Virus record (IMG/VR): IMGVR_UViG_3300007346_000058
Location: 1-41,694 of that record
Strand: one strand, 5' to 3'
Length of the DNA: 41,694 nucleotides
Source of the DNA: a virus
This document shows, in pieces, positions 1 to 41,694 of this stretch (position 1 is its first letter; every line of letters begins with the position of its first letter). A program made the translations under genes and the position numbers. Below the pieces are notes generated by a model. The model saw nothing but the letters and a program-made list of their open reading frames with translations, was not told where the DNA came from and ran no database searches.

Positions 1-342
1 ATAGAGAACGGATACCAATCAGTTAGTCTATTGGACGTGAAGATAATTAAGGATGACTATACTCACGAGGTTGACTTACTTAATACAAGTAAGCGATACT
101 ATCAGAGACTAACAGATATCGAGTTCAATGCCTTCAAAGAAAATGGTTGGAGATACGGAGTTTATGTAGTAACTTTGTCGAACTATCGTTCAAAACTTGA
201 TAAGGTTGAGAAGTCAATCAGAGATGAGGTCAATGGTAAGGGTAGTGAGAAAACAATTAAACAATTAAAGGAGAGGAGAGAATCCTTTCTATCAGAGTAC
301 AATAAATTAAAAAACAAATTAAATGAGCAAACCGAGTTATGA
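1..342 (+). CDS. Hypothetical coiled-coil protein, 5'-truncated by window edge
   Basis: The frame is open from base 1, and the first in-frame start-like codon (TTG at 31) has no supporting context, so the gene almost certainly begins upstream of the window. At least 113 residues are visible. The C-terminal half is charged and helical (LSNYRSKLDKVEKSIRDEV, then KLKNKLNEQ) and looks like a coiled coil. The N-terminal half has no motif I recognise. The stop TGA overlaps the start of the annealing-protein gene by 20 bp, so it belongs to the same operon as the recombination genes. It might be an accessory of that module, but nothing in the sequence proves it. Confidence 0.75.
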   Translation: MENGYQSVSLLDVKIIKDDYTHEVDLLNTSKRYYQRLTDIEFNAFKENGWRYGVYVVTLSNYRSKLDKVEKSIRDEVNGKGSEKTIKQLKERRESFLSEYNKLKNKLNEQTEL

Positions 343-901
343 AGTCTTGTCAGCTATAAGCGTTAAGGACAAGGTAGAAAGAAAAGGTAGAATGGATTAC
401 CTATCGTGGGCAAATGCGTGGCATATGCTTAAGCAACAATATCCATCAGCACAACGTATCGTATACGAAGACCCGGCAACGGGATGGAACTACTTCTCTG
501 ATGGCAAGAGCTGTTGGGTGAAGGTTGGTGTCTTGATTGAAGATGTAGAACACATCGACTATCTACCTGTTATGGATTTTAGAAACAAAGCCATATCAGT
601 AGATGATGTTACATCAATGGATGTAAACAAAACTATTCAGCGTTCAACAACTAAAGCTATTGCAATGCACGGATTAGGTCTGTCGCTTTGGAAGGGCGAG
701 GATGTCCCCGAGATGGTAACTAAAGCAGAGCCTGTAAAGAAGTTAGGTCTGAAGGTTGATGATGCTAATTGGGATAAGGTTAAGCGATATGTATTGCAGA
801 ATAAAGGTAGCTTAAATATAGATGAGATTGTTGTCAATCTATCTAAAAAGTATACCATCAATGCAACTACCAAGAAAGAACTTCAAAAGCTACTTAAGTA
901 A
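323..901 (+). CDS. Single-strand annealing protein, Sak3/DUF1071 family (Rad52-like)
   Basis: Predicted phage recombinase that anneals complementary single strands after an exonuclease has resected DNA ends. Seen in the 192-aa product: the YLSWA motif (residues 26-30), the FRNKAI block (86-91) and the long conserved helix MDVNKTIQRSTTKAIAMHGL (99-118) followed by GLSLWKGEDVP. These are the signature blocks of DUF1071 (PF06378). Residues about 148-192 form a separate basic, helical C-terminal domain. The ATG at 323 lies inside the end of the preceding gene and is preceded by AAATTAA, not a Shine-Dalgarno site. The stop overlaps the next start as TAATG, so translation is probably coupled to the downstream exonuclease, its expected partner. 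Family assignment rests on remembered motifs. Confidence 0.85.
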   Translation: MSKPSYEVLSAISVKDKVERKGRMDYLSWANAWHMLKQQYPSAQRIVYEDPATGWNYFSDGKSCWVKVGVLIEDVEHIDYLPVMDFRNKAISVDDVTSMDVNKTIQRSTTKAIAMHGLGLSLWKGEDVPEMVTKAEPVKKLGLKVDDANWDKVKRYVLQNKGSLNIDEIVVNLSKKYTINATTKKELQKLLK

Positions 902-1632
902 TGGATGTTATTGAAATGCTAAGGGATGACACCAACTACTATGGTGACTTCGGTAAGCAGTACCTATCTAATTCAGATATAGGTACGCTACTAAAAGACC
1001 CGAGTAGGTATGGTGTCAGCATACCCGACAATCAGAACTTTGCTAAAGGTAGATACTTTCATCAGTTAATACTTGAGCCAAGTAAAGCAGAGCAGGTAAA
1101 GTATGTGACTTCAAGTACACGCACAACAAAGGTGTATAAGCAGTATTGCGAAGATAATGACCTGCCATATGCACTACTTGAGAGTGAGGTCGAAGAGATA
1201 CAAAGATTAGTTACAAAGATGCTGAGCAACTATACATTCTTTGATGATATCAGAAACGAGGACAACGAGTACGAAGTACCTGCTGTTGGAGATATCAAGG
1301 GAGAGATGTGGAAAGGTAAGGCAGATATTGTACATCCTGATATGCTCATTGATTTGAAGACCACATCTAATATAGATGACTTCAAGTGGAGTGCAAGGAA
1401 GTATAACTACGATAGCCAAGCGTACATATACCAATCATTATTTGGTAAGCCATTAGTATTCTACGCAATAGAGAAAGGTACAGGTAGGTTAGGTATATAC
1501 AGACCTACTGAAGATTTTCTTAAACGTGGAGAAGAGAAGGTGATTCAAGCCATAGATATATACAGAAAGTTTTTTGCAGACAATGCAAGTGAAAATATTA
1601 ACGACTACTATATAGAGGAGGAGTTAATTTAA
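901..1632 (+). CDS. PD-(D/E)XK exonuclease (RecE/DUF3799-like)
   Basis: Predicted 5'-3' exonuclease that makes the single strands used by the upstream annealing protein, analogous to the RecE-RecT and lambda Exo-Beta pairs. In the 243-aa product the RecB-type core is visible: G50-x3-H54 followed by E59; D142 in GKADIV; D151-L-K153 in LIDLKTT (the D/ExK motif); and Q173AYIY177 (the QxxxY motif). Length and motif order fit the PDDEXK_12/DUF3799 group. It starts on the A of the previous stop codon (TAATG). The family call is firm; polarity and substrate are inferred from relatives. Confidence 0.85.
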   Translation: MDVIEMLRDDTNYYGDFGKQYLSNSDIGTLLKDPSRYGVSIPDNQNFAKGRYFHQLILEPSKAEQVKYVTSSTRTTKVYKQYCEDNDLPYALLESEVEEIQRLVTKMLSNYTFFDDIRNEDNEYEVPAVGDIKGEMWKGKADIVHPDMLIDLKTTSNIDDFKWSARKYNYDSQAYIYQSLFGKPLVFYAIEKGTGRLGIYRPTEDFLKRGEEKVIQAIDIYRKFFADNASENINDYYIEEELI

Positions 1633-1640
1633 TTATGATA

Positions 1641-1674
1641 AGGTGGGTTCGTACTTCCCAATCGTACCACACCT
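1641..1674 (+). promoter_or_regulatory. Imperfect inverted repeat between exonuclease and SSB-like genes
   Basis: AGGTG...CACCT arms continue inward (GGT/ACC, then CG/CG) with one bulged A and one T-T mismatch around an 11-nt loop. The hexamer TCGTAC occurs twice, 13 bp apart, inside it. No T-run follows, so it is not an obvious intrinsic terminator. It could be an operator or an mRNA structure, and its function is unknown. Confidence 0.3.
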
Positions 1675-1708
1675 AAATTAATTGGGATAAATTTTATATA
1701 TAATTATT

Positions 1709-1972
1709 ATGTCAAACGAGACAATTTTTGCAGATGGATTCATCTTCAAGAGAAAAGAGAACGCACCTGAATTTGTAGTAGGGTCGCAGTCAATCAAAGT
1801 AGAAGAGGCAATTGCATTTCTACAAGCTAACCAAAAAAATGGATGGGTAAACCTAGACATCAAGCAGAGTAAAGGTGGTAAATATTACTGCCAACTTGAT
1901 ACTTGGCAACCTAAACCAAAGAAAGATGTGACCGAAATAGTCACTGAAAAGTCAGAGGGATTACCATTTTAA
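1709..1972 (+). CDS. Small SSB-like protein with acidic C-terminal tip
   Basis: This 87-aa protein has a compact, probably beta-rich body (WVNLDIKQSKGGKYYCQLDT) followed by a flexible lysine-rich linker and the terminal sequence EKSEGLPF. An acidic tip ending in hydrophobic-Pro-Phe is the hallmark of single-stranded DNA-binding proteins (DDIPF in E. coli SSB), which use it to recruit partner proteins. The body is shorter than a usual SSB OB fold (about 110 aa), so the fold is uncertain. It is separated by 76 bp from the exonuclease gene and followed by an intrinsic terminator, so it is the last gene of the recombination operon. The ATG at 1709 is the only plausible start. Confidence 0.55.
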   Translation: MSNETIFADGFIFKRKENAPEFVVGSQSIKVEEAIAFLQANQKNGWVNLDIKQSKGGKYYCQLDTWQPKPKKDVTEIVTEKSEGLPF

Positions 1973-1994
1973 CTAAAGCTAAATCGCAGATAAT

Positions 1995-2023
1995 AAGGGA
2001 GTTATAAAGACTCCCTTTTATTT
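1995..2023 (+). terminator. Intrinsic terminator after SSB-like gene
   Basis: An 8-bp stem (AAGGGAGT / ACTCCCTT) with a 7-nt loop is followed by TTATTT. It lies 22 bp downstream of the SSB-like stop codon and closes the recombination operon. Confidence 0.8.
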
Positions 2024-2054
2024 GCACCTTAAAATGACCATTTTTTTCCCTATA

Positions 2055-2090
2055 CTACTACTACTACTACTATATATATATTATTTTTTT
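2055..2090. repeat. (CTA)6 and (TA)n microsatellite followed by a T-rich tract
   Basis: Six CTA units (2055-2072) run into TA repeats and then a stretch of A/T only. It sits in the 203-bp intergenic region upstream of the primase gene, next to the GTCA motif array. Such easily melted DNA would suit a DNA-unwinding element; that role is inference. Confidence 0.6.
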
Positions 2091-2114
2091 ATTCTAAAAA
2101 TTAATGGTATAAAA

Positions 2115-2193
2115 CGGTCAAACGGTCAAAGTCATTGATAATTAACAATTTAAACGTCACAAAACAGTCACTTTTATGTCACACAACGTCACT
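2115..2193 (+). repeat. Array of seven GTCA motifs; candidate origin or operator
   Basis: GTCA occurs at 2117, 2125, 2131, 2156, 2167, 2178 and 2188, all in the same orientation. The first two are in an ACGGTCAA repeat. The last four are GTCAC, spaced 11, 11 and 10 bp, so they lie on one face of the helix. The last two are inside the first codons of the primase-helicase. One inverted copy (TGAC) lies at 2035-2038. The pattern fits replication iterons or an autorepressor site. Which protein binds it cannot be read from the sequence. Confidence 0.5.
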
Positions 2194-4560
2194 ATATTTA
2201 AAAACATTAAAGAAACACAGACACCATTTCATTTACCTATTGGTGTTATACTTGATAGAATCAAGAACGGTAAGAGTAAGGAACTCGTAAAGTCTATAAG
2301 GTCTGAGAAGGATAAGAACAAAAGAGCCGAACTAAAGCAACAGTTACCTGCTATATGCTTTAGTGGTACATTTAATAAAAGAAACGATAAGTCGATATTA
2401 GAACATAGTGGTATCATATGCTTAGACTTTGATGATTATGAGAAGAAGACCATAATGAAGGAGCATAAAGATAAGATTGCAAAAGACAAGTATGTATACT
2501 CTGTATTTGTATCTCCATCAGGAAATGGTCTTAAGGTATTAGTTAAGATACCTGCTGATATAGATAACCACATTAGCTACTTCAATTCACTTGAAGAGTA
2601 TTTCGATTCAACATACTTTGATAAGACATCAAAGAATATTAGCAGAGTTTGTTATGAGTCTTGGGATAACCTAATTCATATCAATGAAGATTCTGAGGTG
2701 TACGACAAGGTAAAGGAGAAGGATTATGTTGAGGTTGATATATTATCTAACATAGCTACACTACCAATAACAGATGAGAATAAGATTGTAGAAATACTTG
2801 TTAAGTGGTGGGAGAAAAAGTTTCCAATGCACGAGGGTATGCGAAACCAAAATGCATACACATTAGCAATGGCATTCAATGAGTATGGTATTAACAAGTC
2901 TTTAGCTTCATATGTACTAAACAGATATGAACAGGAAGACTTTACTCTAAAAGAGATACAAACTACCATTGATGGTGCATATAGCAATACCAATAAGTTT
3001 AGAACAAAGTTCTATGAGGATGAGTCTGCAATTAACATTGTAAGGATGAAGGTTAAGAATGGAGCGAGTAAAAAAGAAATCATTGAAGAGTTAGATAGTA
3101 ATAATAAATCATATCCTGAATGTGATATTGAGTCAGTTATTGAGCGTGTAGACAATGAAGGTCCAAATGTAAAATTTTGGTCTAAGAGTGAGAAGGGTGT
3201 AGTTAGAAACATACCTGTATTGTTTAAGCAGTTTCTTGAGGATAATGGATTCTATAAGTATTCACCTGAGGGAACAACTAACTTTGTATTTGTAAGAGTT
3301 ATTGAGAATTTAGTAGACCACACATCAGACAAGGAGATAAAAGACTTTATATTGAATTATCTTATAGAGCTTGACGATATGTCGGTTTATAATTACTATG
3401 CAGATAGAACAAGTTTATTTAAGGAAGACTTTCTTACGTTACTATCGACTATTGATATTCATTTTGTTAGAGATACAAAAGATACATCATTCCTTTACTA
3501 CAATAATTGTGCAGTAAAAGTTACCACAAATGATATTGATATAATTAAGTATGTTGATTTAGATGGATACGTTTGGAAGGACCACGTAATAGACAGGACA
3601 TTTAGAATGTGTCGTAATTACGATTGTGATTATAAAACATTTATATCAAGGATATGTGGTGGCAGTCAAGATAGGATTGATACCGTAGAATCAACAATTG
3701 GTTTTATGCTACACGGATATAAAAATCTATCCTCTTGCCCGGCAATCATATTAAACGATGAGGTTGCTAGTGAGAATCCTGAAGGTGGTACGGGTAAAGG
3801 AATATTTATTAATGCATTAGCCCATATGAAAAAGCTAGTAGTGATTGATGGTAAGGCATTCAACTTTGAGAAGTCGTTCCCATATCAGACCGTATCAGTT
3901 GATACGCAACTGCTATGCTTTGATGATGTGAAACGTAACTTTGATTTTGAAAGATTATTTAGTGTAATTACTGAGGGTTTAACATTGGAGAAGAAAAACA
4001 AGGATGCAATCAAGATACCATACACTCGTTCACCGAAGGTAGCAATCACAACCAACTATGCGATACGAGGAACAGGTAATTCATTTGCAAGACGTAAGTT
4101 TGAGATTGAATTACATCCACACTATAGTAAGCAGTATACACCATTTGATGAGTTTAAGAGACATCTATTTAATGATTGGGATTCAGATGAGTGGTGCTTA
4201 TTTGATAGCTATATGGTTAACTGCCTGAGCAGTTATATGAGAACAGGTCTGATTGAGAGTGAGCTTGTTAATGGAAAGTATAAAGCCTTTATATTGGAAA
4301 CATCAGAAGACTTTGTAGAGTGGTGTGGAGTGAAGTCAGGAGAAAAGAATCACTTATTACCTGTTGAAGAAAAAATACATCTTAACAGATTGTATATTGA
4401 ATTTTGTGATGACTACCCGGACTATGGTAAGACAGGCAGTATAAAGCTAAGTAGAACAAAGTTCAATCAATATGTAAGAGCATACGCAAAATATTCGACA
4501 GGAAATGATGTTAGGCAAGGTAAAGATGCATTGGGTAAATGGTATATGATTAAGTTATGA
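2176..4560 (+). CDS. Primase-helicase: BT4734/VirE-type primase N-terminus, SF3/D5-like helicase C-terminus
   Basis: Bifunctional replication protein of 794 aa, predicted to unwind the phage fork and lay primers. The N-terminal third matches the BT4734-like domain: LDFDDY (83-88) supplies the acidic pair and VSPSGNGLKVLV (112-123) the second motif, which resembles archaeo-eukaryotic primase motifs except that Lys stands where His is usual. A PriCT-like helical segment follows (about 209-275). The helicase has Walker A GGTGKG (K541), Walker B LLCFDD (D583/D584), the sensor ITTNY (N627) and a likely arginine finger FARRKF (639-640). The domain pairing is typical of Bacteroidota mobile elements. 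It starts within the GTCA array and overlaps the next gene by ATGA. The start at 2176 is the first ATG after the intergenic region. Confidence 0.85.
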   Translation: MSHNVTIFKNIKETQTPFHLPIGVILDRIKNGKSKELVKSIRSEKDKNKRAELKQQLPAICFSGTFNKRNDKSILEHSGIICLDFDDYEKKTIMKEHKDKIAKDKYVYSVFVSPSGNGLKVLVKIPADIDNHISYFNSLEEYFDSTYFDKTSKNISRVCYESWDNLIHINEDSEVYDKVKEKDYVEVDILSNIATLPITDENKIVEILVKWWEKKFPMHEGMRNQNAYTLAMAFNEYGINKSLASYVLNRYEQEDFTLKEIQTTIDGAYSNTNKFRTKFYEDESAINIVRMKVKNGASKKEIIEELDSNNKSYPECDIESVIERVDNEGPNVKFWSKSEKGVVRNIPVLFKQFLEDNGFYKYSPEGTTNFVFVRVIENLVDHTSDKEIKDFILNYLIELDDMSVYNYYADRTSLFKEDFLTLLSTIDIHFVRDTKDTSFLYYNNCAVKVTTNDIDIIKYVDLDGYVWKDHVIDRTFRMCRNYDCDYKTFISRICGGSQDRIDTVESTIGFMLHGYKNLSSCPAIILNDEVASENPEGGTGKGIFINALAHMKKLVVIDGKAFNFEKSFPYQTVSVDTQLLCFDDVKRNFDFERLFSVITEGLTLEKKNKDAIKIPYTRSPKVAITTNYAIRGTGNSFARRKFEIELHPHYSKQYTPFDEFKRHLFNDWDSDEWCLFDSYMVNCLSSYMRTGLIESELVNGKYKAFILETSEDFVEWCGVKSGEKNHLLPVEEKIHLNRLYIEFCDDYPDYGKTGSIKLSRTKFNQYVRAYAKYSTGNDVRQGKDALGKWYMIKL

Positions 4561-5975
4561 AAGGACTATATAAAGTAACAGCACAGAAAGGAAGAAAGAC
4601 CATATCCTCTGAAGTCTACGGAGATTCGGAGGATACGGATTCTTTGTTTGCTAGACTAATGAATAGACATAAGATTGTACATTCACAGAGACCTTTGTTT
4701 AAGTTAATTGAAATAAAGTTAAACAAGGATATGACTGAATCAAGTTTTAAATTCAGAGATTATCAGAGAACTATCATCTCTCAGGGGGTGGATGTACTGA
4801 AGTATAAGCGTTTTTTATATTTAGCTATGGAGGTTCGCACAGGCAAGACCTTAACGAGTCTTGGTATTGCTGATGAGATGCGTGTAGGGAATGTCTTGTT
4901 CTTAACTAAGAAGAAGGCAATTAGCACTATCGAGTCTGATTACGCAATGCTTAATCCTAATTACAACCTAGTAGTTACGAACTACGAGAGTATACACAAG
5001 CTACCACAAGATATGTGGGATTTTATTGTGTGTGATGAGGCACATAGTATGGGTGCGTTCCCTAAGCCAAGTAAACGTGCCAAGCAGGTGCGTGAGCTGA
5101 TAGCTAAGAATAATCCTTATGTTATACTGATGTCAGGAACACCGACACCTGAATCATTCAGTCAGATGTATCATCAGGTATATGGTATACCAAATAATCC
5201 ATTCAAGCAGTATAAGAACTTCTATAGGTTCTGTGATGACTATGTCAAGGTTACTGAAAAGAAAATCAATGGACTAACAATCAGAGATTATTCTAATGGT
5301 AATCAGAGCATCATTAATGTAATGAAGGCATACACAATTAGTTACTCTCAGAAGGAGGCAGGTTTCAAGGTTGATACCCGGGAACATAAGCTGTATGTAA
5401 AGATGTCTGATATGACATATAACATAGCTAAGAAACTGAAGAAGGATTTAGTGGTTGAGGGTAAGGACGAAGTAATACTTGGAGACACTAGTGTAAAGCT
5501 AATGACTAAGCTGCATCAGATATACTCAGGCACGGTTAAGTTTGAATCAGGCAACTCAACGATACTTGATTTAAGTAAAGCAGAGTTCATACACGAGAAC
5601 TTTGGAGATAGTAAGATTGGTATCTTCTACAAGTTTAAAGAGGAGTTTAACGCACTTAAAAAGGTTTATGGTGATAATCTATGCACAGAGCTAGATGAGT
5701 TCAATACAACGTCTAAAACCATAGCCCTACAGATTCAATCAGGTAGAGAAGGTATTAGTCTCCGCAAAGCTGAGGCATTGGTGTACTACAATATTGATTA
5801 TAGTGCGACAAGCTATTGGCAGAGCAGAGACAGAATGACAACTAAAGATAGATTAGAAAGTGATGTGTATTGGGTATTCGCTGAGAAAGGCATTGAAGAT
5901 AAGATATACAAAGCTGTTTCTAATAAAAAAGATTACACAGTAAAACATTTCAAAAAAGATTTATTAAATTTATAA
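4557..5975 (+). CDS. SF2 helicase, SNF2-like DEAH family
   Basis: ATP-dependent DNA translocase/helicase of 472 aa. Motifs are complete: Q-like FRDYQ (about 68-72), Walker A MEVRTGKT (K97), DEAH box (160-163), motif III SGTP (193-196), motif V SGREGISL and motif VI QSRDRM (422-427). The compact form without large insertions is the type found in many phages, including crAss-like ones, where it is annotated as SNF2 helicase. Its role is probably replication initiation, fork remodelling or recombination. The start overlaps the primase-helicase stop (ATGA), implying coupled translation. Its last 24 bp are repeated 213 bp downstream, flanking an inserted small frame. Confidence 0.85.
   Translation: MKGLYKVTAQKGRKTISSEVYGDSEDTDSLFARLMNRHKIVHSQRPLFKLIEIKLNKDMTESSFKFRDYQRTIISQGVDVLKYKRFLYLAMEVRTGKTLTSLGIADEMRVGNVLFLTKKKAISTIESDYAMLNPNYNLVVTNYESIHKLPQDMWDFIVCDEAHSMGAFPKPSKRAKQVRELIAKNNPYVILMSGTPTPESFSQMYHQVYGIPNNPFKQYKNFYRFCDDYVKVTEKKINGLTIRDYSNGNQSIINVMKAYTISYSQKEAGFKVDTREHKLYVKMSDMTYNIAKKLKKDLVVEGKDEVILGDTSVKLMTKLHQIYSGTVKFESGNSTILDLSKAEFIHENFGDSKIGIFYKFKEEFNALKKVYGDNLCTELDEFNTTSKTIALQIQSGREGISLRKAEALVYYNIDYSATSYWQSRDRMTTKDRLESDVYWVFAEKGIEDKIYKAVSNKKDYTVKHFKKDLLNL
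5952..5975 (+). repeat. 24-bp direct repeat, copy 1 (3' end of helicase gene)
   Basis: Encodes KKDLLNL and the stop codon of the helicase. It matches copy 2 at 6165-6188 at 23 of 24 positions (A/G difference at position 17). Confidence 0.85.
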
Positions 5976-5976
5976 T

Positions 5977-6180
5977 ATGAAATGGGTAAAAATAATTGCA
6001 CTACAAGATATATCTAAACATTTAGATGAAGAGATAAAAAAATCAAATTTAGATAGAAGATATATAGTATATCCTACAAATATTGATACAAAAGAAAATA
6101 GAAAGTTAAACAAGGAGTTAGGTATTAAGTCAATAAATCAAATGGGAAATACAAACGGATTTAAAAAAAAGATTTATTAA
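5977..6180 (+). CDS. Hypothetical 67-aa protein, probably inserted
   Basis: Short lysine-rich protein (MKWVKIIALQDISKHLDEEI...) with no family I recognise. It begins 1 bp after the helicase stop. It lies between two copies of the helicase 3' end, the second of which overlaps its own last codons, so the 213-bp unit looks like an insertion or a duplication product. The codon choice (AAA, AGA, ATA, TTA) is more AT-rich than in the helicase. It may be a gene fragment carried in with the adjacent HNH endonuclease, or a functional small protein; there is no evidence to decide. Confidence 0.5.
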   Translation: MKWVKIIALQDISKHLDEEIKKSNLDRRYIVYPTNIDTKENRKLNKELGIKSINQMGNTNGFKKKIY

Positions 6181-6188
6181 GTTTATAA
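6165..6188 (+). repeat. 24-bp direct repeat, copy 2 (relic of helicase 3' end)
   Basis: Read in the frame set by GAT at 6171, this copy still spells DLLSL-stop, matching the helicase C-terminus DLLNL-stop. It overlaps the last codons of the 67-aa frame and ends 4 bp before the HNH gene start. Confidence 0.8.
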
Positions 6189-6192
6189 AATT

Positions 6193-6723
6193 ATGTACAA
6201 AATAATAGAAAAAGAAGAAATATTTAAAGATATCCCCGGTTACGATGGAGTCTATCAGGTAAGCAACTACGGGACTGTAAAGAGCCTGAAGTACGGGAAA
6301 GAAAGAATAAGAAAGCCTAGTTTTAATAACCACGGCTATCTAATAGTCGGTTTACATAAAGACGGCAAAAAGAAAACATATGGAGTACACGTTGCAGTCG
6401 CTATGGCATTCCTAGAGCACGAGCCTGACGGGATGAATTCTGTGGTGGACCATATAGACAACAATCGTTTAAACAATCACGTATTTAATTTGCAAATCAT
6501 ATCTAATCGTGAGAACTCTTCACGTGGCAAAACAGACTGCGGTGTGCATTGGTTAAAACGAGATAATAAATGGCGGGCTCAGATTAAGATAGGAGACAAA
6601 ATAGTTCACTTAGGAAGTTTCATATACAAGCAGGATGGGCTTAATATGTATCAAAAAGCATTAGAGAATATGCATTTATTTGACGGAGACAATAAAGAAT
6701 TCAGAAATATGTTAACTTTGTAG
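6193..6723 (+). CDS. Free-standing HNH homing endonuclease (NUMOD4-HNH-AP2-like)
   Basis: Selfish DNA endonuclease of 176 aa with three recognisable parts. These are NUMOD4 (IPGYDGVYQVSNYGTVKSL, 14-32); the HNH core with VHVAVAMAF (65-73), VDHIDNNRLNN (85-95) and the closing N99; and an AP2-like DNA-binding segment (GVHWLKRDNKWRAQI, 117-131). H66, D86-H87 and N99 fit the metal and catalytic positions. No intron splice structure or interrupted gene was seen around it, so it is free-standing. It directly follows the duplicated helicase end, as expected if it spreads by cutting near that site. It ends in TAG. Confidence 0.9.
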   Translation: MYKIIEKEEIFKDIPGYDGVYQVSNYGTVKSLKYGKERIRKPSFNNHGYLIVGLHKDGKKKTYGVHVAVAMAFLEHEPDGMNSVVDHIDNNRLNNHVFNLQIISNRENSSRGKTDCGVHWLKRDNKWRAQIKIGDKIVHLGSFIYKQDGLNMYQKALENMHLFDGDNKEFRNMLTL

Positions 6724-6725
6724 TA

Positions 6726-7013
6726 ATGAAAAGCAAAAGAAACTCTCGTGCCGGCAAGCATCCATCATATGATAAAAAAAATATGTCTGATGAACAAATC
6801 AAACGTAAAAGAGCATATGATAAGAAGTATAATGCCACTAAGAGACGCAAGAAGTATCGTGCTAAGCTAAATGCTGCTAATAAAAAAGCAGGGACATATG
6901 GCAATGGTGACGGTATGGATATGAGTCACACGAAGAGTGGACGCTTAGTTAAAGAAAGACGAAGCCGTAACCGTGCTAGAAACGGTCAGAACGGTAAGTC
7001 GACAAAGAAATGA
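6726..7013 (+). CDS. Small, very basic phage protein of unknown function
   Basis: A 95-aa protein with about 40% Lys/Arg. The N-terminal half is a basic helical repeat (KRKRAYDKKYNATKRRKKYR). The C-terminal part, GNGDGMDMSHTKSGRLV followed by RARNGQNGKSTKK, is a conserved-looking signature that I associate with uncharacterised marine phage proteins. The charge suggests nucleic-acid binding. It follows the HNH gene by 2 bp and overlaps the VRR-NUC gene by ATGA, so it is in the same operon and may act with that nuclease. Function is not known. Confidence 0.7.
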   Translation: MKSKRNSRAGKHPSYDKKNMSDEQIKRKRAYDKKYNATKRRKKYRAKLNAANKKAGTYGNGDGMDMSHTKSGRLVKERRSRNRARNGQNGKSTKK

Positions 7014-7252
7014 CAGAACAGCAGATACAGAAGAAGAGGATAAAAGAATTAGAAGAGCAAGGATATTACGTTCTTAAGTTAGTTAAGACGAATAAAAATG
7101 GAATCCCCGATGTATTAGCAATACCCCCTGACGCTGCTGTCATCTTTAGCGAAATCAAAACCAAGACAGGTAAGCTGTCAAAATTACAAGAGTATAGACT
7201 TAAAGAACTTAGTATCTTCGGATTTAAAACCGAGGTATATAGAGGTGAATAA
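7010..7252 (+). CDS. VRR-NUC domain nuclease, minimal PD-(D/E)XK type
   Basis: An 80-aa stand-alone VRR-NUC domain. GIPDVLAI supplies the first acidic residue (D34), SEIK the E48-x-K50 catalytic pair, and LQEYRLKEL the following helix with Q60, in the normal order. Isolated VRR-NUC proteins are common in phages and cut branched or structured DNA, such as replication or recombination intermediates ahead of packaging. The start overlaps the basic-protein stop (ATGA). Confidence 0.85.
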   Translation: MTEQQIQKKRIKELEEQGYYVLKLVKTNKNGIPDVLAIPPDAAVIFSEIKTKTGKLSKLQEYRLKELSIFGFKTEVYRGE

Positions 7253-7264
7253 TTAAATAATAAT

Positions 7265-7426
7265 ATGAATAATCAAACAGACAACCACCATCCACTTAAC
7301 AAACAATTTTGGGAGTATGGTCAGAACTTTTGTGTAGATTGCTTAAGGTCAGGAGACCTTGTGTTAGACTCTACACACAGCACAGAGGTTTTGTGTAAAG
7401 AATGCAAGGCAAAACGTGAGGCATAA
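7265..7426 (+). CDS. 53-aa zinc-ribbon-like protein (CxxC...CxxC)
   Basis: Short frame starting at ATG 7265, 12 bp after the VRR-NUC stop, and ending in TAA just before a strong terminator. The product has two CxxC knuckles, CVDC (23-26) and CKEC (44-47), separated by 17 residues, which is the spacing of a single zinc ribbon. The context (A/T-rich leader, close spacing, terminator directly after) supports a real gene. It could bind DNA or a host protein. I do not recognise the family. Confidence 0.6.
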   Translation: MNNQTDNHHPLNKQFWEYGQNFCVDCLRSGDLVLDSTHSTEVLCKECKAKREA

Positions 7427-7427
7427 A

Positions 7428-7450
7428 AAAAGCCCTCATTGAGGGCTTTT
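7428..7450 (+). terminator. Intrinsic terminator after zinc-ribbon gene
   Basis: A perfect 10-bp stem (AAAAGCCCTC / GAGGGCTTTT) with an ATT loop. The arms carry A-runs and T-runs on both sides, so it could work in both directions. It ends the transcription unit that starts at the primase. Confidence 0.88.
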
Positions 7451-7521
7451 AATAAGTAAGTTATGAAAACATTCCTTCCAAAGAATAGTACGAAATTAAA
7501 TTAAATAAATTAAACAAACAA

Positions 7522-8151
7522 ATGGAATTAGTAAAAGATGTAGATACGGAATACAAAGATTATTTGCGTATCAGAAATGTTTTAAAAAAAGGGTACAGTC
7601 ATCCCGGAATTATATCGTCTCTTTGTAAAAAGCATTGGAAAGATGCCGAAAAAATAAAAAATGTAAGAGAAAAACTAGAACATCTCGTTGAGTGGGGTCA
7701 AGTTGAAAAGATTGAAATAGAGAAAAGTATTGGCGTGGACTTTGGAGTAATTAAAAAATATAAGTATATACTAAAAGAAAACCCGCCATCCTTATATTCA
7801 TCTCTAGGTGTAGATAGTGTTGTTGGGTGGCAAAAAATAGGAAGTATGAAAGGCAGAATAAAGTTTGATAAACTTCTTAATATATTATCTAGCTTTTACT
7901 CTCAGCCTATAGACAAAATAAAATCTACATCAAGAAAAAGAGAACTTGTAGTGCCTAGACAAATGTTTTGCTATATAACAAAGTTTAATATGCCAAACGT
8001 AACATTAAAAGAAATAGGTAAGTATCTAGGTAATCGAGACCACTCTACAATTATACACGGTATAAGAACAGCAGGAGATTTAATAGAAACAGATAAGCAA
8101 TTTAGAGAGGAATACAAGAGATTAGAATCTTATATTTTATCAAAATTGTAA
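7522..8151 (+). CDS. DnaA domain IV-like DNA-binding protein with winged-helix-like N-terminus
   Basis: A 209-aa protein whose C-terminal about 75 residues match the DnaA origin-binding domain (Bac_DnaA_C). They include SRKRELVVPRQMFCYI (137-152), LKEIGKYLGNRDHSTIIHGI (DnaA signature, D173-H174-S175-T176 and H179) and the closing helix to residue 205. In host DnaA this signature contacts the CACA half of the DnaA box. The AAA+ ATPase domain is absent. Residues about 25-90 (HPGIISSLCKKHWKDAEKI...) look like a winged helix but are not assigned. It opens a new unit 71 bp after a terminator. It may be the phage initiator, or it may bind host DnaA boxes; both are inference. Confidence 0.8.
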   Translation: MELVKDVDTEYKDYLRIRNVLKKGYSHPGIISSLCKKHWKDAEKIKNVREKLEHLVEWGQVEKIEIEKSIGVDFGVIKKYKYILKENPPSLYSSLGVDSVVGWQKIGSMKGRIKFDKLLNILSSFYSQPIDKIKSTSRKRELVVPRQMFCYITKFNMPNVTLKEIGKYLGNRDHSTIIHGIRTAGDLIETDKQFREEYKRLESYILSKL

Positions 8152-8182
8152 AAAAAAATTAGTATAATTAAAATATATTATT

Positions 8183-8190
8183 TAGATTTG
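8183..8190 (+). promoter_or_regulatory. Candidate Bacteroidota -7 box (TAGATTTG)
   Basis: Matches TAnnTTTG and lies 11 nt before the ATG at 8202, in the only intergenic gap after the DnaA-like gene. No clear -33 TTG at the usual 17-23 bp spacing was found. Confidence 0.35.
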
Positions 8191-8201
8191 AAACCTCAGG
8201 G

Positions 8202-8390
8202 ATGAAACTATCTGCATACGAAAAAGAGAGATTGTCTCACATCAATTACAAGATGGGAGTTATTCACGACTATGTAGATGACGTTTATGAGCTTCTAATC
8301 GACAGAGAGTTTGATGAATTGAGTGCGGTGCTTGTCGAGTTAATCGAGGAGTTAAGAGAAATTCAATTATCAATTACCGATGAATTATAA
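8202..8390 (+). CDS. Hypothetical 62-aa acidic helical protein
   Basis: A small protein, strongly acidic in its C-terminal part and probably two helices (YEKERLSHINYKMGVIHDYV, then LSAVLVELIEELREIQLSI). There is no known domain. CAGGG precedes the ATG, one of the few purine-rich, Shine-Dalgarno-like spacers in the window. It overlaps the metallophosphoesterase start by 11 bp, so the two are translationally coupled. Confidence 0.65.
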   Translation: MKLSAYEKERLSHINYKMGVIHDYVDDVYELLIDREFDELSAVLVELIEELREIQLSITDEL

Positions 8391-9096
8391 AGATTTTAGA
8401 CCAAGACTAAAAGGCAACAAGAAAGATGCCTATCTAAACCTAACTAAAAACGAAAAACGTATACTTGTTATAGGTGACCTTCACGCACCATTTACCCTTG
8501 ACGGGTACTTTGAGTTCTGTAAGGAAACATATGCCAAGTATAATTGCAATCAAGTAATATTTATTGGTGACATCATCGACAACCACTACTCATCCTTCCA
8601 TACGACCGACCCGGATGGTATGGGTGGTGGCGATGAGCTTGATTATGCGATTGAAGAGATTGCTAAGTGGCGTAATGAGTTTCCGAAAGCAGATGTGTGT
8701 ATTGGAAACCACGATAGGATAATAATGCGTAAGGCATTTGATTCTCAGATTCCTTCACGTTGGATTAAAGATTACAACGAAGTCCTTGGAACTAATTGGA
8801 ATTGGGTTGAGCAAGTAGTCTACGATGGTGTACAATACGTTCACGGAGAGGGAGGAACAGCCCGGACTAAATCTAAGAATGATATGATGTCAACCGTACA
8901 GGGTCATATCCATACGCAAGCATATACTGAATGGAATGTAGGTAAGAACTTCAAGATATTCGGAATGCAGGTAGGATGTGGTGTTGATGGCAAGTCATAC
9001 GCAGCAGCGTATGCTAAGAACTTCAAGAAGCAAGCGATAGGATGTGGTGTGGTATTCGGTGGACATACAGCAATAAATTGTATGATGGAGTTATGA
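8380..9096 (+). CDS. Calcineurin-like metallophosphoesterase
   Basis: Predicted dimetal phosphoesterase of 238 aa with the full motif set in order: GDLH (32-35), GDIID (63-67), GNHD (109-112), H155 in VHGEGG and GHIH (175-178). All metal-binding Asp, Asn and His residues are present, so it should be active. Substrates for phage members of the family include 3' phosphates, cyclic nucleotides and nucleic-acid ends; which applies here cannot be read from sequence. It overlaps its upstream neighbour by 11 bp and the next nuclease gene by ATGA. Confidence 0.85.
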   Translation: MNYKDFRPRLKGNKKDAYLNLTKNEKRILVIGDLHAPFTLDGYFEFCKETYAKYNCNQVIFIGDIIDNHYSSFHTTDPDGMGGGDELDYAIEEIAKWRNEFPKADVCIGNHDRIIMRKAFDSQIPSRWIKDYNEVLGTNWNWVEQVVYDGVQYVHGEGGTARTKSKNDMMSTVQGHIHTQAYTEWNVGKNFKIFGMQVGCGVDGKSYAAAYAKNFKKQAIGCGVVFGGHTAINCMMEL

Positions 9097-9482
9097 GTTT
9101 AATAAGAAACAGTAATCAAGTAAAACAAGCTATAGATTTTACAGGTGTTCAAAATGGTAAAATACATCCATCAGATATAGATGCAGTTCTAGAGTTTGAC
9201 AATGAGGCTTTAATACTTATAGAAGTAAAGAGAGAAAATAACGACATACCTATAGGTCAAAGACTTTTATTAGAAAGGATTTGTGATTCTTGGAGAACAG
9301 ATAAGTCTATAGTTTTGAAAGTAGTTCATAGTTATAAAAAAGACTCATCAGACATACCTTTAGATATATGTATGGTTGAAAGCTGTTATTATAATAAAAA
9401 GTGGATTGATAAAAAATCAACATTAATAGATGCCTTAAATAATATAGGCATTAAGTGGAATATTAAAAAATTAAAATTTTAA
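9093..9482 (+). CDS. Small PD-(D/E)XK nuclease-like protein
   Basis: A 129-aa protein with a compact restriction-endonuclease-like core: HPSDIDAVLEF (D28/D30), ALILIEVKRE (E44-x-K46) and the following GQRLLLERICDSW helix (Q56). It resembles small phage or Bacteroidota nucleases of unknown substrate. I chose the ATG at 9093, which overlaps the phosphoesterase stop as ATGA. An upstream in-frame start at 9042 would put 17 extra residues inside the phosphoesterase gene and adds no conserved sequence. The gene is more AT-rich than its upstream neighbour. Confidence 0.7.
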   Translation: MSLIRNSNQVKQAIDFTGVQNGKIHPSDIDAVLEFDNEALILIEVKRENNDIPIGQRLLLERICDSWRTDKSIVLKVVHSYKKDSSDIPLDICMVESCYYNKKWIDKKSTLIDALNNIGIKWNIKKLKF

Positions 9483-9749
9483 ATGGCAACATACGATGAT
9501 AAACTAAGAACACTAGAAGTACTCAGAGATTCTGATGCGATGATAGTTACAGGATTTGGAGCTGCTCTAATGGGTTATTGTGACTTCAGAGGCAATCTAG
9601 TAGCAGCTTATGATATAGATAAGTGTATAGACATTATTGCACAAGATATGGAGTATGAGGATGCTATAGATTATTTTTACTTCAACATACACGGTGCGTA
9701 TGTAGGAGAGAGTTCACCAATATTTATAAGATTAGACCACAACATATGA
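9483..9749 (+). CDS. Conserved-looking 88-aa phage protein of unknown function
   Basis: The product (DDKLRTLEVLRDSDAMIVTG..., YDIDKCIDIIAQ..., YEDAIDYFYFNI, HGAYVGESSPIFIR) is a mixed alpha/beta small domain. I associate this pattern, especially the AIDYFYFNIHGAYVG stretch, with uncharacterised proteins of marine phages, without a function. It begins immediately after the nuclease stop codon and overlaps the 29-aa membrane peptide by ATGA, so it is near the end of the rightward operon. Confidence 0.7.
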   Translation: MATYDDKLRTLEVLRDSDAMIVTGFGAALMGYCDFRGNLVAAYDIDKCIDIIAQDMEYEDAIDYFYFNIHGAYVGESSPIFIRLDHNI

Positions 9750-9835
9750 GCAAAGGACCAAACTATGAAGAATTTATAATAGCTACACTAATTAATTTAG
9801 CTATAGTTTTGTTCGTCTTGAAGTTAATCTTGTAA
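9746..9835 (+). CDS. 29-aa single-span membrane peptide
   Basis: Very short frame that overlaps the preceding stop as ATGA and ends at TAA 9833-9835. The peptide has a short polar head (MSKGPNYEEF) and then one continuous hydrophobic segment IIATLINLAIVLFVLKLIL, long enough to span the inner membrane. It is the last rightward gene, and its 3' end overlaps the convergent 60-aa gene by 35 bp. It could be a small regulator, superinfection or lysis-related peptide. Translational coupling and the clean amphipathic design are the only evidence. Confidence 0.45.
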   Translation: MSKGPNYEEFIIATLINLAIVLFVLKLIL

Positions 9836-9983
9836 TCTTCTTAGGCTTGAAGATGTTCTTCATCTTCTTAGGCTTAACCCTTGCAGGTAGATTCTTCGAG
9901 TCGTACTCCTTTTCCCACTTTGCTGCAATCTCAGGGAGGTTCTTGTGCATATATCGTCTCTGTGCTTCGCTTTTAAATGGCAT
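9801..9983 (-). CDS. Small basic phage protein (MPFKSEAQRRYM family)
   Basis: A 60-aa protein starting MPFKSEAQRRYMHKNLPEIA, an N-terminus I associate with small uncharacterised proteins of many tailed phages, usually in the late region. The C-terminal half is a lysine-rich tail with a repeated (V/F)KPKK(M/I) element. This repeat also appears in the DNA as a duplicated ATCTTCTTAGGCTT on the + strand. It starts 2 bp after the 2073-aa gene, so it is the last gene of the leftward virion operon. Its 3' end is antisense to the 29-aa peptide gene. Confidence 0.75.
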   Translation of the reverse strand: MPFKSEAQRRYMHKNLPEIAAKWEKEYDSKNLPARVKPKKMKNIFKPKKITRLTSRRTKL

Positions 9984-9985
9984 AA

Positions 9986-12900
9986 TTATTTATCTTTATT
10001 TAAAGACTTTTCTTGACTTTTCATTTCATTGTAAAGTTCAGGTGAAATTTGTTTTAAAATTTTGTCAGACATTTTTGTTGGTGTTACATACTTACCTTTA
10101 GACGCTTTATTGAGGTCTTTGTAAATATCTTTATTAACTTCTTTTATAATTTCATTAGATGCAGGAAGATATCCTATAGAACCAAGGACCTCAAGAGGTA
10201 GTCTTATAAACAATTCCTTTTGTCTTCTTTCTATTGCTCCTTTATCTGTTAAATCACCTCTATCGTATATATCGTTAGCCAAAATAGCTGTTTTTATTAT
10301 AGGAGAATATGGTCCTGCAAAAGGAACTACCCAACTATCTTTATAAGGTTGAACCTTATATACTATAGAGTTTTTAAACTTATCAAATTCACCATCTCTT
10401 AATACATCAAGATAATTTTCATTAGCATATTCAACTCCCCAATTTATTATAGCTCTTGTGGCATTACCGAAATTTCTTTGACCTAAGTTTACAATAGTTT
10501 GAGCACCTGCCCTAAGAGCTTTAGTTGATAACTTCTCATCGTCTTCTTCTTCTTCTTCAGACATTCCTAATATCTCAGATAGTATTCCAACTACTCCTGT
10601 TGTTGTTGTACTTGCTATTAGTGAATACAGATACATTCTTGTAGATACTGCTGCCATTAAAGCAACACCTTCCCTCTCAGTTAAAGTTCCATTTCCTCTT
10701 GCAGCATCCCAACCTTTTGCAAAAGCTGTATATTCATACACAAGAAACCTATTCATAAAACCATTAAAATTAGAAAATGCAAATTTTGCAAATGATGTAA
10801 ATGTGTCCTTTTCTGTCTTCCAATCCTTGCCTTTAGATATTCCTGTAAATAATCCTTCAGATGCAGCAGCCTCAATACTAGTATCATCTGCTTTTCTTTT
10901 TGCTTTTTCTATAGCCTCTTCGTATTTTTCAAAATAATCTTTATCTTTTGCTGCTATTTTCTCAAAGTTAACTTCAACGCCTGATTGTTTTTTAAATTCA
11001 AGTGCAAATGAACCAAACCATAATGGTCTGTTCATAATCTTATCAGGTGTTGATAGTGCAGCACCTGCAAACTTATCGAATTTATTTTTTATTTTTTTAG
11101 TGCTAGCCGTATGTATTTGAGCTGCTTTATTTCTAATAGCCCCTCTAGTTTTTTTGCCTCTTATTCCTGAAAGGTCATTTTCGTATTTCTCAACAAATCT
11201 ACTATTCATATCAGCAGTTTGATAAGTCCTGTTTAGTTGCAGAGACTTAACAGCTTCCATAACTTCAGGTCCTAAATCAGATTGCATAACACTAATGTAC
11301 TTAGTACCTTCTATAAATGATAACTGACCTCTAAGTATTATAAAAGCCATATTACTTGAAAGTTCTCTAATAAGCCTTCCTGTATTTACTAATATTTTTT
11401 GATAACCAAATTTAGCTAATTCAGAAGCAATTCTTTCTACTCTAGTTGATGATGCAATATTATTAACTAATGTTATCTCTATGTCTTTTTCTAATAGACC
11501 GTTTATGCCTTTAAAAATGTTTTCATTATCAATATACTTTCCTTCATCTTGTAGCTCCTGCTTTGTTCTTTGTAAGGTTTCTCTAGCAACTAATATTGGA
11601 TTAGTTAAATGATAATCAATATATGTGTATTTAGCTCCTCTAGATACTGAGTTATATATATCAAAATTTAAAGCAGTTACTGTTCCCGTTCTTTCAATTA
11701 ATGGCTTTGCTTTTGTATCAGGCTTCCTACTGTCCATCATATCTTTAACTTGACTTTCAACATTCATAACCTTAGAGCCATCAAATTTATCATCAATTAC
11801 AACGTGATGTACATAATTATTCAATAAGGATATTCTATCACCTCTAATAACTCCTGCTGTAAATAGAGCTAGGCTTGATAATTCTTCATTTATTTTTTGA
11901 ACTTCTTTTATTGAATTTTTTTCTGCCTCATTAAATGAATCAAATAATTCTTTTTCTTTTAAATTATTTCCATCAAAAAACTTTTCTTTAATATCTTGAA
12001 GAATCTTCCTGTCTGAAACATCTATGTCTTCTTTACTAATGGTTTCGTTAATAAAATCTATAACAGGATTAACTTGAATATTCCCTTGGTTTGATTTATA
12101 TTCTAAATTAAGAAGATAAACCATTTGCTTTGCTGAAGAAATTATTGCTTTATTGGGGTCTTTAAGAGATTTTAAAACCTCGTTTTCAATTTTAGTAAGT
12201 CTTTCGTTTAATTCTCTTAATTGAAATGTATATAACTGTTCAGCCTCAGCCAATCCTCTTAATATAGAATCAAATAAATCTGTAGAATGAGAAACACTTA
12301 ATGCTTGGTCTATATAATACTTAGGTATAGATTCCAATGCTTTTTGAACGTTTCCTTTTCCACTAAGAGATAAAAAACTTTTAAACTTAGAGTATTGTTC
12401 TGTAAAGCTACCTAACTTACCCTTAATCATACCCCTCTTAGATTTTACTGCATTTTCTATTGACTTTAATTTATTTGTATAAAACTGAGTTGTATTGTTT
12501 ACCCAACCATTGTTTAAGTTATTTAAAACTTGATTAAGTGTCTTTAACTCATTAACAGAAAGTTTATCTATTGCTTTGCTTTTTACAAATTTCTTTAATT
12601 CTTTAGCAAGAGCAGTTTCTTCTTCAAGTGCGAACTTAGGGTTCTTTGCAGATGCAGATTTTTTTGCATCGTTTATTAATTGATTTTTCTCTTCTTTAGA
12701 TTCTTTCTTTGTACCTTTTTGTTTTTTAGGTTCTTTGATTGACTGTTCACCTATCTCATTTAATAAATTTTCTGTCTTCTTTATTACTTCTTGAACTTCA
12801 GGTGGGCTGAGTTCACCTTTTTTAGAGAACACATCTAACACCTCAAGGTATTCATTAAAAACTGACTTAGGTACTATATTTGGATTAACAGCAAATAATT

Positions 12901-15900
12901 TATCTAGCAAAGGTCCTACATCAACTGCTGCACCAATTTTTTTCTTTATATTCCTTTTAGCTTGAGGCAACTTGCTTTTAGCTTCTTTTATCTTAGAATC
13001 TTCAACCACTTCAGTAGCAGCTTCCTCAACAACATCCTCTGCTGTTTCTAGTATACTATCATCCTTTATAATGTATTGCTCTTCAACTGTACCTCTTGCA
13101 TCACGAGTAATTAATTTTACAACCTGAGCATCTGAATCGTCAATTAGTTTCTCCTCTTGCTTTCTTACTTCACTTACAGGTTGGTTTGTGTCTTCTACTT
13201 TTACTACGTCAATCGTAGTTCCGGGAGGAACTGTAAATTTCTTTAGTGGCTTATCTCCTTTGTAATCACTAGCTAATTTTTCATCAATAGCAGCAAAACT
13301 ACCTTTCTTTACTTTGTGTACTGAGAAAGGCTTACCATCCTTAGTTTTAGCCTGCATACCTTTAAATAAGGTTTGCTCTTCAGTAGTTGTTATTTGCTCT
13401 CCCGGAGTCTTAGCTTGCTCAAGCTCAACCTTTACTTCAGGTGCAGCTTCTTCAGTAACTTTCTCTTTAACCTCTACTTCAGGTGCAGCTTCTTCGGCAG
13501 TTTTCCTTTCAGATAGTATTTTATTTATTTCAGAAACCTTATCTGTGTAAATAGCTAAAGTTTTTTCATCGGAAATTTTTTTACCTTCCTGAACAATGTC
13601 TGCAATATTGTTAATTGTTTCTTCAGTAACTTCTCCATTGTCAACAAAGTTTTTATATTCTTCTTCACTAACAACAAAATCATCTGATACTTCTTCTTCT
13701 GTTGGTTTTTCTTGCTCTGCTATAATATCTTTATCTGTTATCTTGCCTGAAACTATATCTTCTATATTTTTATCTATATCAGCTATTCTTTGCTTTTTAT
13801 CAGCAACTAATGAAGGGGTAGCTACTCCATCAATTTCTTTTTGAACTGAAAGTCTTTCTGCCGTTAATTCAAATAATTTCTTTTTTGTAACAGAACTAAA
13901 TTCTTTTCCCTTAGTTGCGTTCATTACTTCTGCTGCTGCTGACTGAACAATACCTACTTGCTCTTTTACTAACTGAAGCTCTTCATCTGTTTTTATTGTT
14001 CCGTTTTTTCTATATGCATTTAATTGGTTTGTAATTTTAGCCATTTGTTTTGGGTCAGTAAACATCTCCTCCATAGCCTTGTAATTTTTACCAACAAAAA
14101 CATTACCTCCTAATACATTTAAAGAAACACCACCTATAGCGCCACCGACTGCACCTAATATAATATTTTGACCAAGCTCTTTAAAAAATTGTTTCGAGCC
14201 TAATTGAGCTTTTATAAATTCTGCTTTATCTTCATCTTTTAAAGCATTGTAAGTTTCTGCCAATCCTTTACTTAATAGATACTGAGTTCCCTCTTGGAGA
14301 CCCTCCTCTGCTGCTTCTTTTAATGTTTCCTTGATAATAGGTGCTAATGATAATTTAACTGTATTTTCAGCAAACTCTTTTGTAAAACCTTTAGCTCCCT
14401 TTTCTAATATTTCGTTAAGTATTTTTTTTCTAACTGATTTACCTCCTAATCTACCAAAAACTCCCTTCAAAGGTATCATCTCTAGTGGAGCTGATATACC
14501 ACCATACGCTATAGAAAGATTCATAGCATCTTTATGTTCTAGACCATTGGCAATAGCCTCTTCATACATCTCACTCATTGACATAGAATAAGCTGCTGAC
14601 ATTGCAAGAGGCGTTCCTCCAAGAGCAAATCCACCTGTAACAAAACCAATCTGTCCCACTACATCTCCAACAAAGTTTGCTTTAACATCATCATAATCAG
14701 TAGGGATTGATTCTTTTATAAACTCTGAAGCCTCTTTATTGAAGTTCATCATTATTTTTTCAGTTCTTTCGGAATCTACTCCCGGAATAAAACTTACAAG
14801 TTTTGCTCCCGTGGCAACTAAGCTAGGTGCTAGTTTTACAACATTTGTTCCAAAACTTTCTAGGGCTGAATAAGAAATTGACTCAACCGTAGTAAGTTCT
14901 TCATTATCGGCTGCTATCTGAGCAGCATTTAAAATTATAGATTTATCTGTTAATCCTTTTGCTATTTCATTGTATTCATTTGCTTTATCAGAAAGGTTAA
15001 CTTTTAATTTATCTGCTAAATTAAAAAAACCTTCTATCTCTAAGTCTAATATTTTATTATATTCGTTTTGTATTTCTTTCTGTAATTCCCCTGCTTTCTT
15101 TGCTTTTTGCTTATACTTTATTCCCTCAGATATAGAATAATTTTCTAAAATATTTTTTATTAAATCTTGTTGCTCTTTTCTTTTTTCAAGTAAAGCTAAA
15201 TCTCCACCAACTTCTTCAAGACCTTTCGTTTTCGTAGTTTTTTTTGTTTCTTCAATTAATTCATTTATAACATCTTTACTTAATAGCGAATAATCTATTC
15301 CTACTATTTCTCCGTTTTCTTTTTTTAATGCAGGTTCTATTTTTTCTTTTATTTCATTAGATAGTTTATCATACTCGTTAATTAATTCAAATTCAGACAT
15401 ACGAATTGAAGCCTCTTCGTCTTCCTTTATAGAAAGTAAAGATTGCTCTTCATTAACTTCCTCTTGTATTTTTTGTTCTAAATTAGGTATTTTTTCATAT
15501 AGCTCTTTTATTTGCTGATTATATGCTTCATTTGAGCCAAATAAATTATCTGTGATTTCACCGGGCTTAAAATCATAATCACCCTCTTTCATTCGAGCAG
15601 CTTCTTGTTGTTTTTGTTTTTCAGATTCTTGTAGATTATAATCAAATATTGATTCAGAAGAAATTTCTTTTTCGATAGGTTCAATTATGCCCTTCTCTAT
15701 TGCATTTTGCCTTATCTCTTCTAATTTTTTGCTGCGAGCTTCATTGTATGTGTTTATTTTTTCTGCAACAATTTCAGGAGATTCGTCTATTGAAGGTGCT
15801 TTTAATGGCTCAATATCATAAATTCCAAATTTATCTTCAGAAACATATTGGGATTTAGGCTTAAATTCATATTCACCTGCTTCTCTTTGTGCTACCTCTT

Positions 15901-16207
15901 CTTCTCTTTGTTTCTCAAACTCTTGTAAGTTATCTGAGAATACTGAGTCCGAAGAAGTATCCTCTGTAGTAGATTCCGTAGTGACCTCGGTAGTTCCAAC
16001 AGGCTCTGAAACGTCTTTTTTTTTTACGCCCATCAAAACAGAAAAATCATTTTCATCACCATTATATCCTGTCGATACGAAATATTTAAAAGTGTCAGAT
16101 AGTGCTTCGGAGTTTGAATTTATTAATTGCTTGTAATCTTCAATTGTCCCATTATATCCTGTCGATACAAAATATTTAAATCCGTCTAATATTGCCTCTT
16201 CGTTCAT
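9986..16207 (-). CDS. 2073-aa virion protein, probable internal/ejected protein
   Basis: The largest gene of the window. The N-terminus has two duplicated elements: FKYFVSTGYNG twice (residues about 10-20 and 40-50), and a repeat of the form NLQExEKQ...EGxYxFKP twice. A long charged helical region rich in Glu, Lys and Val follows. Hydrophobic or glycine-rich segments lie near residues 512-560 (GFVTGGFALGG...), 680-700 (ILGAVGGAIGG) and 1845-1875 (VALMAAVSTRMYLYSLIA). Position after the tail genes, size and membrane-active segments fit a protein packed in the capsid and ejected into the host envelope, as T7 gp16 is. No lytic transglycosylase or polymerase motif was seen. Function is inferred from context. 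Confidence 0.7.
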   Translation of the reverse strand: MNEEAILDGFKYFVSTGYNGTIEDYKQLINSNSEALSDTFKYFVSTGYNGDENDFSVLMGVKKKDVSEPVGTTEVTTESTTEDTSSDSVFSDNLQEFEKQREEEVAQREAGEYEFKPKSQYVSEDKFGIYDIEPLKAPSIDESPEIVAEKINTYNEARSKKLEEIRQNAIEKGIIEPIEKEISSESIFDYNLQESEKQKQQEAARMKEGDYDFKPGEITDNLFGSNEAYNQQIKELYEKIPNLEQKIQEEVNEEQSLLSIKEDEEASIRMSEFELINEYDKLSNEIKEKIEPALKKENGEIVGIDYSLLSKDVINELIEETKKTTKTKGLEEVGGDLALLEKRKEQQDLIKNILENYSISEGIKYKQKAKKAGELQKEIQNEYNKILDLEIEGFFNLADKLKVNLSDKANEYNEIAKGLTDKSIILNAAQIAADNEELTTVESISYSALESFGTNVVKLAPSLVATGAKLVSFIPGVDSERTEKIMMNFNKEASEFIKESIPTDYDDVKANFVGDVVGQIGFVTGGFALGGTPLAMSAAYSMSMSEMYEEAIANGLEHKDAMNLSIAYGGISAPLEMIPLKGVFGRLGGKSVRKKILNEILEKGAKGFTKEFAENTVKLSLAPIIKETLKEAAEEGLQEGTQYLLSKGLAETYNALKDEDKAEFIKAQLGSKQFFKELGQNIILGAVGGAIGGVSLNVLGGNVFVGKNYKAMEEMFTDPKQMAKITNQLNAYRKNGTIKTDEELQLVKEQVGIVQSAAAEVMNATKGKEFSSVTKKKLFELTAERLSVQKEIDGVATPSLVADKKQRIADIDKNIEDIVSGKITDKDIIAEQEKPTEEEVSDDFVVSEEEYKNFVDNGEVTEETINNIADIVQEGKKISDEKTLAIYTDKVSEINKILSERKTAEEAAPEVEVKEKVTEEAAPEVKVELEQAKTPGEQITTTEEQTLFKGMQAKTKDGKPFSVHKVKKGSFAAIDEKLASDYKGDKPLKKFTVPPGTTIDVVKVEDTNQPVSEVRKQEEKLIDDSDAQVVKLITRDARGTVEEQYIIKDDSILETAEDVVEEAATEVVEDSKIKEAKSKLPQAKRNIKKKIGAAVDVGPLLDKLFAVNPNIVPKSVFNEYLEVLDVFSKKGELSPPEVQEVIKKTENLLNEIGEQSIKEPKKQKGTKKESKEEKNQLINDAKKSASAKNPKFALEEETALAKELKKFVKSKAIDKLSVNELKTLNQVLNNLNNGWVNNTTQFYTNKLKSIENAVKSKRGMIKGKLGSFTEQYSKFKSFLSLSGKGNVQKALESIPKYYIDQALSVSHSTDLFDSILRGLAEAEQLYTFQLRELNERLTKIENEVLKSLKDPNKAIISSAKQMVYLLNLEYKSNQGNIQVNPVIDFINETISKEDIDVSDRKILQDIKEKFFDGNNLKEKELFDSFNEAEKNSIKEVQKINEELSSLALFTAGVIRGDRISLLNNYVHHVVIDDKFDGSKVMNVESQVKDMMDSRKPDTKAKPLIERTGTVTALNFDIYNSVSRGAKYTYIDYHLTNPILVARETLQRTKQELQDEGKYIDNENIFKGINGLLEKDIEITLVNNIASSTRVERIASELAKFGYQKILVNTGRLIRELSSNMAFIILRGQLSFIEGTKYISVMQSDLGPEVMEAVKSLQLNRTYQTADMNSRFVEKYENDLSGIRGKKTRGAIRNKAAQIHTASTKKIKNKFDKFAGAALSTPDKIMNRPLWFGSFALEFKKQSGVEVNFEKIAAKDKDYFEKYEEAIEKAKRKADDTSIEAAASEGLFTGISKGKDWKTEKDTFTSFAKFAFSNFNGFMNRFLVYEYTAFAKGWDAARGNGTLTEREGVALMAAVSTRMYLYSLIASTTTTGVVGILSEILGMSEEEEEDDEKLSTKALRAGAQTIVNLGQRNFGNATRAIINWGVEYANENYLDVLRDGEFDKFKNSIVYKVQPYKDSWVVPFAGPYSPIIKTAILANDIYDRGDLTDKGAIERRQKELFIRLPLEVLGSIGYLPASNEIIKEVNKDIYKDLNKASKGKYVTPTKMSDKILKQISPELYNEMKSQEKSLNKDK

Positions 16208-16212
16208 TAATA

Positions 16213-17976
16213 TTATTCTTTGTTATATTTAGACCCTGTTCCTTCTGATTGTGCTCCAACTTTATCTATGTAAGTCGCAGCATTCTCTAAACTATTAACT
16301 ACGTTTATTAGCGAAGTAATATCTTTTGCGTTTTTTAAATCATACTTTTTGTCTGATGCTGCTTTACCTCCTATCATAAGTACACCATCTTGGCTTAAAG
16401 ATATAACTTTTTTATCTTGCGAAGCCTTAGATAAAGCTAAGTTTACATCTGTCACGGTACTTCCTTCTTGTATATTTCTTTGTAAGTATGCTCTGAATTG
16501 TCTTCTAGGGTCACTACTAGAAGAAGGTCTTAAGTCTTCGCTAGGTAGATTAATATCAAATTCAAAATTTGTCTTTAGTAAATTACCATCAAAGTCTACG
16601 TCTAAATTCCCTGTTAGGTCTAGAGACTTTAATGACTCATCAGCATCTTCTATACCTGTAAGTGCTGTAGCTGTTTTAGCAAAAGTATTGAAATCGCTTG
16701 TATATGTCAATGGGCTACTTTCAACTAACTTACCATCCTTGTTTTTATAAATAACAGATATACCGGTGTCTGTTCGTTTTATATCCTGAATCTTTCCATC
16801 ACTTAATCCTTTAAAATACTGTATAGCTCCCTTAATATCTTCTTCAGTTTTACCTGCGTATAGTAAAGCTAATTGATTTAAACTTGTTTGATTTTTCTTC
16901 TTATCTTGACTTCGATTCCACCAAAACTGTTTCTCTTGCCAAGAAGCCTCAACTACAGGAGTAGTTGTTACACCATACTTTTTGTCAATCATACTGTCAA
17001 TTAAATTACCAACGTGGTTTCTAGCTGCCTTTTTTTGACCGTCAGTCAATTGAGCCATACCTTCTTTCCCGTTTGACAAATCAATATAAACCTGCTTCTC
17101 TCTTTCGGCAGAATCTTTAGATAATTTATTTACATCAGTAACTACCTTATACCCTTTCGACTTCATACTGTCTGCTAGAACAGAAGCTATGTCGTTATCT
17201 GAACTAAGTATAATATCAATTTGAGCTGCCCTACTTTGTTCGTAGTCATCTCTTTTAGTAATGTCGCTAACAGTAACTGTTTTACCACCTGCCTTTCTAC
17301 TAGCTGCTGCCGACTCTGTATCTATGTACTCTCCAAGAAATGCTACAGCCGTTGCTGTAGTTTTATTTATATCAACCTTATCAATAAAGTTCTGTGCTAA
17401 GTTAAACATAGCCTGTGCACTTCTTGCCCGACTTGGGTCTATGGTTGTTACACCATTCTTATCTGTAACTAATGGAGCTGCTACAATAGCACCTGTACTG
17501 TCAATAAAGAAATCATTCTCATTGAAGTTAGTCATATTAGATATATCTTCAAATATCTGCTGCTCAACTTCACCTGAAACCCCGCTATCTAATCTATTTA
17601 GATGCTCTTCATATAGCTTGTTATAGTTGTTACTTAAGTTAAATATTTGGTCTGCACTACTGTTCATTCTCTGAACTTTACGCATATATTCAGCAGGAGT
17701 AATTCGCCCCGCCTTTAGGTCTTTATTCGCAGCCAACAAGTAAGAACTTGCATTATCTGCTAGACCAATTATTCTGTCGTTAAAATCTGTGTTGTATCCT
17801 AAGGGTGCTTCTTTTAATGCATCCTGAGTTTTAATCATTGCATCATCAAGAAGGTCTTTCTTAGCTTGTCTTTCTTCTCGTTCTGCAACGAGCATATCAG
17901 CAAAGCCTTTTCCTACTTCACCCCAATTAACATCATTCTCGATGTTCCTTTCTACGTATCCAAATTTAGTTGCCAT
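16213..17976 (-). CDS. Putative internal virion protein, 587 aa
   Basis: Helical, charged protein beginning MATKFGYVERNIENDVNWGEV, with KGFADMLVAEREERQAKKDL just after. The middle carries Asn/Ser/Thr-rich segments and the C-terminus is mixed. I recognise no enzymatic domain. It sits between a T7 gp14-like protein and the 2073-aa protein with 5-6 bp spacers, the place where podoviruses encode the second internal-core protein (T7 gp15). That analogy is positional only. Confidence 0.6.
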   Translation of the reverse strand: MATKFGYVERNIENDVNWGEVGKGFADMLVAEREERQAKKDLLDDAMIKTQDALKEAPLGYNTDFNDRIIGLADNASSYLLAANKDLKAGRITPAEYMRKVQRMNSSADQIFNLSNNYNKLYEEHLNRLDSGVSGEVEQQIFEDISNMTNFNENDFFIDSTGAIVAAPLVTDKNGVTTIDPSRARSAQAMFNLAQNFIDKVDINKTTATAVAFLGEYIDTESAAASRKAGGKTVTVSDITKRDDYEQSRAAQIDIILSSDNDIASVLADSMKSKGYKVVTDVNKLSKDSAEREKQVYIDLSNGKEGMAQLTDGQKKAARNHVGNLIDSMIDKKYGVTTTPVVEASWQEKQFWWNRSQDKKKNQTSLNQLALLYAGKTEEDIKGAIQYFKGLSDGKIQDIKRTDTGISVIYKNKDGKLVESSPLTYTSDFNTFAKTATALTGIEDADESLKSLDLTGNLDVDFDGNLLKTNFEFDINLPSEDLRPSSSSDPRRQFRAYLQRNIQEGSTVTDVNLALSKASQDKKVISLSQDGVLMIGGKAASDKKYDLKNAKDITSLINVVNSLENAATYIDKVGAQSEGTGSKYNKE

Positions 17977-17982
17977 ATATTA

Positions 17983-18852
17983 TTAGTTTGTTGTTTGTCT
18001 TCTAAATAAAGAAAAAGGATTTAAAGAACTAATAAAACGCTTTGTAGGTGGAAGCATATATTCTGTAGGAGCACCTCCTATTGGGCTTAATAATGATTGG
18101 TCTACAGACTGTATTGACATTATTTGTTCCTGAGGGGTCAATGGCATTCGTGGTGGAGGCGTTTGAGTAATGTTATACAAAGCTTCTTGGCTAGGATTTG
18201 CCTGTATTCCTTTTGCCGATTGACCTAAACCTAAATCTGCTTGAGAAACTAACTCAGACATACTTGGACTATCAGCAGAACTAACTGTTGGTGTTTTTTG
18301 CTTACCATATAACGCTAAAGCATCTAATCCTGTCATTGCTGCTCCTCCAATACCCTGTATACCTGCTTGTAATTGCTGCTGTCTTCTTTCCTCTGCGTTA
18401 GCTGCTTCAAGCTGTGCACCTGTTACTTCACCTAAATCAAGTTGAGTCCCTATATCACGAAGTCTTGACTCTTCTTGTGCAGTTAAGTAATCTAAGTTAA
18501 ACAGCTCTTGACCCATAGCTGCTGCTATTTGTCGTTGTGCTTGTTGTTGCTGTCCATATATAGCACCGACTCTACCCATACCTCTATCGCTTTCTCTAAG
18601 AGCTTCTGTTGCTTGTGCTCCTGCTGCTAATGCAGCTTCTCTTTCTAATTCATATGGCTCTTTTTGAATAGCCAATGACTCCATATAATTCTTCTCGAGT
18701 TTTCTTCGAGCTTCTCTCATATACTTATCGGCAGTTGCTTCTGCCTCTCTTTGTTTTGCTTTCTGTTTTCTAGCCTGTGCAAAGGATTGTGCCGAACCGG
18801 CTAACTGAGAACCTACTGCTGCTAATGTTAATGCTGTTGCTAATACCGGCAT
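17983..18852 (-). CDS. Internal virion protein, T7 gp14-like
   Basis: A 289-aa protein with a hydrophobic, alanine-rich N-terminus (MPVLATALTLAAVGSQLAGS) leading into a long Ala/Gln/Glu/Arg helix. It contains RKQKAKQREAEATADKYM, ELEREAALAAGAQATEAL and GQQQQAQRQIAAAMGQEL. This layout is typical of podovirus internal core proteins that are ejected first and insert in the outer membrane. The C-terminal 110 residues are proline/serine-rich and probably flexible. It has its own candidate promoter 25 nt upstream, so the three internal proteins may form a separate late unit. Confidence 0.6.
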   Translation of the reverse strand: MPVLATALTLAAVGSQLAGSAQSFAQARKQKAKQREAEATADKYMREARRKLEKNYMESLAIQKEPYELEREAALAAGAQATEALRESDRGMGRVGAIYGQQQQAQRQIAAAMGQELFNLDYLTAQEESRLRDIGTQLDLGEVTGAQLEAANAEERRQQQLQAGIQGIGGAAMTGLDALALYGKQKTPTVSSADSPSMSELVSQADLGLGQSAKGIQANPSQEALYNITQTPPPRMPLTPQEQIMSIQSVDQSLLSPIGGAPTEYMLPPTKRFISSLNPFSLFRRQTTN

Positions 18853-18876
18853 AATAATATTACTTGTGATTTAGCA

Positions 18877-18884
18877 CAAAGATA
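18877..18884 (-). promoter_or_regulatory. Candidate late promoter, -7 box TATCTTTG
   Basis: On the - strand TATCTTTGTG matches the Bacteroidota -7 consensus TAnnTTTG and lies 24 nt before the ATG of the gp14-like gene, in a 38-bp spacer. No good -33 TTG was seen at the normal distance. Confidence 0.5.
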
Positions 18885-18890
18885 ATAAAT

Positions 18891-19721
18891 TTAAGGGAAA
18901 CTTTTCATAACCTCTGATTCTACAGCAAATAACTCAACTTTTGTATTTTCCGAATACGTTAAGTTAAATACTGCATAGTGTCCTAATACACCGTGAGACT
19001 CAGCAATTGAGTTCTTGATAAATAAGAACGTCTCTACGTTTGATGGTATTGGTGTAGTTCCCACAGTTGATGTATCTATAACTACATTGTTAATACCTCT
19101 TCTAAGGTCTGTATTAATAGCTGTTACGTTTCCTGCATATATAGGTTGATTGGTCGCAGACAAAAAGTAGAAGTAATCTCCTACGCTTAATATGTTTCCT
19201 ATCTGTATTGTTGTAGCAAAGTTTATAGTTGATGTCTGCCCTACAATACTAACAGTTGTACTATTACCTATACCATTTACTGAACGCAATGCAAACTCAG
19301 GAAGTTCAGCAGGTGTTGAGCCTAGTCCTTCATTCCTAACAAAAGCAAACCAACTCTGCTCTTTTTTCTCAAAATAACTAGAATCTATAAAACCTGAATC
19401 CTGTATGTCTGTTTCTATTGTAGCTGCCCAAGCATCGTCTCCCTCTAAATTAAGCGTTTTAAAAAGCTTATTTTCTAGCGGAGATGTGTTGAGTACACTC
19501 TGTAAAGTTGATGGCTTAAAAGCCTCCAATGGAGTCCCTATTTGAGTCCACCATTGCGAGTAAAATGTATTTCTACTCTCGTTCACATTATGACGGTAAA
19601 GATTACCCCCTTTAAATGTATAGAAATAGTTATTCATTCCTATCATCCAATCAGGATAATAACTATAGAAGGATGGGAATCCCTGTACTCCTTCGTCATA
19701 TGTTAGTGTATAATTTGCCAT
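18891..19721 (-). CDS. Virion structural protein, probably tail
   Basis: A 276-aa protein opening YTLTYDEGVQGFPSFYSYYP, followed by DWMIGMNNYFYTFKGGNLYRH. The rest is mostly beta-strand with short loops (SVGDYFYFLSATNQPIYAGN, INTDLRRGINNVVIDTST). The opening is a conserved-looking block I associate with tail proteins of Bacteroidota podoviruses located beside the large stabilisation protein. No enzyme motif. It follows the 308-aa protein with a 3-bp gap in the tail operon. The exact place in the tail is unknown. Confidence 0.65.
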   Translation of the reverse strand: MANYTLTYDEGVQGFPSFYSYYPDWMIGMNNYFYTFKGGNLYRHNVNESRNTFYSQWWTQIGTPLEAFKPSTLQSVLNTSPLENKLFKTLNLEGDDAWAATIETDIQDSGFIDSSYFEKKEQSWFAFVRNEGLGSTPAELPEFALRSVNGIGNSTTVSIVGQTSTINFATTIQIGNILSVGDYFYFLSATNQPIYAGNVTAINTDLRRGINNVVIDTSTVGTTPIPSNVETFLFIKNSIAESHGVLGHYAVFNLTYSENTKVELFAVESEVMKSFP

Positions 19722-19724
19722 ATC

Positions 19725-20651
19725 TTAACAGTTTGCTCTATCTATTACTACTCCGTTTGCATCAACCTCAATATATTCAGTTGCATTTATCTTATAAAAA
19801 CCTTGAGCTAACACATTACTTCCATATTCATCTGAAAACACCCAATCATTTATAGCAGGGTTTCCTGCTGTTCCTGATACGGGTGCGTTGTAATACTCTC
19901 CAACTAATGAAAGAGCACAAGCTGCAGCAGAACTACCTGCGACAAGAGATGTACTAAATCCTGTTAGAAGCACAGGGCAATCAACTTCAACAGTGAATGC
20001 AGTTGTAGGGCAAACACCTGATATCTCAATATTTAATTCTTTTATTGACTGAGATACTTTAGGTATTACCATATAAAACGTCCCCGGGTTAGCTACTGTA
20101 TTAAGCTGTAGCTCACCCGCTTGTGGTGTTATGTCTTGAGTATTCCCTGTCGAAGCAAAACTAGTTCCGTTATATCTATATTCTGTAAGTCCACTATATG
20201 TAGTACCTGCAACAGGAAGACAAGTGGCAGAGTCATAACCTAAATAAGTATATCCATTTGCTACCGTACTTCCTTTATAACCTCCTACAGTTGCATTATC
20301 AAGACTAAATTTATTATATACCACACCATTATATGTAGCTCTAATGCCATCAGGAATACTAGCAGGTGTAAACTTAACAATTACTGCTCCTTCATCAGAT
20401 GCTGTATCTCCTAAATCTATATCAAGTAGAAATACACCTTCACCTGAACTATGAGTTATAGGTCCTAAACCACAATCAGTTAGGCAAGTTGGACAGTTTT
20501 GAATAGGTCCTAGTATGCCACTAACTTGCTCTCTGCTTATTCCACTTCCATCAGCATAAAACCCATCTGCACTAACAATTGTTAAAGCAGCATCGTCAAA
20601 TACTGTTGTTGAGTTAGATAGTGTTGTTCCGTTTAAATAATGTATCGCCAT
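19725..20651 (-). CDS. Putative tail protein with Cys-rich motif
   Basis: A 308-aa, Gly/Ser/Thr-rich, all-beta-looking protein. It has CPTCLTDCG near residue 55 and further cysteines (GVCPTT, VDCPVLL, DRANC at the very end). Its N-terminus (NGTTLSNSTTVFDDAALTIV...) and the segment FYADGSGISREQVSG look like a virion attachment region. It is separated by 12 bp from the large 1530-aa tail gene. It could be a tail appendage or adhesin; I know no function for the family. Confidence 0.6.
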   Translation of the reverse strand: MAIHYLNGTTLSNSTTVFDDAALTIVSADGFYADGSGISREQVSGILGPIQNCPTCLTDCGLGPITHSSGEGVFLLDIDLGDTASDEGAVIVKFTPASIPDGIRATYNGVVYNKFSLDNATVGGYKGSTVANGYTYLGYDSATCLPVAGTTYSGLTEYRYNGTSFASTGNTQDITPQAGELQLNTVANPGTFYMVIPKVSQSIKELNIEISGVCPTTAFTVEVDCPVLLTGFSTSLVAGSSAAACALSLVGEYYNAPVSGTAGNPAINDWVFSDEYGSNVLAQGFYKINATEYIEVDANGVVIDRANC

Positions 20652-20663
20652 ATTTTAATTCTT

Positions 20664-23600
20664 TTAACAATTACAACAAGAGTCTTTTATTGTTGCTCCA
20701 AAACATAAATCATCTTCAGTTGATAATCTGTAATCCCAAACTAAATACAAGTACCTACCTGTAGATGGCATTGTGAATGTTGACAAATATGTATTAGGCT
20801 CGTTACTGTCATCTATTGGTGTTGCTGTAGTTGATGCTGCAAGTAATGATTTTATGTCTGCAATATTATTTGCATAAAGCGTACTGCTTCGTAAGTATCT
20901 AAAATTATTTACGTTTTTGTTAAATACAAAATTGTCGTAATTTATTTTGTTAGATATGATGCTAACGGTAGCTCCATCGGCAGGAATTACTCCTGCTCCC
21001 TGAGGTCCTGATATTTGTGCATAATCAGATATTACAAACTCAGTTGTATTGTCATTCTCGAAAGAAACTAATCTTGAGTGTAGTGGCGATACAAATGTAC
21101 CATCAGTCCAACTATACTCGCTATGTATATATTCTCCATTATTTGCATCACTTGTTATTGATACAGGAATAATTGTTATCTGCTCAGGGACAGGACATCC
21201 TACTTTAAATGTATCTATATAAGTTTTGTCAAGACCATAATTAGTTATTGATATAGTAACTTTTTGGTCAGCAACAGAACTTTTATTAAGAACTATAGTG
21301 TCTGAGACAGGAGGGTCTGCACTTGTATATACATTAGTAACACCTGCATAAGTATATGTAATGTCAAATTGTGCAGGCTGTACGACTAAATCTGTTCTAA
21401 TTGTATATCTTATTGTTAAAGGACCAACCAAATCGCCCACATCTACACAAAACTCGTATGGATTTAATTCATCTATAACTATTCCACTTAGTACCGTTCC
21501 GCAATCAACACACTCTTTATCAATAGGCTTTAATATATCATTTGAGCTAAGAACATATTCATCCATATACGGGTCAAATCCACCTAGCTTTTGTGTGTCA
21601 AATGAATCTATAAATAAATCTCTAAACCAAGTACGCATACCCTGCTCAGATATTACAGTTAGTTTTTCATTCTGAACTGCACTACCTTTAAGCTGTATTA
21701 CAGCACCACGTTTAGCGTCCGTAAAGTATTTATCTGCACCCCATTGTACAAAACTTTCCGGGTTGTTAGATATGCCATACTCTTCTACACGAGCCACTTG
21801 CTTACCTAATACCTCAGGTACTGTAACTAATGCACTACCACCTGTAGCACCTGTTATCATTTCTTTACCTTGAAGTACATAAGATATTCTATCTTCTTGT
21901 AGTGTAAGTATGTCTGTCTCTCTACCAAATAATTTTTGAATAGTACCAAATGTACGCTCAAGTGGTTTAAAGTTCAGTAACCCTAAATTAAACTCATTAA
22001 GTTTATTTATGTTATTTTCTTCGTTATACACACCGCTATACGTCAAATCAGCGAAACGATGTGCTTCTTTGTATTCTTTTTCGTCTGTGGTATAAACTCT
22101 GTTGCCAAGATTAAATGTCTTACCTACGATTGAATCTCTTATCTTATAACTTTCAGCTCCGTTACCAAATGAATAACAATTAAAAAAATCTGTTTCAACT
22201 ATCGCAGGAAGAGATGCTGTTTGGTCTTGGTCATTAGGATTAGTGCCCGATAAATGAAATCCATCTGTAGTAATATTATATGTTTTAGCAGATTCAAACC
22301 AAACATCAGGAAGTGCATCTTGTGGTTGAGTCTCAAATATTGCAACACCATCAGCTCTATAAACGTCAAAAGTAGAAATAGCAACAGCTCTTCCGTTTTG
22401 AGTATTGCTACAACTTCTTGTACCAACCATTATTAAATAACTTGGCTCAGTAGTTCCATTTCCGTCATACCACCAAAATATGTTTTGAGATAATCCTGTT
22501 TTAATTGGATTTAAAACTTGAGGATTTATAGTTCCTGTATTTTGAACTCTTTGGTCGTAAAAAATATTTTTATCATTTGGATTACTAAAAATAGCATTAT
22601 CTAACTCTCCTTGAAAATTCTCACCATTAAGAAAATCCCACATATTATTATAATCTTTACTAGCTGTCATAAAAACAGATAAAGACATAGTTATTTCGTC
22701 GCAATTAAAAATTGTTCCGTTTCTGTAAAAGTTTAAATTTACAGCAACTCTAGAACCTAATGGCATATCATAATCAATAAAATTACCCGAACTGTCTTCA
22801 ACAGACATTGGGTATTTTACAAAAGGGTAATCTCCGGGATTATTAGTTACATTAGGATTAGTGTACGCCTGAACTCCTCCATATTCGGTACTATTTTTAT
22901 GCTCTCCTCTTTGTAATCCATATAATATAGTAGCATTTTCTTGCTCTGTAATATTTATCTCATTTGTACCCACTTTCATATAAGTACCTGCAAGACTATC
23001 TGCTTCTATATCTCCTGTGCCATATGTATTTTTTTCTAAAACAGTAACATACACACAATCACCTGTAACTCCTCCTGAATCTTTTTTAACTATAAGCCTA
23101 TCTCCTTCTTCTACTTTTTTAGTGCTTTCTCCTTCTAAAAGAAAATATGCGTAATTAGCATCAGTAGTTCTATAGTATATATTACTATATATAGTATCGT
23201 AATTTTCTTCATCAGGTTTTATTACAAACTTGTAATTAGTAGCCCACTCAGGTGCAATTTGCCTTGGAGGTATAGTTACTTGTATTTTATTAACAGAAGA
23301 AGATGCACTACAAGGAACGTGAAGAGAATTATTATTACTAACAAGTGCTGTACTTGAACGACCATAATCGTCCATATAAACTATACCTGTTTCATATCCT
23401 CTATTACTATGAAGGCTTTTTAAAGAATCTCTAGAAGTTAATGTAACCGAACAAGAAGTCACTGTGTAAAATTCATATATATCTTCTGTTGTATCAAGTC
23501 CATTATTTAGGTCATTTACAAACCTCATATATGGTAATTCTAATTCTAATATGTTATTAAAAGAAGAAGATACTATTCTTATGGGTTCGTTATTATTGTA

Positions 23601-25256
23601 TGCTGTATTACCAACAAGAGATGCACCACTAATTGCACTACCCCATTTTTTAACAGAGCCACTAGTAGTTAATGGAGAATCTAAATTATTTGGTATAACA
23701 CAATTAAATTCATCAGTAAATGTTATTCCATCACAGGAAGTAGGTGGCGCAGGAGCATGTACAGGTTTAATATTTTTAGGCGAAATGTTTCCTACTTTGT
23801 TTATAAATTCATTACTTCTTGCAAATTCAGATACAAATTGAGTAGAAGTATAATCAGACGTTAATGTAATTGAAAAATTAATATCCAAAGAACCTGTTTC
23901 TATTGTAGGCTGAGGATTTGAAGATGGGGCAAAGCTATCGTTTTCAAATGTTACTTGAAATTCTAAAACAGACCCTTTTTTTAATTTACCCGAAAAATTT
24001 GAAAAATCAAATTGTGCTCCCGATTGTAAAACAATTGGACCAATCCCTCTTGATGGTATATCATATTGAACAGAAGAAGACGAACCCTCTATTGATTCAA
24101 TAGAAATACTTTCACTAATTAAATCAACCGTATATTCTATTTGTGTTTTAATACCATTTCTTTCTAAATTATACCCATCTATATAATTACCATATACAAG
24201 TCTATTGCCCATTATTGTTTGAGCTAAAGCAAAACGTGGCACGTTATCATATAGTCTCAGTATCTCAGAGTCAGGAAGTATTGTGAATATGTTGCTATTT
24301 GTAAATGTATAAGTTTGAGTATCATCATTTGCAAATCCTCTATCTTTTTTATTAAATTTATCTATAACTTTTATTATGCTGTTCTGAGCCTCTTTAAATA
24401 ACAACTCAATACTTTCCACTAAAGGTCCTCCTGTATTATAAGATACATTTACCGAATTAAATGAATTTATCATTCCTTCATTAAGCAAACTGTTTGCACT
24501 AAATTGAAAAGGTTTAGGAAAAAATGAAGGGTCTGAAAATGGTGATGTTGCAGAGTATTCACCATCTGCATATCTATACCTGTATGCAAAACATATAAAT
24601 CTATCTTCTAAATAATTATCTTCTGCCAAAGGTATTTCTTGCATCTCAATAGTAGGTGCATATATTGGCGGTCTTTTTATAACTAATAATCTTTCAGCTA
24701 GTAAATCTGAATTGCCGTTGTAATCTACACCTGATGAATTAGGTTCAGGATATGCACTGTTTATATTTATAAATCTAGGAGCATTTTTATTATCTGTAAA
24801 GAATAATAAGTTTTCTACTAAGTCTATACCTGTTATTAAATATTTAGGGTCAAAGTTTAATGTTGTGTCTATAGAAGAAGATTGACCGACACTAATAACG
24901 TGATAATTAATTATACCATCTTTTACATTATACGATACTATTAAGTCTATCTTGCCGTTTGGTGCTCCTGCAGATATAGGAAAGTTACTATCGTGAATAA
25001 ACCAATATATTGTTTCATTAGCTCCATCTTCATATGCACCAATACATCTAGCGGATGTACTTAAATCTGTTCCATTAAATGATAATTTGGTTAATGCTGT
25101 ATTACCTTTAGTGTTTTCTATTACACCAATCTCAGAGTTTTCAGTAGAGCCCATACGAACATTAACCGCATCTACATATTCACCATCAGGTATAAGTCGC
25201 TCATCAACCGACTTATTCATTCTGCCTTTTATAAAGTTTCTTGTAATATTCGCCAT
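20664..25256 (-). CDS. Large tail stabilisation/nozzle protein (P22 gp10 / T7 gp12-like)
   Basis: A 1530-aa beta-rich protein. The N-terminus NFIKGRMNKSVDERLIPDGE (6-25), followed by YVDAVNVRMGS, IGVIENTKGN and CIGAYEDG blocks, has the layout of phage stabilisation and nozzle proteins. These form a beta-propeller ring closing the tail tube. Later segments (for example IEEL-like helices and Asn/Ser-rich strands) suggest several appended domains. The C-terminal about 300 residues look like immunoglobulin-type strands and end YLYLVWDYR...DSCCNC. Two CxxC-like clusters (CVDC, CCNC) may form disulphides. It starts 1 bp after the preceding connector gene stop. Confidence 0.75.
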   Translation of the reverse strand: MANITRNFIKGRMNKSVDERLIPDGEYVDAVNVRMGSTENSEIGVIENTKGNTALTKLSFNGTDLSTSARCIGAYEDGANETIYWFIHDSNFPISAGAPNGKIDLIVSYNVKDGIINYHVISVGQSSSIDTTLNFDPKYLITGIDLVENLLFFTDNKNAPRFININSAYPEPNSSGVDYNGNSDLLAERLLVIKRPPIYAPTIEMQEIPLAEDNYLEDRFICFAYRYRYADGEYSATSPFSDPSFFPKPFQFSANSLLNEGMINSFNSVNVSYNTGGPLVESIELLFKEAQNSIIKVIDKFNKKDRGFANDDTQTYTFTNSNIFTILPDSEILRLYDNVPRFALAQTIMGNRLVYGNYIDGYNLERNGIKTQIEYTVDLISESISIESIEGSSSSVQYDIPSRGIGPIVLQSGAQFDFSNFSGKLKKGSVLEFQVTFENDSFAPSSNPQPTIETGSLDINFSITLTSDYTSTQFVSEFARSNEFINKVGNISPKNIKPVHAPAPPTSCDGITFTDEFNCVIPNNLDSPLTTSGSVKKWGSAISGASLVGNTAYNNNEPIRIVSSSFNNILELELPYMRFVNDLNNGLDTTEDIYEFYTVTSCSVTLTSRDSLKSLHSNRGYETGIVYMDDYGRSSTALVSNNNSLHVPCSASSSVNKIQVTIPPRQIAPEWATNYKFVIKPDEENYDTIYSNIYYRTTDANYAYFLLEGESTKKVEEGDRLIVKKDSGGVTGDCVYVTVLEKNTYGTGDIEADSLAGTYMKVGTNEINITEQENATILYGLQRGEHKNSTEYGGVQAYTNPNVTNNPGDYPFVKYPMSVEDSSGNFIDYDMPLGSRVAVNLNFYRNGTIFNCDEITMSLSVFMTASKDYNNMWDFLNGENFQGELDNAIFSNPNDKNIFYDQRVQNTGTINPQVLNPIKTGLSQNIFWWYDGNGTTEPSYLIMVGTRSCSNTQNGRAVAISTFDVYRADGVAIFETQPQDALPDVWFESAKTYNITTDGFHLSGTNPNDQDQTASLPAIVETDFFNCYSFGNGAESYKIRDSIVGKTFNLGNRVYTTDEKEYKEAHRFADLTYSGVYNEENNINKLNEFNLGLLNFKPLERTFGTIQKLFGRETDILTLQEDRISYVLQGKEMITGATGGSALVTVPEVLGKQVARVEEYGISNNPESFVQWGADKYFTDAKRGAVIQLKGSAVQNEKLTVISEQGMRTWFRDLFIDSFDTQKLGGFDPYMDEYVLSSNDILKPIDKECVDCGTVLSGIVIDELNPYEFCVDVGDLVGPLTIRYTIRTDLVVQPAQFDITYTYAGVTNVYTSADPPVSDTIVLNKSSVADQKVTISITNYGLDKTYIDTFKVGCPVPEQITIIPVSITSDANNGEYIHSEYSWTDGTFVSPLHSRLVSFENDNTTEFVISDYAQISGPQGAGVIPADGATVSIISNKINYDNFVFNKNVNNFRYLRSSTLYANNIADIKSLLAASTTATPIDDSNEPNTYLSTFTMPSTGRYLYLVWDYRLSTEDDLCFGATIKDSCCNC

Positions 25257-25257
25257 A

Positions 25258-26181
25258 TTATTTTATCCACTTATCTTGACCTCTTAGATTCATTAATAAT
25301 CTTCCGGGATGGATGTTACTTATTCTTATCTTAGCGTTTCTCAATAAAGCTGTTTTTCTCTTCTGTGCTCTTCGTACAACGTACTCTTGCACATTAAGTT
25401 TACTATTTAATATTGCGTACTCGATATATGCATACACATAATCTTCAAATAATTTATTTACACTAATCTTAGAATCATCACCGCCTTCCATACCATCAGA
25501 TACATATTCAAGTATACAAAGCTCTCCACTCATACCTGAACTAAAGTTTATGACACCCGAGCTTTTATCTATCTTAAATGTAGGATTTGCATTTGCTGTT
25601 TCTGTATTTAAACCATATCTAGCACCAATGCCATAATCAAAATACCAATTCCCTTCGTAAAGATATCCTTCCATACCATCAAACTGGCTTCCTTGATTTA
25701 AGTATATGCTTTTCTTTTTCTTTTTAATTCTATCAAAGTCTATAGTTGAAAATTGAGGTCTAAGTATATTACCATCTACATCAAATAAAATATTACCTTC
25801 ATTATCTTGAAGATATGCATTCGAATAATTAGTCTGAATATTCTCAGTTAATGGTCTTAATAAACCATTTTTATATATATTTACTCTAATCCAATTTACA
25901 TAGTCAGAAGGCAAAACAAATCTTAAGTTGTCAGTTACAGATAACTCTAGTATTTTAACTTCTTTAAACGCATCGTAATTAAGTTCTTGTATTGCTCTCT
26001 TTGCGTGAAATAATATTTTAAACCTCTCCTCGTTATTTACAAGTGAATGGTTTCCATTGTACATCAACATAAAGTTGTTGACTATATCATACAAGCTGAC
26101 ATACTGGTACGAACCCCAATTTGCATCCTTAGGGTCAACTCCTCCATTTTCATAATATTGATATTCTGATATATATGCCAT
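25258..26181 (-). CDS. Head-tail connector/ring protein (T7 gp11-like position)
   Basis: A 307-aa protein with an N-terminal segment YVSLYDIVNNFMLMYNGNHS followed by the helical block RFKILFHAKRAIQELNYDAF and the strand motif RFVLPSDYVNWIRVNIY. This alternation of helix bundle and beta barrel is typical of podovirus adaptor (gatekeeper) proteins between portal and nozzle, and similar proteins occur in crAss-like phages. A basic C-terminus (YVVRRAQKRKTALLRNAKIR) could contact DNA or the portal. The start codon shares one base with the preceding stop. Confidence 0.65.
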   Translation of the reverse strand: MAYISEYQYYENGGVDPKDANWGSYQYVSLYDIVNNFMLMYNGNHSLVNNEERFKILFHAKRAIQELNYDAFKEVKILELSVTDNLRFVLPSDYVNWIRVNIYKNGLLRPLTENIQTNYSNAYLQDNEGNILFDVDGNILRPQFSTIDFDRIKKKKKSIYLNQGSQFDGMEGYLYEGNWYFDYGIGARYGLNTETANANPTFKIDKSSGVINFSSGMSGELCILEYVSDGMEGGDDSKISVNKLFEDYVYAYIEYAILNSKLNVQEYVVRRAQKRKTALLRNAKIRISNIHPGRLLMNLRGQDKWIK

Positions 26182-27113
26182 TATTGTTGATTATCTTTTT
26201 GTTCTTCTAAATTAGCAAACTGAACTACCTGAGCTTCTCTTATCTGCATACCTGAGTATTGAAGTATCTTAGTTACTAAGTTTACCTCATCATCAATTGG
26301 CAGCTCAAAGTCTTGATAATCCGATTGCGATTGGTCAAATACAGGCTCTCCACTTGCAAGTGTACTGTATGTCCACTTAGGGTCTTTTGGATATCTAATA
26401 TACTGACTAAATATCTGACCTGGATTGTTTATTGTTTTCGGCAATACTGTTATTGAATCACTATTTAAAGAATATGCTGGAAACGTTTTAGTAGGTGCTG
26501 TAAGCAGTGAATTAGCTAGCATACTAATCTTACTGTTAGTTACCTTTTCTGCTTCATAGCTCTCATCTTTAAATATAGAATAGTCATCACCTGAAGGAGT
26601 AAATATATTCTCATCTAAAGTAAGCTCAGTGTCACTAACTATTGCTAATATCTCTGCCTTATCAAGTGTCGCTATATTTACTACTATATCTCCAACGTTA
26701 ACTGTCGTTGTAAAGCTTGCAGTAGAATCAATTAATTGATTATTACCTGATGCGTCACTCTCACCGCTAACTCTAAAAGTAGTATATGCCAATACCTTAT
26801 TTAATAAATAGTAATCATCTCCTGTTGTTGTTTGAGAAGGTGTAAAGTATTTATTATAATTCTTTTGGTCAAAGTTTTTTATTACTGAAAACGTGTCTAT
26901 AGATTCCTCAATCCCTTTTGTTATATCAGCATACTCAGACCCTGATATTCTAGCGTTTTCTTTATTTATTGCTGTGTTGTAATTACTAAAGTAATTCTCG
27001 AAGATTTCTAGCTGTGCTTGTTTAGCAAACAGATTAAAATCCTGTGGGGATATATACCCATAGTTGTTCTTGTTAAGAACCGAAAAGACTGTATTTCTTA
27101 CTGAGTTTATCAT
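26181..27113 (-). CDS. Connector/ring or tail structural protein
   Basis: A 310-aa protein opening with VRNTVFSVLNKNNYGYISPQ and DFNLFAKQAQLEIFENYF, a helical block that recurs in virion proteins of crAss-like and Cellulophaga podoviruses. A beta-rich insert (STASFTTTVNVGDIVVNI...) lies in the middle. Near the C-terminus, EVNLVTKILQYSGMQIREAQ is helical. It is the first gene after a terminator and has its own candidate promoter, so it starts the tail operon. It probably makes one of the rings under the portal. Confidence 0.6.
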   Translation of the reverse strand: MINSVRNTVFSVLNKNNYGYISPQDFNLFAKQAQLEIFENYFSNYNTAINKENARISGSEYADITKGIEESIDTFSVIKNFDQKNYNKYFTPSQTTTGDDYYLLNKVLAYTTFRVSGESDASGNNQLIDSTASFTTTVNVGDIVVNIATLDKAEILAIVSDTELTLDENIFTPSGDDYSIFKDESYEAEKVTNSKISMLANSLLTAPTKTFPAYSLNSDSITVLPKTINNPGQIFSQYIRYPKDPKWTYSTLASGEPVFDQSQSDYQDFELPIDDEVNLVTKILQYSGMQIREAQVVQFANLEEQKDNQQ

Positions 27114-27127
27114 AATAAACTTTTGTA

Positions 27128-27135
27128 CAAAGATA
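27128..27135 (-). promoter_or_regulatory. Candidate tail-operon promoter, -7 box TATCTTTG
   Basis: TATCTTTGTAC lies 14 nt ahead of the ATG at 27113 and immediately after the T-run of the terminator of the preceding unit. It is identical over 8 bp to the box at 18877-18884. The -33 region falls within the terminator hairpin and has no TTG. Confidence 0.55.
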
Positions 27136-27137
27136 AC

Positions 27138-27171
27138 AAAAAAAAAGAGTCCGATGGAAAATCGGACTCTT
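27138..27171 (-). terminator. Strong intrinsic terminator before the tail operon
   Basis: A perfect 11-bp stem (AAGAGTCCGAT / ATCGGACTCTT) with a 5-nt loop, followed on the - strand by nine T residues. It ends the unit holding the 249-aa head-region gene. Confidence 0.92.
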
Positions 27172-27194
27172 GTAATATATACTATATATGCTCG

Positions 27195-27944
27195 CTATCC
27201 TTCTATAAGATTCTCAAGCATTTTTAGTGAGTCAATTCCTTCATCACTCTGCAAGTATGATGTTGCTAAATACAATGGGTCTTCATTAAATGGAACAACA
27301 AGCATTCTTGTTTTGTTAGATGGTGTATTAAACCATATTTCCTTTTTGTTTTTTCTAAAAGTCAACAACCCTTTATCAAAGAATAATTGAACTATACCTT
27401 GAACCTTTACTGTTGGGTCATTAATAGCATCTAAGAAATCACTTGGATTACTTTTAGCAAAAATCAACATATCTCTTTTTAATTCAGCAGTAGATGTCTT
27501 AGACGTATCTTTACCAAACAATACACGAGATAATGATTCAATCTGCTCAATAGACAATTTACTTGCCTCAACAAGTGCATCAACCTCAAGATTTAAAATT
27601 TCAACCTCTTCTTCTGCATCCTTAGCTTCATCTATTTCTACAAATTTACTTCCATTCATAGGATGATAATGTAAAAATTCTTGTAGTACAGGGTTATTTT
27701 TAGGAACGTAAAGCATACCATCTTCAAAAACAATTGGCTCTAAAATTACATTGCCATCTTGCTCATCTTCAAATGGAGACTTTTGGTTTCTAGCATATCT
27801 AAGTGGTCTGTTCTCATTTCTTTCTTCATCGAAGTAAAGTAATGAATAGCTCCTAGAACTTTTCGTTGGTATCATAAACGATAAGGGAGCTCTTTCTGAT
27901 GTTAATCTGTAGGTTTTAGCTACAGCTATTTTTTTATTTTTCAT
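27195..27944 (-). CDS. Head-region protein of unknown function, 249 aa
   Basis: Begins MKNKKIAVAKTYRLTSERAP, continues with mixed charged sequence, an acidic helical centre (IDEAKDAEEEVEILNLEVDA) and a C-terminus with KEIWFNTPSNKTRMLVVPF. No family recognised. An in-frame GTG at 27989 would place 15 codons inside a terminator hairpin. The ATG at 27944 has the AATCAAATG leader seen before two other late genes, so I use it. It is flanked by terminators on both sides and lies directly after the capsid gene. A capsid accessory or assembly factor is plausible but unproven. Confidence 0.65.
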   Translation of the reverse strand: MKNKKIAVAKTYRLTSERAPLSFMIPTKSSRSYSLLYFDEERNENRPLRYARNQKSPFEDEQDGNVILEPIVFEDGMLYVPKNNPVLQEFLHYHPMNGSKFVEIDEAKDAEEEVEILNLEVDALVEASKLSIEQIESLSRVLFGKDTSKTSTAELKRDMLIFAKSNPSDFLDAINDPTVKVQGIVQLFFDKGLLTFRKNKKEIWFNTPSNKTRMLVVPFNEDPLYLATSYLQSDEGIDSLKMLENLIEG

Positions 27945-27968
27945 TTGATTTAATTTATAATTTTTTTT

Positions 27969-27996
27969 AAAAAAGGGGTGATATTTCACACCCCTT
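27969..27996 (-). terminator. Intrinsic terminator after the capsid gene
   Basis: An 8-bp stem (AAGGGGTG / CACCCCTT) with an 8-nt loop, followed on the - strand by TTTTTT. It lies 17 bp after the major capsid stop codon and may be partly read through to the 249-aa gene. Confidence 0.85.
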
Positions 27997-28012
27997 GTAA
28001 TATTGGTTACTC

Positions 28013-29488
28013 CTAGTCTTTAAAGATAAAGAAGTTGTTTGCACCCATAGTACATACAGCTCTTTCAGAAAGGAAGTGTACTTCCATTGCATCAAGGTCG
28101 CTAGTCATTGCACCACCTGCTGAACCTGTAATCCACGTTTTGTAACGTCTATCTTCAGTTTCTGAAGCTCTGTAACGAACGTGCAAGAAAGGTCGCTTAG
28201 CATTCTTTCCAAGAACTTGGTCATAAACAGTAGTAGAACCTGCTGGTACTAATAATCCATTTACAACTTCACCTCCCGTAAGACCACCACGCATAGTTGG
28301 GTCGTTTAAGTATTTCCAATCAGTCTTGTAGAAATCATAACCTCTACGGAATCCTGTGAAACCTAAGTTAAGAGCCATATCCTTATCGTTGTCAAATAGT
28401 CCGTAAGACGTACCACCTGGAGAACCGTAAGAGTTTTGAGCTGCTAACATATCGTCAATATCAAAACCAAAATTTCTATTCAAGAAAATAACATTCTCTT
28501 CGATAGAACCTTGCTTATCTAGTCGTCTAATAATATCATCAAAAGAACCTAAATCACTAGGATTACCTCCTGACCATACGTTTCCTCGGTTTTCTACTGT
28601 GTAGAAAATACCTTCAGAACCTTTAAAACCTGCTGCAACCGCACCTGAACCTGTTGCTGCTGGCTCAGCTTCAATCATTGCTGTTTCTAAGTAATCATCA
28701 AAACGTAAACGAGTTTCGTGCTCTGATTTCATATACCATAGGTATCCTGTAGCACCATTTTCAGTAGTTACTTCTACCCATCCGATTTGAGCCATATCAG
28801 AACCTGATACTGCATACTTATCTTTAAGGATAATTGGAGATGTTTCAAAAATCTCATCATCAGCTTCTAAAGAACCTTCCATTCCGTTAGTTCCTTTTTT
28901 AAATTCAGAACCGTAAACGAATATTTCAAAAACGTTAGTTGCATCACCATTAGCAAAACCTTGTGCATCGTAAAACGCTACACTAATTTCATCATCTGCT
29001 GCTAAATTATCAGCCGTACCAACTGCTGTTACAATAGCTTTGTTAGTAGTAGCTACACCACCTGCAACTGTTTTAGAGCTAACCATAATAGTTTGACCCT
29101 TTCGAATAGCAATTTGACCTGCTGTACCGATAGTAGTAGCACGGTTAGGAACTAATGTATCGTTAATAGTAAATGTAGCTGTATCTACATAAGCTACTGC
29201 TGCTGGTGGCGTATAAGTAGCTGCTGCAGTACAGTTTACATACTTAGTGTGAAGTCTTCCTTGCTCAGCCCATTTGATAAGGTCAGAGTTAGAAGGCATT
29301 TCTGCTCCTACCATTCTAAGGAATGAGGAGATTGTACGATTACCATATCTCTCAAATTCTTTCTCATAAGTATCAGGTAGATACTGATTCAAGAAATCAA
29401 AGTTGGTAATATAATTTGTTGCGAGTGGGACTTGCTGTGCACTTGGCTGCAAATCAAACCCGGGGGTTGTTTGGACACTTCCTGCCAT
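28013..29488 (-). CDS. Major capsid protein (crAss-like type)
   Basis: A 491-aa protein with FLNQYLPDTYEKEFERYGNR (32-51), TISSFLRMVGAEMP and KWAEQGRLHTKYVNC near the N-terminus. This block is characteristic of capsid proteins of crAss-like and related Bacteroidota podoviruses, which adopt the HK97 fold. The region about 90-185 is a beta-rich insertion. The C-terminus (SERAVCTMGANNFFIF) is compact. It follows the scaffold gene, lies before a terminator, and has a distinctive leader (AAAAAAGAAAAATTATG) repeated exactly before the DUF7936-like gene. The assignment relies on motif memory and on position after TerL, portal and scaffold. Confidence 0.85.
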   Translation of the reverse strand: MAGSVQTTPGFDLQPSAQQVPLATNYITNFDFLNQYLPDTYEKEFERYGNRTISSFLRMVGAEMPSNSDLIKWAEQGRLHTKYVNCTAAATYTPPAAVAYVDTATFTINDTLVPNRATTIGTAGQIAIRKGQTIMVSSKTVAGGVATTNKAIVTAVGTADNLAADDEISVAFYDAQGFANGDATNVFEIFVYGSEFKKGTNGMEGSLEADDEIFETSPIILKDKYAVSGSDMAQIGWVEVTTENGATGYLWYMKSEHETRLRFDDYLETAMIEAEPAATGSGAVAAGFKGSEGIFYTVENRGNVWSGGNPSDLGSFDDIIRRLDKQGSIEENVIFLNRNFGFDIDDMLAAQNSYGSPGGTSYGLFDNDKDMALNLGFTGFRRGYDFYKTDWKYLNDPTMRGGLTGGEVVNGLLVPAGSTTVYDQVLGKNAKRPFLHVRYRASETEDRRYKTWITGSAGGAMTSDLDAMEVHFLSERAVCTMGANNFFIFKD

Positions 29489-29514
29489 AATTTTTCTTTT
29501 TTAATTTTTTAAAC

Positions 29515-30651
29515 TTATTTTTTACTTCTAATTTTTAAACCTCTTCCCGAGTCGTTGCTTAGAGATTTGATTTGAACCCCTCCTTTAGAAGTTACTTCAG
29601 GTGCTTTGCGTTCAGACATATTAATGTTTTTCGTCTTACGCATCACATCGTCAGTTGCCTCTGCTTTACCTTGTTCGTAAAAGAACTTGGCAAACTTGTC
29701 AGGATTCATTGCAATAGACAAAGCCTTATGGTATCCTACTGCATCTTCAATAAGTCCATCTTCATTCAAAAACTTTCCTATAAAGTTATTTGGGTCAGAT
29801 TGAGCTTTCTTTAGTTCAGTAGCGTCACCCGGAGAATAAGTTACCTTTTTATCGTCAAGCGTGAACTCAAAACCTTTGAACTCACTTCCGAATACGTTAT
29901 CAGTTTTCTTATAAAACCAATCACGCTTTCTTTGTAACTCTTCTTCGTAAGTCTTTGATGACTCTATATATTGTTTATATGCCTCAAGGTCTTTCGCATC
30001 ACTTTCAGAAATAGAACTCCCACTTGACTCAAGGGGAACTCTGTACTTTTCCTTCTGCTCATTGAAATACTTTTTGGCTTTAGCAATAGTCTTTTTTCTT
30101 GCTATTTTGATTTTCTTAATGTCTGCTTCATCATCTACATCCTCATCATATGAGTAGTCCTCCATTAACATATCAATGTCTTCGGAGTCTAGACCTTCTT
30201 CTGTTGCACTAAGATATTCTCGTAGCAATGTATCAGGGTTTAATTCATTGAAGTCTTTGTTTAATCTAACATAGTCATCAATTCCTCTCCCTGTCTCTTT
30301 TTTGTACTTGTAATAAGCTGCAACATCTTCAGGCATCTCTTCAGATTCCTTAGCTGCTGTAAGCTCATCAAGAGAATTAATTTCTCTTCCGTACTTATTC
30401 TTAATAAATGAAAGAACACTTTCCTCGTTTAGCTCTGAGGGTTGAGCTGTATCTTCTTGTGTTTGGTCTTCCGACTGTACACTTTCTTGTTCCTGTGTGG
30501 GCTCTGTGGTTTCATTGCTTTCTGCCACTCCTTCCACGTCAGTTCCAACCTCTTCATTTAACTTTTCTTCGTGCTTTTCGAGTAACTCCTGTTCAACTTG
30601 TTGTACAGACTTTTCTTCAACAACACCTACTTCTTTTACTTTAATTTCCAT
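29515..30651 (-). CDS. Probable capsid scaffolding protein
   Basis: A 378-aa, very acidic protein. Residues 1-80 are rich in Glu, Gln and Thr (EQELLEKHEEKLNEEV, TTEPTQEQESVQSEDQTQED). The middle is helical, and the last 17 residues form a basic tail (SNDSGRGLKIRSKK). An acidic, coiled, low-complexity protein with a basic C-terminal capsid-binding tail encoded between portal and capsid genes is the normal phage scaffold. No protease domain was seen in it. A candidate promoter lies 17 nt upstream. Confidence 0.7.
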   Translation of the reverse strand: MEIKVKEVGVVEEKSVQQVEQELLEKHEEKLNEEVGTDVEGVAESNETTEPTQEQESVQSEDQTQEDTAQPSELNEESVLSFIKNKYGREINSLDELTAAKESEEMPEDVAAYYKYKKETGRGIDDYVRLNKDFNELNPDTLLREYLSATEEGLDSEDIDMLMEDYSYDEDVDDEADIKKIKIARKKTIAKAKKYFNEQKEKYRVPLESSGSSISESDAKDLEAYKQYIESSKTYEEELQRKRDWFYKKTDNVFGSEFKGFEFTLDDKKVTYSPGDATELKKAQSDPNNFIGKFLNEDGLIEDAVGYHKALSIAMNPDKFAKFFYEQGKAEATDDVMRKTKNINMSERKAPEVTSKGGVQIKSLSNDSGRGLKIRSKK

Positions 30652-30667
30652 TTGATTTGATTTTATG

Positions 30668-30675
30668 CAAAATTA
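30668..30675 (-). promoter_or_regulatory. Candidate scaffold/capsid promoter, -7 box TAATTTTG
   Basis: On the - strand TAATTTTGCA matches TAnnTTTG and lies 16 nt before the scaffold ATG, in a 45-bp spacer after the portal gene. No -33 TTG at normal spacing. Confidence 0.5.
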
Positions 30676-30696
30676 AACAAAAAATAATTATGTTTT

Positions 30697-33132
30697 TTAC
30701 CTAGGTTCAAACTCAGCTAGGTCAAATCCATCTAAACTATCCTCGTTAGATTCAAAGTTCATAGGTGGTAAATTATTCTTTCTTTGATTTATTAGTTTTG
30801 ATTGCTCAGAATTTTGTTGGCTAATTCTTTCCGATTTAGCTTTTTCTCTTTGGTCTTCTCTGCCTTGAAGTTGATTAGCTTCCATACCTCTAAGCTGCAT
30901 ATTAAGACTAAACTCTTTATCCATTAGTCTTTCTTTAAGAATAGCTTCATTCTTCATCTTCTCTATCTCAAATGCTATTTCTGCTTGTTTAAGTTGCATC
31001 TTAGCTTGAGCTTCTGCTTGCATTTTCTGCATAGATGTTTGAGCAGCCATTTGCTGAGATTGCATCTGTTGCTGTGCCTGCATAGCCTGAGCTTGCATAG
31101 CCATTTTTTCTTCTCTCTCTTGCTTAGCTTTACGCTTAACTTTTAATAACTGATTAGCTAATTTAATGTTTCTTATCTCACGAATATCAATTGCATCTTC
31201 AAGATTAATATCTCCTTTAGATAACGCCATCTGAATATTCTGCTCAAGCATTGATTTCTGCTCCTCATCAGGAGATACTTCAATAAATATTCCAAAGTCA
31301 TATAAATACAAGTCATTTATATCATCTAAAATAGATACATTATATTTACCTATCTTGTTAATAAACTCATCTTTAAAATCAGCATACTGTAAAACATCAC
31401 TTACCCTGTAAGATAAACTTTCAGCTAGTGACCTATACATATAAAGACTTCCATCTAAAATATGTCTAGTCGCTGTATTTGAATTAGCTGCTGCTAGTTT
31501 TTGTAAACCAACTAATGAATCAGGGTCAGGCATACTTCCATCTCTAGCTTCATTAAGACCCGTTACATTTCTGATTTGATTTAGATAATGATTATAGTTA
31601 CCTATAAGCATTTGTGTTTTAGATGCACCCGAGTTTGATGTTAGTTGCTGTATTGGCACTCTTGCGTTGTTAAATTCACCATCGCCTGTATAGCTTCTAC
31701 CAATAACACTACCTGTTTGGAAATATAGCCTTAATGCATCTTCAGGATTGTATGCTGCTCCTGTACCTAAGTCTACCTCATTTAAACCATCAGCATCAAT
31801 AAATACACCGTCAGGTACAACTTTAGCAATAACTTGCTGTAGTTTTAAATGAGTAATCTGAATCAAGTCAGCAAATGGTATCATACGTCTAACTAAAGAC
31901 TCTATAACACCTTTATACATTCTTGGTGCAACAGCAACGTAGTTAGGAAGTGCGTGCTGTGTAGCAGACTTTGGTCTTACCATATTCTCAGCCATCTCCC
32001 ATTTAAGCATTATGTTAGTTCCCATAACCATAACACCATTATACCACACATCAATAGTTTTCTCTACTTTTTCAAATGACCCTTCCTCCATCATCTCTTC
32101 AGGTGGATTAAATTGGTCATCCTTTTCTACCATTGATATAGCTCCACTATCTTTAATCTTTTTCTTATATACAATCTTTTTAGTTGTCTTATAATTAAAG
32201 TACATTAGAGTAGTCGTGTCTCTATAAAATATATCGTTATCATAATACTGAGCTACATTATAGTAATCATACCAAGACTGCCCATACTTAGATATCTCTT
32301 CTAAATCTGAATTAGTTAAGGTAGGGTCTATTTTCTTTAGCTCAATAATAGGTACTGTTTTTATCTCACCCCAATAAAAACAATCTTTGAAGTTAGGGTC
32401 TTCGGTGTAACTATAAACAATGTTAGCAGGGTCTACATATTCAACCTTTACGCCTGACCCCGGCAAAAACTCTGTTTTAGCTACACCCATACCTAATACA
32501 GTTAAGTCATAGTCAATTCTTTTACGAATATCTTGGTAGTGGTTTTCATCAAACATTGTATCAATAGCAGTCTCTTCTGCTATCTCAATTGCAGGCTTAT
32601 ACTTAAGCTGCATATATAATGCTAATTCTTCATCTGTTTCAGGTAGCTCTTCTGAATCTACAGTAAACGGATTTACTCCTGTATTGTCTTGTATTTTTTG
32701 AAGGAATGGTTTTGCAATCATTTGCCCTTCAATCATTTCTTGAAACTTGCTTCTTTTAGATTGAGATAAAGCATCTTGAGAATATGCCTTTACTTTAAAT
32801 AATCTATCAGACATTCCATTGACAACAATATCAACAAACTTAGGTAGTATAGGAACAGGTGTCCAATCTAGGTTTAAGTATGATAAGTCACCATCTACGG
32901 CTAACTCATTTTTATATTTTCCTACAGATTGCTCTCCTCTTGCATATAGTCTTAATCTGTGAAATTCTCCCCATTGGCTGTAAAATCTACATTGTCTCCC
33001 GTCCTTCTTGAACCATTCATATTGAATTGCTTGTCCAATCTGTAAACCAAATTCATCAGTAGCTTTCTCAGCATCTGATACAAATTGACTAGGGAATCCT
33101 GTAGATGATATGTTTATTTTAACATCGTTCAT
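30697..33132 (-). CDS. Portal protein
   Basis: Forms the dodecameric ring at one capsid vertex for DNA passage. The 811-aa product has portal-type blocks: VEYVDPANIVYSYTEDPNFK, then FYWGEIKTVPIIELKKIDPT, and PFADLIQITHLKLQQVIAKV with VTGLNEARDGS further on. The last about 150 residues (from about 660) are unusual: a long Met/Gln/Ala/Lys/Glu helix (MQAQAMQAQQQMQSQQMAAQ and beyond), probably the barrel or a flexible internal extension. The start overlaps the TerL stop by ATGA. Length and order are as in crAss-like phages. Confidence 0.9.
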   Translation of the reverse strand: MNDVKINISSTGFPSQFVSDAEKATDEFGLQIGQAIQYEWFKKDGRQCRFYSQWGEFHRLRLYARGEQSVGKYKNELAVDGDLSYLNLDWTPVPILPKFVDIVVNGMSDRLFKVKAYSQDALSQSKRSKFQEMIEGQMIAKPFLQKIQDNTGVNPFTVDSEELPETDEELALYMQLKYKPAIEIAEETAIDTMFDENHYQDIRKRIDYDLTVLGMGVAKTEFLPGSGVKVEYVDPANIVYSYTEDPNFKDCFYWGEIKTVPIIELKKIDPTLTNSDLEEISKYGQSWYDYYNVAQYYDNDIFYRDTTTLMYFNYKTTKKIVYKKKIKDSGAISMVEKDDQFNPPEEMMEEGSFEKVEKTIDVWYNGVMVMGTNIMLKWEMAENMVRPKSATQHALPNYVAVAPRMYKGVIESLVRRMIPFADLIQITHLKLQQVIAKVVPDGVFIDADGLNEVDLGTGAAYNPEDALRLYFQTGSVIGRSYTGDGEFNNARVPIQQLTSNSGASKTQMLIGNYNHYLNQIRNVTGLNEARDGSMPDPDSLVGLQKLAAANSNTATRHILDGSLYMYRSLAESLSYRVSDVLQYADFKDEFINKIGKYNVSILDDINDLYLYDFGIFIEVSPDEEQKSMLEQNIQMALSKGDINLEDAIDIREIRNIKLANQLLKVKRKAKQEREEKMAMQAQAMQAQQQMQSQQMAAQTSMQKMQAEAQAKMQLKQAEIAFEIEKMKNEAILKERLMDKEFSLNMQLRGMEANQLQGREDQREKAKSERISQQNSEQSKLINQRKNNLPPMNFESNEDSLDGFDLAEFEPR

Positions 33133-35375
33133 CTAATAATTTCGCTAATATTTCCTTTATTGCTATACTTTGCAAAGTTAATCTTTATTTTTGATTGTTT
33201 TTTCTCTGCTACATATAGATGCTTCTGTGTAGCCATTATAGCTAGCCCTGAACTTATCGAAGCATCAAACTTAGTTCTATTTGTTATATCAAACTTAGCC
33301 CAATCCTCAAGTGTTCTAGTAAACGGCATAGAGCCTATATCTTCTGAATCTCTATATGTACCTTCTACATCAAACCCTACATACTTCTCTATATATGACT
33401 CAATAGCTGCTGCGTGTGCTTGCTTAACATCCTCGCTACTATTAGGTATGCCTCCAAGTTCACGTTCTGTTTTTGATAACTTATTGTATGACTTATCAGG
33501 TCTATTCATACAGAATCCTCTATATCCTCTATTTTTAAAATGATACAGGAGTCGTGGTTTGTTGTTCTCTATAAGTATTGGCATACCATAAAAAACGCAA
33601 GCCATTAACACCTCTTCAAAGAATATCTCTGCTGTTTGTGGTCTAGCTACATATTCTAAAAAAAACTCATTACTTGGTGCTTCATCCATATTGAACATTG
33701 TTACTCCGTGTAATGCACCATTAGAGCCTCCTCCACCTACAGTACCTGAAATATCATACGAGTCACAACCAAATGCACCTATGTGGTCATTGCCGGGATA
33801 CTTAGTTCCATTCCTGTCAATCACCCTATTCTGCAAGTTCTTATTAGGTGTCCAACTTACATTAAACCTACCACGCTTATCAGGACTAAATACAACCTCA
33901 CTGTCCTTAACACCATTCTTCCAATGGAAGCTGCCTCTTGTTATATGATGCTCTTTTATTAATGCATCGTTATAATCTATCTGCTGATATATCTTAGTTA
34001 GATTAAATATAGACTGCTTGCTTTCATCCCTAAATGCGTGTGATTCTGTTCGTGGGAACTGACGATAAAATTCATTGAGTGCATCTGCATCGTTCTTTAA
34101 TGACGATACTTCATTCTCCCAATAGTCTACAGCACCCTGAGATATCATTTCATTATCTACCCCCAATACAGGTTTAATAGGCTTTCTAAAAACAGGCATT
34201 CCAAATCTATCTATAAATCCTTCCATATTCCATTCCATTGGAATGAAAAGTGAATACATACCGCTTTTGGTTTGACCATTTGAGTTACGGTTTAGTACAT
34301 TAGAATCGTTGTATAACTTCTTAAAATTATCACCACCCTTGTTAAGTGCGTTGGATGTAGAACCCATCATGCACTTACCTATAATCTTACTACCTAATCG
34401 TAAACACGTTTTAGTTACTCGCCAATTATTTAAAATATTATTTGGCTTTATCCACTTACCACTTTCATCGTGTACTAATAATAATAACTTCTCACCATCA
34501 TAGCTGTTATCATCCGTGTTCTTCCAATCTATTGTAGTATCCAACCCAAACAACTCATCGTCATTTGTGTCGTACATATTCTTCTTTGTAATCTTGGCAG
34601 CAGGTATACGAAACGCAAGCTCCGTTTTCGGTTTATCCATACCATCCATAATAGGCTTGAAGAAAAATGGTAATCTACTATTTATAGGTACAACCTTATC
34701 AGTAAACATCTTCTTAGCATCAGAACCTGTTTTAGATAATATACCAACTCTAGCATCTTTTGCGAGTGTTCCTGTATTAACGCACTCGGATGATGACATA
34801 AATGAAAAACCTGAACGTCTAATCTTAAGGTATGTCATACCGAAACTTCTTTTGTCAGCCTTACAAGCCTCCCAAAATATATACAGTATACGATTTGCTT
34901 CACGATAGTCCGGATACCCAACATCAATAGATGTCCACTGCAGATACATATAATGTGCACCTGTTATATATGTAGGTACGCCATTGTTCATAAACCAATG
35001 TCCGTACTCTCTTGAATCAAACTCAGATTCAATATAATCTACCCACCTGTCTTTAAACTCAGACGGCTTATCGTTCCATTGAAATATAGATTGAATTTTT
35101 TGTAAGTCTTTTGGCAACTCTTCTCTCTCCCAATACTGCTCTTCTTTTTTACCACTTCTTTTATATACTTTTTTTGGTACTAGTGGCAATGCTATAGGCA
35201 ATCCTTGCACGGATACTATCTCACCTATCTCACCGGTCTTAGATATGATAACCATATCATACTTTTCGTCATAGCCATACTTCCACGTTTTTGCCTTGTT
35301 CTTATTTTTTAAGACATTACTTGGAACGTAATCTTCTAATGTGACGTATAAGTTATTTTGACCTTCGTTCTGCAA
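33129..35375 (-). CDS. terL: Terminase large subunit
   Basis: DNA-packaging motor and headful nuclease, 748 aa. The ATPase has KIRRSGFS (184-191) as a deviant Walker A, lacking the usual GK(S/T), and a Walker B LLLLVHDE (297-304). The nuclease domain has GCDSYD (D538), LIENN (E603) and KFDASISSG (D704), the acidic triad of the RNase H-like fold. The block KTGSDAKKMFTDKVVPINSR and the following MDGMDKPKTELAFR are typical of crAss-like terminases. The N-terminal about 170 residues are an extension before the motor. The start lies 23 bp inside the putative small-subunit gene. Confidence 0.93.
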   Translation of the reverse strand: MQNEGQNNLYVTLEDYVPSNVLKNKNKAKTWKYGYDEKYDMVIISKTGEIGEIVSVQGLPIALPLVPKKVYKRSGKKEEQYWEREELPKDLQKIQSIFQWNDKPSEFKDRWVDYIESEFDSREYGHWFMNNGVPTYITGAHYMYLQWTSIDVGYPDYREANRILYIFWEACKADKRSFGMTYLKIRRSGFSFMSSSECVNTGTLAKDARVGILSKTGSDAKKMFTDKVVPINSRLPFFFKPIMDGMDKPKTELAFRIPAAKITKKNMYDTNDDELFGLDTTIDWKNTDDNSYDGEKLLLLVHDESGKWIKPNNILNNWRVTKTCLRLGSKIIGKCMMGSTSNALNKGGDNFKKLYNDSNVLNRNSNGQTKSGMYSLFIPMEWNMEGFIDRFGMPVFRKPIKPVLGVDNEMISQGAVDYWENEVSSLKNDADALNEFYRQFPRTESHAFRDESKQSIFNLTKIYQQIDYNDALIKEHHITRGSFHWKNGVKDSEVVFSPDKRGRFNVSWTPNKNLQNRVIDRNGTKYPGNDHIGAFGCDSYDISGTVGGGGSNGALHGVTMFNMDEAPSNEFFLEYVARPQTAEIFFEEVLMACVFYGMPILIENNKPRLLYHFKNRGYRGFCMNRPDKSYNKLSKTERELGGIPNSSEDVKQAHAAAIESYIEKYVGFDVEGTYRDSEDIGSMPFTRTLEDWAKFDITNRTKFDASISSGLAIMATQKHLYVAEKKQSKIKINFAKYSNKGNISEIIR

Positions 35376-35634
35376 ATCCTTGTTTTGTATCTATTTTACT
35401 TTTACCTTTCTCAGCAGACTCTAATGCTTCCCTTTCAAGTTCTATTCTATTTAATATCTCAAACGCATCAAATATTGCTAACTTCTTTGTAGCTGCTGCG
35501 TTCTTTAATTTATCAGCAGCCAAGTCATCTTCCGGGTCGTGCTTTATTATATCTTCTTTAGCAACCTTTATTAATTGCTCAACAGCCCTGTGACCTGCTT
35601 CTATAATTTTTTTCTTTGTTTCCTTTACGTTCAT
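35353..35634 (-). CDS. Small protein upstream of TerL, possible small terminase subunit
   Basis: A 93-aa, mostly helical protein (VKETKKKIIEAGHRAVEQLI, then LKNAAATKKLAIFDAFEILN). It has no helix-turn-helix that I can identify with confidence, and is smaller than most TerS proteins. Its position directly before terL and the 23-bp overlap are the only reasons for the TerS suggestion. It could equally be an assembly factor. Confidence 0.5.
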   Translation of the reverse strand: MNVKETKKKIIEAGHRAVEQLIKVAKEDIIKHDPEDDLAADKLKNAAATKKLAIFDAFEILNRIELEREALESAEKGKSKIDTKQGFAERRSK

Positions 35635-36194
35635 AAGCTCATTGTTATTTGATGGTCATACACCCTATAAAGTTTTTCATCATCAACCGTAAACTCATAC
35701 TCACTCTCAGGAGTAAAACTTACTCTATCTCCGGGTTTTATTCCCATAGAAGTAAGATACTCGTTAGGGTATTTCATTATACCTATAAGTGGCTCTTCAA
35801 TACTATTTTTATATATAACAGAATCTTCCTTTTTAATAGGCTCTACAAAACAATATCTATCGTATGCATTCCAACCATTTTCGTTCTTATACATAAAGAA
35901 CTGTTCGCTGTCTACAAAAAATAGGTCATCTTTAAAAAAGCTACGCCCACTCCTTTGCCTACCTTTCATATCATTATAAAACTTAAATACGTTGTGATGT
36001 ACGAGTAAAGTATCTCCTACCTTAACTCTTCCTGTATAGCCTATTGGAAGCTCGACAACCTCAGCATATCTATTTGAAAACTTATGGTCTTCTTCTGATG
36101 TACTAACGACAAGTTCTAGCCCTGCTATCTCTTTTGTGTTGTCGTATCGTCTTCCTTTTAATGGCTTTACTATAAAGTAAAACGGTGATTTCAT
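35631..36194 (-). CDS. GroES-like (Cpn10-fold) candidate protein
   Basis: A 187-aa protein. Residues about 5-95 look like a chaperonin-10 fold: FIVKPLKGRRYDN at the start, AEVVELPIGYTGRVKVGDTL in the middle and LLVHHNVFKFYNDMKGR after it. A second similar unit (PLIGIMKYPNEYL, MGIKPGDRVSFTPESEYEFT) fills the C-terminus. Phage co-chaperonins such as T4 gp31 help fold the capsid protein, and the position ahead of the terminase and capsid genes fits. The similarity is to patterns only, without the classical mobile-loop motif, so this is tentative. It overlaps both neighbours by 1-4 bp. Confidence 0.45.
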   Translation of the reverse strand: MKSPFYFIVKPLKGRRYDNTKEIAGLELVVSTSEEDHKFSNRYAEVVELPIGYTGRVKVGDTLLVHHNVFKFYNDMKGRQRSGRSFFKDDLFFVDSEQFFMYKNENGWNAYDRYCFVEPIKKEDSVIYKNSIEEPLIGIMKYPNEYLTSMGIKPGDRVSFTPESEYEFTVDDEKLYRVYDHQITMSL

Positions 36195-36421
36195 TAAAAG
36201 TTTATATTGTATTCAATAGATATAGGTACGGTTTCATTAAACTCCTTCCAAACAAATATCTCTTGCCCGGACTGTATCCATATCTCTATTGATTTTTTTT
36301 CTTTATTAAATTTAATTAAATGTATAGTGTGTGTATTATTGAGAACAGATTGACCTGTTATATAATGCATAGCTCCGGATTTATAATCAGGACCAATAGA
36401 TATTTTCCTGATAATACTCAT
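36194..36421 (-). CDS. Hypothetical 75-aa virion-operon protein
   Basis: A small beta-rich protein (IIRKISIGPDYKSGAMHYIT, HTIHLIKFNKEKKSIEIWIQ, VPISIEYNINF at the end). I associate its opening and closing blocks with small phage proteins from the same genome position, of unknown function. It shares one base with each neighbour gene, so it is translated as part of the operon between the C1q-like protein and the GroES-like protein. Confidence 0.7.
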   Translation of the reverse strand: MSIIRKISIGPDYKSGAMHYITGQSVLNNTHTIHLIKFNKEKKSIEIWIQSGQEIFVWKEFNETVPISIEYNINF

Positions 36422-37020
36422 TAACCTAGCTTATATATTCTAATATCAGAAGATGGCACGTTAGACCAAGGTCCACTATTTGTGTGAATATATAATCCTC
36501 CTGCATTTACGCCTGAACTATCTCTCATAATTTCCCAAGTAAGAACATCTCCTGCACTAACTTGTATAGGTAAAGTTAATTCATAAGGAAACATAATACC
36601 TGTACCTGAAAGCTCAACACCCTTAGTAGGTCCTGTTTGAACACCATTAAGTAATGCTCTAAATAAAGTTACAGCAACCCCACCTGAAGAGCCTTGTCTT
36701 TCAAAATTTCCATACCCATTAAACAAGTAAAGTCCTGCTTGGTTAAATGTAATGTTACCAAGTGCATCTAACATAACAGGGTCAGAAGCTGCTCCTTGAG
36801 CAGCTCCAAATGTTACCTGTAATGGGGAATCTAAGCCGCTTGGCTCTTGATTTGTGTTATCTACTGAAGATAATACCGAAGTAAAACTAATAGCTTTTAA
36901 AGATAAAATACTTGATATAGTAAAATTTTTAGTTAAATTTTCATTTTCAATATCAGTTCCAATTAACTTATCGTCTAATGTTGGAGTCTGTATTGATGAG
37001 TAAGTACTTATCTGTGCCAT
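36421..37020 (-). CDS. C1q/TNF-like jelly-roll virion protein
   Basis: A 199-aa protein. The N-terminus MAQISTYSSIQTPTLDDKLI, with TDIENENLTKNFTI after it, resembles a virion-anchoring segment of Bacteroidota phage fibres. Residues about 60-199 alternate strands and Gly/Asn turns (GNITFNQAGLYLFNGYGNFE, VTLFRALLNGVQTG, LPIQVSAGDVLTWEIMRDS) as in C1q/TNF-type trimeric jelly rolls found on receptor-binding tips. A role in adhesion, as head or tail fibre, is inferred. It is followed after 1 bp by the 75-aa gene. Confidence 0.6.
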   Translation of the reverse strand: MAQISTYSSIQTPTLDDKLIGTDIENENLTKNFTISSILSLKAISFTSVLSSVDNTNQEPSGLDSPLQVTFGAAQGAASDPVMLDALGNITFNQAGLYLFNGYGNFERQGSSGGVAVTLFRALLNGVQTGPTKGVELSGTGIMFPYELTLPIQVSAGDVLTWEIMRDSSGVNAGGLYIHTNSGPWSNVPSSDIRIYKLG

Positions 37021-37023
37021 AGT

Positions 37024-37263
37024 TTATTCTTCTTTTTTTTCTTCTTTAGAAATTTCTCCTGTTTCGATGTTAATCAAAGCATCTGTTCCGTAAGTTTCCA
37101 TTAAACTTTTCTCTATGTCAGAGTAAGCTAGTTTAATTTGTTTTACACTTTCTAAAAGATTTTCCTGTGCAATCACAGTTTCTCCTAGTTGCATTTTTGC
37201 TTGATTAAATTCTTGAACTACTTTTTGTAAATTAGATAATTCTTCTTGCGTTAATTTTTCCAT
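37024..37263 (-). CDS. Small coiled-coil protein, 79 aa
   Basis: Almost wholly helical and heptad-like (ELSNLQKVVQEFNQAKMQLG, LLESVKQIKLAYSDIEKSLM), ending with DALINIETGEISKEEKKEE. There is no transmembrane segment. Small coiled-coil proteins beside fibre genes are often assembly chaperones, but that is an inference from position only. A candidate promoter lies 19 nt before its ATG, which has the leader AATCAAATG-like CAAATG. Confidence 0.65.
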   Translation of the reverse strand: MEKLTQEELSNLQKVVQEFNQAKMQLGETVIAQENLLESVKQIKLAYSDIEKSLMETYGTDALINIETGEISKEEKKEE

Positions 37264-37281
37264 TTGATTATAATTTTACTA

Positions 37282-37289
37282 CAAATATA
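37282..37289 (-). promoter_or_regulatory. Candidate promoter, -7 box TATATTTG
   Basis: TATATTTGTAG on the - strand matches TAnnTTTG and lies 18 nt before the coiled-coil gene, in a 32-bp spacer. A TTTG lies 27 bp further upstream, longer than the usual spacing. Confidence 0.5.
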
Positions 37290-37295
37290 ATAAAA

Positions 37296-37634
37296 TTACT
37301 CAGACTCTCCTATAGTCAAAGTAACACTTGTAGGATTAATTAGATTGTCTATTTCAGACTGAATACCAGCTTGAATACTATCTACTTGCTCCTGACCCAT
37401 TGCTGATTTAGTCCAACTTACTGCTTGCTCGTTAGTTAGTTCATCAAAAGGAATAAAATCTGTTATACCACTAGTATCTAATACTTGCGTACCAATACTA
37501 GTAGCTGAATAAGTAACACCTTCAGAATCTGAAGTTCCTGTTACAATCCAATGTACATTGTACACTACATCTGTGTAATCTCCATCTTGTGGATAAGCGT
37601 CTACTGTTTTACAGTTCCAATCATAATTTGTCAT
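37296..37634 (-). CDS. DUF7936-like phage protein
   Basis: A 112-aa protein starting TNYDWNCKTVDAYPQDGDYT, then DVVYNVHWIVTGTS, GVTYSATSIGTQVLDTSGIT and a closing NLINPTSVTLTIGE. This pattern matches a small protein widespread in marine phages (DUF7936 as I recall), found next to tail-fibre genes and of unknown function. Its leader of 17 nt before and including the ATG is identical to that of the major capsid gene, suggesting strong translation. It overlaps the 41-aa upstream gene by 14 bp. Confidence 0.75.
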   Translation of the reverse strand: MTNYDWNCKTVDAYPQDGDYTDVVYNVHWIVTGTSDSEGVTYSATSIGTQVLDTSGITDFIPFDELTNEQAVSWTKSAMGQEQVDSIQAGIQSEIDNLINPTSVTLTIGESE

Positions 37635-37746
37635 AATTTTTCTTTTTTATTTTTTTAGCTTTATTAAGTTCTTGCAAAGTTATAGGTATTATTTTTTTAC
37701 CTTTAGCTTCAATTTTTTTTCTTAGTTCGGGTGTTAGTTTTATCAT
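37621..37746 (-). CDS. 41-aa basic protein coupled to the tail fibre gene
   Basis: The start ATG shares one base with the fibre stop codon (TAATG) and the stop TGA lies 14 bp inside the next gene. The peptide MIKLTPELRKKIEAKGKKII continues PITLQELNKAKKIKKKNYDKL; it is lysine-rich and helical. No family recognised. Tight coupling on both sides supports translation, but it could also only serve to pass ribosomes on. A TAnnTTTG box lies inside it. Confidence 0.5.
   Translation of the reverse strand: MIKLTPELRKKIEAKGKKIIPITLQELNKAKKIKKKNYDKL
37675..37682 (-). promoter_or_regulatory. Candidate promoter inside the 41-aa gene, -7 box TAACTTTG
   Basis: TAACTTTGCA on the - strand matches TAnnTTTG, 40 nt before the DUF7936-like start. 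It is part of the ITLQEL codons, so chance cannot be excluded. Confidence 0.35.
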
Positions 37747-40700
37747 TATGGTAAGTATGCTGGTATTACATAATCTGTTCCACCTATATTAATTGTCAAC
37801 CATTCGTCAGGTTCTGATAAATATATTTCTGGTGCTCCACCAATTCTTACTATTGCATCTGCAGGTGTTTGATTTGGTAAAATACCAGGTTGCTGACCAC
37901 CTCCTGAATCTAGTCTAGTTGACCCTTCAACGTAAATGTTTCCATGTATATCTACGTTGTTACTACTATCTACTGTTATTACTTTGTTTTCAACATCTGA
38001 GCCTACTGTTATGTGATATCTATATGGTGCGTAAGTAACTAAATCATCTATAGAGTTAGCTGGGTTTCCTGTTAGGTATTGGTCATTAAATAAACCTCCT
38101 TTAAAATTAGCACCATAACCTAGGTTTATACTACCAGTTAATCCATTAGCTTCTAATGTTGTAGTCCTCGTATATCCTACAACATGTAATTCCTGCTGTG
38201 GACTAGTAGTACCAATCCCTACGTTACCTGCAGAGGTGATACGCATACGTTCTGTATTATTAGTATTTATAGTTAATGGATGGTTTGTTTCCATACCTAT
38301 AGTAGCATCAGAATCTCTAACGTAAGCAACAAATTTAGCGTTATTAGTTGTATCTATTATTCCAAGCGTTGGAATAGATGACCCTTTTATTTGTATACCA
38401 TCATACGTTGTGTCTGATACAACTTCTAGTTTCTTACCAGGACTAGTCGTCCCGATTCCTACGTTGCCACCATTTGGTTGTATTGCTAAATTATATGTTG
38501 TAGCATTTCCGTCTGTTCTTTGTGAACTTATATATCCAATACCTGAAGAGTTAGCACCAATTGCAACTCCATAGTTATCATCAGAAGTACTGTTACCAAA
38601 AACAGCAGAAGCTGTAGAAGAGCCAGCAGATGGAATTGTAGTTCCACCTTTTGCTACTTGGAGCCCTGCAGCAGGACTAGTAGTTCCGATTCCTACGTTG
38701 CCGTTATTAATTATCCTTAATTTCTCACTTGAGTTTATACGGAAAACTTGATAATTACTTGAGCCACCGCTGTACGAGGAGATTACTAGTCCACCGGCAC
38801 TATCTGAGTACAGTGTTGAGTACTCTGTTCCAGCGTTTCTTGTTAATCTTATTTGAGGACCAGTTGTTGATGATATGTCTAATTTATCACCAGGACTAGT
38901 CGTCCCAATTCCTACATTGCCGTCGTGGTCAATTCTCATTTTCTCTACAGCAGCATCACTTCCAGTAGATGATGGATGCGTAAAGAAAGCTAATCCCATA
39001 ACGTCACTATCAGTAGCTTCTTGAACTGCTGAAATAGCTACAGAACCTGTTCCTCTAGATAAAGCTATTGTTCCGTGATAATTACCAATTGCGCTTGCTC
39101 CGTCTGACTTTATTCTAATGCCTGGGGTTGTGTGCGTGCCATTGTACAAAGCTGATTGCTGGACGTGTAGTTTGTTTTCTGGACTAGTTGTCCCGATACC
39201 GACGAAGTCATTAAACTGAGCAACGTTTCCAAATACAACATTCCCGCCACCGCTATATATTAATGGAGTTACTAGATACGTGCTAGCCCTAACCGTCCCA
39301 CTCACATCCAACTTAAACGTAGGATTAGTTGTACCAATACCCACGTTACCGCTGAAGTATGACCCGTCGTCTGCAATTTGTAATTTTAAGGTTTGACCAG
39401 TTGTTCCTCCAGTAAAAAACTTATGACCTAAGCCTGCCGCTAATGTACCACCATATTCGTAATAATTTGTTGCATTAGCACCACTTGCTCTAAATTTTAT
39501 AGAATGCCAATCATCATATCCTTTTATCCAACCTTCACCTGCGATGTTTAATAATAAATTTCCGTTTACTGTTAACTTATCACCAGGGTTAGTAGTTCCA
39601 ATCCCGACGTTGCCATTAGAGTTAATTTGCAAACGAACGCTATTTGCGGTATACATTCTGATTGCATCGTTGCCTTCAAAACCTATTCTGGAGTCATCAC
39701 CATTGTGGTAGATATATCCATCTATACCCATATCTCCAGCAACATCTAACTTGAAGTCAGGACTAGTCGTCCCAATACCTACGTTGCCTTCGACTATTAA
39801 TCCATTAGTAGGAGCAGCGCTACTTGCATAGGTATTACCTATACTGGTGTTTTTCATCATTGTTTGGTAGCTTGAGCCTCCGTTAACGATTAAAGCAAAT
39901 CCGCTTCCTGCACCATCTACTCTCAAACCTTCACCAGAACTTGTTTTAACTGTGTGTAATTTAGCTCCTGGATTAGTCGTCCCGATACCAACGTTGCCTG
40001 CTGAGGTGATATGCATTCTTGAAGTTATGCCGTTTGAAAAATCAAAAGCAGTTGTAGATGTAAAACCTAAAACTCCACCTCCTGCTGCATCTGCATAAAT
40101 AGTTTTACCTGTACCTTGTGTGCCAAAATCTGCTGTTTTTATATGCAAATTACCTATTCGCGCGTCACCGTTAACTCTTAATTTGTGGTCAGGACTAGTC
40201 GTACCTATACCTACATTGCCGCTTGAATCAATATATAATCCATCTGAAGTTGTAGAGTTTGTTCTGAGATGTAGTTCGTTGTAAGTAGAAGCGCTATTTG
40301 AATATCCTATAATCTGAGAAGCTGTAGTATTGTTTCCATTTATGACTACACCTACGTTATTTGAAGTATCAAAAGACGCAGCGTATGCGTTACTACTGTC
40401 TACACTTAGTTTCCAAGTTGCAGGATTAGTCGTCCCAATACCTACGTTGCCATCTGTCTTTATACGCATATGCTCTGTAAGCGTACTAGATTGGTCTCTT
40501 CCAAATATTAAATCAGAATTGTTTGATGATATAATACCATTAGACGGGGAAGCGCTATCGTTACCTATGTAAAGCGCAGCAGTATCACTGTTAGGTCTAT
40601 TAATAGAGATTAGTTTGTGAGTAGCATCCGTAGCTCTTATTTCTAATTTAGAACTAGGATTAGTAGTCCCAATCCCGACGTTGCCGCCAGAGGTGATACG

Positions 40701-41694
40701 CATACGCTCAGTAGTATATCCTCCACTAGCTGTGGTAAACCAGAGGTCTGCTGCGTTGGTGGCTTCTCCGCTATTTTGAATAGAAATACCTAATGACGCA
40801 GCTGCCTTAACAGCACCTGTGGTAGCTTGAGAAAGCTTAATAACATCTGTAGATGAAGAAGATATGCCTGAATTCACATCTAATTTAGCCCCCGGACTCG
40901 TTGTACCTATACCTACGTTGCCAGTTGAGGTGATACGAACACGTTCTGCACCACCAGCGTAAAACTGAGTTTCATCACTAGCATCACCACTACCAATTCT
41001 CAATAAATTAGTAGAATCGGTTCTTCTAATCATAATTTCGTCTCCAGAACGAATAGGATTATTGTCAGAGACATTAATAACTCCATTGACATCCAACTTA
41101 TAACCAGGATTAGTAGTGCCAATACCAACGTTGCCTGTTTCAGTATTTACAACAGCTTTAATGCTACCATCTGTTCGTCTAAAAGAAATAACACTACCAG
41201 CTCCTGTAAATGAAGAACCTTGCAAGTAAACTCCTGTACTTGTTGAAGAGTACAATGTATTTGTATTATCAGCGCCTGTGAACCAACTTCTTGCTCTTAT
41301 CTTGCCGTCTACGTCTAACCTCTCACTAGGACTAGTAGTACCAATACCAACGTCGCCTCCTAAAGGGTTTAAAGCTATGTCATAGTAATACGGTCCGGCA
41401 AATGCTCTATTTACATTTGATATCCAGAAAGTATTACCTGAATTTTTACCGATTGATAATGTAGCTTGTCCACTTGAGTTTAATGCAAACATACCTGTAG
41501 TGGCTGAACCGGGAGCTGCTGGGTCTTCTGATACGGTATCGTATACCATTAGGTTGGTTGCTGGATTAGTAGTACCTATACCTACGTTGCCAGTTGCACC
41601 GTCTATGTACATCCTGGAAGAACCTATATGCGTTACATTAAAAAAATCACCGTTATTAAGATTAGTATCTAGTTCAAATACCATCCCCGAAGGA
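37746..41694 (-). CDS. Long tail fibre with 16 GIGTT(N/S)P modules, 5'-truncated by window edge
   Basis: At least 1315 residues are visible. The frame stays open to the right edge and the ATG at 41684 has no leader, so the N-terminus is outside the window. The protein is a chain of 16 modules, each opening with (N/D/F)VGIGTT(N/S)P followed by a (K)LDV-like strand and a 50-75 residue beta segment (often ending ERMRITSxG). This repeat occurs in phage fibres and bacterial adhesins and probably forms a trimeric beta shaft. The last about 110 residues (from TRTTTLEANG, ending GGTDYVIPAYLP) are non-repeated and may be the tip. No Peptidase_S74 chaperone domain was seen. It probably binds the host surface. 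Confidence 0.85.
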   Translation of the reverse strand, partial: PSGMVFELDTNLNNGDFFNVTHIGSSRMYIDGATGNVGIGTTNPATNLMVYDTVSEDPAAPGSATTGMFALNSSGQATLSIGKNSGNTFWISNVNRAFAGPYYYDIALNPLGGDVGIGTTSPSERLDVDGKIRARSWFTGADNTNTLYSSTSTGVYLQGSSFTGAGSVISFRRTDGSIKAVVNTETGNVGIGTTNPGYKLDVNGVINVSDNNPIRSGDEIMIRRTDSTNLLRIGSGDASDETQFYAGGAERVRITSTGNVGIGTTSPGAKLDVNSGISSSSTDVIKLSQATTGAVKAAASLGISIQNSGEATNAADLWFTTASGGYTTERMRITSGGNVGIGTTNPSSKLEIRATDATHKLISINRPNSDTAALYIGNDSASPSNGIISSNNSDLIFGRDQSSTLTEHMRIKTDGNVGIGTTNPATWKLSVDSSNAYAASFDTSNNVGVVINGNNTTASQIIGYSNSASTYNELHLRTNSTTSDGLYIDSSGNVGIGTTSPDHKLRVNGDARIGNLHIKTADFGTQGTGKTIYADAAGGGVLGFTSTTAFDFSNGITSRMHITSAGNVGIGTTNPGAKLHTVKTSSGEGLRVDGAGSGFALIVNGGSSYQTMMKNTSIGNTYASSAAPTNGLIVEGNVGIGTTSPDFKLDVAGDMGIDGYIYHNGDDSRIGFEGNDAIRMYTANSVRLQINSNGNVGIGTTNPGDKLTVNGNLLLNIAGEGWIKGYDDWHSIKFRASGANATNYYEYGGTLAAGLGHKFFTGGTTGQTLKLQIADDGSYFSGNVGIGTTNPTFKLDVSGTVRASTYLVTPLIYSGGGNVVFGNVAQFNDFVGIGTTSPENKLHVQQSALYNGTHTTPGIRIKSDGASAIGNYHGTIALSRGTGSVAISAVQEATDSDVMGLAFFTHPSSTGSDAAVEKMRIDHDGNVGIGTTSPGDKLDISSTTGPQIRLTRNAGTEYSTLYSDSAGGLVISSYSGGSSNYQVFRINSSEKLRIINNGNVGIGTTSPAAGLQVAKGGTTIPSAGSSTASAVFGNSTSDDNYGVAIGANSSGIGYISSQRTDGNATTYNLAIQPNGGNVGIGTTSPGKKLEVVSDTTYDGIQIKGSSIPTLGIIDTTNNAKFVAYVRDSDATIGMETNHPLTINTNNTERMRITSAGNVGIGTTSPQQELHVVGYTRTTTLEANGLTGSINLGYGANFKGGLFNDQYLTGNPANSIDDLVTYAPYRYHITVGSDVENKVITVDSSNNVDIHGNIYVEGSTRLDSGGGQQPGILPNQTPADAIVRIGGAPEIYLSEPDEWLTINIGGTDYVIPAYLP
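38203..41592. repeat. 16-copy 29-bp DNA repeat in the tail fibre gene
   Basis: On the + strand a consensus GGAYTAGTNGTNCC-AATNCC-NACGTTGCC recurs near 38203, 38441, 38677, 38893, 39181, 39323, 39587, 39757, 39970, 40192, 40421, 40658, 40893, 41108, 41330 and 41562. Most spacings are 213-238 bp. It encodes the GIGTT(N/S)P modules and is more conserved than the DNA between copies. Confidence 0.8.

Follow-up and report, generated by a model that had tools for sequence, protein, structure and literature searches.

Introduction

In satellite phage P4, primase and helicase are fused in the α protein, whose C-terminal winged-helix domain binds the origin by recognising short iterons. SaPI Rep and SCCmec Cch2 are initiator helicases that bind short iterons through their C-terminal domains (PMC7581432). 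Specifically, Cch2 needs a 5-nt AAGTG repeat, and its isolated C-terminal domain binds the repeats (PMC7581432).

The window analysed here is a viral record of 41,694 bases. At 2176–4560 (+ strand) it encodes a 794-residue primase-helicase of phrog_28855, a family of unknown function for which no origin or iteron study was found in the open-access literature searched. An array of very short direct repeats runs up to and into this gene, and an initial annotation had read the array as a candidate phage origin.

The locus resembles each of the described systems in part. As in SCCmec Cch2, very short direct iterons adjoin the gene of a D5/Primase_Cterm-type helicase; the Cch2 repeats, however, lie downstream of the helicase gene as three copies in 23 bp, whereas the array of the window lies upstream (PMC7581432). 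Unlike the Cch2 repeats, the array is two-sided around an AT-rich tract and includes an IHF-type site. The SCCmec primase is a separate, A-family-polymerase-based protein (PMC7581432), whereas in the window protein the helicase itself carries the primase as a fused AEP domain. The proposed system shares with SaPI a self-loading primase-helicase initiator, iterons at an adjacent origin and C-terminal recognition (SaPI traits from PMC7581432), and the model of the window protein aligns to SaPI5 Rep (7om0/7ola). However, the SaPI origin is located just downstream of rep, the window is a phage rather than a satellite, and its iteron words are different. An origin directly downstream of the initiator gene was not found: the array is upstream, and there is none elsewhere in the loci. 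Because of this difference in origin position we do not assign the system to the SaPI/SCC kind, although by analogy it would work like the SaPI and SCCmec Cch2 origins.

The locus is also similar to P4 α with ori/crr in having a fused primase-helicase, a predicted C-terminal winged helix and short iterons, but no distant second cluster equivalent to crr is present in loci of ~10 kb. Phased iterons, an AT-rich unwinding region and an IHF-type site between the elements are shared with IHF-assisted iteron plasmids (PMC4980987), whose initiator is a RepA/RepE-type WH1-WH2 protein rather than a primase-helicase.

Results

Organization of the array in the window

GTCA occurs on the + strand at 2117, 2125, 2131, 2156, 2167, 2178 and 2188, and the last four copies are GTCAC at spacings of 11, 11 and 10 bp, exactly as first annotated. 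This density of seven copies per 75 bp is found nowhere else in the window; when its full sequence was shuffled 200 times with dinucleotide counts preserved, the number never rose above five, and other four-letter words containing all four bases reach at most four per 75 bp in a window scan. The description of the array as one run in one direction holds only in part. The seven copies are indeed direct, but they form two blocks separated by an IHF-type site, block 1 consisting of an 8-bp pair plus one extra copy and block 2 of an 11-bp series, and one reverse copy lies beyond the AT-rich tract.

The left border of the region is the intrinsic terminator of the preceding gene (1995–2017, + strand), in which AAGGGAGTTATAAAGACTCCCTT with a 9-bp stem is followed by a T-rich stretch. 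Terminator-like sites number 0.1 in shuffles, and comparable T-runs are present in 87 of 129 relatives. The left arm contains the reverse-oriented iteron TGACC (2035–2039, − strand; GGTCA on the opposite strand), which the initial annotation missed and which comparison with relatives identifies as part of the regular layout. Next comes an AT-rich tract (2048–2115) with (CTA)6 at 2055–2072 and TA/T runs, a candidate unwinding element. Iteron pair A (2116–2128, + strand) consists of two GGTCA copies at 2116–2120 and 2124–2128, spaced by 8 bp and supported by both shuffles and relatives; the extra AGTCA at 2130–2134 (+ strand) falls outside the layout of the relatives. The IHF/HU-type site AATTAACAATTTA (2140–2152, + strand) has one mismatch to WATCARNNNNTTR and is perfect in the close relatives L002 and L003.

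Iteron pair B (2155–2170, + strand) consists of CGTCA at 2155–2159 and AGTCA at 2166–2170, spaced by 11 bp. It is followed by a copy that overlaps the start codon within ATGTCA (2177–2181, + strand; the copy at 2178) and by an iteron-like copy inside the primase gene (2187–2191, + strand). The latter, the copy at 2188, supplies the Val5-Thr6 codons of the conserved VTIF motif; it is probably in part coding-driven and therefore counts as weaker evidence. GTCAC encodes Val-Thr in eight of eight GTCA-class genomes, compared with 21 of 78 other Val-Thr starts, which is also weak evidence because the GTCA-class clade is related. A search of Rfam gave no RNA family in 1600–2600.

Conservation of the architecture in relatives

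Relatives were collected as tblastn-confirmed primase-helicase homologues from viral contigs, mostly uncultured, and genomes, and yielded 190 distinct upstream regions. The alignment reveals a common layout: behind a terminator come iterons in reverse orientation and a tract like CTATACTACTATATATATTATTTTTTT; a first direct pair (ATCGACATTATCGACA, for example) and a second (AAATCGACATAAAATCGACAC, for example) then flank the conserved GATAATCAATAAGTTA, and the start is ATGACA. The window follows this layout, except that GTCA replaces GACA. Comparison of upstream regions shows that ATGACA at the start codon is frequent in relatives with GACA-type iterons.

For counting, we used a detector that requires a pair spaced 8–9 bp and then a pair spaced 10–12 bp, with a purine requirement in the word picker. 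It was built after the first alignment had been viewed, and 45 later genomes serve as its check. The detector matches 108 of 149 relatives and then 22 of the 45 further ones, but just 2 of 418 positions drawn at random from the same loci; the rate in the later set is lower because that set includes distant clades and genomes without an upstream array. A paired, phased array is present upstream of the primase-helicase in 129 of 190 distinct relatives. The comparison proposed in the initial annotation, of motifs and spacing in related phages, thus supports its reading as a candidate origin. The other 61 fail the detector, some with partial arrays and some without any upstream array. Under a stricter score the array is found at the primase start in 108 of the 129 relatives and nowhere else in their loci (~10 kb each). 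L015 and L180 keep the array even though the primase is set apart from it by an extra gene, indicating that the array is not a coding by-product. The inserted genes are small (L015:2690-3028 and L180:494-844), and the one in L015 has a stretch that looks HicB-like by eye.

The geometry is regular, with several direct repeats in helically phased spacing as in iteron origins. The first pair is spaced by 9 bp in 90 and by 8 bp in 18 relatives, and the second by 11 bp in 98 of 108. Distances from pair A to pair B cluster at 39, 50, 61–63 and 73–74 bp, mostly at the first three; these are steps of about one helical turn, consistent with a constant helical face. A perfect IHF-type site lies between pairs A and B in 81 of 129 relatives (shuffle mean, 0.8). 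Its distance to pair B is mostly 25–26 bp and is otherwise shifted by ~11 bp (15 or 36–37 bp), the window having 15 bp.

The left arm and the tract behave similarly. A genome's own iteron core occurs reversed in the left arm 113 times over the 129 relatives, compared with 65.6 ± 6.2 times with permuted cores. The equivalent tract has a GC content of 0.22, compared with 0.36 for the loci, as an AT-rich unwinding region should. Thus, of the originally noted (CTA)6/TA-rich tract, the AT-richness is general; the letters of (CTA)6 also fit a DnaA-trio (TAG repeats on one strand), but three or more CTA copies occur in only 15 of 129 relatives.

The iteron word varies among genomes (CGACA, CAACA, TAACA, TGACA, GAACA, GTCA) and agrees within one genome. 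Within-genome agreement is 208 of 315 letters, compared with 161 ± 6.5 after permutation, and for the second iteron letter 0.845 compared with 0.512; the permutation tests retain shared ancestry, and iteron words nonetheless differ in many lineages. What is conserved is therefore a coherent word in each genome, the exact GTCAC letters being kept in close relatives only.

The primase-helicase and its C-terminal domain

The proposed initiator has an N-terminal BT4734-like domain, of the archaeo-eukaryotic-type primase (AEP) family, followed by a DUF5906/D5-like helicase. Its AlphaFold model (mean pLDDT 81) resembles ASFV PrimPol, mpox E5/D5 and the SaPI5 primase-helicase (7om0, 7ola) with moderate TM-scores; together with DUF5906, these matches to SaPI5 and to poxvirus/ASFV D5-type PrimPols point to a D5/SF3-type helicase initiator. 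Residues 690–794 (4243–4557, + strand) are predicted to form a winged helix (pLDDT 93.9). This 105-residue domain has no significant structural match in the PDB, the P4 origin-binding domain 1ka8 scoring E = 2. A PDB search with the family profile revealed no sequence relationship to SaPI proteins; its sole match, a designed protein, was discarded as spurious. In L213, a genome with AGCA-type iterons, the C-terminal GRDxxGRW is replaced by EKKKTNKKT, possibly through a frameshift or assembly error.

Residue 783 (4522–4524, + strand), in the wing of the predicted winged helix, varies with iteron type. Of 132 other sequences, 127 have Arg at this position, whereas Lys is present in each of the window's five pure-GTCA relatives. 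An unrelated GTCA/ATCA clade has Lys783 in four of its five members, and L035 (CATCA/TATCA iterons) has it as well. Across two unrelated clades and L035, every genome with T as the third letter of all four iterons has Lys instead of Arg, a suggestive lead that the substitution goes with a switch to T-containing (GTCA/ATCA) iterons in three lineages. In a tree made without the C-terminal domain, all three informative independent pairs agree (p = 0.25, three pairs being too few for the test to reach significance), and one such shared column is expected for ~17% of clade pairs drawn at random. Mixed-iteron genomes keep Arg783, as does the T-iteron clade L210/L309/L311. None of the 45 further genomes has Lys783, so that this set, which revealed the T-iteron genomes L309 and L311 with Arg783, neither supports nor refutes the link. 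A mutual-information scan that compared iteron letters with every primase column was dominated by relatedness and was dropped. In the L210/L309/L311 clade it is instead residue 787 that differs: the near-invariant wing glycine is Met or Ala in exactly these three, all with T-type iterons.

We tentatively raise, as a possibility that we regard with some doubt, a diversifying origin code in a large family of Bacteroidota phages, in which the iteron word and the C-terminal wing change together (R783 with GACA, K783 with GTCA or ATCA). If this were true, each phage would initiate at no origin but its own, and there would be no cross-initiation between relatives in a co-infection.

Discussion

Region 2035–2191 is probably a replication origin whose iterons are read by the adjacent primase-helicase. 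This reading combines features seen directly in the sequence (the array, its geometry and phase, its within-genome coherence, the IHF-type consensus, the position and the predicted fold of the initiator) with structural modelling and analogy. From these features we infer a course of initiation. The primase-helicase, or hexamers of it, would use the C-terminal winged helix to bind the short iterons flanking the AT-rich tract, while an IHF/HU-type host protein would bend the DNA between pairs A and B and place all sites on the same side. The initiator complex would then melt the AT-rich tract, the helicase ring would self-load on the single strands, and the fused AEP domain would make primers as the origin fires. 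Since pair B extends into the start codon, binding at the array may also hold down expression of the primase-helicase.

If the reading is correct, the locus provides a precise, compact origin for a widespread and mostly uncultured phage group, and a substrate on which a primase-helicase initiator could readily be tested. The relatives would supply naturally matched pairs of origin and initiator with differing repeat words, a series in which to learn how a self-loading helicase reads DNA.

The region might instead be an origin whose iterons are read by DnaA-domain-IV-like proteins that then recruit the primase-helicase. Genes for such proteins lie on either side of the primase, at ~2.5 kb upstream and ~3 kb downstream, and the one at 7522–8151 (+ strand; HTH at 7867–8067) could encode a rival or accessory protein that binds the origin. 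Each of the 22 family genomes searched encodes at least one such protein and often two, most with an HST-like DnaA signature, and the commonest iteron, reversed, is TTATGTCGA, which starts like the DnaA box consensus TTATCCACA. Nevertheless, no DnaA box (TTATNCACA) is found within one mismatch in 1900–2300, let alone a cluster. In neither protein does any column separate GTCA from GACA genomes in both clades, and the upstream copy of L002 lacks the signature (YPSVRQG) while the iterons are still there. We therefore regard DnaA-like readers as unlikely. The DnaA-like proteins of the family resemble only DNA-binding domain IV of DnaA, and the array has no obvious box.

It is less likely still that the array is only an operator through which a regulator, perhaps the primase itself, controls the primase gene at the level of transcription or translation while replication starts elsewhere. 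The array directly precedes and enters that gene, and autoregulation of initiators through iterons is common in plasmids. However, a lone operator needs neither inverted arms around an AT-rich tract nor an IHF-type site, both of which are origin-like. The Bacteroidota-type −7 element TAnnTTTG occurs in 7 of 129 relatives, compared with 10 in mononucleotide shuffles, and is absent from the window region, although this consensus promoter test is weak. Chance clustering combined with coding constraint (GTC-AC codons and AT-rich intergenic sequence) may account for the copy at 2188, in its conserved Val-Thr codon pair, but for the array as a whole it is refuted by the shuffles of the window, the conservation in 129 relatives and the retention of the array beside an intervening gene.

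The GC-skew check proposed with the initial annotation lends no support to the primase-helicase-read origin: at fourfold-degenerate positions up- and downstream of the array there is no GC switch at the site in 105 loci (p = 0.46), and the whole-genome skew of MW202828, a complete relative genome, follows gene strand. AT skew differs slightly across the array (p = 2e-5), with no clear meaning.

Several neighbouring genes are of interest. A Sak-type annealing protein (323–898) and an exonuclease-like protein (901–1629) are encoded upstream of the array, and the position of this pair next to the proposed origin suggests recombination-dependent later replication. A NUMOD4/HNH homing-endonuclease-like gene (6193–6723) lies among the replication genes of the window, and MW202828 carries annotated GroES- and GroEL-like genes at 40671–42561.
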